This document shows, piece by piece, positions 1 to 64,000 of a DNA stretch of 64,000 nucleotides (within the stretch, counting starts at the first letter, position 1; each line of letters opens with the position of its first letter). Source of the DNA: Halonotius aquaticus (GTDB taxonomy: Archaea; Halobacteriota; Halobacteria; Halobacteriales; Haloferacaceae); assembly GCF_003605575.1 (NCBI RefSeq), contig NZ_QKNY01000018.1, forward strand, positions 434,001 through 498,000, written 5' to 3'. The translations under genes and the position numbers were made by a program. The notes under the pieces are model-generated. The model had not been told where the DNA came from and did not search any database. It worked only from the letters and a program-made list of their open reading frames with translations.

Positions 1-735
1 CTCGCGGATCATCGGATCCAGCAGGTGGTGGTAGTTGCAGACGACGAGGTCGATGTCTTCCATCCCCTCTTTCAAGAGTTCGTACCCACAGAGGTTCTGC
101 TGGTCGGCGTACTCGTAGATCTCTTCGGGCGTTCGTACGTCCTCAAAGAGCCAGCCGAAGAACTCGTCGGTGTCGGCGGTGAGATTGTTGTAGTAGTAGT
201 CGCAGACGTTGCCGTCCTGTAGCTCGTCGAGCTCGTCCTCCAGGTCGTCGAGTTCGTCCATGACGGCACTGCGGGCTTCGGCCGCGCCGGCCTCGCCGTC
301 TTGGCTCGCTTCGAGGAGTTCCTCCTGTCTGGCGGCCAGTTCCTCGTGGTCGGTTTCGGTATCGACGAGTTCGCGGGTGGTATCCCGGAGCGTCTGGCAC
401 TCCTGATAGCCCACGTCGATGTGGCACATCTCGGCTTTGCCCTTGAAGACGACCGCCCGGATCGGCTTCGTGCGGGTGATCGCGCGGGCGTCGTCAACGA
501 ACTGCCGCATCTGCTGGTGGACGTTGGTGGTGATAACGACCGTTTTGTCGTTGTCGCGCGCGTAGGCGAGGGCGGGCACGAGCGCCGAGAGAGTCTTCCC
601 GGTGCCTGGCGCGCCCTCGAAGAGCACGTCGCGGGCCTGGCCCAGCGAGTTGGCGATCCGGTCGATAGCCTCGCGCTGGTTCGGATACGGCGTCTCGTAA
701 GGGAAGAACCGGAGGTCGTCGTCCGCGGCTGTCAC
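1..735 (-). CDS. XPD/Rad3-type Fe-S DNA helicase, N-terminal part (runs off left edge)
   Basis: ATP-dependent superfamily 2 DNA helicase of the XPD/Rad3/DinG group, acting in repair. The 245 visible residues begin at a GTG (733-735) and carry a Q-motif-like segment (YPNQREAI, about 17-24), a Walker A motif GAPGTGKT (41-48), and four cysteines at about 104, 113, 178 and 216 spaced like the 4Fe-4S cluster ligands of XPD-family helicases, with a charged coiled segment (about 120-172) between the second and third. The tail VVCNYHHLLD (231-240) matches the region just before the DEAH box. The DEAH box and second RecA domain lie beyond position 1. It diverges from the HTH gene at 879. The family is firm; the exact repair role cannot be told. 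Confidence 0.88.
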   Translation of the reverse strand, partial: MTAADDDLRFFPYETPYPNQREAIDRIANSLGQARDVLFEGAPGTGKTLSALVPALAYARDNDKTVVITTNVHQQMRQFVDDARAITRTKPIRAVVFKGKAEMCHIDVGYQECQTLRDTTRELVDTETDHEELAARQEELLEASQDGEAGAAEARSAVMDELDDLEDELDELQDGNVCDYYYNNLTADTDEFFGWLFEDVRTPEEIYEYADQQNLCGYELLKEGMEDIDLVVCNYHHLLDPMIRE

Positions 736-844
736 ACCGGCCCTTTGGCGGCAACTGATTAAAACATGGGGGCGAACCGTGTTTTCACCTTGCTGGAGCG
801 GCTACTTTCTTCGGCAGCATCAATTCATATATTTGCCCACTCAC

Positions 845-853
845 AAAATATAT
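845..853 (+). promoter_or_regulatory. TATA element of the HTH/TumE-like pair
   Basis: AAAATATAT is centred 30 nt before the ATG at 879, the distance expected for a leaderless or nearly leaderless haloarchaeal transcript. It lies in the 143-nt divergent spacer to the helicase gene. Confidence 0.5.
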
Positions 854-878
854 TGCAACACGCTCCGTAGCGATAGGC

Positions 879-1415
879 ATGGACGAGTTCGATCCGGCTC
901 CAGCCATTGACGACACGACCGAGCCACGCCAGCAGTGGCTTGACGACACCGACACCTTTGGCCGGGTCTACGACGTTGTGCTCGGCATCACGACACCGGC
1001 ACCTGCAGCCGAGATCGCCGAGATCGCCGACTGCTCGCCCAACGCCGCGACCAAACACCTCTCCCGACTGGCGGAGATGGGCGTCGTCAACGCCGACCGC
1101 GAAAGCCGCCCAGCACGCTATAGCCGCAACGACGGCTACCTCGAATGGCAGGAGGCCAGCCGGATCGGCCGCGATCTATCGGTCGCTGAGATCATCGACC
1201 GCGTCGAATCGCTGGAAGCCGAGCGCGACGAGTACGAGGAGCGGTTCGGGACGACCGACCCCGCTGAGGTCTCCGTCTTCGATTACGACGACCACGACAC
1301 GATCCACGAGCGCATGGCCGCAGTCAGCGAGTGGCAAGGGCTGATCCGGGATCTACGACTCTACGAACTAGCCCGCCAACTCGCGCAAAACGATGGGCAC
1401 CTGATCCCAGCATGA
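879..1415 (+). CDS. Winged-helix HTH protein, possible antitoxin/autoregulator
   Basis: A 178-residue acidic protein. Residues about 27-75 (FGRVYDVVLGIT then AAEIAEIADCSPNAATKHLSRLAEMGVV) form an ArsR-like winged helix: a first helix, a helix-turn-helix, then a wing (SRPARYSRND). A charged helical segment (about 100-125, ESLEAERDEYEERFG) looks like a dimerisation coil. The stop overlaps the next ATG (ATGA at 1412-1415), so the two genes should be translationally coupled. It resembles the haloarchaeal HTH proteins of the DUF7342 type (recalled from family knowledge, not searched). Small DNA-binding protein plus overlapping second gene is the order usual in toxin-antitoxin operons, with the first gene as antitoxin and repressor. 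Confidence 0.75.
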   Translation: MDEFDPAPAIDDTTEPRQQWLDDTDTFGRVYDVVLGITTPAPAAEIAEIADCSPNAATKHLSRLAEMGVVNADRESRPARYSRNDGYLEWQEASRIGRDLSVAEIIDRVESLEAERDEYEERFGTTDPAEVSVFDYDDHDTIHERMAAVSEWQGLIRDLRLYELARQLAQNDGHLIPA

Positions 1416-1858
1416 CGCCAGCGGAGCCGCCAAGCGGTTCGACGGGGGCGCCGGATCGCCAAACGTTGCGACTGCTCGAACGCCAGTGTGCGACCACGCC
1501 GCTGGTCACCAATACTGAATTCCAGCCGAGCGCGATGGAGCCGCGCCGCCTGGTGGCGACACTCGATACCGACGCGTTTCCCGAGACAGTTGCGACCGCT
1601 CGGCTTGACATCCGATGGTTCACGACCGGCGATTTCTCGCTGCACTACATCGAAACGACGACCGATGGCAAGCAATGGGAGTGCCGCTGGGATCGCCATC
1701 CCAACAGCCACAACACTCGACTGCATTTTCATCAGCCGCCCGACGCGGAAGCGGTTCGAGATCTTTCCTTAGACTCACAACACCCGCTTGATGTGTACGC
1801 AACAGTGTTTTCGGCAATTCAGCAACGACTCGGTGACCGCTGGGCAGACAGCTCATAA
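1412..1858 (+). CDS. TumE-like protein, possible toxin partner of the HTH protein
   Basis: A 148-residue protein starting at the ATG that overlaps the upstream stop. The core has YIETTTDGKQWECRWDRHPN followed by HNTRLHFHQPPDA, then a C-terminal helical part (HPLDVYATVFSAIQQRL). A TumE-type toxin segment has the same plan: an aromatic strand, RWD/RYD, then an HP/HH-rich stretch. That resemblance, the overlap and the HTH partner suggest a toxin-antitoxin pair. The similarity is by eye and modest, so a plain conserved pair of unknown role remains possible. No signal peptide or membrane segment is visible. Confidence 0.55.
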   Translation: MTPAEPPSGSTGAPDRQTLRLLERQCATTPLVTNTEFQPSAMEPRRLVATLDTDAFPETVATARLDIRWFTTGDFSLHYIETTTDGKQWECRWDRHPNSHNTRLHFHQPPDAEAVRDLSLDSQHPLDVYATVFSAIQQRLGDRWADSS

Positions 1859-1960
1859 CCGGTGAGGCCACAGTAATCCAGTGTCGACGTGAGACGATAC
1901 CATCCGCCGTCGGCGACTGCGCGGGAATCGTTTTAGTACGCACCGACCCTTGGAGAGCGC

Positions 1961-3565
1961 ATGGAACGCACCGCTCGACGACAGCGGGTGAGCCCGCTGC
2001 TCGCGGTCGCTGGCCTCGCCGTCGTCGAGATCCTGCTGCTCACAGTCGAGACAATAGCCGCCCCGGCAGCAAGAGAGACCCTCGCCGGATCGGTGCTTGG
2101 AGTTGCAGGCAGCCTCGTCACAATCGCCGTCAGGCTGCTGTTTTTCGGCCTCGCAGCCGCCGTTGTCCTCCCACGGCTCATCCCCACGGAGTTTGCAGCC
2201 GTCACAAATCGACTGAGCTTCCGGCTGCTGGCTGCGGTCATCGCCGTCGGCACGGCAACGGTGTTCGGCACGCTGATCGGTGGAGCGGCATCGACACCAC
2301 AAGCTGTGTTGATCGCTATCACGATCGGCGCGGTGGCCATCACAACAGCCTACGTGGCGATTCTTGTCTACTGGCGCGGCGTCAACCTCGATTCGGCAGT
2401 GTCTACACTGGAGCGACGGATCGGCGGATCCGGCAGCGACGATCCGGGGAGAGCGACGACCTGTCTCTACGCCGGTGTCGGCCTCGGCACCGGGCTCACC
2501 CTCGCCGGGCTGTTACTCGCTGTCGGTGGACGCCTGTATCCGCTTCCGGAGCTGCTGGCGATCGGCTGGCCGATTGGGGTGGCGGTGGCTGCCCGAATCA
2601 ACTGGCAGCCGAACCCACGCGGTCAGATCGCCGACACACTGAAGATCATCTCGGTCGTCCGCCGATCGGAGAAGGGGGTGCCGACGCTCACGCTCGTCAG
2701 CCTCGGGATGGGCGTGCCGGCAACGATTCTTCTCGTCGGTTTGCCGGTGTACACCCGGCGGCTACTGGTCGGCGACACAGTCAGCGTCGCTGAGCCGGTG
2801 CTCGCGTGGGCGGTCGTTGGAATGATCGTCGGTATCGCCGCGGCATGTCTGTACGCGCTGTGGTTTTGGGCCCGAGTGTTCCGACGACTGCCGGCGTTTC
2901 TCACAGCGTGGCATGAGGCAGCCGGCGTGGACACGCTCGGTGAACAGCCGACGGACGAGCCGGTTGCGCGGCCAGCGTGGCTGTTGGTGCCGTTTGCGCT
3001 CGTGATCACGCATGCGATCGTCCTCATCCAGATCGGCGACGTGACCGACTTTGCGTTCTACGGGGCGGCCGACGCGATCCTCTCACTGTACGGGCTTGTC
3101 TGGCCGCTGTCGGCCGCCGTGATCGGCCTGGCAGTCTACTGGACGATGCGACGAACGCCGCAGCCACCGCTGTCGGCAACGTATGCGATCCCGACCGCAA
3201 CGGTCGTCGAGTTCGGCTCGCTGTACGTCGGCTGGGGCCTCGCCGCTACCGTCGTCCGCAGCGGTGGGCTCACCGCCGCGGAGCTTGTGCGTTTCCCCGG
3301 CGGAACGTTCGTGTTGCTCGTCCTCGCGTTGTTGGTGCTGCTGTTTTTTGGTCCGGATATCGGCCTTCGGCTTTCTGACTCGCCGGCCCGGCGGCTGCCG
3401 CTGTCGTATCTCCCACTGGGTGGCATGTTGTTGCTGTTTGCCGTATTCGACCTCCATGGCTACCGACTCGCCTGGGGCGTGATGGCTGGACTCTTAATAG
3501 CGGGGAGCCTCTCGGAGGCCTGGAAACACGGCCGTGGTGGCCGCCGCCAGCAATCTGATCGGTAA
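1961..3565 (+). CDS. Multi-pass membrane protein of unknown function
   Basis: A 534-residue integral membrane protein with roughly 12-14 hydrophobic segments spread from residue 12 to 520. A short basic cytoplasmic N-terminus (MERTARRQR) precedes the first segment, and the C-terminus is basic (HGRGGRRQQSDR). No transporter signature, metal-binding motif or enzymatic motif was recognised. It stands alone, 102 nt after the TumE-like gene and convergent with argF, so context gives no function. The start at ATG 1961 is preceded by an AT-richer stretch (TTTTAGTACG at about 1930-1939) at a suitable promoter distance. Confidence 0.8.
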   Translation: MERTARRQRVSPLLAVAGLAVVEILLLTVETIAAPAARETLAGSVLGVAGSLVTIAVRLLFFGLAAAVVLPRLIPTEFAAVTNRLSFRLLAAVIAVGTATVFGTLIGGAASTPQAVLIAITIGAVAITTAYVAILVYWRGVNLDSAVSTLERRIGGSGSDDPGRATTCLYAGVGLGTGLTLAGLLLAVGGRLYPLPELLAIGWPIGVAVAARINWQPNPRGQIADTLKIISVVRRSEKGVPTLTLVSLGMGVPATILLVGLPVYTRRLLVGDTVSVAEPVLAWAVVGMIVGIAAACLYALWFWARVFRRLPAFLTAWHEAAGVDTLGEQPTDEPVARPAWLLVPFALVITHAIVLIQIGDVTDFAFYGAADAILSLYGLVWPLSAAVIGLAVYWTMRRTPQPPLSATYAIPTATVVEFGSLYVGWGLAATVVRSGGLTAAELVRFPGGTFVLLVLALLVLLFFGPDIGLRLSDSPARRLPLSYLPLGGMLLLFAVFDLHGYRLAWGVMAGLLIAGSLSEAWKHGRGGRRQQSDR

Positions 3566-3602
3566 CTGGTAAGCAAAAAACGCAGGCCGCAGCGGTAGCC
3601 AG

Positions 3603-4496
3603 TTAGCAGAGTAACTCGACCAGCAGCGCCTTCTGGGCGTGCAGCCGGTTTTCGGCCTGCTCCCAGACAATCGAGCGGTCGCTTTCGATGACGCTGTCGG
3701 TGATCTCCTCGCCGCGGTGGGCCGGCAGGCAGTGCATCACCGTCGCGTCGGTGTCGGCCAGCAGCTCCTCGTTGAGTTGGAAGCCGTCGAACGCAGCCAA
3801 CTTCTCCTCGCGTTTGTCCTCCTCGCCCATGCTGACCCACACGTCGGTGTATATCACGTCCGCGCCATCGATGGCCGCTTCGGGGTCGGTGTACACTTCG
3901 GGTGCCTCGCCGAGTTCGGCGGCGCGGTCGATGACGGCGTCGTCCATCGCATACTCGGGTGGCGTTGCGACCGCAAGATCGACGCCGGCGAGCGCGCAGC
4001 CGACCGCGAACGATTGGCCGACGTTGTTGCCGTCGCCGACCCACGCGACCCGAACATCGTCGAGACCGCCGAACTGCTCGCGGATCGTGAGCAGATCAGC
4101 GAGGGTCTGACACGGGTGGGCGTCGTCGGTGAGGCCATTGATGACGGGCACGTCGGCGTATTCGGCCAGCGTTTCTGCGTCCTCGTGATCGAACAGCCGG
4201 GCCATGATCCCATCGACGTAGCGGCCCATCGCGCGGGCAGTGTCTTTCAGCGGCTCGCCGTGGCCGAGTTGGATGTCGTCGGGGCCCATGAAGATCGCAT
4301 GCCCGCCGAGTTGCGTCATTCCGGTTTCGAAGGAGATTCGCGTGCGCGTACTCGGTTTCTCGAAGAGCATGCCGAGCGTCTGGTCGGCCAGTCGGGTGTC
4401 GTTGTCACCGACTTTCAGATCGGCTGCCAGCGCGAGCAACGCGTCGAGTTCGTCGGCCGAGACGTCGTCGATGTCGAGGAAGTTCTCGGCGTTCAT
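3603..4496 (-). CDS. argF: Ornithine carbamoyltransferase
   Basis: Transfers a carbamoyl group from carbamoyl phosphate to ornithine to give citrulline, the first step after the LysW-bound part of arginine synthesis. The 297-residue protein has the carbamoyl-phosphate loop STRTR (49-53), HPCQ (127-130), the ornithine-side SMG (222-224) and the catalytic HCLP (255-258), all in order. It is slightly shorter than bacterial OTCases. Its ATG overlaps the argE stop by 4 nt (ATGA), and it is the last gene of the seven-gene minus-strand unit beginning with lysW. Substrate choice of ornithine rather than another amine rests on the SMG motif and the operon. Confidence 0.96.
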   Translation of the reverse strand: MNAENFLDIDDVSADELDALLALAADLKVGDNDTRLADQTLGMLFEKPSTRTRISFETGMTQLGGHAIFMGPDDIQLGHGEPLKDTARAMGRYVDGIMARLFDHEDAETLAEYADVPVINGLTDDAHPCQTLADLLTIREQFGGLDDVRVAWVGDGNNVGQSFAVGCALAGVDLAVATPPEYAMDDAVIDRAAELGEAPEVYTDPEAAIDGADVIYTDVWVSMGEEDKREEKLAAFDGFQLNEELLADTDATVMHCLPAHRGEEITDSVIESDRSIVWEQAENRLHAQKALLVELLC

Positions 4497-5602
4497 TGTG
4501 CTGCCTCCGCATTTTTCTCCCCTTCGTCGCTAACGCCCAGCCGTTCGCACACGTCGATCAGCACCTCGATTGCGTTGTCGAACTCGTCGAGCGGGAGGTG
4601 TTCATTCGGCGTGTGGTCGAGACTGGAGTCGCCGGGGCCATAGCTCACCATGCCGCAGTCCCACTTCGTTGCGAAGACGTTCATGTCGCTGGTGCCGGTT
4701 TTCCGGAGCAAGCGCGGATCGCCGCCGCCCTCGCGGATCGCCGCGCGGAAGACGCGGGCTAACTCCGTGCGGGGGTTGGTCATCACCGGCGGGATCGACT
4801 CCGTCCAGTTGACCGTCCCGACCTCAAGTTCGGCATCCGAGAGTTCGCGCACCTCATCGGGCGTGCGCTCGGGCGGGACGCGAAGCTGGAACTCCATGGT
4901 CGCCTCCATCGAGAGCCCGTCGACGGAAACGCCGCCCTCGATGTCGACGGGTTTCGTCGTCACCTGCTCGAAGACGGGCACCCACTCGTCGGGCTCGAAG
5001 ATCGTCTCGACACGATCCCACCAGCTCATGGCGTGTTGGATCGCGTTGAGATCCGGCCGGGAGTGATGCCCGGACTCGCTGGCGGCGACGTAGGTGCCTT
5101 CCAGCAGGCCACGGTAGCCCAGCGTGATCCCATCCCAGCCGGATGGCTCGCCGTTGATGATGAGGTCGGGTGCTTCGCGGTGGTCAGTCAGGTACCACGC
5201 GCCACGCGAGGTCGATTCCTCGCCGACGACGCCGACGAACGACGCGCCGGTTTCGACCGCCGCAATCGCCATCGACGCCAGCGAGCCGGTGGCGTCGACG
5301 CTGCCGCGACCCCAGAGTTCGTGGCCCTCGTCGCCGTCTTTGATCTCGACGGGGATTTCACCAGGGACGGTGTCGATGTGCGACGTGAGCAGCACGCTGT
5401 CGTCGCCCGGCGCGCGAACGTTGCCGATGTCGTCGATCCACACCTCACGGTCGTGGCGGTCGAAGAAGGCCGCCAGTGCCTCGGCGGCTTCCGTTTCTTC
5501 GCCCGAGACCGAGGGAATCGACACCAACTCGGTGAGGAGTCGGCGGCCTTCGGTGTCGATAGCAGGATGCTCCACTGCGGCGTGGGTTGATTCGACGGCC
5601 AT
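4493..5602 (-). CDS. argE: [LysW]-ornithine/lysine hydrolase (M20 peptidase family)
   Basis: Releases ornithine from the C-terminus of its carrier protein LysW; the haloarchaeal equivalent of LysK/ArgE. The 369-residue sequence carries the M20 metallopeptidase signatures: HxD (75-77), a metal-bridging Asp in GSVDATGS (103) and the catalytic/metal pair EE (128-129). It overlaps argD by one nucleotide (TGATG) and argF by four, so all three are coupled. The name argE is used in the pathway sense; a lysK label would be equally right, because such enzymes may serve both lysine and ornithine carriers. Confidence 0.92.
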   Translation of the reverse strand: MAVESTHAAVEHPAIDTEGRRLLTELVSIPSVSGEETEAAEALAAFFDRHDREVWIDDIGNVRAPGDDSVLLTSHIDTVPGEIPVEIKDGDEGHELWGRGSVDATGSLASMAIAAVETGASFVGVVGEESTSRGAWYLTDHREAPDLIINGEPSGWDGITLGYRGLLEGTYVAASESGHHSRPDLNAIQHAMSWWDRVETIFEPDEWVPVFEQVTTKPVDIEGGVSVDGLSMEATMEFQLRVPPERTPDEVRELSDAELEVGTVNWTESIPPVMTNPRTELARVFRAAIREGGGDPRLLRKTGTSDMNVFATKWDCGMVSYGPGDSSLDHTPNEHLPLDEFDNAIEVLIDVCERLGVSDEGEKNAEAAQ

Positions 5603-6738
5603 CAGTCAAGTGCCTCCGTGAGCGCGTCGACGACGCGGTCGACGTGTGTTTTGTCAATGGTGAGCGGAGGCAAAAATCGGACGACAGTTCGGCCCGCCGG
5701 CAGCGCAAGGATCTGGTGGTTCATCGCCAGATCACGCAGCACGCGGTTCGCGCCCTTCTTCACCTCGACGCCAACCATCAGCCCATTACCGCGTACGTCG
5801 CGGACGCCGAGGTCGTGTTCCTCGGCGGCGGCCTCGATTTCGCTCATCATGTACTCGCCCATGTCGGCGGCGTGCTGCGGAATCTCCTCGTCAACGATAG
5901 TCGAGACGGTCGCGTGTGCTGCCGCGGAGATGACTGGGCCGCCGCTGAACGTCGAGGCATGCGAGCCGTAGTTGTCGGCGATCCAGTCACGGCAGAGCGT
6001 CGCGCCGACCGGGAGCCCGTTGCCGAGGCCCTTCGCGCTCGTGATCATATCGGGCACCACATCGGCCCACTCGGAAGCCCAGAGCGTCCCGGTGCGGCCC
6101 ATCCCGGTCTGTACCTCATCAAAGATCAGTGCCGCGCCGCTGGTCGCGGTCTCGACGCGCACCCGTTGGAGGAACTCCTTGCGAGCGGGGTTGATGCCGC
6201 CTTCGCCCTGCACCGGTTCGACGATCACCGCGGCGGTGTCGTCGTCGATAGCGGCTGCCATCTCCTCAGCGTCGTCGTAGGCGACGAACTCGACATCGCC
6301 GATCAGCGGCTCGTACGGTTTCTTGTACTTGTTTTTCCACGTCGTCGCCAGTGCGCCCATCGTCCGGCCGTGGAACCCGCGTTTCGTCGAGATGATCTTC
6401 GAGTTCCCCGTCGCCGAGCGGGCGAACTTTAGCGCCGCCTCGTTGGCTTCCGTCCCGGAGTTACAGAGCCACACCTTGTCGACGGTTTTCGGTGCGGTTT
6501 CGGCGAGCAGTTTGTACAACTTCGTCCTGATTTCGACCGGATAGGACGCCTGCACGTAGGTGACCCGCGAGAGCTGGTCGGTGATGGCGTCCTGGACGGC
6601 CTCGTGGCCGTGGCCGAGCGGGACGCAGGCGTAGCTCGCGCCCATGTCCAGATACTCGGTGCCGTTGCTGTCGGTGACGAACGCCCCGTCACCCTCGACG
6701 ATCTCGATCGGTTTCTCCGAGAAAACAAAGCCACTCAT
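5602..6738 (-). CDS. argD: [LysW]-glutamate-semialdehyde/aminoadipate-semialdehyde aminotransferase
   Basis: PLP-dependent class III aminotransferase of the ArgD/LysJ type, which aminates the LysW-bound semialdehyde using glutamate. The 378-residue protein shows the cofactor phosphate site NSGTEAN (93-99), the PLP-ring Asp in DEVQTG (207-212) and the Schiff-base lysine in SAKGLGNG (Lys236). Length and motif order are typical of acetylornithine aminotransferases. Its ATG overlaps the argB stop by 4 nt. It may also serve lysine synthesis in other organisms, but the surrounding argC-argF genes argue for ornithine here. Confidence 0.94.
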   Translation of the reverse strand: MSGFVFSEKPIEIVEGDGAFVTDSNGTEYLDMGASYACVPLGHGHEAVQDAITDQLSRVTYVQASYPVEIRTKLYKLLAETAPKTVDKVWLCNSGTEANEAALKFARSATGNSKIISTKRGFHGRTMGALATTWKNKYKKPYEPLIGDVEFVAYDDAEEMAAAIDDDTAAVIVEPVQGEGGINPARKEFLQRVRVETATSGAALIFDEVQTGMGRTGTLWASEWADVVPDMITSAKGLGNGLPVGATLCRDWIADNYGSHASTFSGGPVISAAAHATVSTIVDEEIPQHAADMGEYMMSEIEAAAEEHDLGVRDVRGNGLMVGVEVKKGANRVLRDLAMNHQILALPAGRTVVRFLPPLTIDKTHVDRVVDALTEALD

Positions 6739-7700
6739 TGGGTGATCTCTCCGTTGTCAGCCAGCGCGCTCGCCTCGATCCTCGTGCCCGCGCCGTCGAG
6801 CGCGCTACTGACCGGCGCGTCGCGGTTGGCGTCGCCGACGTGGATCGCCGGCGCGCCACCCTCCAGGGCCTCCGTGGCGGCCATCACTTTCTTCGTCATG
6901 AACCCCTCCGCGGCGTCTTTCACCGCCGCCAATTCGTCGGGTGTCGCTGCCGAGTCGATGAGCGTCTCAGGGTCGTCGGGGTCGGCGTAGATCCCCGCAA
7001 CATCGGTCAGCACCACGAGTTCGGCACCGAGCGCGCCGGCGACGGCAGCCGCCGAGCGGTCGGCGTCGGCGTTAACGGGCAGCACCTCGTCGTCGTCCTC
7101 GCCGAGCATCGGGACGCTCACGACCGGCGTATAACCGTCATCGAGCAGCGTGGTCAGCAAGTCACTGTTCACGTCGGTGATCTTCCCCGAGTGGTCGCCA
7201 CGCTTGATCTTCTTCTTGCCGTCTTCGAGCACGCGAACGGCGGATTTACGGGGCCCGGTCAGCAGCCCGCCATCGACACCCGAGAGCCCGAGGGCGTCGA
7301 CGCCGGCGTTGCGGAACAGCGTCGTCAACTCGGTGTTGAGCTTGCCGGCCATCACCATCGCGAAGACCTCCATCGTCTCCTCGTCGGTAAACCGGCCGGT
7401 GACGCCGCCCGGTGTTTCGACGTACGTCGGCTCGATGCCCATGCGTTCGAGTGTGTCGTCGACGGCGGTCGAGCCGCCGTGAACGACGACGACCTCGCGG
7501 CCGCTCTCGACGAGGGCAGCAATGTCGTCGACCGCACCTTCGGGATCGACGGCTTTTGCGCCGCCGATCTTGACCACGACCGGGGGCTGGCCGCCGTCGG
7601 TTCGGAGTCGCCGCTGCCGTATGTCTGCGTACGTCTGCGGGCGGTCAACAGAATGATGCTGGCGACGGCGGGTACGTGTTGGTGAATTGTGTTTAGTCAT
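6735..7700 (-). CDS. argB: [LysW]-L-glutamate kinase (ArgB/LysZ type) with N-terminal extension
   Basis: Phosphorylates the gamma-carboxylate of LysW-bound glutamate; amino-acid-kinase fold. Motifs include VVKIGGA (42-48), the nucleotide/phosphate loop VVHGGS, a TPGGVTGRF substrate loop, and NADADRSAA near the ATP site. From the only ATG (7698-7700, 16 nt after the argC stop) the protein is 321 residues and starts with a basic, Arg/His-rich stretch of about 40 residues before the kinase core. Related kinases usually begin almost directly at VVKIGG, so a GTG at 7575-7577 (encoding the second Val of PVVVKIGG) is a possible alternative start. No Shine-Dalgarno sequence decides between them. Confidence 0.9.
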   Translation of the reverse strand: MTKHNSPTRTRRRQHHSVDRPQTYADIRQRRLRTDGGQPPVVVKIGGAKAVDPEGAVDDIAALVESGREVVVVHGGSTAVDDTLERMGIEPTYVETPGGVTGRFTDEETMEVFAMVMAGKLNTELTTLFRNAGVDALGLSGVDGGLLTGPRKSAVRVLEDGKKKIKRGDHSGKITDVNSDLLTTLLDDGYTPVVSVPMLGEDDDEVLPVNADADRSAAAVAGALGAELVVLTDVAGIYADPDDPETLIDSAATPDELAAVKDAAEGFMTKKVMAATEALEGGAPAIHVGDANRDAPVSSALDGAGTRIEASALADNGEITQ

Positions 7701-7716
7701 AAGCAACCACTCCGTG

Positions 7717-8760
7717 TTATGGCGCGCCGACCGGGTGGAGGCCCTGGAAGTCGAGGCCGGCGGTTTCGTCGAGACCGAGGGCGATATTCGTGCCGTGGAT
7801 CGCCTGTCCGGCCGAGCCTTTCATCATGTTATCAATTGCCGAGAAGGCGACGAGTCGCTTGTTGCCCGGGTCGAGTTCGAAGCCGACCTCGGCCATATTG
7901 GTGCCGGTGACCGCTTTCGGTTCGGGGTAGCGGTAGACGCCACCGCCGCCGGCGACCAGCCGGACGAAGGGTTCGTCCTCGTAGCTCTCGCGGTAGGCAC
8001 TCCAGAGGTCGCCTTTCGAGACGGGTTCGCCAGGGAAGACGTGGCAGGTCGCCGACGAGCCGCGTGTCATATCGACCGCGTGGACGGTGAACGACAGCGA
8101 GACGCCGAGGAACTGCTCGATCTCGGCCTCGTGGCGGTGGCCCGTCGGCGCGTACGGGCGGACGACGCCGGAGCGTTCGGGATGGCTGGAGGCGTCGCCG
8201 CCGCCTGCGCCGCCCTCTGAGGAGCCGACTTTCACGTCGGCGACGATCTGCTCGTCGCCCGAGAGAATATCGGCATCAAAGAGGGGTTTGAGGCCGAGGA
8301 TTGTCGAGGCGGCGTTACAGCCGCCGCTGGCGATGAGATCCGCGCCCGGCAACTGGTCGCGGGTCAACTCGGGCAGCGCGTAGACGCTCTCCTCCAGATA
8401 CTCGGGCGCGCTGTGACCGTCGTACCACTCCTCGTACTGTTCGGCCGTGTTGAGCCGGAAATCCGCCGAGAGGTCGACGATGGTGTCGGCAACCTCATCA
8501 AACTCGTCGATCTGCTCCATCGAGACGCCGTGTGGCGTCGCCGCGAACAACACGTCGACTGATTCGAGGTCGTCAGGCGAACTGAAGCGGAGGTCGAGTT
8601 CACGGAGGTTCGGGTGGGAGTAGCCAACCGTCTTGTTCGCCTTCGAGCGGCTGGTCGCCTGCTCGATCTCGAAGTTCGGGTGGCCGGCCAGCAAGCGGAG
8701 CAACTCGCCGCCGGTGAACCCGGTGCCGCCGATGACGCTGGCGGTGTAGGTCTCGCTCAT
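7717..8760 (-). CDS. argC: [LysW]-glutamyl-5-phosphate reductase
   Basis: NADPH-dependent reductase making the LysW-bound semialdehyde; ArgC/LysY family. The 347-residue protein starts with the dinucleotide-binding glycine loop GGTGFTGG (11-18). It has the active-site cysteine in SGGCNA (Cys148) and downstream family segments (KVGSSEGGAGG, HRHEAEIEQ, VHAVDMTRG). It overlaps argX by 4 nt (ATGA) and is followed by argB. It acts as the third enzyme on the carrier after ArgX and ArgB. Confidence 0.95.
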   Translation of the reverse strand: MSETYTASVIGGTGFTGGELLRLLAGHPNFEIEQATSRSKANKTVGYSHPNLRELDLRFSSPDDLESVDVLFAATPHGVSMEQIDEFDEVADTIVDLSADFRLNTAEQYEEWYDGHSAPEYLEESVYALPELTRDQLPGADLIASGGCNAASTILGLKPLFDADILSGDEQIVADVKVGSSEGGAGGGDASSHPERSGVVRPYAPTGHRHEAEIEQFLGVSLSFTVHAVDMTRGSSATCHVFPGEPVSKGDLWSAYRESYEDEPFVRLVAGGGGVYRYPEPKAVTGTNMAEVGFELDPGNKRLVAFSAIDNMMKGSAGQAIHGTNIALGLDETAGLDFQGLHPVGAP

Positions 8761-9638
8761 TGCGTCGCCTCCGGCGTTGCCTCGTTGGCTTTCGTCTCCA
8801 GCCAGTCGACGACGGTGCCCGGCACGTCGACATCGACACAGCCGTTGAGGGCTTTGAACTCGACGGTGTGGTTGATCTCGTGGACGGTGTATTCGCCGCT
8901 TTCCTCGCCGCCGACTTCCATCAGATCGACGCCGAGCAGGCCGCCGCCGACCGCGTCGCTGGCTTTCTCGACGAGATCGAGTGCAGTGTCGTCGAGCTCG
9001 AAGCCCGCGGTGTCGCCACCCTTCGCGGCGTTAGTCAGCCAGTGATCTGAGCTTCTGGTCATCGCGGCGACGGGCTCGCCGTCGGTCGCCAGCACGCGGA
9101 TATCGCGGCCGGGTTTGTCAACGAACTCTTGGACGTAGAAGACCTTGTGCTCGTAGTGGCCGAGCACCTTCTTGTGCTCCAAGATCGCTTCGGCCGCGCT
9201 CTCGGAGTCGATCTTCGCCATCAGGCGGCCCCATGAGCCGACGACCGGCTTGAGGACGCAGGGGTAGCCGAACGATTCGATGGCGTCCATCGCCGAGTCG
9301 ACGGTGAAGGCGAGCTTCGTGTCGGGTGTCGGCACGCCCGCGGCGTCGAGCGCGAGGCTGTTTTTCGCCTTGTCGGCACACACGTCGGCCGTTTCGGGGC
9401 TGTTGACGACCGGAACGCCGTAGTGATCGATGAAGCGCGTCGCGTACAGCGACCGGCTGGTCGACAGACAGCGGTCGACGACGATATCGAGGTCGTCGAC
9501 ATCGGCGGTCGTGCCGTCGAGGCCGAACTGGTGTTTCCGCACGTCGATTTTCTCGATCTCGTGGTCGCGGTCGCGTAGCTCGTTGAGCAACAGCTTCTCG
9601 TCCTGTCTGATCCGCGAGTAGAGGATACCGATTTTCAT
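8757..9638 (-). CDS. argX: Glutamate--LysW ligase (ArgX/LysX, ATP-grasp)
   Basis: Attaches the alpha-amino group of glutamate to the C-terminal glutamate of LysW in an ATP-dependent step; this defines the carrier-protein arginine route. The 293-residue ATP-grasp protein shows the RimK-like elements FGYPCVLKPVVGSWG, YVQEFVDKPGRDIRV, a WLTNAAKGG loop and the metal-binding tail VDLMEVGGEE/VHEINHTVEF. Haloarchaeal and thermophile LysX proteins commonly have NTARGG or similar at the WLTN loop. This protein has NAAKGG, a variation that might bear on substrate choice but cannot be interpreted alone. It lies 54 nt after lysW. Confidence 0.92.
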   Translation of the reverse strand: MKIGILYSRIRQDEKLLLNELRDRDHEIEKIDVRKHQFGLDGTTADVDDLDIVVDRCLSTSRSLYATRFIDHYGVPVVNSPETADVCADKAKNSLALDAAGVPTPDTKLAFTVDSAMDAIESFGYPCVLKPVVGSWGRLMAKIDSESAAEAILEHKKVLGHYEHKVFYVQEFVDKPGRDIRVLATDGEPVAAMTRSSDHWLTNAAKGGDTAGFELDDTALDLVEKASDAVGGGLLGVDLMEVGGEESGEYTVHEINHTVEFKALNGCVDVDVPGTVVDWLETKANEATPEATQ

Positions 9639-9692
9639 GATACTAGCTTTGGATCAGTCGCTCCCGCTGGCACCGCGGGCGTCGCGGTCACG

Positions 9693-9863
9693 TTACTCGC
9701 CCCAGTCCTCTTCGAGTTCCGGGGCTGTGTCAAGTTCCGGCGGCTCGGCCGCGAGAACTTCCAACTCGGCACCACAGGTGCCGCAGTCAAGGATCTCTCC
9801 GACTTCAACGTCGTCGTGCAGGTCGACGCCTGCACCGCATTCCGGACAATCTGCTTCTGACAT
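9693..9863 (-). CDS. lysW: Amino-group carrier protein LysW
   Basis: A 56-residue carrier on whose C-terminal glutamate the arginine intermediates are built. A zinc-ribbon-like knuckle is formed by Cys6-Cys9 and Cys27-Cys30. The acidic tail ends in EEDWGE, the diagnostic LysW C-terminal motif with the modifiable last Glu. The start is the ATG at 9861-9863: an upstream in-frame extension would run through the TATA region and is unlikely. First gene of the lysW-argX-argC-argB-argD-argE-argF unit, with a TATA element about 30 nt upstream. Confidence 0.96.
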   Translation of the reverse strand: MSEADCPECGAGVDLHDDVEVGEILDCGTCGAELEVLAAEPPELDTAPELEEDWGE

Positions 9864-9888
9864 GGGTGTACGCAGGCGTTCCCGACGT

Positions 9889-9900
9889 ATATACTTAAAC
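9889..9900 (-). promoter_or_regulatory. TATA element of the lysW-argF operon
   Basis: On the minus strand GTTTAAGTATAT lies about 31 nt before the lysW ATG, a strong haloarchaeal TATA match predicting a very short leader for the seven-gene operon. Confidence 0.65.
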
Positions 9901-9911
9901 ACATCGAACTT

Positions 9912-9927
9912 GTATAAAATTTTACAC
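9912..9927. promoter_or_regulatory. A/T-rich inverted repeat upstream of the lysW TATA box
   Basis: GTATAAAATTTTACAC is a 16-bp inverted repeat with one mismatched pair around a perfect TAAAATTTTA core (9915-9924). It sits immediately upstream of the BRE/TATA region of the lysW operon, where an activator would bind. The argG promoter has a shorter repeat in the same place. Confidence 0.4.
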
Positions 9928-9975
9928 TAAACAGCGTCGCCACTTCGCGTGATTTGCGGCGTTTTCCCGGTTCTG

Positions 9976-10050
9976 TGAAACCATCGATTCGGTTTCATGT
10001 TGGTGTAGTGCCCCCGAATGGGGGTCGCCGCCGTCGGCTGTGCCGCCGAC
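9976..10050. terminator. Three consecutive stem-loops after argH
   Basis: The argH-lysW spacer (9864-10073) holds three perfect inverted repeats. TGAAACC/GGTTTCA has 7-bp arms at 9976-9982 and 9991-9997. CCCCC/GGGGG has 5-bp arms at 10011-10015 and 10020-10024. GTCGGC/GCCGAC has 6-bp arms at 10033-10038 and 10045-10050. On the minus strand they lie just after the argH stop and before the lysW promoter, so they could end argGH transcription or regulate read-through. No oligo-T tract follows on the minus strand. Confidence 0.4.
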
Positions 10051-10073
10051 AGCGACTCCCGGGTCGAATCGCC

Positions 10074-11594
10074 TCAGACATACTGGTCGACCTCCCGCTG
10101 GAGCCGCTCGGCGGCCGCCGACAGCGTCTCGCGGCGCGCATCGAGGGCGTCGCTGTCGGTCGCCACACTCTCACCGGCCGTTTTGATCGACGCCTCGACA
10201 GCCCCCGGCGCGGGGCCGCCGACCGAATCCCGGCTCGCCACGCTTGCGGCCGGATCGAGGGCCGATTCGACGGCTGACTCATCAACGTACTCGAACAGCG
10301 ATTCGCCCAGCACCTCCTCGGCAGCGGCGTCGAGCACGGCGGCGGTCACGCCGTCGTCGCTATCGCCGCTGTCCGCAGCGTTTTCGGCCTTCTCGGCGGC
10401 CAGCGCGACTACCTCGTGTGCCGTCCGGAACGGCAACCCGGCCATCGCCAGCAGGTCGGCGATGCCGGTCGCCGTTGCAAAGCCGGCACCCGCTTCGTCA
10501 GCCAGCAACTCCGCGTTCCAGTCGGCGGTCGCCACCGCGCCTGCGGCAATCGACGACGCCTCGACGACGGCATCGACCGTGCGGAACGTGTGCGGGTGGG
10601 CGCGCTGCAGGTCGCGGTTGTACGCTCGCGGCAGCCCTTTCAGCGTCGTCAACAACCCGGTCAGCTCGCCGGTCGCGTCGCCGGCGACCGCCCGCGTTAG
10701 TTCCAGCGTATCGGGGTTCTTCTTCTGGGGCATGATCGAGGAGGTCGAACTGTAATCGTCCGACAGCTCGATGTAGCCCTTGTTGGCGAAAACGACGATG
10801 TCCTCGGCGAGCCCCGACAGCGTGGTCGCGTGGATCGCCAGCGCGGCGGTCGACTCCGCGAGGAAGTCACGCGCCGAGGCGGCGTCCATCGAGTTCTCGA
10901 CGACGCGGTCGAAGCCGAGCAACTCGGCGGTGCGCTCGCGGTCGATATCGAACGGCGTCCCCGCGAAGGCCGCCCCACCGAGCGGCGACTCGTTCGTGCG
11001 GTCGTAGGCATCGAGCAAGCGAGCGGTATCGCGGCCGACGGCGGCCGCATACGACGAGAGATAGTGACCGACCGTGATCGGCTGGGCTGGCTGGAGGTGG
11101 GTGTAGCCGGGCATCACCGTCTCGGTGTGCTCGGCGGCGGTCTCCAGCAGCGATTCGCGCAGCGCGAGGGTCGCCTCGATGGCGTCCAGCAAATCCTCGC
11201 GGAGGCGATAGCGAATACAGGCGGCGACCTCGTCGTTGCGACTGCGGGCGGTGTGCATCTTCCCGCCGTCGGGGCCGACGCGGTCGATGACGGCCGACTC
11301 GATGGCCTCGTGGACGTCTTCGCCGTCCGGGAGGTCGCTGTGGCCCGCGGTCTCAACGTCATCGAGTACGGTCAGAATCTCGCCGGCCACGTCGTCGCCG
11401 ATGATTCCCTGTTCGGCGAGCATGACGACGTGAGCGCGGTCGACCGCGAGATCAGCATCGAAAATCCGACTGTCGCCGGCGAGACTCGACAGGAATTCGC
11501 GGGCGGGGCCGCCGCTGAAGCGATCACGGCGGATGACCGTCTCGTCGTCCGCGTCGTTCGGATCAGCCGCGCCGTCCGTCGCGTCGTCGCCCAT
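10074..11594 (-). CDS. argH: Argininosuccinate lyase
   Basis: Cleaves argininosuccinate to arginine and fumarate; fumarase/aspartase superfamily. The 506-residue protein carries HTARSRND (114-121), THLQPAQP (165-172) and the flexible signature loop SSIMPQKKNP (285-294) with its catalytic serine. An acidic, low-complexity N-terminus of about 20 residues precedes the conserved core (RDRFSGGP), in line with haloarchaeal adaptation. The last 60 residues are Ala/Glu/Asp-rich. It starts 6 nt after the argG stop, so the two genes form an argG-argH unit. Confidence 0.96.
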   Translation of the reverse strand: MGDDATDGAADPNDADDETVIRRDRFSGGPAREFLSSLAGDSRIFDADLAVDRAHVVMLAEQGIIGDDVAGEILTVLDDVETAGHSDLPDGEDVHEAIESAVIDRVGPDGGKMHTARSRNDEVAACIRYRLREDLLDAIEATLALRESLLETAAEHTETVMPGYTHLQPAQPITVGHYLSSYAAAVGRDTARLLDAYDRTNESPLGGAAFAGTPFDIDRERTAELLGFDRVVENSMDAASARDFLAESTAALAIHATTLSGLAEDIVVFANKGYIELSDDYSSTSSIMPQKKNPDTLELTRAVAGDATGELTGLLTTLKGLPRAYNRDLQRAHPHTFRTVDAVVEASSIAAGAVATADWNAELLADEAGAGFATATGIADLLAMAGLPFRTAHEVVALAAEKAENAADSGDSDDGVTAAVLDAAAEEVLGESLFEYVDESAVESALDPAASVASRDSVGGPAPGAVEASIKTAGESVATDSDALDARRETLSAAAERLQREVDQYV

Positions 11595-11600
11595 GGTTGC

Positions 11601-12827
11601 TTACTCGTCGCTCTCGTCGCCGTCAGTCGCCCCGCGCTTCGCGTCGGCGGCGCGCTTGGCTTCGGCGGCGATGCGATCCTGATAGCCGTGATATTTGGCG
11701 ACGCCGGTCGCGTCGGCTTGGGTGATGTCGCCGACTTTCTCCGTGTTGAAGGAAGCGGCGTCGGCGGAGTAGACAGCATACTCGCTGTCGCGGCCGACGA
11801 CGCGGGCTTGGCCGCCCTCAAAGCGGATCGTCACCGTGCCGGTGACTTTCGTCTGGGTTTCCTCGATGAAGCCCTCAAGTGCGGCGACGAGCGGGCCATC
11901 GACGAGTCCTTCGTACCCCTTCTGGCTCCACTCGGCGTCGACCTGCTGTTTGAAGTCGCGTTCCTCCTTCGTGAGGACGAGTGCTTCCAGCCCTTCGTGG
12001 GCGTTGAGCAGCGTCGTCGCCGCGGGGTGCTCGTAGTTTTCTCTCACTTTGAGGCCGAGCATACGATCTTCCATCATGTCGGTGCGGCCGACGCCGTAGG
12101 AGCCGGCGAGTTCGTTGAGTTCTTCGATCAACTCGATTGGCTCCATTGCCTCGCCGTTCAGCGAGACGGGATACCCGTTCTCGAAGCCGAGTTCGATCTC
12201 CTCGCCGAAGCCACTCGGCGCGGTCGTCCACTCGTAGATCTCCTCGCCAGGGACGTGATCCGGCTCTTCAAGGTCGCCGCCCTCGATGGAACGGCTCCAG
12301 AGGTTCGTGTCAATCGACCATGTTCCCTCGTTGCCGGCCTCGACGGGGAGGTTACGCTCGGCGGCGTACTCGATCTCCCAGTCGCGGGTCATCCCCATCT
12401 CGCGGACGGGCGCGATGACTTCGAGATCGGAGGCACGCCAAATAGCTTCAAAACGGAGTTGGTCGTTGCCCTTGCCGGTACAGCCGTGGGCGATGCCGTC
12501 GCAGCCTTCCTCCTCGGCGACACGGAGGATCGCTTTGGCGATCACCGGCCGCGCAAGGGCGGTGCCCAGCGGGTAGCCCTGGTAGTCGGCGTTGGCGCGG
12601 ACGGCGTCGAAACAGAGATCGGCGAACTCCGCTTTGGCGTCGACGACGTGGTGATCGAGATCGAGTGCCTCGGCAGTCTCCCGAGCCTCCTCGAACTCAT
12701 CATCCGGCTGGCCGACATCGACGGTGACGCCGATCACTTCGTCGTAGCCGTACTCCTCTTCGAGAACCGGCACGCAGACGGTGGTATCGAGCCCACCGCT
12801 GAACGCCAGTGCCACGCGGTTTGTCAT
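11601..12827 (-). CDS. argG: Argininosuccinate synthase
   Basis: ATP-dependent condensation of citrulline with aspartate. The 408-residue protein begins with the PP-loop SGGLDT (10-15) of the N-type ATP pyrophosphatases and has the family segments YPLGTALARP, HGCTGKGNDQLRFE and EGTWSIDTNLWSRS. Length fits the usual 400-410 residues. The C-terminal 15 residues are acidic and nonconserved. First gene of argG-argH, with a TATA element and an inverted repeat directly upstream. Confidence 0.97.
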   Translation of the reverse strand: MTNRVALAFSGGLDTTVCVPVLEEEYGYDEVIGVTVDVGQPDDEFEEARETAEALDLDHHVVDAKAEFADLCFDAVRANADYQGYPLGTALARPVIAKAILRVAEEEGCDGIAHGCTGKGNDQLRFEAIWRASDLEVIAPVREMGMTRDWEIEYAAERNLPVEAGNEGTWSIDTNLWSRSIEGGDLEEPDHVPGEEIYEWTTAPSGFGEEIELGFENGYPVSLNGEAMEPIELIEELNELAGSYGVGRTDMMEDRMLGLKVRENYEHPAATTLLNAHEGLEALVLTKEERDFKQQVDAEWSQKGYEGLVDGPLVAALEGFIEETQTKVTGTVTIRFEGGQARVVGRDSEYAVYSADAASFNTEKVGDITQADATGVAKYHGYQDRIAAEAKRAADAKRGATDGDESDE

Positions 12828-12849
12828 TACCTACACCAAACGGGGAGTA

Positions 12850-12861
12850 GGCCTTAAATTC
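12850..12861 (-). promoter_or_regulatory. TATA element of argG-argH
   Basis: On the minus strand GAATTTAAGGCC is centred about 29 nt before the argG ATG, fitting a short-leader haloarchaeal promoter. Confidence 0.6.
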
Positions 12862-12864
12862 AGT

Positions 12865-12876
12865 GATTTACAAATC
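12865..12876. promoter_or_regulatory. Inverted repeat upstream of the argG TATA box
   Basis: GATTT-AC-AAATC (5-bp arms, 2-nt centre) lies directly upstream of the argG TATA/BRE, in the same relative place as the A/T-rich repeat before lysW. Both contain a TTTACA-like half. It may be a shared regulator site. Confidence 0.35.
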
Positions 12877-13136
12877 CGAAAATAGCCGGATAGACGGTTC
12901 TACATGGCTGAAAACAGGATTTTCGCGGAATGAATCAGCGACGGTCGAACCGAAATGAGGCCTCCCGGCCCGACCGTCGAGACGAGGCGAGGCCGCCGGT
13001 CGGCCCCGCTCGCGGTAGTCGCCGCAGCCGCCGCTGGCCGACAACAGGCACAGCAGAGCGACGGTCAGCGGTCATTAGTGGTTCCTTGGTGGTCGGCTAC
13101 AAAACGATTTCGTGATCGCTTCGTGTGGAGCCGATT
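12877..13136. other. Non-coding spacer with a 9-bp inverted repeat
   Basis: No convincing gene lies between the argG promoter and the kinase-like gene at 13137. The stretch holds one perfect inverted repeat, CGACGGTCG (12939-12947) and CGACCGTCG (12971-12979), around a 23-nt loop. The rest is GC-rich with no tRNA-like fold that I could draw. Confidence 0.4.
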
Positions 13137-13754
13137 TCAGGCCCACAACGGATCGAATCCAACGTCGACGCCGAACAGCCAGAACGTGACGACGATGCCC
13201 GCGGCCGCGACCGGCGGAATCGTGAGGTTGTCGTCGACGCCGATGCCACGGATGACCGGCTTGACGCCGTCAGCGACCGCGCCGACGGCCGCACCGACCC
13301 CTGCCGCGGCGACGCCGACTGTAGTGCTGCTGCCAGCAACTGTGAACGGCACAGCCAACAGAAAACAGACCCCGAACGTCGCGGCGACGACGGCGGGCCG
13401 TTTGTGCTCGTCGGCCGCGTTGTCGCCGAGCATCCCGCTGACTGGGTCGCCCAGAATCAACATCAACATCGCCGGAATCGTCACCGACGGGCCGAACAGC
13501 ACGGCGACGGTGGTCATGCTGAGCATATAAAGCGCGTAGCCGGCGACCGCGTGCTGTTCGTACGGGCGGGTGATCTCGTCGTAGAGCCGGTGGTTGAGGC
13601 CGACGACCAGCCGGAGAAATTCGAGGGTGAAGACGATCCCCGTCACGACGAGCATGAAGTATCGGAGCTCCCGCCACGTGACGATGTCCAGCAGGTAGAT
13701 CGCCGGCATCCCGACGCCGCTGGCGTGGATCGCCCGCCGGCCGTACTCGCTCAT
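13137..13754 (-). CDS. Dolichol-kinase/phytol-kinase-like CTP-dependent membrane kinase
   Basis: A 205-residue polytopic membrane protein (about six segments) of the SEC59/VTE5 polyprenol kinase group. It has an N-terminal RRAIHASG, then ILGDPVSGMLGD (CTP-binding region) and a DNLTIPP motif near the C-terminus, all hallmarks of dolichol and phytol kinases. It would phosphorylate a long-chain polyprenol on the cytoplasmic side, salvaging lipid carriers for glycosylation or recycling geranylgeraniol. It ends 309 nt downstream (minus-strand sense) of nothing obvious and starts 49 nt after the glyS stop. The exact alcohol substrate is inferred only by family. Confidence 0.8.
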   Translation of the reverse strand: MSEYGRRAIHASGVGMPAIYLLDIVTWRELRYFMLVVTGIVFTLEFLRLVVGLNHRLYDEITRPYEQHAVAGYALYMLSMTTVAVLFGPSVTIPAMLMLILGDPVSGMLGDNAADEHKRPAVVAATFGVCFLLAVPFTVAGSSTTVGVAAAGVGAAVGAVADGVKPVIRGIGVDDNLTIPPVAAAGIVVTFWLFGVDVGFDPLWA

Positions 13755-13803
13755 GGGCGTTGTCTCAGGACTGACCAGGATGTCGATACTGCTCGGTGCA
13801 TCG

Positions 13804-15597
13804 TCAGTCAGTCGTCACGTCGGTGTCGACGCGCTCGTAGCGATCCTGCAGATCGGCGAACTCGCGGTCGCCGTCGAAGACAGCTTCGAGTTCGGCGGCG
13901 AGCTCAGCGACCGGCAACCGGAGTTGGGCCGCCGAATCGCGCTCACGCAGGGTGACCGTCGTCTCGTCGTCGCCCTCCAAGCCGTCCTGGTCGACAGTCA
14001 CGCAGAACGGCGTGCCGACCTCGTCCTGGCGGCGGTATCGCCGGCCGATCGAGCCGGAGTCATCGTAGCTGACAGAGATGCCGGCCGCTCGGAGCTCGTC
14101 GGCGAGGTCGCTGGCAACGTCGATGAGTGCATCGTCGTTGCTGATCAGCGGAAAGACGGCCACATCGGTCGGCGCGATCTCGGGTGCTAACGAGAGGTAG
14201 GTTCGCGTTTCGTCGTCGACTTCGTCCTCGCTGTAGGCGTGTTCGAGCAGCGTGTAGACTGTCCGCCCGACACCGAAGGAGGGTTCGACGACGTGCGGCG
14301 TGATGTGTTCGCCGTTTTCGGTCTGTTCCTCGACGGAGAAGTTTGCGACCTCGGTGTCAACGGTGTAGCTCTCGCCATCGGTCTCGACAGTGACTTCGTC
14401 GCCATCGAAGGCATCGGGGTCGCTCTCGGCGAGCTCCTGCAGGGCATCGGCCACGTCGCCGGCCGCGCCGCCGAACTCGGGGCCGAGGGCGGCCATATCT
14501 GGATCGACGGTCGCGCGTTCGACCGTTTTCGGCTCGTCGTAGCGTTTGAACACGGTAAACCGATCCTCGGAGTGCTCGCCGTGTTTCGTGAGATCGTAGT
14601 CGCCGCGGTAGGCGAAGCCGGCGATCTCAATCCAGTTACCGCCGATCTCGCTTTCAGCATCCCAACAGTCGGCGGCGTAGTGGGCGCGCTCGCCGGAGAG
14701 GTGCTGGCGGAACCGGAAGCGATCCATGTCGACGCCGACCCGTTCGTACCAGCCCTGGGCGACACCGAGGAAGTAGGCGACCCACGGCGAGGTGATGATC
14801 GCGTCATCGACCGCCTCGCCGATGGTTGTCTCGATATACTCGCCGTCGTCGGCGTGCTGTTCACTGACAGGGTAGAGCGTGACCTCGACATCTTCGACAG
14901 CTTCGAGCGGCGGCTCATCTTCCTCGGGATCGATGAACTGTTCGAGTTCGGCTTGGGTGAACTCCCGGACGCGAATGATCCCGCGACGCGGGCTGATCTC
15001 GTTGCGGTAGGCCGGGCCGATCTGGGTGATGCCAAAGGGGAGTTGCCCGCGAGCGTACTCCTTGAGTCGCGGGAACTCGACGAAGATCCCTTGGGCGGTT
15101 TCTGGTCGCAGATAGCCGGGCTGGCCGCTGCCGGGGCCGATCGAAGTCTCGAACATGAGGTTGAAGTCCTCGACCGGTTCGCCGGCGAGGTCGGCCCCGC
15201 AGGTCGGACACGCGAGGTCGTGCTCGCGGATGAGTTCTTCAACGCGGTCGACGCCGAGGGCTTCGGCGTCCTCGATGTCGGCGACGGCGTCTTCGATCAG
15301 GTGGTCGGCACGGTGACTTTCGCCGCACTCGGCGCATTCGATGAGCATGTCGTCGAAGCCGTCGAGGTGTCCCGAGGCCTCGAAGACGGGTTCGGGCATG
15401 ACAGTTGGGGCTTCGATCTCCTCATTGCCGAGTCGGAGCGTGAACTGCTCGCGCCACGCGGCCTCGACGTTACGTTTGAGGGCCGCACCCTCCGGGCCGA
15501 AGGTGTAGAAGCCCGCCGTCCCGCCGTAGGCCTCGTTGGCACCGAAAAAGAAGCCCCGGCGTTTGGCGAGTTCAGTGAGAGCCTGTTGGCTGGCCAT
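13804..15597 (-). CDS. glyS: Glycyl-tRNA synthetase
   Basis: Class II synthetase (alpha2 archaeal/eukaryotic type), 597 residues. N-terminal RRGFFFGANEAYGG and FGPEGAALKRN belong to motif 1; YLRPETAQGIFVEF and YRNEISPRRGIIRVREFTQ are motif 2. SFGVGRTVYTLLEH is motif 3. Two CxxC pairs (ECAEC; ACPTC) in the insert suggest a zinc knuckle. The C-terminal anticodon-binding domain contains FPLISNDD and YRRQDEVGTPFCVTVD. Overlaps the CBS gene by one nucleotide (TGATG), so both are probably cotranscribed. Confidence 0.97.
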   Translation of the reverse strand: MASQQALTELAKRRGFFFGANEAYGGTAGFYTFGPEGAALKRNVEAAWREQFTLRLGNEEIEAPTVMPEPVFEASGHLDGFDDMLIECAECGESHRADHLIEDAVADIEDAEALGVDRVEELIREHDLACPTCGADLAGEPVEDFNLMFETSIGPGSGQPGYLRPETAQGIFVEFPRLKEYARGQLPFGITQIGPAYRNEISPRRGIIRVREFTQAELEQFIDPEEDEPPLEAVEDVEVTLYPVSEQHADDGEYIETTIGEAVDDAIITSPWVAYFLGVAQGWYERVGVDMDRFRFRQHLSGERAHYAADCWDAESEIGGNWIEIAGFAYRGDYDLTKHGEHSEDRFTVFKRYDEPKTVERATVDPDMAALGPEFGGAAGDVADALQELAESDPDAFDGDEVTVETDGESYTVDTEVANFSVEEQTENGEHITPHVVEPSFGVGRTVYTLLEHAYSEDEVDDETRTYLSLAPEIAPTDVAVFPLISNDDALIDVASDLADELRAAGISVSYDDSGSIGRRYRRQDEVGTPFCVTVDQDGLEGDDETTVTLRERDSAAQLRLPVAELAAELEAVFDGDREFADLQDRYERVDTDVTTD

Positions 15598-16454
15598 CAG
15601 AGCCCCTCCAGCAGGTCGATATCGCGGACGATGCCGATCAGCTCACCACCCGAAACGAGCGGGATCTGCTCGATCTCGTTGGAGATCATCGTCTGGGCGG
15701 CGTCGGTCGCGGTTTTCGTCTTACCGATGGTGATCACATCGCTGGTCATGATCTCAGCGACCGGTTCCGCGGGGATCTCAACGTTGCGGGTCGGGAAGTA
15801 GCTGTTACCGACGGCCTTGATTCCCTCCCAGGCCCACTCGGAGTCCTGTTCGGCGATGGATTCGCCGGTGTCATCTTCACCTTCGACGACGCGGGCGATT
15901 TCGACGATGTCGACCTCGGTGAGCATCCCCGTCATGTCGCCGTCGTCGTCGAGGACGACCGTGTAGGGGACGTTTGCGTGGTAGATCTCGCGTTCGGCAA
16001 CAGTGAGGGGGGTGCCGACGTAGGTGGTGTTGATATCGCGGGTCGCCAACTCGCCGACCTGGGTGTCGCCGGGGATCTGTTCGCGGGCGATGGCGCGTAC
16101 CACGTCGGTAACGGTGATGATCCCGTCGAGTTCGTCGTTGTCAGTAGGATCGACAACTGGCACGCGGCGGGCATCGTTGTCGACCATGTGAGCCGCCGCA
16201 TCGAGGATATCAGTGTCGGGGGTCACCGTCTCGACCTCGCGGGTAAGCAAAGCGAGTTGATCCTCATCAGGGCGTTCGATCAGCGAATCCCGGGAGATGA
16301 TCCCCCGGTAGACATCGACGCCATCGACGGCTTTGGTCACCGGAACCGACGAAAAGCCGTGGTCTTGCAGGTACGTCAGGACATCGTCACGAGTGCCGGG
16401 CAGCTCAACAGTGACAAGCTCGTCACGGGGTGTCATCGCGTCAGCGACGTTCAT
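15597..16454 (-). CDS. Protein of four CBS domains
   Basis: A 285-residue soluble protein built of four CBS repeats (starts about residues 3, 73, 140 and 228), each with the ADAMTPRDELVT / VSGGELIGIVRD type pattern. CBS pairs form Bateman modules that bind adenosine nucleotides. No catalytic domain is attached, so it may sense energy state and act on a partner. It overlaps the glyS start by one nucleotide, but a direct link to tRNA charging is only positional. Confidence 0.88.
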   Translation of the reverse strand: MNVADAMTPRDELVTVELPGTRDDVLTYLQDHGFSSVPVTKAVDGVDVYRGIISRDSLIERPDEDQLALLTREVETVTPDTDILDAAAHMVDNDARRVPVVDPTDNDELDGIITVTDVVRAIAREQIPGDTQVGELATRDINTTYVGTPLTVAEREIYHANVPYTVVLDDDGDMTGMLTEVDIVEIARVVEGEDDTGESIAEQDSEWAWEGIKAVGNSYFPTRNVEIPAEPVAEIMTSDVITIGKTKTATDAAQTMISNEIEQIPLVSGGELIGIVRDIDLLEGL

Positions 16455-16527
16455 ACCCCGGCTACCGTCGGCCAGCCTCTTGTATCAACCGAAGGCGGCC
16501 GTCGGCGCGACGGTCGGTTCCGACATC

Positions 16528-16535
16528 ATTAAATA
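16528..16535 (+). promoter_or_regulatory. TATA element before the small gene at 16558
   Basis: ATTAAATA lies 27 nt before the ATG at 16558, the leaderless haloarchaeal arrangement. Confidence 0.5.
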
Positions 16536-16557
16536 CCTGAGCGTGTGACAGTATTCC

Positions 16558-16725
16558 ATGACACAGGATCACACGCCTGTTGGGGATGCCGGAACACCCG
16601 AAGTCATGGCCGCCGTCGACGACGCCGACAGCCGGCCCTCATATGTCATCGCCGACATCAGCCGGGACGGCGCGTGGCTCTCCGTCCACGAAACCGACGC
16701 TGTGATCCTTTCTGAGTGGTGTTGA
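16558..16725 (+). CDS. Small conserved haloarchaeal protein (DUF7556-like)
   Basis: A 55-residue acidic protein. It contains VMAAVDDAD, then YVIADISRDGAWLSV and a short tail ending EWC, a pattern that I recall from the small haloarchaeal DUF7556 family (recollection, not a search). A good TATA box supports expression. Function unknown; no metal or DNA-binding motif. A natural Trp-Cys end is unusual: relatives often end in Trp-Arg. Confidence 0.7.
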   Translation: MTQDHTPVGDAGTPEVMAAVDDADSRPSYVIADISRDGAWLSVHETDAVILSEWC

Positions 16726-16889
16726 GGCCGACCGCCCACACCTGCCTGTTGCTGTATCGGTGACTGCGAGTCAGCTGTTGCTACCCTCGATAACGGCTCA
16801 TATGCGCTCACAGCAACCACCGATCACCTGATTCCATGCTCCCGGGATAACCCGGTGCAGTCAAATCCCCACACCGAATACCACCACGT

Positions 16890-17174
16890 ATGCCGAAAGA
16901 CATCCCGGATCCCAGCGAGACGCGGCGGTTCGAAAACGGGAAAGTCATCGAAATCAAGGTTGACGGCGAGATCGTCATGCGGATCGAACGGCAAAACGAG
17001 ATCTTTACATCACCCATCGAAGACGCCGGGATTTGGGCCGCTCTCTCGGGCATCATCGACTCCATCGACGAAACCCTAGAGGACAAACTCGACTCCGAGC
17101 CCCACGAGATGCTGTCCGAACACGAAGTCGAGATCCGCGCAGGACATGCCGGCGACTGGGATCAGATCAACTGA
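16890..17174 (+). CDS. Small acidic hypothetical protein
   Basis: A 94-residue soluble acidic protein with alternating strand-like segments (VIEIKVDGEIVMRIE) and an amphipathic helix (WAALSGIIDSIDETLEDKL). Codon use is GC-rich at third positions like its neighbours, and a clean ATG opens the frame, so it is probably real. No family was recognised. The stretch 16726-16889 before it shows no further gene. Confidence 0.55.
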   Translation: MPKDIPDPSETRRFENGKVIEIKVDGEIVMRIERQNEIFTSPIEDAGIWAALSGIIDSIDETLEDKLDSEPHEMLSEHEVEIRAGHAGDWDQIN

Positions 17175-17270
17175 AAGCCGGAGAACCCACTGTGTCGAAA
17201 ACCGCCCTCCCGTCTGTATGACGGGATCAGGCGATACCAAACCAGTGTCAACGTGTGTTGACTGTTCAAA

Positions 17271-17560
17271 CCGCCTGCCCGGAAAGGTGGCGGTTTCCGC
17301 CTGCCCGGAAAGGTCAGACGGTATCAGTACTATGGAATGGATTGGTAATAAAGCTATCCGTGAAAGTCTCAAAGAAAATAATTTCCCGAGTCGGTCGGTT
17401 CGCGCCGTCTCAAGCAGAGATCCGGACTGCAGTCGTGTTGGTTGGACTGCATTATTTGATTTGATATTCTGAACACCACTTATTTATATCACACGTCGGA
17501 ATCAACAGGCGTCGCCGTGTCAACGACGGCGACTGTCGAACACGCCTGCCCGGAACAGGT
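17271..17560. repeat. Short dispersed repeats in an AT-richer non-coding stretch
   Basis: CCGCCTGCCCGGAAAGGT occurs at 17271-17288 and 17297-17314 (26-nt period), and a variant CGCCTGCCCGGAACAGGT at 17543-17560. The 653-nt stretch 17175-17827 is AT-richer than its surroundings. It has only weak open frames, for example a 46-codon one at 17332-17472 with neighbour-unlike codon use that could be a gene remnant. No transposase or terminal repeats were found. Confidence 0.5.
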
Positions 17561-17827
17561 CGGGAAGTGATACGTACTTCCCACTCTACGTCTCTCAACG
17601 ATGACTGTTGGAACCCGGTCGCTGTTCGTTGCTATCAGTTCACAACACTGACGCCGCCATCCACTGTGACTGTCAGCGACAACGCGATACCCACACCTAT
17701 CAGATCGGTAGTACAATCGTTTTTACACGCGGAACACAACAGCATAGCTAACGGGGGGTTTAGAGTGCGACAGCAAACCAACGGGGACAGACCGAGGGGT
17801 AGCGATAGCATCGGAACAATCGTGTCA

Positions 17828-18127
17828 ATGCCAGCACAGATACAGTGCTGGATCGCCGAGACATACTTTTCTGAGCAGTTAAAGACAAATCCGAACTCGG
17901 ATACCTTGCTGCTCTACGGGGGGACATTCATGATCGGCGGGCTTGTCGCGGTCGCGCTTTCCTTTGGCCTGAATCTGTTCTCGTTTGTCGTCGCCCGTGT
18001 AATGCTCTATACAAGTGCCGCGCTGCTGGTTGTCGGCCTCGCTCTTTGGGTCGTCCATGCGACCTGTCTCAGCCTCGGCTACCTCGCCCGGATCGAACAC
18101 CAACTATCGGGAGACAGTCCGCAGTAG
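17828..18127 (+). CDS. Small two- to three-span membrane protein
   Basis: A 99-residue protein with two clear hydrophobic segments (about 29-51 and 55-80) after a soluble N-terminus (MPAQIQCWIAETYFSEQ), and a short polar tail. The frame is open further upstream to 17567, but the upstream part has low-quality composition and crosses the repeat-bearing stretch, so the ATG at 17828 is preferred. Function unknown. Confidence 0.5.
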   Translation: MPAQIQCWIAETYFSEQLKTNPNSDTLLLYGGTFMIGGLVAVALSFGLNLFSFVVARVMLYTSAALLVVGLALWVVHATCLSLGYLARIEHQLSGDSPQ

Positions 18128-18245
18128 TTAGCTTCGAAACAAAGCGTTTCCGCTGAGACAAACATCCACATCGTCTCCGAGGTGTGCTCCGTTTTCGGTG
18201 GCAAGCAACCGAGTAAGCGCAGCACCGTGCTCGCCAGCCCGAGCT

Positions 18246-21200
18246 TCACATGAAGTCCGCGATCCCGCTTTGTTTGTTTTTGTCATTCTCGAAGATCGAT
18301 TCCAAAGAACGCTCAAGAATACGAAGTCGCTGTTTGGTGTACTCCCGACAGCCGAACCGGTCGGCGACGGCGATGGCGGTGTCCATGTATTTGTTGACCG
18401 ATCCCTCGTGAACAGTCAGGTTCACCCGGCCGCCACACTCCCGGCAGTCACCAGACAGCGGCATCCGGCGGTAGCTCTCCCCGCAGTCGAGACACCGAGT
18501 TTCCTGCCGGGAGAAAGCCCGGAGGTTACCGATCAGATCGGGCAGGAAATGGTACTCGATGACGCGTTCGGCCACGTCAGTTTCGTCAACTGCCCGGAGT
18601 TTGCGCGCCAACTCCAGTTGGGCGTCCATCTTGTCCATCATCGAATCCAGCGTCTTGTACGCTGAGAGACTCGGCCCCATGTGGATGTTCGTTGTCGAGT
18701 GGGTGTGTTCGAAGCCGTGGTACTGCTCGGTCGTATCGAGAGTATCCTCGCCGGTTGTGATGTCGACGCTCTCGGGGTCGGCCATCTCACGGGTCGCCTC
18801 GTAGAATTCCTGGGGGTACGTCGAGACGATATCCATGTTGTGGGCCTCGTCGTCGATCTCGGTTGGATCGACACGTGAAGACATGACCAGTGGGGCGTCC
18901 ATCCGGCCGCCGCGTTTGTCCGGGAGAAATTGTCGGCTAAAGTTCAAAAGGCCGTCCATCAGCAGCATTACGCAGTCCTCGTCGCCGTCACACTGCGATT
19001 CTAACGTGTCATTTACCACAAGTGTATGGGTGTCTTCGACCGTCAGGCAGTAAGTGTACTCCTCTTCCGACTCGGCATACTCGATACTGGCCACGGAATC
19101 AACAAGGAAGTCGCCGTTCCCGCCATCGAACACACGTCGTTTCCGGTGCGAGATAGCCTCGACTTGTTGCTGGAGTTGTGTCTCCTTTCGCGTGAGGTGG
19201 AAGCCGACCGTCTCGGCAAACGCCACGGCATCGTGTGAACTTATTCGGAGTTTGTAACTCTGTGCCGCCAACGACAAGTCATCACTGTCGTAGAATTCCG
19301 GGAACTGTTCGGCAAGTTGTACTGGTTTGGTGGTCGTCACTCTGCCTGCGATGTTGAGACGCGTAAGCAACGCCAGTACGTCCTGTTTGAGCTCCGGACT
19401 GACTGTCGTCGCTGACACGGTGAGGCTGTCCGCAACGATGCTTCCATCGCCACTGAAGTAGCCTCGGAGATAGGCCGCGATAATCGGTTTGGGTGCGTTG
19501 AAAAGACACTGTGGTACGCGCTTTGTCTCCGCGAAGATGCCCGCGTCTAACACCGTATCGAAGAACGTCCGCGGCAACCACCCCGAGACGGTGATTTTCG
19601 CGTCGTTTTCGCGGTACGGCTCGACACCGAACTCACGTTCGAACACATCGATGTAGAATTCACGTGCTTCTGTCTCTGTCCCGCAGATCGTCGTCTGATG
19701 GATCACTCCTTTCGGTGTCTCTTGTTCGCGGGCGAACCCCTCGGCAGCGTAGTACCCCAGCAGCGTCGCTACGTCCTCGGTGAGTTCCACTATCCGATTC
19801 ATTTCAGCGGAATCGCGTTTCATCCCCAGCGTCACGTCGTCGGGGACAAAGTCGAGAACAGCCTCAACTGAGTCGCACAGTTCCAGAAGGATATGTGCCG
19901 GAACACTCCCACGATAGAGGTAGTTACTCAGCGTTTTGTGCGACATCTCGAAATACTCGGCCGTGTGCTTCAGCGGGTAGAACTGTCCGTCCCACTCGGC
20001 GGCCAGTTTCGCCTCGAACAGGTCGTAGAGCGTGTCCTTCTCGATGCCTTTGATCATCAACCGCTCGTTGTCGACAGTATCGGCTCGGATGAACTCCGCT
20101 AACAGATCGAACCGCTGTGGCTCCGCGGACGGCTGCACGGTATCGAGATGCTCGGGTGTGATGAGCGAATCCGCCGTCGTGAGTTCGTTGGCCCGCTTCG
20201 TTCGTCGTTCGCCGTCCTCGAAGACCTGCATCTCGTGATCCGGTGTCACGGTGAGTTCTCGCCCACTCCGGGTTTCGATCTCAACCATGTGATCGGGCGC
20301 GGGATGCTTCGAGAGTGCCTCGACCGGCTTCGTCACGATCGCTCCGTCATCGTCGATACTGGGCACCGAAACCGCGCCGTCGATCTCCTCGATTAGCGTT
20401 CCGAAGTCGTCCTCGCGGGGATCATCTAAGCGGTCTTCAACAACCGCCCGGATCGTTTCGTGGTGCCACTCGCCAGCCTCGTCCTCGAGCCAGAGTTTCG
20501 TGTCTGGGTGGAAACAGTTCCGGCGTTTCGCGGCATGAAAGTACGGATGTGCGTAGCCGACGGCGGCACTCGTAAATCCGATCACACGGCCGACAACTGC
20601 GGCACTCGTGTGGGGTGCCATCCCGAAGACGAGTTCGCCGACGAGGTCGTCGCGCTCGTCGATATCGTAGAACGCCGGCAGCCCGTAGAACCGCTCCAAA
20701 AGGTCGTCAACGAAGTCGGCCGTCTTGATCATGTGTTCGGCCGCGCCATCGGAAAGGACGATGTCCTGTACCTTGAGTTCGACCACCTGATCGTCGTGAC
20801 GCAGCGGGTCGCCGTCGATGTCAGTCTCGTAGCCGAGTCCGCGGAAGTGGTCGGCCGTTACGTCCAACTCCTCAGGTTTGACCGCCGTGACCGGGAGGTC
20901 GGTCATGTCGTAGCGGACGGTGCCGTCTTTAAATGAGGAGACACCGTGTTTCGCTCTGAGGATCCCCTTCTCCATCGGTTCGGGCGTCTTGTTCGCCGAC
21001 GACAACCCCTTGACGCCTTTCAGGATCTGAAAGTTGCCTTCGCGTTCGTTGATCTCGTCGAGGGCGTCGTGATACTCGGCGTTGAGATCGACGGTTTCCC
21101 AGCCGGCGGCGTCAACCTCGCGGCCACAGCTCGGGCATTCGACCCGGCCGGCCTCGTCGGGCTCGCAGACGATCTCGCAGTCCTCACACTCATAGTGGGG

Positions 21201-23423
21201 ATCGGTGTGGCTGCCGCAGTCCGGACACTGCAGTTTGAACGTCGCAGCGTCGCAGTCGGGACACCGCCGCTGGCCGATCTGCATGTCGTGGACGCCGCGG
21301 CGACCCTGCTCGTCCATCGTCGTCGCAGCCTTGGCGACATCGCGCTGATTGCCGCCGGCTTCGGTGATCGGGAACAGCGTGTGGACGGCCGGCGAGAGGT
21401 CACGTTTTTCGGATTTCTCGGGGCGGCCCATCCGCGCGCCGATCCGGGTCGGTGCACGCTCCCGGATCTCGAAGGGCGCAACCTCGTTGACAGCGCTGAT
21501 CGCGTTGTCGCCGCCGTCGAACTCCCGAGCCGCCGCTGAGAGCTCGTCCCACGGTTTCGTCAGGTCGTCGTCGAGGCCGAGCGACAGCGCGAGCGGTTTC
21601 CAGTCCTCGATTTCCAGTGTTTCTCCGCGCTGATGGTGGCCGACGAGCAGCGTTTCCAGCGTCTCCCGAACCGACCCAGTGCGGTCGACGACGAGGTGGC
21701 CATCCTCGGTTTCGGCATCGGCGACCGCCGCAGCCAACGCTTCGAAATCGGTGACTGAGATATCGTGCCAGAGGTAGGTGTATTTCGGGTGCAGTGGGCA
21801 GTCGTACTCGGTCGCCCACTCTATAGCTTCGCCGGCTGAGGGGTTCTCAAGATCGACCCGGGGGTCGTCGTCAAGGGCCTGCACGTCCGCGCCGGCGTCG
21901 TCGAACTCCTGCACCCACCATTCGGGCGCGTACGCGGCGGGCGCGAGCGGGTGGTTGTTCTCGACGAACTCGCCGTAGTTGACGAGGTATTCGCCGAGAT
22001 CGAGGATCTTCTCGACGCCGTTGCGGAGTTCGAGTGCCTCCTCGGGGTCGTCGATCCGCCGGACCTCGCCGGTCGCCAGCCGGACGGTCGGTCCCTCGAT
22101 GGAGTCGACAGGGATGATGCCGGCGGCCTTGCCCGGTCGTTCGGTTTTGATTTGGGTACCCGTCGCCAGGAAATCGTCGATGATGTGCATCGTCGCCGGG
22201 TGGACGCCCGCGGTCGCAAAGCCGAGGTTTCGCGCCCGGCCGTAGCGAAGTCGGAACCCACCGGCCTCGGAGGGGTGGCCGAAAACGGGCCGGCCGGCGA
22301 TTAGATCGAGCAGATACTTCGATTTCGGTTCGACGCGCGGCGGGCCGGTGGGGGCATCGGCTGCGGGGTCGTCAGCGTCGCCATCGGCGTCGTCGGCGTC
22401 GCTGTCGTCGGCAGCATCCTCGTCGCCGTCACTGCCGTCATCGTCGGAATCGGCTGCGTCGTCGCTGTCTTTCCCGATGGTGCCGTCGATCAGGTCTTGC
22501 AGCCACGGCCACTCAACTTCATCGAGTTGGCGGGTGTAGCGTTGGATCTTCGGGGCCTTGAGTGCGATTCCCTCGGCGGCGACCAGACACATCCCGCCAC
22601 GCGCGGAGTTGGTGTCGACGCGGTCGAGATCGCGGTAGCCAGAGACCTCCTCGTCGCCGGTCGCCTCGCCGTCGAGCATGATCGGCATGTTGGTGGCGAT
22701 AAACCGGCTCTCCTTGTCCTTCGGCGAGTACTGAAGACCGGTCTCCTTGTCGTAGAGGTTGATCTCTTCGACGTAGCGTTCGATCTCGTCGTCTCGGCCC
22801 TTGTATTCGGCGAGGCCGAGGATGCTCCGGGTGTAGTCGGCGACCAGCACCGAGAGGGCCTGAGCGGTGCCACCCGCAGAGCGGATCGGCCCGGCGTAGT
22901 AGACGTTGACGAACTCGGTGCCGTCGTCGTTTTCCAGCAGTTCGACGCGGTCGATTCCCTCAATCGGCGCGGCGACGACACCCTCAGTGAGGAGGGCGAC
23001 GGCGGTTCTGACCGCGCCTTCGATCTTGCCGGCTTTGCCTTCGTAGTCGCCGACCCGCCCCTCCGCGAAGTCCTTTGCGAGTTCGAGGGCGGCCTCCTCG
23101 CGGGACATCTCGCCTTCGAGTTCGCGGACGCGAGCGGCGACATCGGGTATCCCGAGGATGTTCTCGACGCGATCAGCCATGTCTTGAGCGATGGGGATCT
23201 CGACTTCGGGTTCGGGATCTTTACCTTGGCCCTTGGCGCGTTCGGCGACCGTCATCGCCTCGTCGAGACCTGCCTCAAGGCGGTCGAAATACTGCTCGTC
23301 TTCGGGCCGCATCGGTGTGCGATTGGATTCGCCGGCCTCGCGAGTCTCGGCGGCGGCGTCGGCCGCGTCGCTCTCAGGAGCGTCGCTGTCGCCGTTTCCG
23401 TCCGGATCGCTCGTTTCGCTCAC
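18246..23423 (-). CDS. polC: DNA polymerase D large subunit (DP2) with intein
   Basis: Catalytic subunit of the archaeal replicative PolD. The precursor is 1725 residues; removing the 508-residue intein leaves 1217, near the usual DP2 length. N-terminal segments YYAGPIRSAGGTAQALSVLV and RGGMCLVAAEGIALK are typical DP2. An extra Asp-rich insert lies at about 322-360. Several CxxC zinc knuckles (CPDC, CPDCG, CEDC, CPSCG) precede the catalytic region, and the active-site acidic motif CDGDEDCV follows the intein. The C-terminal zinc module has CLDCGESYRRMPLSGDCRECGG. Translation starts at GTG 23421-23423, overlapping the stop of the DUF296 gene. Confidence 0.97.
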   Translation of the reverse strand: MSETSDPDGNGDSDAPESDAADAAAETREAGESNRTPMRPEDEQYFDRLEAGLDEAMTVAERAKGQGKDPEPEVEIPIAQDMADRVENILGIPDVAARVRELEGEMSREEAALELAKDFAEGRVGDYEGKAGKIEGAVRTAVALLTEGVVAAPIEGIDRVELLENDDGTEFVNVYYAGPIRSAGGTAQALSVLVADYTRSILGLAEYKGRDDEIERYVEEINLYDKETGLQYSPKDKESRFIATNMPIMLDGEATGDEEVSGYRDLDRVDTNSARGGMCLVAAEGIALKAPKIQRYTRQLDEVEWPWLQDLIDGTIGKDSDDAADSDDDGSDGDEDAADDSDADDADGDADDPAADAPTGPPRVEPKSKYLLDLIAGRPVFGHPSEAGGFRLRYGRARNLGFATAGVHPATMHIIDDFLATGTQIKTERPGKAAGIIPVDSIEGPTVRLATGEVRRIDDPEEALELRNGVEKILDLGEYLVNYGEFVENNHPLAPAAYAPEWWVQEFDDAGADVQALDDDPRVDLENPSAGEAIEWATEYDCPLHPKYTYLWHDISVTDFEALAAAVADAETEDGHLVVDRTGSVRETLETLLVGHHQRGETLEIEDWKPLALSLGLDDDLTKPWDELSAAAREFDGGDNAISAVNEVAPFEIRERAPTRIGARMGRPEKSEKRDLSPAVHTLFPITEAGGNQRDVAKAATTMDEQGRRGVHDMQIGQRRCPDCDAATFKLQCPDCGSHTDPHYECEDCEIVCEPDEAGRVECPSCGREVDAAGWETVDLNAEYHDALDEINEREGNFQILKGVKGLSSANKTPEPMEKGILRAKHGVSSFKDGTVRYDMTDLPVTAVKPEELDVTADHFRGLGYETDIDGDPLRHDDQVVELKVQDIVLSDGAAEHMIKTADFVDDLLERFYGLPAFYDIDERDDLVGELVFGMAPHTSAAVVGRVIGFTSAAVGYAHPYFHAAKRRNCFHPDTKLWLEDEAGEWHHETIRAVVEDRLDDPREDDFGTLIEEIDGAVSVPSIDDDGAIVTKPVEALSKHPAPDHMVEIETRSGRELTVTPDHEMQVFEDGERRTKRANELTTADSLITPEHLDTVQPSAEPQRFDLLAEFIRADTVDNERLMIKGIEKDTLYDLFEAKLAAEWDGQFYPLKHTAEYFEMSHKTLSNYLYRGSVPAHILLELCDSVEAVLDFVPDDVTLGMKRDSAEMNRIVELTEDVATLLGYYAAEGFAREQETPKGVIHQTTICGTETEAREFYIDVFEREFGVEPYRENDAKITVSGWLPRTFFDTVLDAGIFAETKRVPQCLFNAPKPIIAAYLRGYFSGDGSIVADSLTVSATTVSPELKQDVLALLTRLNIAGRVTTTKPVQLAEQFPEFYDSDDLSLAAQSYKLRISSHDAVAFAETVGFHLTRKETQLQQQVEAISHRKRRVFDGGNGDFLVDSVASIEYAESEEEYTYCLTVEDTHTLVVNDTLESQCDGDEDCVMLLMDGLLNFSRQFLPDKRGGRMDAPLVMSSRVDPTEIDDEAHNMDIVSTYPQEFYEATREMADPESVDITTGEDTLDTTEQYHGFEHTHSTTNIHMGPSLSAYKTLDSMMDKMDAQLELARKLRAVDETDVAERVIEYHFLPDLIGNLRAFSRQETRCLDCGESYRRMPLSGDCRECGGRVNLTVHEGSVNKYMDTAIAVADRFGCREYTKQRLRILERSLESIFENDKNKQSGIADFM
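18993..20516 (-). other. Intein in DP2 with LAGLIDADG endonuclease
   Basis: The insertion lies between AKRRN and CDGDEDCV, the catalytic motif of DP2. The intein spans residues 970-1477 (508 aa), beginning with Cys (CFHPDTKLWL, block A). It has the block B TxxH motif (TVTPDH), two LAGLIDADG-type motifs (LLGYYAAEGFA and YLRGYFSGDGSI), block F (YTYCLTVEDTHTLVVNDT) and the end ESQ before extein Cys+1. The last residue is Gln, not the usual Asn, and the penultimate is Ser, not His. Terminal Gln is known in the PolII intein of Pyrococcus abyssi, so splicing is plausible. The endonuclease core looks intact. Confidence 0.95.
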
Positions 23424-23839
23424 AGCCAGAGATCCAGCGCCGTGGTGTCGTCGTATTCGCGCGTCAGCGGTTCCTCGAAGGCCCGAAAGTAGAGTTCGCC
23501 CGCGAAGACTGTCGCCGTGTTGATGTGGCCGGCGAGAGCCTGTCCGCTTCGACGGGAGAGCACAGCATGCGTGTGGGCGAACAGCTCGCCGTCGAGTAGG
23601 CTGACATTGCCAACGCAGGCGGCGACCTCCAGCGGTTCCTCGAAGTCGACCGACTGGTACTCGCCGTCGTCCTGATCGTAAAACCAGACTTCGGCGTCTT
23701 CGACCGAGCCGATCGCCGAAAACCAGCCGGCCTCGGCGTCGACCTCGCTGGCGAGCGATTCGATCTCAGCCCGCCAGTCCGCCCCGGTTTCGAGTCGAGC
23801 GACGTACTCGCCGGTGACGGTGACCTCGCGGTAGTTCAT
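23420..23839 (-). CDS. PPC/DUF296-domain protein
   Basis: A 139-residue PPC-fold protein (Met at 23837-23839 preferred over an in-frame start at 23866). Characteristic segments are WFSAIGSVEDAEVWFYD, LFAHTHAVLSRRSGQALAGHI and VFAGELYF. The two His near residues 95-97 and His in GHI resemble metal-ligand positions of prokaryotic DUF296 trimers. DUF296 in plants accompanies AT-hooks, but prokaryotic members lack them. The stop overlaps the DP2 GTG (GTGA), so it is the first gene of a two-gene unit with the polymerase. Confidence 0.88.
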   Translation of the reverse strand: MNYREVTVTGEYVARLETGADWRAEIESLASEVDAEAGWFSAIGSVEDAEVWFYDQDDGEYQSVDFEEPLEVAACVGNVSLLDGELFAHTHAVLSRRSGQALAGHINTATVFAGELYFRAFEEPLTREYDDTTALDLWL

Positions 23840-23996
23840 GGAACCATCATCGGTACTGGAGGGCAAAAAGGTTCAGTTGTCGATGGTGACCGCCACCACC
23901 CACGGCGGCGGCGGCAACCAACGAACAGAGCACGTCATGTTTGCACGTACCACGATACAGAACTGATCTACCGCTGCGCCACGAGGAGGCACACAC

Positions 23997-24335
23997 ATGC
24001 CCACCGCAGAGAACGATCCGGACGACAACGAAGCGGCTGGCGATGAGGAAATGACCAACGACAGCGATGAGCAAACAACCATCCGCACCGGCCGCAACTT
24101 CGAGCAGACCTACCGGCTGTCGACCGCCGAGGCCGGCGAGTTTCTGATCGCGGTCGGCGAACAGCTCCGCGATAGCGACGAGATCACGATCACCGACGAG
24201 GAGTGGGAACTTCCCTTTGCCTTCGGTGAGCCGGTCGAAGTCGAAGTCGATTTTGAGGGGATGGACGATCCCGAACTCGAACTGGAGATCGAGCTCCCCG
24301 GGCGGCCGGACGACACCGCCCCACAGGTCGAGTAA
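23997..24335 (+). CDS. Amphi-Trp domain protein
   Basis: A 112-residue acidic protein. After an acidic disordered N-terminus (1-28), the domain has GRNFEQTYRLSTAEAGEFLIAVG and the Trp-centred EWELPFAFGEPVEVEVDFEG, as in the small haloarchaeal amphi-Trp domain family. These occur as short stand-alone proteins of unknown function. Divergent from the DUF296-DP2 unit across a 157-nt spacer. Confidence 0.8.
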   Translation: MPTAENDPDDNEAAGDEEMTNDSDEQTTIRTGRNFEQTYRLSTAEAGEFLIAVGEQLRDSDEITITDEEWELPFAFGEPVEVEVDFEGMDDPELELEIELPGRPDDTAPQVE

Positions 24336-24355
24336 GCGAGCACCGACACGAGCGG

Positions 24356-25453
24356 CTACTCCCAGCGAAACCCGCGGCTGTCGGGCGGCGACAGGGGGCT
24401 CGTCGGCAACGCATCCCCGACCGCCGGCTCGTTGTAGGCTCGCGGGGCGATATCGTTGGGGCCATCAGGGTAGAACAGCGACGCCAGCAGTTGGAGCTGT
24501 CCGCGGCCGACACCGAGTTCAAACTGCCCGCCGCCGTAGCAGCGAATCCCCTGTTCCTCACAGTAGGTCAGTGTTTCAAGGAGTGATTCGAGGCTCCCGA
24601 ACCGCGAGGGTTTGATGTTGAGCCAGTCGGGTTCCCACGGCAGTGAGCGCACGTCAGCGAGGCTCTCGATCGGTTCGTCCCACGAGACCCGGCTCCGGAC
24701 GGCGTCGTCCTCGAACAGCGGCCGCGTCTCCGCTGTCAGCGCGGGATCCTCGATGATCGCCTCCGGAAACCCCTCGATGATCCGCTCGTAAAGGTCGGGA
24801 TCGGCCGGCGAGTCGACATCAGTACCCTCGTAGTGGCCTTTGAGATCGAGGATCCGGACGCGGTCGGTGTCGGCCAGCGTTGCAACGAGGCCGTCATCCC
24901 ACGCCTGGGTCGGATCGAGTTTGAACTCGACGTCGGGTACCCGTTCGCGGAGCGCGTCGATCCGCTCGGTCGTCGGGGGGTCGCCGAGCCGCATGCTCGT
25001 GACAAACCGCACCGGCTCGCGGCGACGATCAAGCAGCGTCGGGAGATCGGTCTCGTTTTGTCGCAACGCAAGATCGAGGGCGGCCGATTCGAGCGCCCAC
25101 TGTCGGTAGTGTCGGGAGACCGGTCGCTCCGGCGGCGAGGGAAACAGTGACGCGTCGGCGACTCGCTCCGAAAACTCAGCAAGGGTGTAGTCGCCGGTGA
25201 GATCAGGTAAGCCCGCAGCCGCGAGTTCGTCGTGGGCATCGGCCTCGTAGACCACATCCTCGCCGCGACCCGTCTCGCCGTCGCCCGACAGGACGATCCC
25301 GGTTGTCACCCGGGTGAACTGTGAGGTCTCGCGTTCGTGTCGCTCGGTCGACACCGACGTGATCGACACCGGCAGATCGAGGAGCTCGGCGACTGTCATA
25401 CCACCAGTTGGCGAGCCACCAGCAAACGGTTTGGGGTCGTTGCCTGCAGACAT
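24356..25453 (-). CDS. Enolase-superfamily protein (mandelate racemase/MLE-like)
   Basis: A 365-residue (beta/alpha)7-barrel protein of the enolase superfamily. Barrel residues can be picked out in order: Lys in FKLDPTQAW, Asp in ILDLKG, Glu/Asp in IEDPAL, Asp/Glu in SWDEPIES, Lys in NIKPSRFG and GGGQFELGVGRGQ at the end. That gives a likely metal triad and at least one acid/base lysine. The reaction is unknown: an o-succinylbenzoate-synthase-like or epimerase role are both possible. A later ATG at 25397-25399 (MTVAELLDLP) is also a possible start. Confidence 0.8.
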   Translation of the reverse strand: MSAGNDPKPFAGGSPTGGMTVAELLDLPVSITSVSTERHERETSQFTRVTTGIVLSGDGETGRGEDVVYEADAHDELAAAGLPDLTGDYTLAEFSERVADASLFPSPPERPVSRHYRQWALESAALDLALRQNETDLPTLLDRRREPVRFVTSMRLGDPPTTERIDALRERVPDVEFKLDPTQAWDDGLVATLADTDRVRILDLKGHYEGTDVDSPADPDLYERIIEGFPEAIIEDPALTAETRPLFEDDAVRSRVSWDEPIESLADVRSLPWEPDWLNIKPSRFGSLESLLETLTYCEEQGIRCYGGGQFELGVGRGQLQLLASLFYPDGPNDIAPRAYNEPAVGDALPTSPLSPPDSRGFRWE

Positions 25454-25503
25454 CCGCACTCAGCAGAACGAACCACGACGAAACGGGGAGAAACAGCGAG
25501 CCA

Positions 25504-25683
25504 CTATCGGTCAACGCCGGTGCGGGCAGCGACGCGCTGTTCGACGTACAGCCGCGCCCACTGCTCGAAGTGCCGTTTGAGCCGACCAAGTAGGCCGTCG
25601 GCGTCGGTGGGCGGCTCGACAGTCGATAGCGAATCCTCACGAGCCTGTGCGTCAGAATCAAGCTGCCCATTATCGACACTCAT
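25504..25683 (-). CDS. Small hypothetical protein
   Basis: A 59-residue protein with an acidic N-terminal half and a basic amphipathic C-terminal helix (LLGRLKRHFEQWARLYVEQRVAAR) that could bind a membrane or a partner. The upstream extension in the same frame is Cys-rich and composition-poor, so the ATG at 25683 is preferred. No family recognised; moderately likely to be real. Confidence 0.5.
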   Translation of the reverse strand: MSVDNGQLDSDAQAREDSLSTVEPPTDADGLLGRLKRHFEQWARLYVEQRVAARTGVDR

Positions 25684-25824
25684 CGTGGGAAAATGTAGCA
25701 CGGAGTTGTTCATAAATGTTGCTGTAGAACACGCCCGGCAGCAACTATTGCTCATGATTAGTGACGTGATTTTGACGAACGGCAAAGCATTTACTACCGA
25801 ATCATAAAAGGCGCTGCACTTGCA

Positions 25825-26943
25825 ATGAGCTCGCCCTCGTCATCGGCGCGCGCACAGCGGACGTTTCTGGAGTATCAGTACCTCTTCGTGTTTCTCGCCC
25901 CGCTGGTGTTCGTCATCGGGGTGATCCTCGCCGCGCCGCTGCCGGCGGCCGCCGGGGAGGGCTACTGGCTGGAGTTTTGGTGGCTGTTCCCGGTGTTTCT
26001 GCTCGGTGCCACCATCGTCAACACGGTGGGGATCAGCGGCTCGGCATTGTTCGTGCCGTTTTTGATCTTCCTGTACCCCATATTGGCGGTGCGGCTCTCC
26101 CCTGAGACACTGACCCAGCCACCGCTGTCGCCGGAGACGATCGTCAAGGTCGGCCTGATCAGCGAGTCCTTCGGGCTCTCAAGTTCCGCCTTAGCGTTTA
26201 TCCAACACGGGTTGGTCGATCGGCGGCTGGCTGTCGCCCTCGTTGGCGGGTCGATCCCGTTCGTTGTCGGCGGCGCGCTGCTGTCGTTTGTGATCCCCGA
26301 ACCAGTCTTCCAGCTGCTGTTGGGGATCGCGTTGCTGGCGGCATCGGTACTGCTGTTTAAGGCCGATCTGGGCCACGATGAGCCAGGCGAGGCTGACGCC
26401 GGGGCAACAGGCGTTGAAGCCGACGGCGGTGCCGCCCTGCCGGATGATGACGCGAAACCGGGATCGGCCGGTGTCGAAACCGACGACGACGGCGTCGTCA
26501 CCCGCGTCGATCGCGGCGGCTCGGATTATAACTACGACCGCGGCGGCTATCTCGAACGGTTTGCCAACTACAGTATCGGCGGCGTCTTCCAGGGGCTGGC
26601 CGGCTTCGGGATCGGCGAGCTAGGAATCATCTCGATGCTGCGAACCTCGGTGCCCGTCCGGATCGCCATCGGCACCAATCACATCGTCGTCGCCATGACC
26701 GCTGTCTTGGCCTCGCTGGTGCACGTCTTCGGCGGCGGACTGGTCGGCGGCCACGCGATCGATCTCGCGTCGACGCCGTGGAACATGGTCATCTGGACGG
26801 TGCCGGCGACGGTCACCGGCGGGCAGATCGCCCCGTATATTTCCTCAACGCTTGACACCCAGATTCTCAAGCAGGCCGTTGGGGTGCTGTTTGCGATCAT
26901 TGCGACCGCGCTGTTCGTGATGGCCACCGGCGGCCTGCTGTGA
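25825..26943 (+). CDS. TauE/SafE-family membrane transporter
   Basis: A 372-residue integral membrane protein of the sulfite exporter TauE/SafE (anion permease) family. It has two halves of about four membrane segments, with the conserved segments GATIVNTVGISGSALFVPFL in the first and YSIGGVFQGLAGFGIGELGIISM in the second, plus a variable acidic cytoplasmic loop (about 178-230) between them. The family moves sulfur-containing anions or related substrates; the present substrate is not visible. Starts at ATG 25825; no partner gene nearby. Confidence 0.86.
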   Translation: MSSPSSSARAQRTFLEYQYLFVFLAPLVFVIGVILAAPLPAAAGEGYWLEFWWLFPVFLLGATIVNTVGISGSALFVPFLIFLYPILAVRLSPETLTQPPLSPETIVKVGLISESFGLSSSALAFIQHGLVDRRLAVALVGGSIPFVVGGALLSFVIPEPVFQLLLGIALLAASVLLFKADLGHDEPGEADAGATGVEADGGAALPDDDAKPGSAGVETDDDGVVTRVDRGGSDYNYDRGGYLERFANYSIGGVFQGLAGFGIGELGIISMLRTSVPVRIAIGTNHIVVAMTAVLASLVHVFGGGLVGGHAIDLASTPWNMVIWTVPATVTGGQIAPYISSTLDTQILKQAVGVLFAIIATALFVMATGGLL

Positions 26944-27038
26944 GCGTGTCGCCGGCGCGAAGTGATTAATAACCGCTCGGAGGAGAGGGCATCTCGCTGT
27001 CGCGGGTGCAATCACGTATCGCCCGGGCAGAGCCGCGC

Positions 27039-28049
27039 TTATTCAGCCGCGACTTGCACGACCTGCTTGCCGATATTATCGCCAGCAAAGAGCCCAAGGA
27101 ACGCCTCGGGTGCATTCGAAAGCCCCTCCACAATACTCTCTCGATGCGTGAGCTTCCCGGCGGCGACCCACTCGCTGAGCTGTTCGGTCGCCACCTCAAA
27201 GCGGGTGGCAAAGTCACCGACAAGCAGCCCCTGTACCGTTGCTCGCGGGGCGATCAACTGGGGCAGCTTTCGCGGCCCCGTCGGCACCGACTCAGCGTTG
27301 TAATGAGCAATCTGACCACAGACAGCGACAGTTGCATCCAGATTCAACTGCGTGAAGACCGCATCCGTGATCGGGCCGCCAACGTTGTCATAGTAGACAT
27401 CCACGCCATCTGGGGCGGCGTCCGCTAAGGCAGCCTGATAGTCGTCGGTGGTCTTGTAGTTGATCGCAGCGTCGAAGCCGAGATCCTCAGTCAGCCAGCG
27501 TGTTTTCTCATCAGTGCCAGCAAAGCCGACGACGTGACACCCATTCAGCTTCGCAATCTGGCCGACCACAGAGCCGACTGCCCCAGCAGCCCCTGAGACG
27601 ACGACCGTGTCACCGGGCGCCGGATCGCCGACCTCAAGCAGGCCGAAATACGCCGTCCGGCCTGGCATCCCCAGGATACCAAGGTAGGCTTCAGGTGGTG
27701 CCACAGACGGATCAACTGGGGCGACATCAGCAGCAGCAAGGAGACTGTACTCTCCCCATGTGCCTTGGCCTGTGACGAGATCGCCGATGTCGTAGGCATC
27801 ACTTTCAGTTTCGACAACCTCACCGACGATGCCACCTTCGAGTGGCTCACCGACGGCCCACGGCTCTGCGTAGGATTCTTGCTCGCTCATCCGACCTCGC
27901 ATGTAGGGGTCAACTGAGAGATAGCGGGTTTCGACGAGGAGTTCCCCATCAGTTGGCGCGTCAGTGTCGGTCTCGCGGAGTTCAAAACAATCAAGATCAG
28001 GTTCACCGGCCGGCCGCTGGGCGAGAACCCACTGGCGGTTTGCGTACAT
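27039..28049 (-). CDS. NADP-dependent MDR oxidoreductase (CurA/prostaglandin-reductase-like)
   Basis: A 336-residue zinc-free medium-chain dehydrogenase/reductase. N-terminal RQWVLAQRPAGEP and YLSVDPYMRGRM are typical of the CurA/leukotriene B4 dehydrogenase group. The Rossmann core has VVVSGAAGAVGSVVGQIAKL with an NADP-type loop and YYDNVGG later. It likely reduces the alkenal or alkenone double bond of reactive carbonyls. Single gene preceded on its strand by a weak TATA (TTTAACAAG at about 28082-28090). The flanking 28050-28334 stretch holds no other gene. Confidence 0.9.
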   Translation of the reverse strand: MYANRQWVLAQRPAGEPDLDCFELRETDTDAPTDGELLVETRYLSVDPYMRGRMSEQESYAEPWAVGEPLEGGIVGEVVETESDAYDIGDLVTGQGTWGEYSLLAAADVAPVDPSVAPPEAYLGILGMPGRTAYFGLLEVGDPAPGDTVVVSGAAGAVGSVVGQIAKLNGCHVVGFAGTDEKTRWLTEDLGFDAAINYKTTDDYQAALADAAPDGVDVYYDNVGGPITDAVFTQLNLDATVAVCGQIAHYNAESVPTGPRKLPQLIAPRATVQGLLVGDFATRFEVATEQLSEWVAAGKLTHRESIVEGLSNAPEAFLGLFAGDNIGKQVVQVAAE

Positions 28050-28334
28050 TCACGTTTTCATCGCGGCGGCGGGCGGAATAGGCTTGTTAAACACACACCA
28101 AACAAGGCAGTAGTTTATTTGCGGTTGGAGTGGCGCTGCCGTTGAAAACGCAAATCACGGGACGACTTAGCCATACACAACGAGAACGGTCAGAGTTCTA
28201 TTCACCCTGAACAGCAGATTCGCGAGCTCCAGCAATTTTGTATCGCGGCATATCATTTATTCAAACGATTTCACAGTCACCGCTCACGAGCATGCAGTCT
28301 GTGGAAACACAGCGAAAACAGCCGAAATGCGGCG

Positions 28335-28694
28335 TTAGAACGGAGCCTGCGGGCCTTCGTCGTTGTCGTCGCCACCTTCACCGGGGAAGGAGGGACTCAT
28401 CCCCTCGGTTTCGCCCATATCCGGCTCGGCACCTTGTCCGGTGTTGGCGTGTACCTCGTTGATTTCGGGGATCTCCTTGACCATCCGGCTTTTGATCGCC
28501 TGGATCGTCATCGGCGAGATGCCACAGCCGGAACAGGCACCGCCGAGTTGGATCTCAACCTCGCCGGTCTCAGCGTCGAGGCGCTGGATCGCGGCGTTGC
28601 CGCCGTGCATCTGAATCTGCGGGAAGTTGCGCCGCAGGAAGTTCACCACGCGGTCTTGGAGGTCAGAATCGGACGCTGCGGAATCGGTACTCAT
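28335..28694 (-). CDS. NifU C-terminal-domain iron-sulfur scaffold/carrier
   Basis: A 119-residue Nfu-type protein. The domain (about 8-80) contains HGGNAAIQRLD and the cluster-binding CSGCG (54-58) followed by ISPMTIQAIKSRM; two such proteins share a 4Fe-4S cluster and pass it to clients. The last 35 residues are acidic and Gly/Pro-rich, probably disordered. Monocistronic by context. Confidence 0.92.
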   Translation of the reverse strand: MSTDSAASDSDLQDRVVNFLRRNFPQIQMHGGNAAIQRLDAETGEVEIQLGGACSGCGISPMTIQAIKSRMVKEIPEINEVHANTGQGAEPDMGETEGMSPSFPGEGGDDNDEGPQAPF

Positions 28695-28850
28695 ACCGAC
28701 TGATTACATAGCAACGGGCTTAGGCCTTTGGTTCAGGTGGAGCGAGGCGTGTGATCACACCGCTTCCGTCCGCCATCACTGTTCGCGGTTCTCACGTCAC
28801 GACCACGATGTTCGCCGTCCCCACGTCACGATAACAACTCGACCAACAGC

Positions 28851-29171
28851 TTACTCGGTCAACTCGAAGAGTTGGTGGAGCTCAGTTTCGATCTCCTCGG
28901 TGTAGCGATCCAGCGTCTCCTCGAAGGTTTCGCGGTCGACAACGACACCCGTCAGCCGGTCGTACGGATCGTCCGGCAACGCGACGGTAAACCCGTCGTC
29001 GGGGTCGTATATCGGCTCGCTTTCGTTGAGCACCTGTTGATCGATGCCGTGGATCAGCGTCGAGTCGTAGGCTTCGTTCATCGTGTTGAATGCGTTCTTG
29101 TAGGCCCGCTGGAGCTGTGGAAAGTAGTGTTCGTACTTGTCTTCGAACTTCTCGGGATCGAACTCGACCAT
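28851..29171 (-). CDS. DUF5783-type haloarchaeal protein
   Basis: A 106-residue acidic protein with an N-terminal DPEKFEDKYEHYF and helical AYKNAFNTMNEAYDSTLIHGIDQQVLNESEP. I recall this as the conserved haloarchaeal DUF5783 family. Function unknown. It lies between the Nfu protein and the taxis locus, with a 245-nt non-coding stretch (29172-29416) upstream in which nothing was recognised. Confidence 0.75.
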   Translation of the reverse strand: MVEFDPEKFEDKYEHYFPQLQRAYKNAFNTMNEAYDSTLIHGIDQQVLNESEPIYDPDDGFTVALPDDPYDRLTGVVVDRETFEETLDRYTEEIETELHQLFELTE

Positions 29172-29416
29172 TGGCTGGTAGTTCGGAAGGAGGCCAAAAA
29201 GCAGGGCGATTCGCCGCGATAAATTGTATAGCGCGATATCAAATGCGATTCGGTAGCGACCGATCGCCGAAGTACCGGCTGTGTCGTGATCTACTCCTCC
29301 GCCAACACCGCTTGAAAGTCCTCGACGCCCTCAGTCCACCAAGAAAATGCCTGTTCAGCTACGCATCGCTACGTGGCTGTCGAAATCGACAACTCGGAGC
29401 CAAGTCGAACGGCGAA

Positions 29417-30037
29417 TCAGAACTGTTGCCACGGCGTCGGCGAGGAGAGCCGACCACGAATCCGAAGTTCACGGCCGTCGTCGGCCGTTCGGGTGTCGAC
29501 GACGGTCTCAAATGGATCAAGCAGCGTGTGAATCGTCTGTTCGTCGTGCATCGTTTCGTTGATCACCGCGATCGTTGGCCACTGTTCGTTTTGGGTCTGG
29601 CCGAGCAACACCCGGGTGAACTGGTAGATCCGGTCGGCCTCCCAGTACATCAGGAGTTGGGACAGCGAGTGCAGCCCGACTGTCAGGTCGTCGTCGGCCA
29701 TCGCCTCGGTCAGCTGTGTGAACTTCACGCCCAGATCGGTGAGGTTCTTCGGCGAGGAGATGTATTTCGTCAGTTCCGTGTCCTCGACATCCGATCCCTG
29801 CTCGCGGCTGACACAGTCGACAACGCCGATCGTATCGCCGTCGTGGCCGGTGAGTGTCTCATAATCCTCGCGGACGGTCGGAGCGTCATGGCCGGTCGAT
29901 AACACGAGCGCGCGATCGGCGCGCGCGCCAAAAATCCGATGCATGAGCTCGTATTTCCCGCTCATCGGCGGCCCGGCAATGATGATACTCGGCGTATCGG
30001 TGAGCCGGTCAGCCAAGGGGAGTTCGGTTACGGACAT
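29417..30037 (-). CDS. RecA-like (HTR-like/DUF7504-type) protein next to the taxis genes
   Basis: A 206-residue protein with a P-loop-like IAGPPMSGKYELMHRIF (about 20-36; the loop is GPPMSGK, a Walker A variant), and a distant KaiC/RecA core: VLSTGHDAPTVREDYE, VGVVDCVSREQGSD, LTVGLHSLSQLLMYWEADRIYQFTRVL. The ATG at 30035-30037 is used. A relative with a zinc-finger front end is encoded at 58076. Such haloarchaeal proteins (HTR-like, DUF7504) are of unknown function; location beside cheW suggests a sensory role. A 50-codon ORF overlaps its start. Confidence 0.7.
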   Translation of the reverse strand: MSVTELPLADRLTDTPSIIIAGPPMSGKYELMHRIFGARADRALVLSTGHDAPTVREDYETLTGHDGDTIGVVDCVSREQGSDVEDTELTKYISSPKNLTDLGVKFTQLTEAMADDDLTVGLHSLSQLLMYWEADRIYQFTRVLLGQTQNEQWPTIAVINETMHDEQTIHTLLDPFETVVDTRTADDGRELRIRGRLSSPTPWQQF

Positions 30038-30180
30038 TGGATCGGACGGAGCCGCCGACAAGCCGGGCGACGCGGCGCGTAGTGAGGAGTCGATTCGGAG
30101 AACCCGCCGTTCGGCAGGGTGTGGAGAGTGTCCCCCCCGAGAAGCGAAGCGAGTCGGTGACAGACGGCGGGGACGCTCAT
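30028..30180 (-). CDS. Putative leader ORF overlapping the RecA-like gene start
   Basis: A 50-codon frame (ATG 30178-30180) ends in TAA at 30028-30030, overlapping the ATG of the RecA-like gene by 10 nt. A TATA-like TTTATTT about 25 nt upstream would make it the leaderless first frame of the transcript. The peptide (MSVPAVCHRLASLLGG...) is basic, Cys/Arg/Pro-rich and has no family. Its value is in coupling or regulation rather than as a protein. Confidence 0.3.
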   Translation of the reverse strand: MSVPAVCHRLASLLGGDTLHTLPNGGFSESTPHYAPRRPACRRLRPIQCP

Positions 30181-30246
30181 AGATAGATACGTCTCACAGT
30201 GGCAAATAAACATTGGCCTCAAATTCTCACAGGTGAAACCAGTCCG

Positions 30247-30708
30247 CTACTCGGCGGTGGCGACGTTGGGGTCAACCCACACAACGAATCGGTCGTCGTC
30301 TTTGACAATGCCGTGGACGTTTTCGTCGTCGGCGGTCGTCGTCTCGTCGACCTCGTCGGGGGTGACATCGGTGACCTGATAGACTTCATCGACGATCCAC
30401 GCGACGGTCGCCTGGTCGTCCATGGCATCGGGATCGAAGACGATGATCCGTTCGCGGGCCCCGCCTTCCTCGATATCGAAGATCGTCTTCGGGTTGATAA
30501 TCGAGGTTGTCCGCCCTCGAAGATCCATGACGCCCTCGACGTGTGGCGGCGAGTTCGGGATACGGGTGAGATCACCGGCATCAACGATCTCGTCGATCAC
30601 CCCGATATCAAGACAGTACGTCTCGTCGCTGAGCCCGAACTCCAGCACTTTGGTTGCCTCGCCCGTGGCGGCGTCAGCATCGGCGGGTTGGGCTTCACTC
30701 TCGGACAT
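30247..30708 (-). CDS. cheW: Chemotaxis adaptor CheW
   Basis: A 153-residue CheW scaffold that links transducers to the CheA kinase. It starts at ATG 30706-30708. The SH3-like beta fold is seen in KVLEFGLSDETYCLDIGVI, IPNSPPHVEGVMDLRGRTTSIINPK and RIIVFDPD. N-terminal 15 residues are acidic linker. Divergent from cheB across a 106-nt spacer that carries both promoters. Confidence 0.93.
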   Translation of the reverse strand: MSESEAQPADADAATGEATKVLEFGLSDETYCLDIGVIDEIVDAGDLTRIPNSPPHVEGVMDLRGRTTSIINPKTIFDIEEGGARERIIVFDPDAMDDQATVAWIVDEVYQVTDVTPDEVDETTTADDENVHGIVKDDDRFVVWVDPNVATAE

Positions 30709-30780
30709 GTGCGTTATTGACGGGGTACCGGTAGTTAACTCTGTCCAATAACGTATCAATCACCCGGAGAGAGCCGGTGG

Positions 30781-30812
30781 GTTTATTCTTGCCCTTTTTG
30801 TAGTACCTACAA
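30781..30812 (+). promoter_or_regulatory. cheB-operon promoter with operator-like inverted repeat
   Basis: TTTATTC (30782-30788) is placed like a TATA box, about 28 nt before ATG 30815. Downstream, TTGTAG-TAC-CTACAA (30798-30812) is a perfect inverted repeat with 6-bp arms that should overlap the transcription start. This is where a repressor, or a 5'-end hairpin, would act. Confidence 0.45.
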
Positions 30813-30814
30813 CA

Positions 30815-30919
30815 ATGTGGGGCGAGACCCGACGCAGGCCGCTGGGCGAAGCCGCCGTATCCGGTGTCACCGACAAGCCGCCCCGCCGGCTGTGGGCCGG
30901 AGGTGACAGCGGTGCGTAA
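30815..30919 (+). CDS. Putative leader ORF overlapping the cheB start
   Basis: A 34-codon frame (ATG 30815-30817, TAA 30917-30919) begins near the predicted start of a leaderless cheB transcript and overlaps the cheB GTG (30912) by 8 nt. Inside its end lies GGAGGTGAC (30899-30907), a strong Shine-Dalgarno-like element with spacing suited to GTG 30912. Translation of this frame could feed ribosomes to cheB. Peptide MWGETRRRPLGEAAVSG... is basic; no family. Confidence 0.35.
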   Translation: MWGETRRRPLGEAAVSGVTDKPPRRLWAGGDSGA

Positions 30920-31976
30920 GCCACGGACGGTCGTCGTCGACGACTCCCGGTTTATGCGTGGACTGATCTCCGACCTCCTCGATGAGGCCGGGGTACCCGT
31001 TGTCGGCGAGGCCAAAGACGGCGTTGAGGCCATTGAGGTCATCGCCGAGGAGGATCCGGATGCGGTGACGATGGATCTGGAGATGCCCCGAATGAACGGC
31101 ATCGAGGCCGTCGAGCGTATCATGGACGAGCACCCGACACCGGTGCTCATGCTGAGTGCCCACACCGAGGACGGCGCGGAGGTCACTTTCGAGGCCCTCG
31201 AAAAGGGCGCGGTGGATTTCTTCTCGAAACCCGGCGGCGAGGTGTCGATGGGCGTCTCCCAACACGCCGACCAACTCGTGGCGACGCTGCGATCGGTCGC
31301 CGACGCCGACCTCACACAGGCCAGCCGGCAGGCCGCTGAGACCCAGCGCCAGCCGGCGAGTCCGGGTGCTGGCGGCGCGGCGACCACGGGGATCGAGGCC
31401 TTCGACGACCAACGCACCGTCGTCATCGGCTCCTCAACCGGCGGCCCCGACGCCGTCGAACAGGTGATGAGCGAGTTGCCGGGCGGCGACTGTCGGGTGA
31501 TTATCGTCCAACACATGCCGGAGGCGTTCACCGAGCGGTTCGCCGACCGCCTCGATAACGCCTCTCGGTACACCGTCCGAGAAGCAACCGATGGCGCGCG
31601 GATCGGTGCCGGCGAGGCTGTCGTCGCCCGCGGCGGGAGCCATCTCGGGATCACAGGCTACAGCAACGGGCGGATCCGCGTCGAGTTGATCGAGGAGGAT
31701 CGCGGCCACTCGGTGCGACCCGCCGTCGACGAGACGATGACATCGGTCGCCGCACAGATCGACGATCCGCTCACCGGGGTCATCCTCACTGGGATGGGCT
31801 CGGATGGCGCCGAGGGCATCTGTGCGATGCAGCGGGCTGGCGCGACGACGATCGCCCAAAACGAGGAGAGCTGTGTGATCTACGGGATGCCGAAACGCGC
31901 GATCGAGGCGGGCTGTATCGATGAGGTTTGCCATATCGATGACATTGCGACAACAATCAGGGAGCTGGTACAATGA
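30912..31976 (+). CDS. cheB: Chemotaxis methylesterase CheB
   Basis: Response-regulator-controlled methylesterase/deamidase of transducers. Start at GTG 30912 is chosen because GGAGGTG ends 7 nt before it; an in-frame GTG at 30903 is the alternative. The receiver domain (1-120) has VVVDDSR (phospho-pocket Asp10/Asp11), phosphorylated Asp55 in TMDLEMPRMNG, and VLMLSAH. The esterase domain has IGSSTGGPDAV (catalytic Ser), IIVQHMPEAFTERFADRL (His) and TGMGSDGAEG (Asp). A Q/A-rich linker of about 40 residues joins the two. 354 residues. Overlaps cheA by 4 nt. Confidence 0.94.
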   Translation: MRKPRTVVVDDSRFMRGLISDLLDEAGVPVVGEAKDGVEAIEVIAEEDPDAVTMDLEMPRMNGIEAVERIMDEHPTPVLMLSAHTEDGAEVTFEALEKGAVDFFSKPGGEVSMGVSQHADQLVATLRSVADADLTQASRQAAETQRQPASPGAGGAATTGIEAFDDQRTVVIGSSTGGPDAVEQVMSELPGGDCRVIIVQHMPEAFTERFADRLDNASRYTVREATDGARIGAGEAVVARGGSHLGITGYSNGRIRVELIEEDRGHSVRPAVDETMTSVAAQIDDPLTGVILTGMGSDGAEGICAMQRAGATTIAQNEESCVIYGMPKRAIEAGCIDEVCHIDDIATTIRELVQ

Positions 31977-34282
31977 GTGACGCACACCGCAAGGCCTTCG
32001 TGGCTGAAAGCGAGGAAGGTATCACCGAGCTTAACAACGCGCTGCTGGATCTGGAGTCCGACCCCGACGACGACGAGGCGATGGACTCGATCTTCCGGAT
32101 CGCGCACACGCTGAAAGGAAATGCCTCAGCGATGGGGTATGAGTCGGTCAGTGAACTGGCCCACGAGATGGAAGATCTGCTCGATGAAGTCCGAGAGGGC
32201 AATATCGATGTCGATATCGAGCTGATGGATCTGCTCTTCGACTCCGTCGACTATCTCGATGCGATGGTCAGTGATATCGCCGAGGACGGCGAGACGGATA
32301 TCGACGCCAGCGGCGTCGAAGCCGATCTCAGAGAGAAGATGGAGACCGGCAGCGTCAGCGACGGAGACGGCGGGGGTGAGAGCGGGACGACGGCACCCGA
32401 CGACACAGCCGATGAACCCGACGACGCGGCCAGCGACGACACGACCGCGGAACCAGCCGATGACACGGCCGCGGAGACAGTTGACGACGACGGTGACGAC
32501 ACCGCCGACGAAACAGCCACCGAGGCGGCCGAGCAACCGACGGCTGATACCGGTGGCGACGAGACCGAAACGATCGGCATCGACGACCTCCCAGACGAGA
32601 TCGCCGACGCCGAGTTGGAGACAAGCGAGGCGGTCTACCGGGCGGAGATCGGCCTCGGCGACACCGAGATGCCGGGCGTCGAGGCGATCTTCATCATGCA
32701 GGAGATCGAGGACGCCTACGACCGGCTCGGCACCGATCCGGCCCAGGATACGATTGAGGACGGCGACTTCGATGAGACCTTTGACGTCTTCGTTGTCGAC
32801 ATCTCGGCCAGCGAGATCGAAGGGATTCTCGGCGAGTTGGGCAAGGTAGAGTTTGCCTCCGTCAGCCCGGTGACGCCGAACGTTGATGATCCGATGACTG
32901 TCGCCGAGGCGGTCGAATCAGCCGGCGGAGCAGGCGACGCCGAGAGTGAGCCGACTGCAGAATCGGGCGACGCCGACGCAGACCCTGAGACAGCAGCCGA
33001 CGACGAGAGCGACACCGCCGAACGCGACGACACCAGCAGCGATGCTGACAGCAAGACCGACGACAGCAGTGACAGCAGCGACGACAGCGGGGGTGGACGA
33101 TCCACCCCCGATTCGGGCGGTCGCTCCGGGCCGGGCAGTTCCGGTTCCGACGACGCCGACATCCAGTCGGTGCGAGTCGATGTCAACCAACTCGACGAAC
33201 TCTACAATCTCGTCGAACAGCTTGTGACGAGTCGGATCAAGCTGCGGCGGGAGATGGAGCGAGAGGGCATCGACTCCGACAATCTCGACGAACTCGATAA
33301 GATCACCGGCAACCTCCAGGATACGGCGATGGACATGCGGCTGATCCCGCTGTCGAAGATCGTCGACACCTTCCCGCGGCTGGTGCGGGATGTGGCCCGC
33401 GAGACGGGCAAACAGGTGAACTTCACCGTCACCGGCGAGGACATCGAGCTCGACCGCACCATCCTCACCGAGATCCGCGATCCCCTGATCCACGTGCTGC
33501 GCAACGCCGTCGACCACGGGGTCGAGCCACCGGAGGAACGCGAAAAGAAGGGCAAAGATCCGACCGGCAACGTCTCGCTGACGGCGACCCGCGACCGCGA
33601 TCACGTCAACATCGAGGTTTCAGACGACGGCGCGGGGCTCGATCCGGAGATGCTCAAGGAGAAAGCCATCGAGAAAGGCGTCAAAACCGAAAGCGAACTC
33701 GAACGGATGGAGGAATCAGAGATCTATGATCTCGTCTTCCATCCGGGCTTCTCGACGGCCGAGGAGGTCACCGACGTGAGCGGCCGCGGCGTCGGGATGG
33801 ATGTCGTCCACAACACCGTCAAACAGCTGGATGGGACGGTCAACGTCGAAAGCGAACTCGGCGAGGGAACGACCGTCACCCTCCGGCTGCCGGTGACCGT
33901 GGCGATCGTGAAAGTGATGTTCGTCGAGGTCGGCGGCACCGAGTACGGCATTCCCGTGAAAAATATCGCCGAGGTCACCCGTGCGGACGATATCCGGACG
34001 ACCAAAGGCGACGAGATCATCAACCACGACGACGAGATCTATCCGATCCTCCGGCTCAGCGAGGCCCTCGACGAACCGAGCAGCGTCAACGGCGACGGGA
34101 TGCTGTTGCGGATTCGGGAAGAACACCGCAAAGTCGCCCTGCATTGTGACAAGGTGATCGATCAAGAGGAGGTCGTCGTCAAACCGCTTGAGGGCGTCCT
34201 CAGCGGGATCCCCGGGCTCAGCGGGACGGCCGTGCTGGGTGATGGTGATGTGGTTGCTGTCCTCGATGTGGTGACACTATGA
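31973..34282 (+). CDS. cheA: Chemotaxis histidine kinase CheA
   Basis: A 769-residue sensor kinase. P1 phosphotransfer domain with His45 in FRIAHTLKGNA; a long acidic linker (about 120-210); a P2-like domain (about 200-305: DLPDEIADAELETSEAVYRAE... GELGKVEFASVSPVTP); a second acidic linker (about 310-395, Asp/Ser/Gly-rich); P3 dimerisation (RVDVNQLDELYNLVEQLVTSRIKL); P4 kinase (LIHVLRNAVDHGVEPPEE; SDDGAGLDPE; GRGVGMDVV); and a C-terminal CheW-like P5 domain (GGTEYGIPVKNIAEVTR). Overlaps cheB and cheR by 4 nt each. It should phosphorylate CheB and a CheY encoded elsewhere. Confidence 0.96.
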   Translation: MSDAHRKAFVAESEEGITELNNALLDLESDPDDDEAMDSIFRIAHTLKGNASAMGYESVSELAHEMEDLLDEVREGNIDVDIELMDLLFDSVDYLDAMVSDIAEDGETDIDASGVEADLREKMETGSVSDGDGGGESGTTAPDDTADEPDDAASDDTTAEPADDTAAETVDDDGDDTADETATEAAEQPTADTGGDETETIGIDDLPDEIADAELETSEAVYRAEIGLGDTEMPGVEAIFIMQEIEDAYDRLGTDPAQDTIEDGDFDETFDVFVVDISASEIEGILGELGKVEFASVSPVTPNVDDPMTVAEAVESAGGAGDAESEPTAESGDADADPETAADDESDTAERDDTSSDADSKTDDSSDSSDDSGGGRSTPDSGGRSGPGSSGSDDADIQSVRVDVNQLDELYNLVEQLVTSRIKLRREMEREGIDSDNLDELDKITGNLQDTAMDMRLIPLSKIVDTFPRLVRDVARETGKQVNFTVTGEDIELDRTILTEIRDPLIHVLRNAVDHGVEPPEEREKKGKDPTGNVSLTATRDRDHVNIEVSDDGAGLDPEMLKEKAIEKGVKTESELERMEESEIYDLVFHPGFSTAEEVTDVSGRGVGMDVVHNTVKQLDGTVNVESELGEGTTVTLRLPVTVAIVKVMFVEVGGTEYGIPVKNIAEVTRADDIRTTKGDEIINHDDEIYPILRLSEALDEPSSVNGDGMLLRIREEHRKVALHCDKVIDQEEVVVKPLEGVLSGIPGLSGTAVLGDGDVVAVLDVVTL

Positions 34283-35091
34283 GACAGTTCGAAGACGAAG
34301 GCTTTGGCCGGGTGATCCGGCATATTCAGGATGAGGTCGAGTTCGAGCCGGAGTACTACAACCCGGACTATCTCGACCGGCGGATCACCGCTCGGATGCG
34401 ACGCCAAGAGGTCGAGGAGTATGACGACTACCTTGAGATACTGCAGTCGGACAGCCGCGAGAAGGAGGCGTTGATGGACTCGCTGACGATCAACGTCACC
34501 AACTTCTTCCGCAACCAAGAGATGTGGGAGGCCCTCCGGCCGGTGTTGCGCGATCTGACCGACGAACATCGCCGGGTGCGAGTCTGGAGCGCGCCGTGTG
34601 CCGACGGCCGAGAACCGTACTCGGTGTCGATGCTGTCCCGTGATGACCGAAAGATCGACGACAGCCGGCTCACCATCGTCGGCACCGACATCAGCGACGA
34701 GGCGCTCGAAAACGCCCGGGCGGGTACCTACGAGACAACCCGGACGACCGATATCGGCGAGGAGCTCAGCCTGCTTGACGATCCGGAGAAATACGTCAAT
34801 GTCGAGGACAACACGTTCACCGTCAAACCGGAGATCCGTGATTCGATCCAGTTCGAACGCCATGACCTGATCCAAGATGGGCCACGACGAAACTGTGATC
34901 TGGTCTTCTGTCGGAACCTCTTGATCTACATCGACAGCGAGTTCAAGATCCCGATCTTCAACACCCTGACCGACTCGATGCAGGATGGCAGCTATCTCGT
35001 CATCGGGATGACCGAAACCATCCCACAGGAGTTGCGGGATGAGTTCGAGCCGGTCAACAAGCGCTGCCGCATCTATCAGTACACACCCTAG
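34279..35091 (+). CDS. cheR: Chemotaxis methyltransferase CheR
   Basis: SAM-dependent glutamate methyltransferase of transducers; counterpart of CheB. 270 residues. N-terminal all-alpha subdomain (DYLDRRITARMRRQEVEEYDDYLEIL), the segment LTINVTNFFRNQEMWEAL, then the SAM-binding fold: RVRVWSAPCADGREPYSVSML (motif I; this family usually has a GCSTGEE-like loop, here CADGREP), VGTDISDEAL, and CDLVFCRNLLIYID. The catalytic-loop replacement may alter cofactor geometry but keeps the acidic SAM-ribose ligand (Asp in GTDIS). Confidence 0.94.
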   Translation: MRQFEDEGFGRVIRHIQDEVEFEPEYYNPDYLDRRITARMRRQEVEEYDDYLEILQSDSREKEALMDSLTINVTNFFRNQEMWEALRPVLRDLTDEHRRVRVWSAPCADGREPYSVSMLSRDDRKIDDSRLTIVGTDISDEALENARAGTYETTRTTDIGEELSLLDDPEKYVNVEDNTFTVKPEIRDSIQFERHDLIQDGPRRNCDLVFCRNLLIYIDSEFKIPIFNTLTDSMQDGSYLVIGMTETIPQELRDEFEPVNKRCRIYQYTP

Positions 35092-35096
35092 TGCCA

Positions 35097-36305
35097 ATGT
35101 CGTTGTACGATCTCGCACGATCCGGTGATGTCGACGGGCTCGAAGAGATGCTGCTGGAAAGCGACAGCCCAGCGGTGCGGAAACGCGCCTGCGAGCTCCT
35201 CGGCGAGATCGCCACCAAAGAGGATATGGATGCCATCGAGACGCTCGTCTCGGTTGCGGTCACCGACGAGTCTAGCGCAGTCAAGGCCGCCGCCGTCGAC
35301 GGCCTCGATGAGATCGGCGCGGAGGCTGTCGAACAGCTGCTGGTCGAGATCACTGGCGAAAAGATCGACGAGGGTGCGGACTGGGCGGTCGCCAAGCGGT
35401 TCGCCAAGGCGCTCTCCTCAAACATCCCCGAGTTGCGGATGGCGGCAGCCTCCGCGCTCGGCAAGCTCGGCGACGAATCCGGCATCAACTCGCTGAAGAG
35501 CGCGCTCTCGGATGAGGATCCGCGTGTCAGACAGCGGGTCTGTATGGCCCTCGGCGAGATCAACCATCCCTCAGCGGTGCCGGCGTTGATCGATCGGCTC
35601 TCCGATCCCAACGGCCAGGTGCGTCATGAGGCGGCGATCGCGCTGTCGGCGATCGGCACCGACCAGGCTCTTGGCGCGCTGAAAAACATGATGGACGCCG
35701 ACAACACGGCGATCCGGCGAATTGCGGCCTCAGCGCTGGGGGAGGCCGGCACCGCCGACGTGGTCGAGCCGCTGGCGGCGGCGTTGAACGACCCCGACGA
35801 AGGGGTGCGAAGCGCGGCGATCTACTCGATTATCGAGTTGCTGTCGAACGTTGATACCCAAAAGAGCCACTCGATCCGCGAGCGGATCGTCACCGAACTC
35901 CAGGATGCCGACGACGCAACTGTCGAACCGATCGTCGAGATCCTCGAAGAGAGCAGTCAGCAACGCCAACGCCGTAATGCCGCGTGGTTCCTCGGGCGGG
36001 TCGTCGACGAACCAAACCGGAAAACCGTCGACGTACTCGTCGATGCGCTGGAAAGCGATGACACCCAAACCGCCCAGTTTGCGGCGACCAGCCTCGCGGA
36101 GATGGGCGGGGAGTTGGTTGAAGACGAATTGCTGGAGCTGGTCGAAAGTGATGCCCCAGACGACGCCCGTGCACAGGGCGTGTTCATTCTCGGGAAGGTT
36201 GGCGGCGAGCGATCCCGCGATGTGGTCGAAAATCTTACTGAGGATGATAGTAAACAGGTTCGCAAGCGGGCATTCTCGGCCATTTCAAAACTCAAAGGTC
36301 GATAG
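35097..36305 (+). CDS. HEAT-repeat protein of the taxis locus
   Basis: A 402-residue alpha-solenoid of about 12 HEAT/PBS-lyase-type repeats from residue 25 on (RKRACELLGEI, VKAAAVDGLDEIG, MAAASALGKLGD, RQRVCMALGEI, RHEAAIALSAIG, RRIAASALGEAG, RSAAIYSIIELL, RRNAAWFLGRV, AQFAATSLAEMG, AQGVFILGKVGG, RKRAFSAISKLK). No catalytic motif. In Halobacterium salinarum a HEAT protein of the che region interacts with CheF and the archaellum apparatus, so the same role is likely here. Start ATG 35097 lies 5 nt after cheR. Confidence 0.9.
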   Translation: MSLYDLARSGDVDGLEEMLLESDSPAVRKRACELLGEIATKEDMDAIETLVSVAVTDESSAVKAAAVDGLDEIGAEAVEQLLVEITGEKIDEGADWAVAKRFAKALSSNIPELRMAAASALGKLGDESGINSLKSALSDEDPRVRQRVCMALGEINHPSAVPALIDRLSDPNGQVRHEAAIALSAIGTDQALGALKNMMDADNTAIRRIAASALGEAGTADVVEPLAAALNDPDEGVRSAAIYSIIELLSNVDTQKSHSIRERIVTELQDADDATVEPIVEILEESSQQRQRRNAAWFLGRVVDEPNRKTVDVLVDALESDDTQTAQFAATSLAEMGGELVEDELLELVESDAPDDARAQGVFILGKVGGERSRDVVENLTEDDSKQVRKRAFSAISKLKGR

Positions 36306-36338
36306 TGATATTACAGAGGGGCGAGACAGTACAACAAC

Positions 36339-36371
36339 ATGTATCGATCGACACCCCATGTGGGGCGGTGA
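36339..36371 (+). CDS. Putative 10-codon leader ORF before cheF
   Basis: ATG 36339-36341 to TGA 36369-36371 encodes MYRSTPHVGR, ending 6 nt before the cheF ATG. It lies about 30 nt after a TATA-like GATATTA (36307-36313), so it would be the first frame on the cheF transcript. GGGGCGAGAC (36317-36326) also occurs at the start of the cheB leader ORF (30819-30828). Very short; regulatory or chance. Confidence 0.2.
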   Translation: MYRSTPHVGR

Positions 36372-36377
36372 GTTCCT

Positions 36378-37241
36378 ATGAGTGAGGGTGAGTACAAGAT
36401 CGCGGATACGAAAGGCCGGTTCGCCATGGCGGTCAAGGATGGGCGACAGCTCAACAGCGTCGACTGGTCACAGGGCCGGATCCTGCTGTCGAACCGCCGT
36501 CTCATCCTTGCCGGCAACGACGGCAAGCGGACGATCGCCCTCTCAGATATCACCGGCTTGTCGGGCCGACAGGATGCCAGTCAGTCGATCGCGGCGGCCT
36601 CGAACTATCTGGCACTCAAACTCGGTGAGGATGTCATGCTGGTGTCGGCCGCCGACCACGAGGAGTTCAAGACAGCGTTTTTCAAAGCGGTACTCGATGA
36701 GAATATTGTCAAGGCCAAACACCCGGCTGTCGAGGGTGGTGTCGTCCAGGATACTTCCTGGGAGAAAGCCCGCCTGAAAGTCGAGGAAGATGCGATCGCC
36801 ACCGCGCTTCAAAGCGGGAAATTTGTCGAACTCGAATTAGAGGAGATCAGCGAGATCAACACCGAACAACGGACAATGGGTGGCGAGGAGCGAACCGTGA
36901 TTCAGGTCTCCCACGTCGAAGGGCAAACCTCCGTCGAGACCCACATCACGGGGCCGCAACGAACCTGTGTCTTTGTCCAGTCGTTCCTCAAGGAGGGCGA
37001 ACGCCGCAGTGAGGCCAACGTCGATCTCGCACCCTCGGAAAAAGAGGTGCTGATGGCGCTGTACTCCGGAGTCTCACCGTTCGAGATCCCGGCGTTCATC
37101 GGCCAGGACGTCGACAATGTCGAAGAAACCTTCGAGAAGCTCATCGAACTCGATATCGTCGATGAGGTGCGAACCCGCCACGAGGTCACGCTCAACTCGC
37201 GTGGCCGCAACATCGCCAGCGAGGCGATGAACGAGCAGTAA
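36378..37241 (+). CDS. cheF: Taxis protein CheF (DUF439), first copy
   Basis: A 287-residue archaea-specific CheF-family protein that couples the Che system (CheY, CheC, CheD) to the archaellum motor. N-terminal FAMAVKDGRQLNSVDWSQGRILLSNRRLILAGNDGKRTIALSDI with PH-like strands, and a central and C-terminal helical region (SEKEVLMALYSGVSPFEIPAFIG; RHEVTLNSRGRNIASEAM, a winged-helix-like end). It faces a second copy at 37295; two copies also occur in Halobacterium. Confidence 0.92.
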   Translation: MSEGEYKIADTKGRFAMAVKDGRQLNSVDWSQGRILLSNRRLILAGNDGKRTIALSDITGLSGRQDASQSIAAASNYLALKLGEDVMLVSAADHEEFKTAFFKAVLDENIVKAKHPAVEGGVVQDTSWEKARLKVEEDAIATALQSGKFVELELEEISEINTEQRTMGGEERTVIQVSHVEGQTSVETHITGPQRTCVFVQSFLKEGERRSEANVDLAPSEKEVLMALYSGVSPFEIPAFIGQDVDNVEETFEKLIELDIVDEVRTRHEVTLNSRGRNIASEAMNEQ

Positions 37242-37294
37242 GCACCTAGATATTCTGAAGAATAGGCCGGCAGCCCAGAGCCGCGTTGTCGTCG

Positions 37295-38164
37295 TCAGGC
37301 GTTGACGGACTCGATTTTCTTGTTGACGATCACTTGGCCTTTCGCCGTCAACGACAGCCCTTCATCGCCGTCCTCGACGAGTTCCTTGCTTTTGAGCTTG
37401 TCAACGATGGCTTTTGTCTCGTTGATATCGCCGGTCACAAGCATGCCAAGTTCCGCGCTGCCGCCGGCACTGTACAGCGAGACGAGGGTTTCGACCTCCT
37501 CTTCGCCGACCTCGATCTCTTCGAGATCCTCCATGATGTCGCTGTATTCGAGCCGGACATACCGACCAAGCAGGTTGAGTTTGCGGCCGTTTGGCAGCGT
37601 GATCAGCGTCGTCAGTGTCGTCCCAGCCTCGGAGTGATCGACCGACAGCGTTGGCCGAGTCTTGCCGCCGATATCGCGCTGTTCGCGGCCGAAGTCGATG
37701 ACGCCGCCGAGGTCGATGGTCACCGTTTCGTTGTTACCTTTGAGATCCAACTGACCGCGTTTGAGGCCGAGTTTCATCTTGCGGTCGCTGGCGTCGGTGA
37801 TCCGCCCACCGCGTTTGGCCGGGTGTTTGACGATCACGGTTTGACCGCCGATGATCACCTTGAAAAAAACGGTCTTGAACTTCTCGACGTTTTGGCCGGT
37901 GCCCTCGATGACCGCAACCTTCTGTTGGCCGTCCTTCTTGTAGGCGATGGTGACAGTGTCGTTGAAAAACTGCTTGAACGCCTGTGGTGGCGAGCCGATG
38001 TTGGTGTCGACAACCGAGGACAGCGGGATGCGTGTCTCCTGGTCGTCGGTGACCAACACCAACTGCTTGCGGCTGAGGAGCACGCGGCCGGTGATCGGTT
38101 CCATCGTCTCCATCTTCTCGGTGTAGAACCGACCGGCGAAATCCGCCACCACTGCCTCGCTCAT
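37295..38164 (-). CDS. cheF: Taxis protein CheF (DUF439), second copy
   Basis: A 289-residue paralogue of the CheF gene at 36378, transcribed convergently. Same architecture: [32 protein letters not shown] in the N-terminal part, [20 protein letters not shown] in the middle and [22 protein letters not shown] followed by [21 protein letters not shown] at the C-terminus. Fewer acidic residues and more Lys/Arg in the centre than the first copy. The pair is a hallmark of haloarchaeal taxis loci. Confidence 0.92.
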
Positions 38165-38321
38165 ATACTACTGTTCGTTCCGCAGTCCTCTTCATTGTTT
38201 CGCGCTGTCGATGACACAGTACCGGTTCCCATGTGGCCGAGAGCCCGACACAGACGGGGGGCGGATTCCGCACCTGCGGGAACAGCAAAGTCTAATGCGG
38301 TGGGTACCCAACCGTCGGGTG

Positions 38322-38711
38322 ATGCCAACGGTAACCTACCTCAACTACGAAGTGCTCGACGATCACGGCTGGGAGATGGACGACGACGACCTCTTCGAGA
38401 AAGCCGAGGACGCAGGGCTTGACGGCGAGGACTACGGCGAACTCGATGTCAACGAAGGCGAGTACATCCTCGAATCCGCCGAAGCCCAGGGCTACGATTG
38501 GCCCTTCTCGTGTCGCGCTGGTGCGTGTGCAAACTGTGCCGCCATCGTCAAAGAGGGCGACATCGACATGGACATGCAGCAGATCCTTTCGGATGAGGAA
38601 GTCGAAGAGAAAAACGTCCGACTCACCTGCATCGGTAGCCCGGACGCCGACGACGTGAAGATCGTCTACAACGCCAAACACCTCGATTACCTCCAGAACC
38701 GCGTCATCTGA
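38322..38711 (+). CDS. fdx: Halophilic plant-type [2Fe-2S] ferredoxin
   Basis: A 129-residue ferredoxin, the electron acceptor of 2-oxoacid oxidoreductases in haloarchaea. Cluster cysteines Cys64, Cys69, Cys72 and Cys103 follow the plant-type C-x4-C-x2-C...C pattern ([11 protein letters not shown]). The acidic N-terminal hairpin domain ([19 protein letters not shown]) is the halophile-specific insertion known from Halobacterium and Haloarcula ferredoxins. Start ATG 38322 gives the same N-terminus as the mature Halobacterium protein. An upstream extension to 38211 would be basic and unsupported. Confidence 0.97.
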
Positions 38712-38827
38712 ACGCTGGACTGTGTCCAGCACTCGACACATCCTCGCGTGAGGGTGTGACCATTTTTATCCACACGTAGCTACAGCTATTGCGGCTGTGT
38801 ATGCAAATTACAACACGGTTGTGAGTG

Positions 38828-40168
38828 CTACTCGACGTACTCGTACTGTCGCTCGTTCATCCGGCCCCAACCGGTAAACACGAACTCGTCGCTCGGCTCG
38901 GTGAAGTCATCGATATCGACAGCCCCCTTCTCGTGGTTGTGGCTGTCGTGTACGTGTTCGTACTCCGAATACGAGAGATCGTATCGAGCCTGGAGTTGGG
39001 CGTCAACGTTGAGTTGGGCGATTTCCTGTTCCCAGTTCGGCTGGACGGTTTCGGCGTGGATTTCGGCTTGCGCGCCGGAGCCATACGACCCGACCAGCAG
39101 CTTCTCACCGGCGAGATCCCGATCTTCCTCCGCGGCATATTGGAGTGCAGCAATACGGGCGATATGTACTGACCCGGTGTACCAGTTGCCGACCTGCCGG
39201 GAGATGTTGAGCGTCGGCTCGATGGTGCGATCGTACCACGCTTGATACTGCTCGGTCTCTTTGAGGTCATCCATATACTCGCGGATCGCGTCCTCGTAGG
39301 CCTCTCGTGAGGCGTAGTCGTCCTCCCGTGGCTGGCGACCGATCTCGTCGGCGAGGGCGTCTTCGATCTCGGTGTCGCGGCTCATATGCCGGTAGCCAAG
39401 CAAGGCTGCCTTTCGCACCATCCCCGGGAACGGGGTGTGGAACGGGACGTAGGCGAAATCGTCGGGATGCATATCCCACGCAACGGATTCAAAATCCTCG
39501 ACGGCCTCGCGCATGCGCGAGAGGTACACTTGCATCGACCGCTTGCCGTCGACCGACGGGAACTGCTGGTTCGGCTTCAGAAAGTCGGTTTCGTCCATGC
39601 TGCCGTACCCCTGCTCGTTCGATATCTCGACGAGATCGGGGTCTTCGTCGATGAGCATGGCGACCGCGCCCGCACCCTGTGTCGCTTCGCCGGGGTCACC
39701 ACGAGCGTAGAGGGCGGTGTCGGTGGCGATGACCAGCGCGGCCCGCCCGCGGTTGCGACCGGCGCGAATCCAGTTGTAGGCGTCGTCGATGGATTGGGTG
39801 CCGGCGACGCAGGCGAACTTCCGTTCGCCCTTGTTGGCGTGGCGGAACTCGCCGTCGAAGTACTGTTCGAGACAGCCGGCGATGTACGTCGACACCGGCT
39901 TCGAGTTGTCGAAGGCTGACTCAGTGGCGACGTCGATCCGGCCGATATCGTCGGGGGTGAGCCCCTTGCGATCCATGAGTCGCTTGGCGGCGTTGGCACC
40001 CATGGTGACGATATCCTCGTAGAGATCCGGGAACGAGGAGCCGACGAGGCCGATCCCCTTGCGGTATTTGTCCGGATCCTCGCCTTTCTGTGGGGCGAAC
40101 GTTTCCGGCAGATCGAGTTTGAGCTTGCCGGTCCAGACCTCAACCGCGTCGATGCCGACAGGTTCCAT
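38828..40168 (-). CDS. hmgB: Hydroxymethylglutaryl-CoA synthase
   Basis: Condenses acetyl-CoA and acetoacetyl-CoA to HMG-CoA, entering the mevalonate pathway to isoprenoid lipids. 446 residues, thiolase fold: general-base Glu83 in ATESAFDNSK, catalytic Cys120 in FACVAGTQS, His in VPFHTPFPGMVRK, and the long haloarchaeal C-terminal region (NWYTGSVHIARIAALQY; LLVGSYGSGAQAE). Faces the ferredoxin gene. Feeds the prenyl synthases at 50148-51740. Confidence 0.94.
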   Translation of the reverse strand: MEPVGIDAVEVWTGKLKLDLPETFAPQKGEDPDKYRKGIGLVGSSFPDLYEDIVTMGANAAKRLMDRKGLTPDDIGRIDVATESAFDNSKPVSTYIAGCLEQYFDGEFRHANKGERKFACVAGTQSIDDAYNWIRAGRNRGRAALVIATDTALYARGDPGEATQGAGAVAMLIDEDPDLVEISNEQGYGSMDETDFLKPNQQFPSVDGKRSMQVYLSRMREAVEDFESVAWDMHPDDFAYVPFHTPFPGMVRKAALLGYRHMSRDTEIEDALADEIGRQPREDDYASREAYEDAIREYMDDLKETEQYQAWYDRTIEPTLNISRQVGNWYTGSVHIARIAALQYAAEEDRDLAGEKLLVGSYGSGAQAEIHAETVQPNWEQEIAQLNVDAQLQARYDLSYSEYEHVHDSHNHEKGAVDIDDFTEPSDEFVFTGWGRMNERQYEYVE

Positions 40169-40239
40169 ACGCGAGGTTGCCCGAGGTGGCTTATGGGTGT
40201 GTCGATACGAATGACGTCGATCGTCGAAGAACAGCCCGA

Positions 40240-40830
40240 TCAGTCGTCGTCTTCTTCGATGACTTCAGGGTCAGCAAAGGCGTCCTGCAAGCTATCAAGC
40301 CCGTTGAGCCACTCGGAGACGAGCCAGGAGTCGAGTTCCTCGATGTCGCTGCCGTCGAACTCGGTGCCGTCGATGATCTGGGTGCCGGCCTGAACGAGGT
40401 ACGCGAGGGCAGCGTCCTCATCCTCCTCGGCGGCACCAGCAACCGCATCGGTGATGTTGTCATCGAGCGGCTGTTCCTCGACAGCCCCACCGATCAGGTA
40501 CTCCTCGGCGGCATAGAAAACGGGGATGAGGCTGGTCTGGACACTGTCGAGTAAGAGTAGCTTGTTCTCGGCGTCGAACTCCGGTTCGGCGAGGACGATG
40601 TCGTTGATGAACTCGAGTTTGTCGAGGGCTTCCTCCTCGTCAAGATGGCCGTCCTCGACGGCGGTGATAATCTTGGCGATCGCGATCGTCGTGTCGTTTT
40701 GGAGATTGAAGTAGAGCCGGGCGAAGTCCTCGCTTTCGGGATCGAGATCCTCCTCGCCGACCCGCGTCAGCCAGTTCTGCCAGCGGTCTTCCGAATAGAA
40801 GGTCTCGGCTGGCTCGTCGTCGTCGGTCAT
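40240..40830 (-). CDS. DUF2150-family protein
   Basis: A 196-residue acidic helical protein of the DUF2150 type seen in haloarchaea (recalled: ETFYSEDRWQNWLTRV... near the N-terminus). Segments DFARLYFNLQNDTTIAIAKII and LDSVQTSLIPVFYAAEEYLIGG are hydrophobic helices in a soluble protein; the C-terminus is a poly-acidic tail. ATG 40828-40830 is preferred, because the in-frame upstream extension is Arg/Pro-rich. Function unknown. Confidence 0.8.
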   Translation of the reverse strand: MTDDDEPAETFYSEDRWQNWLTRVGEEDLDPESEDFARLYFNLQNDTTIAIAKIITAVEDGHLDEEEALDKLEFINDIVLAEPEFDAENKLLLLDSVQTSLIPVFYAAEEYLIGGAVEEQPLDDNITDAVAGAAEEDEDAALAYLVQAGTQIIDGTEFDGSDIEELDSWLVSEWLNGLDSLQDAFADPEVIEEDDD

Positions 40831-40852
40831 ACATGTGTCTCCGCGGGCGCAC

Positions 40853-41743
40853 TCAAAGGCCTTTCTTCTCGTTTGGGCCGCTACCCACCCGTTCTGTGGC
40901 CTCCCCGAGCGTTCGGCGGGTGTCAATGCCGTACACCCGATTCGGCGTCTCGACGTGAGCGGTCTCGATGGCATCGTCGTAACCCTCCTCGCGGAGCCAC
41001 CGAACGCGCCGGGGGACGGTTTTGGGCCCCATAACCGCACCCGGTCGGTCGGGGTCGTCGATGTAGTCGGTTTCCATCAGAAACGGGTCGCCCGATTCGG
41101 CGGCGGTATCCAGCCAGTCTTTCTTGCACATCACACTTGGTGTCGGGCCTGCGAGGCGACCGCTGGCGTAGTGTTTGACGACATGGAGCGGGTCAAGGCC
41201 GCGGTCGTCGGCCCAGTCGGCGATCTCGGTGAGATCCTCGCTGGCCTCAGTGTGGAGCTGGACGACACAGTCGAGATCAGCCCCAAGCTCGAAAGCGTGT
41301 TTCATCACGTCGTTGGAGGCCGCCCAGACGGCATCATCGACCTCGTAGTGTGGTCGCCCGGATTTCAGCGCGAGTGCGTCACCCCGTTCGACGTACTCGG
41401 CCGCGATATCGAGAACGCGTTGCATCAGGTCGGCGGCCTCGTCCGGCGAGCAGCCACGGTCGTCGATGAGCCGGCTGATCAGGCCAGGGTGAACGCCGAG
41501 GATCGGCCACGCGCACCCCGGCAGCCGCTCGGTCGCGTCGGCGACGATGTCGATGGTGGTCTCGAAAACCGAGCGGAAATCTTCCGGATCGGTCGATTCG
41601 ACGCCGAGATGCCACGAGGGTTTGTTGACAACAAGCAAGTGGGTGCCGCCCAACTGGACGAAGTCGTCGACGGCGTCCATCCCGCGGGCGGCGTCGGGAT
41701 CGAGATGCATGTGGTTGTCGAGCACCGGCGTGTCGTCGTCCAT
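40853..41743 (-). CDS. TatD-related metal-dependent hydrolase
   Basis: A 296-residue TIM-barrel hydrolase of the TatD/PHP-like amidohydrolase group. Metal-ligand positions: DNHMHLDPDA at the N-terminus (HxH), ILGVHPGLISRLI, LHTEASEDL, HYASGR and METDYIDDP (Asp near the C-terminal metal site). The ligand set is TatD-like, but GAVMGPKTVPRR is a haloarchaeal variant. Possibly a nuclease or deacylase. Starts at ATG 41741-41743; 22 nt before the DUF2150 gene on the same strand. Confidence 0.85.
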   Translation of the reverse strand: MDDDTPVLDNHMHLDPDAARGMDAVDDFVQLGGTHLLVVNKPSWHLGVESTDPEDFRSVFETTIDIVADATERLPGCAWPILGVHPGLISRLIDDRGCSPDEAADLMQRVLDIAAEYVERGDALALKSGRPHYEVDDAVWAASNDVMKHAFELGADLDCVVQLHTEASEDLTEIADWADDRGLDPLHVVKHYASGRLAGPTPSVMCKKDWLDTAAESGDPFLMETDYIDDPDRPGAVMGPKTVPRRVRWLREEGYDDAIETAHVETPNRVYGIDTRRTLGEATERVGSGPNEKKGL

Positions 41744-41811
41744 GGCTGTGGGTTGGCAGCGACGGGCAAAAATCGGCTGGTCTCGGCGGTCGACGGGCTG
41801 CGGCGATATCG

Positions 41812-42381
41812 CTACGCGGTGTCGTCGTCGACCGCGAGATCAAATTCGAATGCGACCGCTGTCTCCGTACCGTCGACGATGGCTCCAGGCTGAGCAGCGA
41901 ATCCCTCGTGGAGTCGCTCGTAGGTATCGTCGACAGCCTCAACGATGACGTTCGTCTCGCCGATCACCGGCATGAAGTTTGTGTCACCCTCCCATCGTGG
42001 GACGATATGTGTGTGGAGGTGGTCGCCGATAGAGCCACCCGCGCCCTCGCCGAGGTTCATCCCCATGTTGAGGCCGTCGGGGCCGAGACCGTCGTGGAGT
42101 GCGTCGATAGCGACCTGTTTGAGCCGGGCGTGATCCAGTAGTTCGGCGCGGCTGAGGGCTTCATACTCGCCGATGTGGCGGTTCGGGATGATCATCAGAT
42201 GGCCCGGATTGTAGGGATAGTTGTTGAGTAGCGCGAAACTGCGCTCGCTGCGGGCGACGATCCGACTCTCGCGGTCGGCGTCGCGCTCGGGGAGGACGCA
42301 GAACGGACAGCCGTCGATCGTCTTCTCCTCGGGGTCGCGTTCGACCCAGTCGATCCGCCAGGGGGCGAAGATCTGATCCAT
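41812..42381 (-). CDS. HIT-family nucleotide hydrolase
   Basis: A 189-residue histidine-triad protein of the Ap4A phosphorylase/hydrolase type. A zinc CxxC near the N-terminus (CPFC, about 27-30), HLMIIPNRHIGEYEAL, and the triad GDHLHTHIVPRW (His-x-His-x-His). Likely hydrolyses dinucleoside polyphosphates or adenylated compounds. A start at 42381 with acidic MDQIFAPWRIDW is typical. Confidence 0.93.
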   Translation of the reverse strand: MDQIFAPWRIDWVERDPEEKTIDGCPFCVLPERDADRESRIVARSERSFALLNNYPYNPGHLMIIPNRHIGEYEALSRAELLDHARLKQVAIDALHDGLGPDGLNMGMNLGEGAGGSIGDHLHTHIVPRWEGDTNFMPVIGETNVIVEAVDDTYERLHEGFAAQPGAIVDGTETAVAFEFDLAVDDDTA

Positions 42382-42459
42382 ACAGGAGGCTATTGCTTCG
42401 GGGTGTTAGTGGTACCGTCGGCCGCGCTTGGCGGTCACTCCCGCAAGCTATCTTTTTGT

Positions 42460-42475
42460 GTATGGGTACCCATAC
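42460..42475. promoter_or_regulatory. Perfect 16-bp palindrome upstream of vapB
   Basis: GTATGGGTACCCATAC (42460-42475) is a perfect palindrome ending 7 nt before the ATG of the antitoxin gene. Toxin-antitoxin operons are normally repressed by their own antitoxin, which binds such a site near the promoter or start. The centre is a KpnI-like GGTACC. The site follows a T-rich CTATCTTTTTG run (42449-42459) resembling a TATA region. Confidence 0.7.
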
Positions 42476-42482
42476 GTAGCGT

Positions 42483-42710
42483 ATGAGCAAAAATATCGCC
42501 ATCAGCGACGAGGTGTATCGTCGACTGAAACGAGAGAAAGGCGACCGGAGTTTCAGCGAGGTCATCGATGCGAAACTCGACAGCGGTGGGACGCTTGCTG
42601 AGGTTTCGGGCCAGCAGATATTCGATGCTGAGACGGCCGACCGCGTCAGCGATGAAATTGAATCGCTGAGCCGCGGAACGGTCGAGCGGATCACCAATGA
42701 AACTGCTTGA
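42483..42710 (+). CDS. vapB: VapB-type antitoxin
   Basis: A 75-residue antitoxin of the DUF217/VapB group: N-terminal IAISDEVYRRLKREKGDRSFSEVIDAKL, a ribbon-helix-helix-like DNA-binding part, then an acidic disordered toxin-binding tail (LAEVSGQQIFDAETADRVSDEIESL). It overlaps vapC by 14 nt. It should neutralise the PIN toxin and bind the palindrome just upstream. Confidence 0.86.
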   Translation: MSKNIAISDEVYRRLKREKGDRSFSEVIDAKLDSGGTLAEVSGQQIFDAETADRVSDEIESLSRGTVERITNETA

Positions 42711-43110
42711 TACCTCCGTTGTCGTCGGTATCGACCGCGGCGGTGTTGACGACAAGGTCGCAACCCTCGACGAGCAGGGTCGCCATCTGCTCAGCATGGT
42801 GACGGTGACCGAACTCCAGTTAGGTGTCGAACTGCAGTACGACCCCGGAACCGACGCCTACCGGGAGGCACAGGACAAGCTTACCCGACTTCTCGCTCGC
42901 TTCGATATCCACCCGATCTCACGGCCGATCGCAACGACAGCCGCACAGATCATCGGGTCGCTCAAACAGCAGGGTCGGCCGCTCGATGACCTCCACGATG
43001 TTTACATCGCCGCAACGGCCCGGACACAGCAACTCCCTGTTGTCACCGCCAACGTCGACGATTTCGAGCGGATCGACGATGTGGAGATCGTCGATTGGGA
43101 GACATTTTGA
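42697..43110 (+). CDS. vapC: PIN-domain toxin VapC
   Basis: A 137-residue PIN endoribonuclease. Acidic metal ligands: Asp5 in KLLDTSVVVG, Glu in TVTELQLG (about 42), Asp in LDDLHDVYIAATAR (about 100) and Asp in TANVDDFERIDD (about 118). Complete and in frame. Overlaps vapB by 14 nt, consistent with coupled translation. The target is unknown; VapC toxins typically cut tRNA or rRNA. Confidence 0.9.
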   Translation: MKLLDTSVVVGIDRGGVDDKVATLDEQGRHLLSMVTVTELQLGVELQYDPGTDAYREAQDKLTRLLARFDIHPISRPIATTAAQIIGSLKQQGRPLDDLHDVYIAATARTQQLPVVTANVDDFERIDDVEIVDWETF

Positions 43111-43151
43111 AACGATCAGTGATCAACTGATCTGAACGAAAGCCAACGTGA

Positions 43152-43571
43152 CTAGCCGGCTTCATTTCTGAATCGTGTAATCGATACGTCGTCAACAGCA
43201 TCGTAATCGTCGTCGGCCCCGACGAGCAGGGTCGCGTCCAGATGATCCGCCGTCGCCAACGCGAAGGCGTCGCCGAGTGCTGGATTGTGCGAAAGCACGT
43301 GGTCGGCAGTCCCTTGCCAGCAGTCGGCGACGCCGACCGGTTCGATACCGAGATCAGTGAGCCAGTCGATGTACTCGTCGGCAGTCCCACGGTCGTATTT
43401 CTGCGAGAGGATGTACCGAACCTCGGTGAGCGTGACGTAGCTGACATAGCCCGTTGTATCGTCAGCAGCGACGGCGTCGAGATAGTCTTCGACAACCTCG
43501 CTTCCGGGTTCGTCGTCGGCGTGTGCGACCAACGGTTCGGCGTCGAAGACGACACGGTCAGAGATTGTCAT
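43152..43571 (-). CDS. vapC: PIN-domain toxin, second module
   Basis: A 139-residue PIN protein convergent with the first vapC, 41 nt away. Ligands: Asp in RVVFDAEPLVA, Glu in TLTEVRYIL, Asp in LGDAFALATAD, Asp in GADDDYDAVDD. Sequence similarity to the first VapC by eye is low, so this is a different VapC group rather than a recent duplicate. Its ATG overlaps the AbrB gene by 4 nt. Confidence 0.88.
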   Translation of the reverse strand: MTISDRVVFDAEPLVAHADDEPGSEVVEDYLDAVAADDTTGYVSYVTLTEVRYILSQKYDRGTADEYIDWLTDLGIEPVGVADCWQGTADHVLSHNPALGDAFALATADHLDATLLVGADDDYDAVDDVSITRFRNEAG

Positions 43572-43867
43572 TCGGTTTCGGTCAGTTCGTCGCGTTCGGC
43601 TCGATCTTCGGCGCGTTTCTCACGGAGGAGCTGCGTCGCGGGCTTGTCAGTCGTCGCCTCACTCCGAGCAGCGAACCCCCGCATCTCACTCGGTGACCGA
43701 ACGCGCTCGACGGTGATCGTTCCGTCGTCTGCCTCCCGAAACAGCACCTTCCCGGGGGCGTCGATCCCGAGCTTCTCGCGGAACCGCTTAGGGATCGTCG
43801 CTTGGCCGTGTTTCGTGACCGCGACGATCTCTTTTTCGGAGTCGTCACTCGATTCTGATTTGCTCAC
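43568..43867 (-). CDS. AbrB/SpoVT-type antitoxin of the second PIN module
   Basis: A 99-residue swapped-hairpin AbrB (MazE-like) DNA-binding protein. Starts at GTG 43865-43867: acidic N-terminus (SKSESSDDSEKE), then EIVAVTKHGQATIPKRFREKLGIDAPGKVLFRE, the AbrB fold, then a charged helical C-terminus (LLREKRAEDRAERDELTE) for toxin binding. Overlaps the downstream PIN gene by 4 nt. Upstream 43868-43923 has no perfect palindrome. Confidence 0.87.
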   Translation of the reverse strand: MSKSESSDDSEKEIVAVTKHGQATIPKRFREKLGIDAPGKVLFREADDGTITVERVRSPSEMRGFAARSEATTDKPATQLLREKRAEDRAERDELTETE

Positions 43868-43923
43868 AGTTCATAATTTATCGCTATTCATACCTAACTC
43901 TTGTGTCCAGCCGAAGCCGGGTC

Positions 43924-44829
43924 TCAGTCGAAGTCGTGAATCCCCGCTGTCGTCACCTCACAGCCGTCTTCGGTGACGATCATCGTGTGTTCGGCCTGAC
44001 TAATAAGCTGGCCGTCAGCTTCCTTCAGCACGGGATACCCCTTGATGATATCCGCGTTTTTCAGCGTGCGAAGGGCCATCGCCGCCCGCGAACTGTCGAG
44101 CCAGCGGGCCGCAAACGGGAGGTCGTCGAAGGCCTCCAGTTCATCCATGACCTGTCGGGCCCGCCGATCCCGAACTGAGCCGTCGCCGACCTGTTCGTAG
44201 ATCTCTTCGGTCGCGCCTTCGCCGACTTTGCCGCGGCCGTCGGTGGCGAACGGCTCGATGGCGATCACGTCGCCGACCTCCAGTTCGACGCTGCGGTCGA
44301 CCGCGCGGTTCGGGATGCTCGGCCCGGTGTGGGCGTCGTAGCGTTCGACGCCATGGCCCGTGAGGTTTAGAATAGGCGTGTAGCCGCGACCCTCGATGGC
44401 GTTTTCGATCGCCGCGCCGACCGTGCCGGTTTCGACGCCCGGGCCGACCGCGCCGACAGCGGCTTCGAGTGCGTCCTCGGCGGCAGCGACCATGTCGTCG
44501 TGGCCGGTGTAATCGACGGTGACGGCGGCGTCGGCGATGTAGCCGTCGACGTGGACGCCGATATCGAGACAGACCATCTCGTCGCCAAACTCGGTGTCAT
44601 CGTCGCGGGCGGGCGTCGCGTGGGAGGCCGCTTCGTCGACGGAGATGTTGACCGGGAACGCCAGTCCCGCGCCAGCCTCGCGGATGGCATCTTCGGCGTA
44701 TTCGGCGACTTCGAGTTGGCTAACATCGGGCTCAATCATCTCGCGAGCCTCGTTCATCGTCTCGACGAGGATTGCGCCGGCCTCGCGGTAGCTCTCGACG
44801 GCGTCGACATCGAGTTCACCAATGCTCAT
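43924..44829 (-). CDS. map: Methionine aminopeptidase, type II (archaeal)
   Basis: Removes initiator Met from nascent proteins. 301 residues, pita-bread fold. Metal ligands: Asp in CLDIGVHVDGYIADAAVTVDY (two Asp), His in LNLTGHGVE, Glu in IAIEPFATDGRG, and Glu in the C-terminal part. Overall type II organisation, including the helical insert after GHGVERYDAHTGPSIPN. Length agrees with the archaeal enzymes. Immediately downstream (plus direction) is the surface-protein gene, unrelated. Confidence 0.94.
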   Translation of the reverse strand: MSIGELDVDAVESYREAGAILVETMNEAREMIEPDVSQLEVAEYAEDAIREAGAGLAFPVNISVDEAASHATPARDDDTEFGDEMVCLDIGVHVDGYIADAAVTVDYTGHDDMVAAAEDALEAAVGAVGPGVETGTVGAAIENAIEGRGYTPILNLTGHGVERYDAHTGPSIPNRAVDRSVELEVGDVIAIEPFATDGRGKVGEGATEEIYEQVGDGSVRDRRARQVMDELEAFDDLPFAARWLDSSRAAMALRTLKNADIIKGYPVLKEADGQLISQAEHTMIVTEDGCEVTTAGIHDFD

Positions 44830-45018
44830 AGATGAGTGTTGGCTGGTGGCCGCAAAGCGGTTTCGACCGGCGTGTTTAGAAACGGACGCGGGCGGTCAAG
44901 GGGGTAGCGTCGCAGAACCGATAAGACAAAGTAGGTATCGATCAATTAATACAATAATACGGCGGTGTCCCGGGTATCCGGGCAGGATCCGAACACGCTG
45001 AAACGAGGAGACGCCAGT
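44830..45018. other. Non-coding stretch with short GC inverted repeat
   Basis: Between map and the next ORF nothing codes. AT-rich CAATTAATACAATAAT at 44943-44958 could be the promoter of the ORF at 45019. CCCGG-GTAT-CCGGG (44967-44980) is a 5-bp inverted repeat; its CCGGGCAGG end matches the reverse complement of the 17271 repeat core. Confidence 0.35.
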
Positions 45019-45135
45019 ATGAATCGACAGGAATCAAGGGCAAGCTCAAACGAAACCGCCGGGCATTCGCGTGGAGAGTACACAGTCCACGTCACATACC
45101 GGCAATCAGTGGCCTCATGGGTCGATAAACGATGA
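45019..45135 (+). CDS. Small ORF overlapping the surface-protein start
   Basis: A 38-codon frame from ATG 45019, preceded by GAGGAG (a Shine-Dalgarno-like element 8 nt upstream), whose TGA overlaps the ATG of the large surface-protein gene (ATGA at 45132-45135). The peptide starts MNRQESRASSNETAGHSRGE and is hydrophilic. It may be a translational coupler or a small protein; no family. Confidence 0.3.
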   Translation: MNRQESRASSNETAGHSRGEYTVHVTYRQSVASWVDKR

Positions 45136-46817
45136 CGACAACGAAGATCCAGATCCGGGCAATGCTGCTTGTGGTGGTCATGATAGTGTCAGCAGTAGCA
45201 ATGGGAGCCGCGTTTGCCGGCTCAACTGCTGCCCAAGCCCAAGGCGGCGACAACCCTGGCGGTGGTAACGGCAACAGCGGCGGGGGTGCTGATTCTGGCG
45301 GTAGTGGTGGAAGTGATGCTGGTGGTGGCGGCAGTAGTGATGGTAACGGCGGTGGCAACGATGGTGCCGGTGGCGGCGGTTCTAATTCTGATGGCAGTGG
45401 TGGAAGTGATAGTAGCGGTGGTACGGGAAGTGATGGTGGTAACGGCGGCGGCAACGACGGCAGCAGCAGAGAGGGTTCCAATTCTGGCGGCAGTGGCGGC
45501 GGTAATACCGGGTCAGGTTCTGATGGCGGTAGTGGCGGAGGGGATGGTGACAGTGGTGACGCTAATAGTGGCTCTGGCTCTGCCGGTAACGACGGAGATA
45601 GTGGCGGTAACAGCGGAAACAGTGGGAGCGGTTCTAATGCTGGCAGTGGTAGTGGTGATTCTGACTCTGGCGGTAGCAATGGCGAGAACGGTGACACCAG
45701 TAATGGAAAAAGTGACAGAGGCAACAGCGACAGTTCTAATTCTGCCGGTAATGGTGGCAGTTCTAATCCTGGTGACAGTAATAATGGTAATAGTGGTTCT
45801 GACTCTACCGGAAATAGCGGCGACAGCTCTAATGCTGGTGGCAGTAATGGTAACAGCGATAATTCGGCTGGTGGAAACGGTGCCAGCAACGGTGGCTCGG
45901 ATACCGCCCGAAGGTCGACTCCTGCTGGCAACAGCGACAGTAGCGGCAACGCGAACGAGAACAACGCTGGCGGGAATAACGACAACGCTGCCGGGAGCGG
46001 CGCGTCAAACACAAACGGACAGGGAGTGGCCGGCAACAGCCCGGATATCAGGGAAGTCGCCGACAGGGTTCGGAGTTCCAATCCCGACGCAGCAACCGAA
46101 GTCGAGATCGACGACACCCGACCTGACACACCGGGAGCCACAGTTCGACCGGAAACAACCACCCAGACCGTCACTGAGGTCACCCTCGATGACGAAACGC
46201 TCCGTGGCAGCGTCGAGGTGAAAGAGTACACCAACCCACCGGCCGAGGTGACCGACGCGCTCACCGCAAGTGTCGCCAGTGATCTCGCCGACGCTGCGGC
46301 CGATCCGAGTGAGCGAGGCACCAGCGACGAGGGATTTGACAGCGAAGGCGACGAAGAGAAACCCACTGAGGATTCGACCGCTGAAACCGGCGAATCGGCC
46401 GTCAATGTCGTCACCGTCGCCGACATATCCGTCTTCGACGAGGCGGGCGAGCCGGCCAGCGACACCCCCGCGACGGTGACCATGCAGGTCGATACAGCCG
46501 AACTGAACGAGCCGGAGAACGCGGTCGTCGTCCACGAAACTGACGACGGCTGGGAACAACTGGAGACAACAGTTGAAACCACCACAGCTGAAACGGTTAC
46601 CCTGCGTGCGAAAACCGGCGGATTCTCGCTGTTTGCTGTCGCGGAACTCAACGGCGAGGACGACACCGATTCTGAAGAGACGGCAAACGCAATCAACGCG
46701 ACGACGGCAGCGAATGCGACGGCAACGACGACCAACAGCACCCTCGGCTTCGGGATCGGGGCCAGTTTCATCGCACTGGCGGCGACAACGCTGCTCGCGT
46801 GGCGACCCGGTCGGTAG
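45132..46817 (+). CDS. Secreted/surface protein with Gly-Ser-Asn-rich region and PGF-pre-PGF-like domain
   Basis: A 561-residue protein. Signal peptide: basic start (MTTTKIQIRA), hydrophobic LLVVVMIVSAVAMGAAFAG, probable cut near ASTAAQAQG. Residues 37-300 are a low-complexity Gly/Ser/Asn/Asp linker. Residues 310-505 (from RSSNPDAATEVEIDD) match the PGF-pre-PGF pattern: GSVEVKEYTNPPAEV, ATVTMQVDTAELNEPENAVVVHE, GGFSLFAVAEL. The C-terminus is a short Thr/Asn linker, LGFGIGASFIALAATTLLAW and PGR: a PGF-CTERM-like sorting tail without a standard PGF motif. Likely anchored to the cell surface, perhaps by lipid. Confidence 0.85.
   Translation: MTTTKIQIRAMLLVVVMIVSAVAMGAAFAGSTAAQAQGGDNPGGGNGNSGGGADSGGSGGSDAGGGGSSDGNGGGNDGAGGGGSNSDGSGGSDSSGGTGSDGGNGGGNDGSSREGSNSGGSGGGNTGSGSDGGSGGGDGDSGDANSGSGSAGNDGDSGGNSGNSGSGSNAGSGSGDSDSGGSNGENGDTSNGKSDRGNSDSSNSAGNGGSSNPGDSNNGNSGSDSTGNSGDSSNAGGSNGNSDNSAGGNGASNGGSDTARRSTPAGNSDSSGNANENNAGGNNDNAAGSGASNTNGQGVAGNSPDIREVADRVRSSNPDAATEVEIDDTRPDTPGATVRPETTTQTVTEVTLDDETLRGSVEVKEYTNPPAEVTDALTASVASDLADAAADPSERGTSDEGFDSEGDEEKPTEDSTAETGESAVNVVTVADISVFDEAGEPASDTPATVTMQVDTAELNEPENAVVVHETDDGWEQLETTVETTTAETVTLRAKTGGFSLFAVAELNGEDDTDSEETANAINATTAANATATTTNSTLGFGIGASFIALAATTLLAWRPGR
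45240..46020 (+). repeat. Low-complexity Gly/Ser/Asn-coding tract
   Basis: The stretch codes for a Gly, Ser, Asn and Asp mixture built on GGT/GGC/AGT/AAC/GAT codons. It is relatively T-rich and lower in GC than the flanks. It also stays open in the other frames and on the opposite strand because of the G-N-N and R-N-Y codon pattern. Prone to length change by slippage. Confidence 0.75.
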
Positions 46818-46818
46818 C

Positions 46819-48609
46819 TTAGGTCGGCGAGGGCTCCTCGACGAGGTCGGGAGGAATTTCAACCCGGACGCGCGTGCCCGTTGCGTCGGTGTCGAAGGTG
46901 GCTGTCCCACCGAAGCTGTCGGTGCCCCATTTGATCAGCCATAGCCCGAGTCCGCTGCCGTGTTCAAGATCGGTCTCCTCGGCATTGTCGAGGACTGCGA
47001 TCTCGTGGCTCGGGAGCCCCGATCCATCGTCGGCGACAACGAGGGTCGTCTCCTCGGCGTCGTAGCTGATCGTGATCTCCGAGCAGCCGCTGTGCCGAAC
47101 CGCATTGGAGAGCAACTCCTCGATGATCGACTGGAGGACAACCGGATTGATGCGGACAGCCATCCCGTCGGGAACGGTCACTGTGGTCGGTATCGAGTCG
47201 ATGTCGGCGTCGATCGAATCGATTGCGTTGTCGATCAGCTCCGAGAGTGCCGTTGAGTCGGTCGACAGCGGGTTGGCGGCCAACACGGTTTCGGTGCGTT
47301 GGGCCTTATCGCCCATCGTCACGAGATTCTCAAAGATAGCGTCGATCTTGTCTTGGTACTGTTCGACGCCGTCATCGATATCCAACATGACGTCGACGTA
47401 CCCCTGGGCAATGTTGAGATCGTTTCGCAGGTTATGCCGGAGCACGCGGTTGAGCACCTGAATCCGTTGTTGCCGACGCCGCTCGTCGGTAATGTCGGTG
47501 AAAACGATGGTCTCGCCGATCACCTGTCCGCTGTCGTCGGTTGCGGTCGTCATCGCCGCCTCAACGACCGTATTGCCGGCCGGTAGTTCGAACGTGATCG
47601 GTTCGGCCTGTCTGAGCGCATCGCCGTCGACCGTCTCGGGCAGCAGCGAATCCAGCGGCGCGCCGATGCTATCGAGTTCAGCGGCCCCAAATAGCGCCTG
47701 GGCCGCCGAGTTGAGATCCGAGACGTTGCCGGCGTTGTTGACGACGACGATGGCGGTATCGGAGGCATCGAAGGCGGTCTTTCGACCTATCGTTCGGGAG
47801 GCCGGCAGTTGCTCAAAGAGATCATCCCGGGTGACCGTCAGCCACAACCCACCGAGCCCAAGCGTGAGCGCACTCGCACGGAGCGCACTGACAGACGCGA
47901 ACTCGGTGACGAGACCGAACTGATAGAGGTAGCCGACAAGCCACGGGAAGACGACCGCCAGCGACAGGCCGATAACGCTCCGCCCGCGGAAAGGGTGATG
48001 ACGGGTCGCGGTCGTGTACAATAGCGCAATCCCGACGCCGATCGCAACGCTTGTTCCGAGGACTTCGAACACGGTGGCAAACTGGTGGATGCTCGTTCGA
48101 AACGTCGGCTGGAGTGCAATGACCCCAAAGGCTGCCGCCGCACCGGTGAGACCGTTGGCCGCCGAGATGAGGAAGGTGCCCCCGCCGAGGCCGCCGATGG
48201 CGATCTTCTCCCGGCGACCGATTCGCTGGGTGTACTGGAGGACAAACCAAAGCCAGACAAAGATTCCACTAACCGTAAACAACCCAGCGAGGAAATCGAC
48301 ACTGATCAGGAGGGGTTGCAGCGTCGGCGGTACCTGCGATCCGAGTTGGGTGAGTTGGGCACCGTTGGTGATCCCGAAACTCGAAAACGCAAAGATGACC
48401 ACCGCTGCCGACAGAAAATTTCCACCCCAGAGCCCCAAAAAGAGGCTAAGACTGCGGACACCGATCCCCTCATAGCGGCTGAGGAGGTAGCCACCGAATG
48501 CGAGGTAACCGAGGCTCACCAAGCCAGTTACTGCGGCGACCTGCATTGAGACGAACTGCCCCACTAAGTAGTGGTATCGGTGATACCGGAAAGTAGTTTG
48601 TGCACTCAT
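46819..48609 (-). CDS. Membrane histidine kinase with PAS domain
   Basis: A 596-residue sensor kinase starting at ATG 48607-48609. The N-terminal half has seven hydrophobic segments (about 10-265), a histidine-kinase N-terminal 7TM type. A PAS domain follows (about 280-390: DTAIVVVNNAGNVSDLNSAAQALFGAAELD). The phosphoacceptor box NRVLRHNLRNDLNIAQG carries His in the haloarchaeal HHxRNxL style. The HATPase has LLSNAVRHS (N box), DDGSGLP and GSGLGLWLIKW (G boxes). The ligand is unknown and the regulator partner is not adjacent. Converges on the surface-protein gene with 1 nt between stops. Confidence 0.9.
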   Translation of the reverse strand: MSAQTTFRYHRYHYLVGQFVSMQVAAVTGLVSLGYLAFGGYLLSRYEGIGVRSLSLFLGLWGGNFLSAAVVIFAFSSFGITNGAQLTQLGSQVPPTLQPLLISVDFLAGLFTVSGIFVWLWFVLQYTQRIGRREKIAIGGLGGGTFLISAANGLTGAAAAFGVIALQPTFRTSIHQFATVFEVLGTSVAIGVGIALLYTTATRHHPFRGRSVIGLSLAVVFPWLVGYLYQFGLVTEFASVSALRASALTLGLGGLWLTVTRDDLFEQLPASRTIGRKTAFDASDTAIVVVNNAGNVSDLNSAAQALFGAAELDSIGAPLDSLLPETVDGDALRQAEPITFELPAGNTVVEAAMTTATDDSGQVIGETIVFTDITDERRRQQRIQVLNRVLRHNLRNDLNIAQGYVDVMLDIDDGVEQYQDKIDAIFENLVTMGDKAQRTETVLAANPLSTDSTALSELIDNAIDSIDADIDSIPTTVTVPDGMAVRINPVVLQSIIEELLSNAVRHSGCSEITISYDAEETTLVVADDGSGLPSHEIAVLDNAEETDLEHGSGLGLWLIKWGTDSFGGTATFDTDATGTRVRVEIPPDLVEEPSPT

Positions 48610-48750
48610 CTTGTGTAGGCGATGCCAACTGCGGAGGGCGTAGGACAAACCGATCCCGGGAGCAGAATCGTGGCGTAGCGTTGCCGACGAACAGGTGTCA
48701 CACGGAGAACGGCAGGCCTTTTACTTTGGTTCCAGAATCCTTCACCGTCT

Positions 48751-50013
48751 ATGAGCTACGACAAGATTGAGGTTCCCGAGGCAGGCGAGCAGATCACGCT
48801 CGCCGACGAGGACACCGGGGAACTGAACGTCCCAGAAACACCGATCATTCCGATCATTCACGGCGACGGAATCGGCTCGGATGTCGGCCCGGCCGCCCAG
48901 CAGGTACTCGACGCCGCCGCCGAGGCGACCGGCCGCTCAATCGCCTGGATGCGCGTCTACGCCGGCGGGTCGGCCCGCGACAAATACGACGAAAATCTCC
49001 CACAGGAGACCGTCGACGCCATCCGCGAACACCGCGTCGCGATCAAGGGGCCGCTGACGACGCCGGTCGGCGCGGGCTTTCGCTCGCTGAACGTCGCACT
49101 CCGCAAACGGCTGGATCTCTACGCGAACGTCCGACCGACCTACCACCTCGACGGCGTCCCATCGCCGGTCAAAGATCCCGAGGCGATGGATATGGTCACC
49201 TTCCGCGAAAACACCGAGGACGTCTACGCCGGCATCGAGTGGGAAGCCGGCACCGACGAGGTCGAGGAAGTCAAAGGGTTCGTCGAAGACGAGATGGGCT
49301 TCGACAACACGATCCACGATGGCCCCGTCGGCATCGGCATCAAGCCGATCACCGAATTCGGCTCGAAGCGGCTGATTCGGGAGGCCATCGACTACGCGCT
49401 GGCCAACGATCGGGACTCTGTGACGCTTGTCCACAAGGGCAACATCATGAAGTTCACCGAGGGCGCGTTCCGCGATTGGGGCTACGAGGTCGCCGAAGAG
49501 GAGTACGGCGAGGATGTCATCACCGAGGACGAACTCTGGGAGGAGTACGACGGCGACGCGCCCGACGGGACGCTCGTTGTCAACGACCGCATCGCCGACA
49601 ACATGCTCCAGCAACTCCTGACCCGTACCGACGAGTACGACGTGATCGCTACGATGAACCTCAACGGCGATTACATGTCCGACGCCGCCGGCGCACAGAT
49701 CGGTGGCCTCGGCATCGCGCCGGGCGCGAACTTCGGCCACGGTCGCTGTCTCGCCGAACCGGTACACGGCTCCGCGCCGAAATACGAGGGCGAGGACAAG
49801 GTCAATCCGACCGCGATGATCCTCTCGGGCCGCGAAATGCTCGATTACCTCGGCTGGGACGATGCCGCCGAGCTCGTCCGCGATGCCGTCGAGCAGACGA
49901 TCGTCGACCGGACGGTCACCTACGACCTCCACCGACAGATCGAGGGCGGCGAAAAGCTCGCCACCAGCGAGTTTGCTGACGCCGTCGTCGACAACATCGA
50001 ACAACTTTCGTAG
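48751..50013 (+). CDS. icd: NADP-dependent isocitrate dehydrogenase
   Basis: Citrate-cycle enzyme converting isocitrate to 2-oxoglutarate. 420 residues of the IDH/IMDH fold: PIIHGDGIGSDVG, AIKGPLTTPVGAGFRSLNV (Ser phosphorylation-loop region), FRENTEDVYAGIEW, VHKGNIMKFTEGAFRDWGYEVA, NLNGDYMSDAAGAQIGGLGIAPGAN, EPVHGSAPKYEGEDKVNPTAMIL. The NADP-type pocket residues follow (VHGSAPKYEG). TTTTACTTTGG at about 48718-48728 serves as TATA. Confidence 0.97.
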   Translation: MSYDKIEVPEAGEQITLADEDTGELNVPETPIIPIIHGDGIGSDVGPAAQQVLDAAAEATGRSIAWMRVYAGGSARDKYDENLPQETVDAIREHRVAIKGPLTTPVGAGFRSLNVALRKRLDLYANVRPTYHLDGVPSPVKDPEAMDMVTFRENTEDVYAGIEWEAGTDEVEEVKGFVEDEMGFDNTIHDGPVGIGIKPITEFGSKRLIREAIDYALANDRDSVTLVHKGNIMKFTEGAFRDWGYEVAEEEYGEDVITEDELWEEYDGDAPDGTLVVNDRIADNMLQQLLTRTDEYDVIATMNLNGDYMSDAAGAQIGGLGIAPGANFGHGRCLAEPVHGSAPKYEGEDKVNPTAMILSGREMLDYLGWDDAAELVRDAVEQTIVDRTVTYDLHRQIEGGEKLATSEFADAVVDNIEQLS

Positions 50014-50147
50014 AAAGCCGGTCGGGCTCTGGCGGTGAAGCCGCCAGAACAGCCACGACCTCCCCTACCGAATCATCGCCAGCGGTCGCTGCGATTGTTG
50101 AGTGAGATAGAAAAACACACATAGCCCCATCCGCTGGGTAGGGGTAG

Positions 50148-51119
50148 ATGTACGGGTGGCTCAACCGTCAGTTTCGCCGTGGCTACGAGCGGCTGCTCCG
50201 CCGGGAGATCGGCGAGGGGCCGACCCACGTCGCCATTATTCAGGACGGCAACCGTCGATACGCCCGCAAACAGGGCGAGGACGCCCCTGAGGGCCACCGT
50301 GAGGGTGCCGACACCGCCGAGCAGGTACTCAACTGGTGTGAGGAACTCGGCATCGACGAGCTAACGCTGTATGCCTTTTCGACCGAGAACTTTGAGCGGC
50401 CACCCGAAGAACGGGAGCCACTCTTTGATATCATCGAAGCCAAGCTCTATGAACTCGCCGACAGCGACCGTGTCCACACCAACGAGGTCTCGATCCGAGC
50501 GATCGGCGAAATCGAGCGACTCCCTGAGCGCGTCCAAGACGCCATCGCCTACGCCGAAGCCGAGACGGCCGACTACAACAGCTTCCGACTCAACGTTGCG
50601 CTCGCCTACGGCGGCCGAAACGAGTTGCTTCGGGCGGCCCGCGAAGTCGCGACCGCCGTCGACAACGGCGACCTCGACGCCGACGATGTTGATCCCGAAG
50701 CAATCGAGAACCGTTTGTACCGTCAGCCGGTACGAGATGTCGACCTGATCATCCGCACCGGCGGCGACGAACGCACCTCGAATTTCCTGCCGTGGCACGC
50801 CAACGGCAACGAGGCCGCCGTCTACTTCTGTGCGCCCTACTGGCCGGAGTTCTCGAAGATCGACTTCCTGCGAGGGATTCGTACCTACGAGGCCCGCGAG
50901 GAGTCGTGGCAAGAAAGCAAGATCGACCGCGCTGTCGCGCTGGCCGGCGCGGTCGGCAGCCTTGAACTCAAGGAGGCCAGCGAGTTGGTGAGCCGACTCC
51001 GCGGGAAGCTGCCGCAAGCCGGCCGTCGGGCCGTCGCCGAGGAACTTGAGACGGCGACGCCAGCCGACGATGACTCGGAGTCGCCGGGGGCGGATGCAAC
51101 CCTCGACCTTGCTGACTAA
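50148..51119 (+). CDS. uppS: cis-prenyltransferase (UppS-like), catalytic-type subunit
   Basis: A 323-residue cis-prenyltransferase: VAIIQDGNRRYARKQGE with catalytic Asp33, GIDELTLYAFSTENFERPPEERE, RLNVALAYGGRNELLRA and IIRTGGDERTSNFLPWHANGNEAAVYFC. Extra C-terminal 60 residues are acidic. The usual RXG motif near the end of the catalytic fold (RRFG in bacterial enzymes) is absent: the region reads IRTYEAREESWQES. That matches eukaryotic DHDDS, which needs the RXG-bearing partner NgBR. It would make the polyprenyl-phosphate carrier for N-glycosylation. Convergent with its paralogue at 51135. Confidence 0.92.
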   Translation: MYGWLNRQFRRGYERLLRREIGEGPTHVAIIQDGNRRYARKQGEDAPEGHREGADTAEQVLNWCEELGIDELTLYAFSTENFERPPEEREPLFDIIEAKLYELADSDRVHTNEVSIRAIGEIERLPERVQDAIAYAEAETADYNSFRLNVALAYGGRNELLRAAREVATAVDNGDLDADDVDPEAIENRLYRQPVRDVDLIIRTGGDERTSNFLPWHANGNEAAVYFCAPYWPEFSKIDFLRGIRTYEAREESWQESKIDRAVALAGAVGSLELKEASELVSRLRGKLPQAGRRAVAEELETATPADDDSESPGADATLDLAD

Positions 51120-51134
51120 ACCGCCTGCCAACTG

Positions 51135-51740
51135 TTATTTGCCGAACCGTCGCTGGCGATCAGCGTAATCGAGCAGCGCGCGCAGGTAGTCGCGCTTGCG
51201 GAAATCCCGCCAGTTCACGTCAGTAAAGTAGAGCTCGGAGTAGACGGACTGCCAGATCATGAAATCCGAGAGCCGCTCGGCCCCTGTTTTGATGACGAGA
51301 TCGGGCTCATCCCGGAAGACGAGCCGCCTGTCGATATCGTCGGCCTCGATCGCTTCCGGTTCAAGATGGCCGTCGTCAACGGCTTCGGCAAGCTGGCGGA
51401 CGGTTTCGGCAAACTCGCGTTTGCCGCCAAGGCCGATACTCACCTGAATGGGGGCATCGGCGGATTCGGTGTCGCCGGGGCGGCGTACCGCCAGCGGCAG
51501 CGGTGTCTCTAAGGCGGTGAGCTCGCGGCTGAGCGTCGGGATGACAGCCTCATCAAGGACGCTCACGGAGACGGTGATCCGGTCAGCACCGTACTCGACA
51601 GCCCATCCGAAGAAGTCCCGCAACGTCTCGTAGGCCCCCTGTTCGAGGAGATCGCGTTCGGTGATGACGACAGCGACGTGTTCCGGCGGCGGGTTCGACT
51701 CCCGGCGAAGCCGCAACGAAAGATAGGCCTCGTAGAGCAC
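51135..51740 (-). CDS. cis-prenyltransferase paralogue, non-catalytic-type partner
   Basis: A 201-residue UppS-family protein starting at GTG 51738-51740, 28 nt after a T-rich promoter-like run. It has the fold signature (VAVVITERDLLEQG; VSIGLGGKREFAETVRQLAE; DLVIKTGAERLSDFMIWQSVYSELYF) but lacks the DGNRR motif: ITERD stands in place of the catalytic Asp position. Conversely, it ends RQRRFGK and so retains an RXG-type motif. This split of catalytic Asp and RXG is that of DHDDS/NgBR and of heteromeric archaeal cis-prenyltransferases. Alternative GTG at 51809 gives 23 extra residues. Confidence 0.88.
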   Translation of the reverse strand: MLYEAYLSLRLRRESNPPPEHVAVVITERDLLEQGAYETLRDFFGWAVEYGADRITVSVSVLDEAVIPTLSRELTALETPLPLAVRRPGDTESADAPIQVSIGLGGKREFAETVRQLAEAVDDGHLEPEAIEADDIDRRLVFRDEPDLVIKTGAERLSDFMIWQSVYSELYFTDVNWRDFRKRDYLRALLDYADRQRRFGK

Positions 51741-51862
51741 TGTCGTCGGTTCGGGTCGGTGGTGCAAAAAACTGCGGTGGCACGAACTGGGCGTGTGAGG
51801 CAGCCACACACCGGATTCGACATGTCGGGAGCGTTAAGTGGCCGTCAGGGATACCCGGTGGT

Positions 51863-53194
51863 GTGACATCACGGGTTCGTCGTGCCGGCGCGTTCGCCCT
51901 CGTGGCCACGCTGTCGCTTGTGGCCCCGATTGCCGGCGCGGCGACAGCGGTTCCCTTCGCCGCCATCGGCGTGGCCGCGGCAACACTCATCAACGACGGC
52001 CCCGTCTTCGAGTTATTTGCCCGACCGGGCGATCGGCAGGACGGCCGGCTCAACGGGCTGGCCGGCTTCGGCTTTGCAGCCGCTGGGTTGGCCTTACTGT
52101 TGGCACTGCCGCAGGCTGGGCTCCCAGCGGAGATCTTTGTCGCCGCCCTGTTGGTACTCGGCGTCGGCAACCTCGGGACTGAGATCGCCCGCACCCGCAG
52201 TAGCGATCCATTTCTCGCCGTCGCCGGCTTTCTTGCCGGCGGGATTCCGGCAGCGATCGCCGGCCAGTTCGTCGTCGGAGTCGTCAACGGCGAGACCGTC
52301 GCGTGGTCGGCGGTGATCTTTCTGGCCGTGATCGGCGGGCTGATCGCCGCGCTGCTCAGAGAGTTGCTGTACGAGCGTGACGATCCGGTCGTCGTGTTGT
52401 CGGTCGGCCTCGCCAGTTGGTTTGTCGCCACGTTGGTCGGCACAGTCCCAACCACGGAGTTGATCGCCGCCGTCATCGTGACCGTCGCCCTCGGTGGGAT
52501 CTCCTACGGGCTTGGGACGGCCAATGTCTCCGGAATGCTGACCGGGATCTTGCTCGGCGTGTTGACGATCGTCCTCGGCGGCTTCGGCTGGTTTGCCGTG
52601 TTGATCGCCTTCTTTGCGATCGGCGGGCTGGCCTCGAAGTTTCGCTACGACCGAAAGGCCGCCCGCGGCGTCGCCGAGGACAACAACGGCGCCCGCGGGA
52701 TGAGCAACGTCCTTGCCAACTCGGGGGTTGCCCTGCTAGCGGTCATCGCGGCCGCCGCCGGGGAGCTGGTCGAGCCAGCAGCCATCGTCAGCCTCGCCAT
52801 CCCGTTTGCCTTCGCCGGCTCGCTGGCGACCGCTCTCGGCGACACGCTGTCGAGTGAGATCGGCTGTCTCTACGACCGGCCGCGGCTCATCACCACCTTC
52901 GAGCGTGTCGACCCCGGCACCGACGGCGCGGTGACGTGGCAGGGCGAACTCGCCGGGCTCGTCGGCATCGGGATCATCAGCGCGTTAGCGACGGCGACGC
53001 TCCCGCTTGGGCCAGGTGGAGCGACCGGCATCGCCGCTGGCATCGTCGCCGCTGGCGGGCTCGCTGGCATCACGACCGATAGCATACTGGGGGCGACCAT
53101 CGAGGGTGACCGACTCGGCAACCAACTGGTGAACTTCTGTGCAACGCTGACCGGCGGCGGCGTCAGCGTCGCCCTCGCAGTCGTCCTGTTGTGA
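51863..53194 (+). CDS. DUF92/VTE6-like membrane kinase
   Basis: A 443-residue membrane protein with about ten segments. The C-terminal half has the DUF92 core: RKAARGVAEDNNGARGMSNVLANSGVALL, SLATALGDTLSSEIGCLY, ITTFERVDPGTDGAVTWQGELAGL and GITTDSILGATIEG. DUF92 includes plant VTE6, which phosphorylates phytyl phosphate. The N-terminal 200 residues add hydrophobic segments typical of haloarchaeal members. GTG start at 51863, TATA-like GCGTTAAGTGG at 51832-51842. TGATG overlap with the GNAT gene. Confidence 0.85.
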   Translation: MTSRVRRAGAFALVATLSLVAPIAGAATAVPFAAIGVAAATLINDGPVFELFARPGDRQDGRLNGLAGFGFAAAGLALLLALPQAGLPAEIFVAALLVLGVGNLGTEIARTRSSDPFLAVAGFLAGGIPAAIAGQFVVGVVNGETVAWSAVIFLAVIGGLIAALLRELLYERDDPVVVLSVGLASWFVATLVGTVPTTELIAAVIVTVALGGISYGLGTANVSGMLTGILLGVLTIVLGGFGWFAVLIAFFAIGGLASKFRYDRKAARGVAEDNNGARGMSNVLANSGVALLAVIAAAAGELVEPAAIVSLAIPFAFAGSLATALGDTLSSEIGCLYDRPRLITTFERVDPGTDGAVTWQGELAGLVGIGIISALATATLPLGPGGATGIAAGIVAAGGLAGITTDSILGATIEGDRLGNQLVNFCATLTGGGVSVALAVVLL

Positions 53195-53676
53195 TGCGGT
53201 CGACGATCCGCCACGCAACAGCCGCTGATGCGGCAAGGATTCGCACGCTGCAAGCAGAACTGACCGAGCCTGCACCAACTCTGTTGGACGCAGCACTCAC
53301 CCAAGTAGACACAGCAAGCAACGCGGGAGCCACAACAGCCGACAACACGTCACCAGCGATCGGTGAGTCGTTTGGGCTGTTCGTCTCGGTCAACAACGCT
53401 GATCTGGCCGTTGGCTATCTGCTCGCAGTGACAGGCGAACCAACGCATATTGCTGAGCTCGTTGTCGAGCCAGCATATCGCCGAGAGGGGCGAGCGAAGG
53501 CACTACTTGCCACCATGCTCGAACAATACGGCCATCCGATAACCGTCCACGTCGCTGTCGACAACACGGCGGCACGATCGCTCTATGAAGCAGTCGGGTT
53601 TCAGGAACAGGCGCGAAGCGACGATCAATTCGACGACACCACCGGGGTGACGCTGCGGTATCCAAGCGAGGATTAG
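53194..53676 (+). CDS. GNAT acetyltransferase
   Basis: A 160-residue GNAT-fold protein. The acetyl-CoA loop [21 protein letters not shown] (R-x-x-G-x-A type) lies at about 90-110 and [20 protein letters not shown] near the end. N-terminal [19 protein letters not shown] is typical. Substrate unknown; it may acetylate a protein N-terminus or a small amine. ATG 53194 overlaps the DUF92 stop by one nucleotide; its TAG overlaps the convergent dnaG stop by 3 nt. Confidence 0.82.
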
Positions 53677-55298
53677 GCTTCCAGTTCCGGCTCTGGTGGC
53701 TGCAGTTCCGCGGCGGTTACCACCCGCGTTCCGATCGGCTTTTTGACGAACTCGCCGGTGCTGGCGGCGACAATGTGATCGAGACCGTGTTGGGCAGCAA
53801 CATCGAGGATTCGCTGGCTGCATTCGCCGTCGAGTACCAGCGCGTACGGCTCGTCGGCGGCTTCGATGGCCTCAATGAGTGCTGCTGGCTCGGTCTCGGT
53901 GATGACCCCAAACTCGGCGTCAAGGAGTCGGGCGGTGCCAGTCTCCGCATCGATGACCGCCTCAACGTGGCTGCGTAGGGTCACTGGCTTGGCGTCGTCA
54001 TCGGCATTGGTAGCGTCGTCAGATTCGTCGGCGTCGTCAGCCGAGGGCTCGGCGTCGACAGCCGAATCGGGGTCATCGTCCGCATTGTCGCTGACCGCAG
54101 GTGTCGTGGGAGAGCCAGCGTCAGCCGGGGAGTCAGATATCGCATCCGGTGGGGTAGCCCCATCGTCGGAAACAGGTGCTGCCGCATCGGCATCGGCCGT
54201 CGCGGCGTCAGCGTCAGCCGTGTCGTCGACGGCCCCAGCAGCGTCGACAGCTGACTCCGCTGTGACGGCTTCGTTATTTGTGTTTGACTCAGCGTCCGCG
54301 GCGGCGACCCGAGATGATGTGCCGGTAGGAGGCTGGTCGGACGGCGGCGACGGCGACGCCGCAGGGGAACTCGTCGGAACGACCTCGACCTCAGTGTCCT
54401 CGTCGTCCGGCGGCAGGTGGTCGTCGGCCGACCGGGGTCGCTCGTCGGCGGTTTCGTCGATGATGTCGGCGATCGCCTCCCGGACGTTTGGCGCGCCGCG
54501 AAGCCGGTCGGCGATGACCTTCTGCCGGAGGCGATCAAGCACGGCTGCTCGGGACAGATCCTCAACCGACTGATCGGGCGGCGCAAAGGCGACGAAGTCA
54601 ACATCACCGACCTGCAGCAGCTCCCGGAGGATGAGCTCGCCGCCGCGGTCGCCGTCGACAAAGACGGTCGTCGTTCGCTCGGCGGTAAGATCGGCGACGG
54701 CGTCGGGCACGTCGGTACCCTCGACGGCGATGGCGTTTTTGATCCCGTAGGCCAGCAGCTGACGCACGTCGGCCCGGCCTTCGACGACGATCACCGCATC
54801 GGAGCTTTCGACCCGCGGGCCAGCGGGCAGCCCCTTGTAGTCGACAACATCGGCGACGCGGGCCGAATCCCGCACGTCGTCGACGAGATCAGCACCAGAG
54901 ACGCCGGTTTCGTCGAACGCTGTCGCCAACAGCTCCTTGGCACGGTCGACGATCTCCCGGCGTTTGGCCGCCCGGATATCCTCAATGGCGGTGACCTCGA
55001 TGTCGGCTCGACAGGGGCCAACACGGTTGATCGTTTCCAGGGAGGCCGCTAAGATCGCGGTTTCGGCCTTGCCGAGGCTGGTGGCGATCGTCAGCTCGCC
55101 GAACGATTGGCCATTTTCGGAAGAGATCTCAACGTCGATCCGGCCGACCTTCGAGGACTGCTGGAGGTCACGGAGATCCAACTCATCGCCCAACAGCCCC
55201 TCGGTTTGGCCGAAGACCGCGCCGACGACATCGCTGCGCTCGACGATGCCGTTGGCGGCGATCCGGGCGTGAATCAGATACTTAGTTGTGTCGTCCAT
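53673..55298 (-). CDS. dnaG: Archaeal DnaG primase-like protein
   Basis: A 541-residue protein. N-terminal archaeal domain ([33 protein letters not shown]), then the TOPRIM core: [17 protein letters not shown] (Glu) and [18 protein letters not shown] (DxD). Residues about 275-435 are a long acidic, Ala/Asp/Ser/Pro-rich disordered linker. The C-terminal domain follows ([20 protein letters not shown]... [19 protein letters not shown]). Archaeal DnaG associates with the exosome and may have primase activity. Converges on the GNAT gene by 3 nt. Confidence 0.95.
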
Positions 55299-55523
55299 GG
55301 GAACACTCCAGCGACGAACGCGAGTGGCATGATGCCGCTGATATCATATATAAACGCTACGATCTGAAATACCTGTCGTCACCGCTGGCCGCAGGAGCAA
55401 CGCGGAGAGAGGGTGATCGAAGACACAACAGTCTGCGTCGAGATGAAGAACATTTGTCTTCAAGACGGCTGTCTGGGAAGGAGTAGCAATATTTAGGCGT
55501 CGCTGTCGGCTAGGACGCAACGA

Positions 55524-55739
55524 ATGAACCCGTCGATGCGCGCTGTCGGCTGGCTGCTCGCGTTTGCCATCGTCGTCGCCGGCGCGGTACCGTGGTTTCT
55601 CTGGGGGAACAGCCAACTGATCGGTGGCCTCCCGCTGTGGCTGTGGTGGCATATCGGCTGGATGATCGTCGCCACCGCCGTCTTTGCGGCTTTCACCCGC
55701 CACGGCTGGGATCGGTATCTGGGAGGCATCGATGCCTAA
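55524..55739 (+). CDS. DUF3311-type small membrane protein
   Basis: A 71-residue protein with two hydrophobic segments (GWLLAFAIVVAGAVPWFLW; LWLWWHIGWMIVATAVFAAF). The PWFLWGN segment and short second span match DUF3311 proteins, commonly encoded just before an SSS sodium symporter. It ends by overlapping the start of that symporter (ATGCCTAA), indicating coupling and likely a subunit role. Confidence 0.85.
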   Translation: MNPSMRAVGWLLAFAIVVAGAVPWFLWGNSQLIGGLPLWLWWHIGWMIVATAVFAAFTRHGWDRYLGGIDA

Positions 55740-57273
55740 CCCGGCCCTGCTGTCCGGCGGCGGGCTGTCGACAGCGGCGACATCGGTTGAGTTGCTGGTC
55801 GTTGTGGGCTACCTACTTGTCGCCCTCCTGGTTGGGCTCCTTGCCTACCGGCTGACCGGCACCGACGCCGAGGACTACTACCTGGCGAGCCGATCGCTCG
55901 GCACGCTCGTCTTACTGTTTACGACGTTTGCGACGTTGTTGTCGGCGTTTACCTTCTTTGCGGGCCCGAATCTCGCGTACGCCCAGGGCCCTGAGTGGAT
56001 TCTGGTGATGGGAACGATGGACGGGATCCTCTTTGCGATCCTCTGGTATCTCATCGGCTACAAACAGTGGCTGATCGGCCAGCAACACGGCTACGTCACG
56101 CTGCCGGAGATGCTCGGAGATCGTTTCGGTTCCACCCGGCTTCGCGGGCTGGTGGCAGGCGTGAGCCTGTTTTGGCTCTTTCCGTACGTGATGCTCCAAC
56201 AGATGGGCGCCGGCGAGGCGTTGGTCGGCCTCACCGACGGCGCGGTGCCCTACTGGGGTGGGGCCGCGCTGATTACCGTCTTCATGATCCTCTATGTCGG
56301 TCTGGCGGGGATGCGCGGGGTTGCCTGGACGGATACGATCCAGGGGCTGTTCATGCTGGGCGTGATCTGGATCGCTGTCGCATGGGTGTTGTCGGCGATC
56401 GGCGGGCCCGCGGTCGCCGCCGCGGGACTGGAGGCGAACAACCCGACCTTCCTCGCGTTGGGGAGCAGCTTCTACACCCCACAGTATATCATCTCGACGG
56501 CCGTTGTCATCGCCTTCGGGGTGACGATGTTTCCACAGATCAACCAACGGTTCTTTGTCGCCGAGTCGGCAGCAGTGCTAAAGCGATCGTTTACGCTGTG
56601 GCCGGTGTTGGTGCTGCTGCTGTTCGTCCCGGCGTTCCTGTTGGGGACATGGGCGGCTGGCCTCGGGGTGAGTGTGCCCGAGGGCGCGAACGTACTACCG
56701 GTGTTGCTTGGGGAGTACACCCCGGCGTGGTTCGCCGCGCTCGTGATCGCCGGCGCGATGGCGGCGATGATGTCGTCGTCGGATTCGATGCTGTTGTCGG
56801 GCTCGTCGTACTTCACACGGGATCTCTACCGGCCATTTGTCGAGCCCGCCGTGACAGCCGACCGGGAAGCATGGCTCGCCAGAGGCGGCGTCGTCGCCTT
56901 CGCAACCGGAACCTTCCTCGCCAGTCTCACCCGCCCGGGGACGCTGATCCAGGTCGGCAGCACCGCTTTCGGCGGTTTTGCGCAACTCGCGTTGCCGGTC
57001 ATGGTCGCCCTCTACTGGCCGAAGACAACGCGACTCGGGATGCTTGCCGGGATCGGCGGGAGCCAACTGCTGTATCTGAGTCACGTCTTCGTGCCGACGG
57101 TACCGATCGATGTCGGTGGCGTCACCATCGCGCTGTTTGCGCGAACGTACGGTGGCTGGGACGTTGCTCTCGCTGGGATGGCACTAGGGGCGGCACTAAC
57201 CATCGGTGTCTCGTGGGTGACCACAGCCGGCATCGACGAAGCAGCCGAGCGATTCGTCGTCAGCGCGGATTGA
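55732..57273 (+). CDS. Sodium:solute symporter (SSS family)
   Basis: A 513-residue transporter with about 13 transmembrane segments. SSS family hallmarks: ATLLSAFTFFAGPNLAYAQG, YVTLPEMLGDRFGSTRLRGL, GAGEALVGLTDG, YVGLAGMRGVAWTDTIQGLFM and ASSDSMLLSGSSYFTRDLYRPF. ATG 55732 overlaps the DUF3311 stop. The pair resembles monocarboxylate or amino acid permeases of the PutP/ActP line; substrate unknown. Confidence 0.92.
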   Translation: MPNPALLSGGGLSTAATSVELLVVVGYLLVALLVGLLAYRLTGTDAEDYYLASRSLGTLVLLFTTFATLLSAFTFFAGPNLAYAQGPEWILVMGTMDGILFAILWYLIGYKQWLIGQQHGYVTLPEMLGDRFGSTRLRGLVAGVSLFWLFPYVMLQQMGAGEALVGLTDGAVPYWGGAALITVFMILYVGLAGMRGVAWTDTIQGLFMLGVIWIAVAWVLSAIGGPAVAAAGLEANNPTFLALGSSFYTPQYIISTAVVIAFGVTMFPQINQRFFVAESAAVLKRSFTLWPVLVLLLFVPAFLLGTWAAGLGVSVPEGANVLPVLLGEYTPAWFAALVIAGAMAAMMSSSDSMLLSGSSYFTRDLYRPFVEPAVTADREAWLARGGVVAFATGTFLASLTRPGTLIQVGSTAFGGFAQLALPVMVALYWPKTTRLGMLAGIGGSQLLYLSHVFVPTVPIDVGGVTIALFARTYGGWDVALAGMALGAALTIGVSWVTTAGIDEAAERFVVSAD

Positions 57274-57368
57274 GGCGACGCCAGCCGGCACGATCCGATA
57301 CTGGGGTTCTGTCTGTCGACTCCGAGAGACAGGTGACCATCGGGTACGGTGAGCATGTGTGGTGACTA

Positions 57369-57404
57369 ATGGCACATATAGCACACATGGCACACATAAC
57401 ACAC
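57369..57404. repeat. Two tandem 18-bp imperfect repeats
   Basis: ATGGCACATATAGCACAC (57369-57386) is followed directly by ATGGCACACATAACACAC (57387-57404), 15 of 18 positions alike, in the otherwise gene-free and AT-rich 57274-57558 stretch. Such tandem CACA-rich blocks may be protein-binding sites or slippage products. The rest of the spacer holds an oligo-T run (57493-57497) and a likely promoter (57500-57515). Confidence 0.5.
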
Positions 57405-57558
57405 AATAGAACAAACCCGTTTTGTGCTAATATATCAGACAATAGCAGCTGTTTCAAATCTTATCCCCAAAATACCTGAACAACTATTACTGTTTTTGCC
57501 CAAAAACTTATTACTCGTTGACTGCTTGTTCCAGCCGCAAGGGCGAAAGGATTGACGT

Positions 57559-58008
57559 ATGAGTTCAACAAATCTCCACGGCACCGGGCAGTCGACGATG
57601 ACGCCGACAGCCGGGCCGACCGATCCGACCGGCGAGGGCGCAACGATTCCGGAAACGATCCCACAGGCCGAACGGACGGTCTACCGGGACAGCGACACCG
57701 TCATTCGGATCCATCCAGCAACAGCGGGCGACGACGCGCTGTGTGTCACGCTGTACGTCCCACTTGATGAGGTGACGGCGTCGATGACGCCAGCACATGC
57801 CTCCATCTGGCGCGAGCAGTCCTTCGAGACCGGCGCAAACACCGTTGATGCACTCCCAGCGGAGCTGTACGAGCTGTACAGAGAGACGGTCACCGAACTC
57901 ACCGAGCGGTTCGCCGTCTCGATCAGCGAGCCGACGAGCGGCTACGGGCGGTGTCACCGTCGTCACGACGGCCCCGAGATCGTCTCCTTCCGCACACGGC
58001 TGCGGTAG
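57559..58008 (+). CDS. Hypothetical protein
   Basis: A 149-residue protein. The first 35 residues are Thr/Gly/Pro-rich and probably disordered; an internal Met at residue 14 is an alternative start. The folded part (about 40-149) has DTVIRIHPATAGDDALCVTLYVPLDEV and ETVTELTERFAVSISEPTSGYGRCHRRH. It is mixed alpha/beta. No family recognised. TATA-like AACTTATTACTC about 50 nt upstream. Confidence 0.6.
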   Translation: MSSTNLHGTGQSTMTPTAGPTDPTGEGATIPETIPQAERTVYRDSDTVIRIHPATAGDDALCVTLYVPLDEVTASMTPAHASIWREQSFETGANTVDALPAELYELYRETVTELTERFAVSISEPTSGYGRCHRRHDGPEIVSFRTRLR

Positions 58009-58075
58009 CCGTAAAACTGCGGGGCTTGTTGGGGAGTATCCCCAGACTTATTTGGGTATACATCGCACCTTCGCT

Positions 58076-58909
58076 ATGGTCTATCGGTGGCGGTCTCGGC
58101 AGGCTGCCTACACGGTGTGGGGAGCCCAGCGAGAGCCGATGGCCGAGGAGATCAAGCAGCATCTCTTCGACCATCACCAGGATTATCTATCGCATGAGGA
58201 TCCGGGCGTCAGCTGGGAGTGTCCCTACTGCGATCGATCGGAGATCAGCTACGACGAGGAAAAGACGATCCAGCATTTCAAAGACCACCTCTTCGAACAC
58301 GAAGACCAGTTCATCGAGTCGGGCGTCCACGTCGCCGACGACATCGACCGGTCGGGTAATATTCTTGTGAAGGCACCACAGGGCAGTCCGGGCATCAAAA
58401 ACGCCCGGATTCACTTTCTCGCGCCGGGCGATATCGTCATCCTCGTGACGACGAATCCGGCAGCAAGACTCCGGTTGCTGCGGGAAGAACTCGGCAGTTG
58501 GCCGGCGCTGACGGTCGTGTTGACAACGAAGGATAACCCCGCCGAGGACATCGCCGGGCTGGATGTCTCCGATGTGCCGATCGAGATCGTAAAGCTCAGC
58601 AAACGACTCAGCCTCTCGAAGCTCGGCAATACGATCTCACAGGTACTCGACGAACATGGCCGCTCGGAGGGGCGGATCACCGTCGAGTTCGACATCCTCT
58701 CGGAGATCATCGACAAGTTCGGCGAAAAGCCCGCGTTCAAATTCCTCCAGATCCTGACCAACCAGTTCAAAACGGTCGGCGGGATCGCCTACTATCCGCT
58801 GGATCCCGACGCCCACGACAAATCAACGCTCAGTCTCCTCAACGACTCCTTTGATCTCGTGATCCGAGCAACCGAAACCAACTTCATCGCCGACAAGGAT
58901 AATCGCTGA
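58076..58909 (+). CDS. Zinc-finger RecA-like (HTR-like/DUF7504-type) protein
   Basis: A 277-residue protein. Residues about 45-70 form a C2H2-like finger: CPYC near 49-52 followed by FKDHLFEHED. The remainder resembles the core of the protein at 29417: AARLRLLREELGSWPALTVVLTTKDNPAED, then FDILSEIIDKFGEKPAFKFLQILTNQF, with the degenerate end SFDLVIRATE. No canonical Walker A is seen; an inactive NTPase-like fold is possible. Start ATG 58076; MAEEIKQHLF at 58139 is alternative. Probably a signalling or regulatory protein. Confidence 0.7.
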   Translation: MVYRWRSRQAAYTVWGAQREPMAEEIKQHLFDHHQDYLSHEDPGVSWECPYCDRSEISYDEEKTIQHFKDHLFEHEDQFIESGVHVADDIDRSGNILVKAPQGSPGIKNARIHFLAPGDIVILVTTNPAARLRLLREELGSWPALTVVLTTKDNPAEDIAGLDVSDVPIEIVKLSKRLSLSKLGNTISQVLDEHGRSEGRITVEFDILSEIIDKFGEKPAFKFLQILTNQFKTVGGIAYYPLDPDAHDKSTLSLLNDSFDLVIRATETNFIADKDNR

Positions 58910-58962
58910 TCCCCACGAGAGCCGGCACACAGATTGATTTCACTGGAACCCCATAGTTGGGT

Positions 58963-60378
58963 ATGCACCTCTTTTGGCACCGACGGGATCTCCGGGTTCC
59001 AGACAATCGCGGGCTGGCGGCGGCGACAGCCGACGACACGACACTGCCGGTGTATATCGTCGATCACGACATGCTTGCGCGGCTCGGCCGGCGACAGCGC
59101 GCATTTATCATCGACGGCGTCCGCGCGCTCAAAGCTCGCTACCGCGAACTCGGCAGCGATCTCCTGATCAGAGAGGGCACACCAGCGACAACACTCCCGT
59201 CGGTAGCCGAGCGCTACGACGCCGACACCGTCTACTACAATCACCACTACCGGCCGGCGCGACGACATCGCCACCAGCAGGCCGACGAACAGCTACCGAC
59301 AGCGAGTGTGATCGATCTCACGCTCGTCGATCCCGCAACGCTGGCCCCGTCGTATCCGAATCACAGCCAGTTTCACAACGACTGGGAAGCCGAGCCGAAG
59401 CCGACGCCGGCGACCGTCCAGACGGACGCATTGGCCGCTATCGACGATGCGACAACCATCGATGATATCCCGATCAGCGACGAAGCCACCGTTGACGACG
59501 AAGCCCCTGACTCGGGTGCAGTCAATATCGATCGGCCACCAGCCGGCTACGCTGCCGCCCGAGACCGATACGACACGTTTCTGGCCGATGGGATCGAGAC
59601 CTACAACGATACCCGCGATGACATGCAGGCCGCGGTGGAGCGACCGGTCGGGGCGGTCTCGCGGCTCTCACCGTATCTCGCCGCCGGTATGATCGGAATC
59701 CGTGAGGTATGGGCCGATGCAACCGAGCGATACAACGCCGCCGAGGGAAACGCCGCTCGCAAAATCGACAAATACCGGTATGAGCTCTCCTGGCGGGAAC
59801 AAAACTACCACCTCCTGCACTACAATCCGACGCTGCTGACAGAGAACTACAAATCCCTCCCCAACCGGATCGCCTGGGAGAACGATCCCGACGAGATCGC
59901 CGCCTGGAAGGCCGGCGAGACGGGGTATCCGCTCGTCGACGCCGGGATGCGACAGCTGAATCAGGAGGGGTATATCCACAACCGACCCCGGCAGAACGTT
60001 GCCTCGTTTTGTACCAAACACCTCCTGATTGATTGGCGGATCGGCGCGCGGTATTTCGCCGAACAACTCCTCGATCACGACCCCGCAAACAACTACGCCA
60101 ACTGGCAGTGGATCGCCTCGACCGGCACCGACAGCGTCGACGTGCGGATCTTCGATCCCGTCGCCCAACTCTCAAAATACGACGCCAACGCCGACTACGT
60201 CGCCGAATACGTCCCGGAACTCCGCGGGGTCGCCAGCGACGCGATCGTCGAGTGGCCGACGCTGTCGGCGGCAACGCGAGAGCGGCTGGCCCCCGACTAT
60301 TCGGAGCCGATCGTCGACCGGGATGAAGCCTACGAGCGCGCCCAGCGAGTCTTCGAGACGGCGCTCGGCAAGCGATAA
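58963..60378 (+). CDS. phrB: Deoxyribodipyrimidine photolyase (class I)
   Basis: A light-driven DNA repair enzyme that splits cyclobutane pyrimidine dimers using FADH-. 471 residues. N-terminal antenna domain with FWHRRDLRVPDNRGL; the FAD-binding domain has RLSPYLAAGMIGIREVW, YRYELSWREQNYHLL, GYPLVDAGMRQLNQEGYIHNRPRQNVASF, and NNYANWQWIASTGTDS with the conserved Trp residues of electron transfer. The ATG at 58963 (MHLFWHRRD) is preferred over TTG 58957. A Thr/Asp-rich loop (about 165-185) is a halophile insertion. Confidence 0.95.
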   Translation: MHLFWHRRDLRVPDNRGLAAATADDTTLPVYIVDHDMLARLGRRQRAFIIDGVRALKARYRELGSDLLIREGTPATTLPSVAERYDADTVYYNHHYRPARRHRHQQADEQLPTASVIDLTLVDPATLAPSYPNHSQFHNDWEAEPKPTPATVQTDALAAIDDATTIDDIPISDEATVDDEAPDSGAVNIDRPPAGYAAARDRYDTFLADGIETYNDTRDDMQAAVERPVGAVSRLSPYLAAGMIGIREVWADATERYNAAEGNAARKIDKYRYELSWREQNYHLLHYNPTLLTENYKSLPNRIAWENDPDEIAAWKAGETGYPLVDAGMRQLNQEGYIHNRPRQNVASFCTKHLLIDWRIGARYFAEQLLDHDPANNYANWQWIASTGTDSVDVRIFDPVAQLSKYDANADYVAEYVPELRGVASDAIVEWPTLSAATRERLAPDYSEPIVDRDEAYERAQRVFETALGKR

Positions 60379-60390
60379 TCCGCGGGCTGG

Positions 60391-61122
60391 TCAGGCCGGG
60401 CCGAGAAGTGGTCGTGCCAGCCGCCGGAGCAGGCTAGTGAGTCCACCGATGGCCAGCCGACCAACGCCGGTGACACCGAGCTGACGCGTGTTGAGTCCAT
60501 ACCGGGGTGGCTCATCGGCGGCCGCCGCCGTCTTGTCGGCGGTTGAATCGGCTGGCGGGTCGTCGACACGGACGATCGGCCCGTCGTCGCCGGAGAGCTC
60601 GATCGCCGCCTGCACCTGGCGTTCGGTGAGATCGCAACGGGCGGCAATCTCGGAGACGGTCTTCGGGCCGGCTTCGAGCGTGTCGGCGATGCGGTTGAGA
60701 CGTAGCATCCGAAGCAGGAACGCACCGGGATCGAGATCGTCGACCGGATCGGTCTCGGTATCGGCGGTGTCGTACGCGAAGTCGACACGGGCGTCCAGTA
60801 GCAGCCAAAGCCCCCCGAAGACAGCCACAACGGGGGCCCACAGCGTCCAGCGCAGCGGCGGCTGCCGAAACTCGGCGACGAGCCAGACGAGACTGATAGC
60901 AAGCAGCACCACCGCCAGGCCGACCGTCACCCAGCGATTGTCGATGCCGGACGTGTCGATGAGGAACTGGCGGGTTTCAGTGATGAGAAACGCGGTCGCC
61001 AGCCCGGCGACAAGGGCGACGTTGCCGGTAAAAACAATGACGCCACCAGCCACAAGGAGATACACCAAGAGTGTCCGGAGTGACACGCGTTGTGTAACGC
61101 GGGCGGTGAGTGTGGAGGGCAT
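60391..61122 (-). CDS. Membrane protein with C-terminal winged-helix-like segment
   Basis: A 243-residue protein: four to five hydrophobic segments in the N-terminal 115 residues (LLVYLLVAGGVIVFTGNVALVAGLATAFL; VTVGLAVVLLAISLVWLV; WAPVVAVFGGLWLLLDA), then an acidic loop, then a helix-turn-helix-like stretch (IADTLEAGPKTVSEIAARCDLTERQVQAAIELSGDDG) and a Gly/Leu-rich C-terminus. A membrane-bound regulator is a possible reading; no family recognised. Confidence 0.65.
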   Translation of the reverse strand: MPSTLTARVTQRVSLRTLLVYLLVAGGVIVFTGNVALVAGLATAFLITETRQFLIDTSGIDNRWVTVGLAVVLLAISLVWLVAEFRQPPLRWTLWAPVVAVFGGLWLLLDARVDFAYDTADTETDPVDDLDPGAFLLRMLRLNRIADTLEAGPKTVSEIAARCDLTERQVQAAIELSGDDGPIVRVDDPPADSTADKTAAAADEPPRYGLNTRQLGVTGVGRLAIGGLTSLLRRLARPLLGPA

Positions 61123-61158
61123 ACAGAGGGCTATCGGTCGTGTCGAATAAATGGACTG

Positions 61159-61632
61159 TTACCCCGACTGGTTTGCCTGCCGTTTGCGTTTGATCCGGCG
61201 GTGCATCGCTCGTTCGATGATCGTGCCGTCGCCGAGTTCCTCATCGGGGTAGGGGTAGGTGCGGTCGCAGGCGTCACAGACCCAGACGTGTTCGGTCAGA
61301 ATGACCCATTTGGGCACCGTTTGAATCCCGAGGGCATGCTTGTCGTGGGGGCAGTACGGCCCATGCACGTAGGTGTAGGCGGTATCGTTGGCACTGTAAT
61401 CGGACGACCGCCACTTGCCGTACTCACCCTGCCAGAGGACATCAAAATACTCCAGTTCGGCGGTCGTATACACCGTTTCGGGCTGATCTTTGGCACTGAA
61501 CGAGTGTGGGTCGACAGTTTCGGTCTGCTGTTGCTGTCGGGACGATCGGTACTGAGAGACAGCAAAGCCAAACAGCCCCAGATAGACAAGCACTGACACC
61601 ACCAGCGAGATGGCGATTACCGTCGGCAACAT
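61159..61632 (-). CDS. Single-span membrane protein with a zinc-ribbon-like end
   Basis: A 157-residue protein. N-terminal membrane segment (LPTVIAISLVVSVLVYLGLFGFAVS), then a soluble domain with FDVLWQGEYGKWRSSDYS, a CPHDKH segment (about 100-105) and CDACDRTYPYP near the end, which together may bind zinc. The C-terminus is strongly basic (MHRRIKRKRQ). The ATG at 61630-61632 is preferred; the longer frame upstream passes through the tRNA-like repeats. Confidence 0.65.
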   Translation of the reverse strand: MLPTVIAISLVVSVLVYLGLFGFAVSQYRSSRQQQQTETVDPHSFSAKDQPETVYTTAELEYFDVLWQGEYGKWRSSDYSANDTAYTYVHGPYCPHDKHALGIQTVPKWVILTEHVWVCDACDRTYPYPDEELGDGTIIERAMHRRIKRKRQANQSG

Positions 61633-61787
61633 CGCGGAGATGGGTGCCGACGGGCGGTCAGTGCGCGGTACATAGGTGTTCGTTACCGGGTAGCACTCAA
61701 AAATACTCTGTTCGACACCACGCGTCGCTGCCGGGGAGTGTGTCGCCAGCGAGCAGTCGCTCGGTAGTTGTGAACGGTGGGTAGAAA

Positions 61788-61828
61788 TGGGCCGGCACGA
61801 ATTTGAATCACGGTCGCTCCCGCTGGTC
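61788..61828 (-). repeat. Partial tRNA-Pro 3'-end copy (A)
   Basis: The first 22 nt (61788-61809) match exactly, on the minus strand, the T-arm and acceptor 3' end of the tRNA-Pro gene at 62059-62131, including the discriminator A. The 41-nt block 61788-61828 is identical to copy B. To its left, 61770-61787 also match the sequence just 3' of the real tRNA. Confidence 0.85.
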
Positions 61829-61910
61829 GCTCTCTGATGCAAATTCGGCGTGATTCACACACCCGCACCACAGACTCGTCACTCCGTTCCTCGTTGTGAT
61901 GTGGGAGAAG

Positions 61911-61951
61911 TGGGCCGGCACGAATTTGAATCACGGTCGCTCCCGCTGGTC
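61911..61951 (-). repeat. Partial tRNA-Pro 3'-end copy (B)
   Basis: Second exact copy of the 22-nt tRNA-Pro 3' end (61911-61932), inside a 41-nt block identical to copy A. Copies lie 123 nt (A to B) and 148 nt (B to the tRNA) apart. Confidence 0.85.
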
Positions 61952-62008
61952 ACGCCCTCATTCAAATCGTGTGTGTTCAATACACCCACCGTTCGTAGTG
62001 CCTCGCTC

Positions 62009-62025
62009 GCGGCACTGCGTGCCGC
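62009..62025. terminator. Hairpin downstream of tRNA-Pro
   Basis: GCGGCAC-TGC-GTGCCGC has 7-bp perfect arms and a 3-nt loop. On the minus strand it starts 34 nt after the tRNA-Pro 3' end. It may help end transcription, but no oligo-T follows on the minus strand. Confidence 0.35.
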
Positions 62026-62058
62026 AGTCGCTCGGCGGTGGTGAACGGTGGGTAGAAA

Positions 62059-62131
62059 TGGGCCGGCACGAATTTGAATCGTGGTTACGGCCACCCGAAG
62101 GCCGAAGGATACCAAGCTACCCCACCGGCCC
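62059..62131 (-). tRNA. tRNA-Pro (CGG anticodon)
   Basis: A 73-nt cloverleaf can be folded on the minus strand: acceptor GGGCCGG/CCGGCCC; D-arm with A14, G18G19 and A21; anticodon stem CGGCC/GGCCG with loop TTCGGGT, giving anticodon CGG; T-arm CACGA/TCGTG with loop TTCAAAT; discriminator A. No intron and no encoded CCA. It starts (62131) 50 nt from the trmY end, same strand. Two partial copies of its 3' end lie downstream at 61788 and 61911. Confidence 0.95.
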
Positions 62132-62181
62132 GCACTCATCGGCACGCCGCGGCCGAATTTAACCGTTATGATCGGCCCGAC

Positions 62182-62775
62182 TCAGTACTCGGTGTAGCCG
62201 GCGGTATCCAGCCAGTTGTGGGCCACGGTGATCGTCTGATCGGCGTGCAGCGTCTCGGGGCCAACCCGAAGGCGCTGCTCGGCCTGGGCGGCCAGCAACT
62301 CGGCCTCGCGGTCGGTGAAATCGTTGTGATCAGAGAGCACGAAGACCGGATCGTCCGGGGGTGACGCCTCCGGGAGCGGCGTGCCCTCGGCGTGCAGGTG
62401 AACGACCGTTCCGTCGCTGGCAACGTCGTCAAGCGTCGCCTCGAAGCCGAGACGGTAGAGTTCCATTCCAGGGGAGACCTCAGCAGGCAGATGACCGATC
62501 GCGTCCGCCCGTTGGTCGAGAGCGTCCCGGATTCGGGCGGCGATGGTTCGCTCGTCGGGGTAGAGTCGCCGGAGGGTATTGCTGTCGAATCGAAGCGTGT
62601 ACTCGTCGCTCACGACAAGGTGAATCCGCACATCGTCGCGGATGCCATGAGAGAGAAACACCGCCGCGCCGACGCAGCGACAAAGCACGTCGAGGCGGCC
62701 GGCTCCCGAGAGGTTGTCCAGCGAGAAGTCGGCTGTCGTTGGGGCGTCGTGACCGAGCACAATGAACTGACGCAT
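62182..62775 (-). CDS. trmY: tRNA (pseudouridine54-N1)-methyltransferase
   Basis: A 197-residue SPOUT-class methyltransferase that makes m1-pseudouridine at position 54 of the T-loop in archaeal tRNA. Conserved segments are [38 protein letters not shown], and the knot region [21 protein letters not shown] near the C-terminus. Length is typical of TrmY. Located next to the tRNA-Pro gene on the same strand; the tRNA T-loop TTCAAAT contains the U54 target. Confidence 0.94.
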
Positions 62776-62984
62776 ACCGGGGCGTCAACAGCGAGGGGTT
62801 TAGTGTCGACTACTCACGGTGACCGCGGCAGCACCGACACACAGTAGCCAGTAGCAGGTTTGGCAATATTTACGCTCAGATCCCGACGACAGTATATGAA
62901 CTAAATATATTAGCCAGCTTACAGTCATTATTCATCAGTATTTCCGGTTTAAATCTGCGTTATCAAAATCAACGCCTAGTAACG

Positions 62985-62996
62985 TAAGTTAAATTG
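62985..62996 (+). promoter_or_regulatory. TATA element of the HemAT gene
   Basis: TAAGTTAAATTG lies about 28 nt before ATG 63019, with AT-rich DNA around (62860-63000). The 62776-63018 stretch has no other gene. Confidence 0.5.
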
Positions 62997-63018
62997 ATTG
63001 CGAACAAATGTACGAGAT

Positions 63019-64000
63019 ATGAGCAACTACGCCGATTCCTTTGGGGAAGGCGGGATGAACGATCAGGTTGATGTCGACTCACTCATGCGGGAGATCGGGA
63101 TCGACCGCGGGGAGATCGAATGGCGAAAGGATTTCGTCAACTTCGACGAGGAAGATGTCGCACGACTGACCAACCTTCGACCGCTGTTTGAGGCTCACAC
63201 CGAGGATATCGCCGAACTATTCTACGAGAATCTCACCCAGTACGACCAGACCGTCGAGGTGATCGGTCGCTCGGAGAAAAACGTCGAACAGCTGAAAGAG
63301 ACTCAGCGAGCATACTTCGCCACGCTGGCCGGCGGCGAGTACGACTACGAGTACTTCACAAACCGCGCGCGGATCGGCAAACTCCACGACCTGTTGGAGA
63401 TGCCGATGAAGCAGTACATCGGCCAGTACGGCGTCTACTACGACCTCATCCTCCCGTTGCTCACCGAGCGGACGACCGACCAGCTGACCGATCGGATTCA
63501 GGGGGCCGTCGACGAGACCGCCAGCGACGACGAGATCGAGAGGATCGTCGAATCGGAGATCAATGAGCTCAGAGCCGATATCACCAGCGTCCTCCGGATC
63601 ATCAACCTCGATATGCAGGTCGTCGCCGACACCTACATCCACTCCTACGGCCAGAAGCTAGAGCGGGAGATCGAGCAACGCGAGCAGTTGGCCCAAGAGG
63701 TCGAAAGCGATCTCGAAAAACCACTGACCGATCTCCAGCGATCCTCCACCGAGGTCGCCCAATCCGCACAGGATATCTCCGATCTCACCGGCGAGCAATC
63801 CGAGCGCATTCATTCCATTTCCAGTGAAGTCTCCAATATGAGCGCGACCGTCGAGGAGATCGCCGCCTCCGCCGACGAGGTCGAGAACAACAGCGAACGC
63901 GCCCGCAATCTCGCCGAGCAGGGTGAGGACGCCGCCGACGACGCCATGGGTGTCATGGACGACGTGGGGGAGGCGGTCGATGAGGTCTCAACCGATGTGG
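63019..64000 (+). CDS. hemAT: HemAT-type heme aerotaxis transducer (truncated by right edge)
   Basis: A globin-coupled methyl-accepting transducer that senses oxygen. 327 residues are visible. The globin domain (about 30-190) has the proximal heme ligand His123 in RIGKLHDLL, and conserved EWRKDFVNFDEEDVARL, QLKETQRAYFATLAGGEYD and YGVYYDLILPLLTE segments. The coiled-coil signalling part begins at about 200 (DTYIHSYGQKLEREIEQREQL) with heptad-like repeats continuing to the edge. It lacks membrane segments. It should signal through the CheW/CheA pair encoded at 30247-34282. The conserved methyl-accepting tip lies beyond position 64000. Confidence 0.95.
   Translation, partial: MSNYADSFGEGGMNDQVDVDSLMREIGIDRGEIEWRKDFVNFDEEDVARLTNLRPLFEAHTEDIAELFYENLTQYDQTVEVIGRSEKNVEQLKETQRAYFATLAGGEYDYEYFTNRARIGKLHDLLEMPMKQYIGQYGVYYDLILPLLTERTTDQLTDRIQGAVDETASDDEIERIVESEINELRADITSVLRIINLDMQVVADTYIHSYGQKLEREIEQREQLAQEVESDLEKPLTDLQRSSTEVAQSAQDISDLTGEQSERIHSISSEVSNMSATVEEIAASADEVENNSERARNLAEQGEDAADDAMGVMDDVGEAVDEVSTDV

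Follow-up and report, generated by a model that had tools for sequence, protein, structure and literature searches.

Convergent genes of Halonotius aquaticus very probably encode a DHDDS/NgBR-like heteromeric cis-prenyltransferase, paired across Halobacteriota

Why does a haloarchaeal genome carry two genes of the undecaprenyl diphosphate synthase (UppS) family, placed tail to tail, with the catalytic features of the family split between them? The window analysed here, a stretch of 64,000 nucleotides from Halonotius aquaticus, holds two such genes, A and B, which converge with 15 nt between their stop codons (Table 1). A sequence-only reading of the window had drawn attention to the catalytic Asp in QDGNRR and the missing C-terminal RXG of A, and to the ITERD replacement and the RXG-type RRFGK end of B, and had likened the two to eukaryotic DHDDS/NgBR and to the heteromeric enzyme of Methanosarcina. 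All of these features are borne out here, and the proposed division of labour fits the sequences, the predicted structures, the co-occurrence and order of the genes, and the published M. mazei enzyme. We infer that A and B very probably act together as one heteromeric DHDDS/NgBR-like cis-prenyltransferase that makes the polyprenyl glycan carrier. The design itself is already known from human DHDDS/NgBR and from Methanosarcina; what is added here is that the pair is nearly universal across the phylum, that B has an NgBR-like one-residue end and A a DHDDS-like tail, and that the convergent gene order is fixed.

Complementary features of the two genes

The A protein matches PF01255 over the whole domain (E 5.9e-70), and its alignment with human DHDDS places every DHDDS substrate residue in A. 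In DHDDS, D34 binds Mg2+, R37, R38 and R85 hold the allylic pyrophosphate, and R205, R211 and S213 form the second site (PMC7573591). The A residues D33, N35, R36, R37, R84, R203, R209 and S211 are invariant in 49 A sequences from across the phylum. IQDGNRR shows no variation among 17 aligned haloarchaeal A, and DGNRR is found in 71 of the 71 A sampled from fetched loci of the phylum. No conserved terminal RXG was found among these 71. Two related, short-tailed A (L082 and L083) carry an R-x-G close to the C-terminus, offset by about one residue on a hand count, and their relatives are without it.

A further likeness to DHDDS lies in the predicted structure and in the tail. In the PDB, human DHDDS is the top match of the A family profile (245.8 bits), with an alignment that runs from ahead of the core into the tail, and for the AlphaFold model (pLDDT 87.4) the best eight Foldseek matches are all DHDDS chains of the human heterotetramer. 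In this model the last core helix extends to residue 285 and is followed by a turn, a helix at residues 290-303 and a disordered acidic end. Halobacterial A have a long tail, and those of several other classes a short one. In DHDDS, the tail forms a helix-turn-helix that is incompatible with the RXG contact of the homodimer type and joins two heterodimers (PMC7573591); by analogy, the tail of A may play a similar role.

The B protein matches PF01255 in its C-terminal half only (E 5.2e-25, residues 118-223 of a longer open reading frame), and its N-terminal half is divergent and shorter. A gapless alignment of HVAVVITERD in B with HVAIIQDGNR in A refines the sequence-only reading, in that Thr27 of B, and not the Asp of ITERD, stands opposite the catalytic Asp. 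The GH..G and STENF.R motifs are absent from B. No member of B has the catalytic Asp or either of the allylic-site Arg, and B retains the Glu of YSELYF and, in the isopentenyl diphosphate (IPP) site, R156 and S158. Among 17 aligned haloarchaeal B neither ITERD nor RRFG varies; outside Halobacteria the ITERD position is variable but never Asp-Gly-Asn, and DGN occurs in none of the 61 B sampled. R-x-G followed by exactly one residue forms the C-terminal end in 60 of these 61, the exception reading RKFGK. Fifteen residues are invariant in 45 B, including G106, E169, F172, R181, R187, R195, R197 and G200, and R198 is nearly so.

For B, the AlphaFold model (pLDDT 88.6, with a low stretch at residues 165-168) has the cis-prenyltransferase fold and can be superposed on NgBR over residues 1-201 with a Z score of about 15, and likewise on UppS. 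A fold search with this model does not single out NgBR, as UppS chains and NgBR lie within about 1 Z unit of each other. No N-terminal membrane segment is found in B, which has about 20 residues ahead of the domain and one short amphipathic helix. A candidate split of B into two genes in the genomes of one genus (g2) was rejected, as these genomes hold a single open frame with a loop insertion. We further note that the insertion in these B (L136-L148) comprises about 13-17 residues near residue 95, between the two halves, at a place where a disordered loop is found in NgBR too.

Table 1. Features of the A/B locus, in window positions
Feature	Positions	Strand	Basis or remark
Gene A, catalytic-type DHDDS-like cis-prenyltransferase subunit, 323 aa	50148..51119	+	PF01255; AlphaFold/Foldseek
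Motif I IQDGNRR of A, residues 31-37; catalytic Asp33, Arg36, Arg37 (DHDDS D34, R37, R38)	50238..50258	+	Aligned with DHDDS
Arg84 of A, equivalent of DHDDS R85 (S1 pyrophosphate)	50397..50399	+	Invariant in 49 A; function from PMC7573591
RTGGDERTSNF of A, residues 203-213, S2/IPP phosphate site; R203, R209, S211 (DHDDS R205, R211, S213)	50754..50786	+	49 A; PMC7573591
C-terminal helical tail of A, residues 251-323, no RXG	50898..51116	+	AlphaFold model
Spacer between convergent stop codons, 15 nt	51120..51134	.	Sequence
Gene B, non-catalytic NgBR-like cis-prenyltransferase subunit, 201 aa	51135..51740	-	GTG start at 51738-51740
C-terminal RRFGK of B, RXG (R198-F199-G200) plus exactly one residue	51138..51152	-	R-x-G-x end common to B
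ITERD of B, residues 26-30, where A has QDGNRR	51651..51665	-	Alignment; invariant in haloarchaeal B
DUF92 (PF01940) membrane protein gene, divergent from B	51863..53194	+	PF01940 E 2.2e-53

Distribution and gene order across the phylum

A and B are the sole PF01255 genes in the host genome (2.47 Mb, 98% complete). B is present in all 194 sampled Halobacteria, nearly all of which have exactly two PF01255 genes; one draft (G071) holds B only. Together with the invariant motifs of the aligned haloarchaeal A and B, this constancy puts the pair well outside what chance would produce. Across the phylum, the family occurs in 142 of 148 sampled genomes, nearly always as two genes, and profile assignment gives one A and one B to each of 28 genomes from 19 families outside Halobacteria, with the B assignments in families f19 and f25 being partly weak. 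The complementary pair is present in nearly all Halobacteriota genomes examined. In the tree, all A and all B of the phylum each gather on one side of a branch (supports 94/93 and 86/84), so the divergence of A and B predates the radiation of the phylum. These observations take the heteromeric enzyme beyond the single methanogen in which it has been assayed to essentially the entire archaeal phylum, account for the two 'uppS' genes per haloarchaeal genome, and suggest that B is likely to be mislabelled in annotations as undecaprenyl diphosphate synthase.

At distances of up to 12 kb, A and B are convergent in 87 of 87 Halobacteria (at most 1.5 kb apart in 69 of these) and in 12 of 12 other genomes, and no same-strand or divergent neighbors occur among these 99 genomes. 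The count draws on 112 Halobacteria and 28 other genomes listed with both positions, the remainder having the genes far apart or on separate contigs. Among relatives the spacing runs from 13-54 nt of overlap up to several kb. One locus from an incomplete genome (L090, family f25), in which the N-terminus of B is aberrant and the overlap reaches 186 nt, was set aside. The tail-to-tail order excludes a joint transcript of A and B and is an odd arrangement for obligate partners; much of its uniformity is explained by shared descent.

The DUF92 gene adjoins B in 38 of the 55 loci centred on B, and a link between uppS and DUF92 (arCOG02245) was reported in 2015 (PMC5898192). Its product is a putative prenyl-phosphate kinase, possibly of the same pathway. 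Two other genes of the window have long low-complexity regions. One (53676-55298, minus strand) encodes a Toprim-domain protein that resembles archaeal DnaG primase and has a central Asp/Ala-rich stretch of well over 100 residues. The other (45132-46817, plus strand) has a very long Gly/Ser/Asn/Asp region and an apparent C-terminal membrane anchor, with a large mirror open reading frame on the opposite strand.

The proposed enzyme and its alternatives

In the proposed enzyme, A would bind both substrates, with Mg2+ and the allylic diphosphate at D33, R36, R37 and R84 and isopentenyl diphosphate at R203, R209 and S211. B, its allylic site presumably dead, would cross the dimer interface and complete the A active site with its terminal R-F-G-K, as NgBR does for DHDDS. 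The terminal carboxylate of NgBR K293, together with R290 and G292, is described as completing the DHDDS active site, and activity is reported to fall when K293 is removed or one residue is added (PMC7573591). The product would be a long cis-polyprenyl diphosphate, on the way to a dolichol-type carrier for AglB-dependent N-glycosylation. Its length may be C45-50 by analogy with M. mazei, where MM_0618 and MM_1083 are reported to form a heteromeric synthase that makes C45-50 products and is regarded as the source of the glycosyl carrier lipid (PMC8131916, citing Emi et al. 2019 BBRC). This parallel is supported by the tree. One genome of the sample (G299) encodes an orthologue of the crystallised MM_0014, with the end TLGG, which marks it as Methanosarcina or very near; its other two members are one A (L098) and one B (L076), and these fall within the A and B clades. 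Given this orthology with the M. mazei pair, the haloarchaeal pair is expected to act likewise.

M. mazei also supplies a ground for regarding A as a self-sufficient homodimeric synthase and B as an enzyme or regulator in its own right that serves another function. MM_0014 is an active homodimer without RXG (PMC8131916), so the missing RXG alone is no proof that A needs a partner, and A might have some activity by itself. The partly kept IPP site of B and the distance between A and B in some genomes point the same way. However, A does not have the TLGG end of MM_0014, and B is universal despite the loss of its catalytic Asp and both allylic-site Arg, with its RXG end preserved to the residue, which makes independent roles for the two proteins improbable. 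The shorter and divergent N-terminal half of B could also be taken as the mark of a decaying duplicate with no part in catalysis. Decay is hardly credible for a gene that is found in every one of the sampled Halobacteria, falls in a single clade, keeps its 15 invariant residues phylum-wide and has no stop codons inside its frame.

The carrier role of the A/B enzyme is addressed by AglB, which is present in the host genome and in 28 of 28 A+B genomes tested outside Halobacteria. One family of the same phylum (f17; G200, G209, G218, G227 and G234) has no cis-prenyltransferase, and AglB is missing in four of its five drafts; the AglB match in the fifth is at a contig end, in the draft with the highest contamination. 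Carrier lipid and N-glycosylation seem to have been dropped together in this family, probably as one evolutionary event seen in incomplete genomes. The co-occurrence with AglB fits the use of the A/B product in N-glycosylation. A heteromer of A and B could instead serve another product, such as a quinone or membrane isoprenoid, and the presence next to B of DUF92, which is related to prenyl or phytyl phosphate kinases, would be in keeping with this. We consider such a product very unlikely, given that archaeal dolichol phosphate requires a cis-prenyltransferase, that the host has no other, and that AglB is there and accompanies A/B across the phylum.

Relation to known cis-prenyltransferases

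Human DHDDS is like A in that all substrate residues are common to both and a helical tail follows the core. Human NgBR is like B in that it has no Asp motif and ends in R-x-G plus one residue (QRLGK). Bacterial UppS have tails of varying length after RXG, so the one-residue end of B is a specific likeness to NgBR. In contrast, NgBR has an N-terminal membrane segment and B has none, which recommends haloarchaeal B as a soluble model of NgBR without a membrane anchor; B also keeps R156 and S158 of the IPP site, and is thus less degenerate than NgBR.

Whether this likeness reflects descent is a further question. The B profile spans NgBR over its full length (43 bits), whereas the A profile covers the C-terminal half only (33 bits). 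Overall, B scores better with bacterial UppS than with NgBR. The N-terminal half of NgBR scores 18.7 bits with the B profile against 7.0 with the A profile, the best of 2000 shuffles being 11.4, and the likeness reads PxHxxLVITE...; the C-terminal half scores 32.8 bits with the A profile against 25.3 with the B profile. In the tree, human NgBR falls on a very long branch (6.5 changes per site) between B and the rest. The grouping of B with NgBR has support 90/66, but that of DHDDS with NgBR fits the data equally well (a difference of 0.07 log units), and the AU test rejects neither (NgBR+DHDDS p 0.48). We therefore offer only as a doubtful conjecture that B is a relative of eukaryotic NgBR by descent, such that the two-subunit enzyme would be pre-eukaryotic and inherited with its terminal RxG-x-COOH device, and that the tail-to-tail pair is functional, for example in balanced expression through overlapping 3' transcripts, and not a relic. 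Archaeal inheritance of eukaryotic DHDDS/NgBR and the reason for placing obligate partners tail to tail are both made testable by the distribution described here. A yeast actin query against the genome contigs, aimed at Asgard genomes, returned bacterial bins only. The actin genes in these bins (L113-L135) are 43-86% identical to yeast actin, and the most similar are probably eukaryotic contamination.

Among archaea, the Sulfolobus acidocaldarius enzyme is listed as homodimeric (PMC6921004), so the two-subunit design is not universal. The closest known system is that of Methanosarcina, which belongs to the same phylum as the host and has the two PF01255 subunits MM_0618 and MM_1083 besides MM_0014. 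The M. mazei pair has been assayed, whereas the haloarchaeal pair is known from sequence and its A has a longer tail. Moreover, neither the single Methanosarcina genome examined nor the f12 genomes related to it have A and B side by side, in contrast to the host with its closely convergent genes. The MM_0014-type homodimer is of the same family as A and likewise without RXG, but it differs in its TLGG end and its separate clade, and the host genome has none. The homodimeric UppS of E. coli has the same fold, and the C-terminal half and RRFG end of B are closest to UppS; there the Asp motif and RXG are on one chain, whereas in the host they are divided between two genes.
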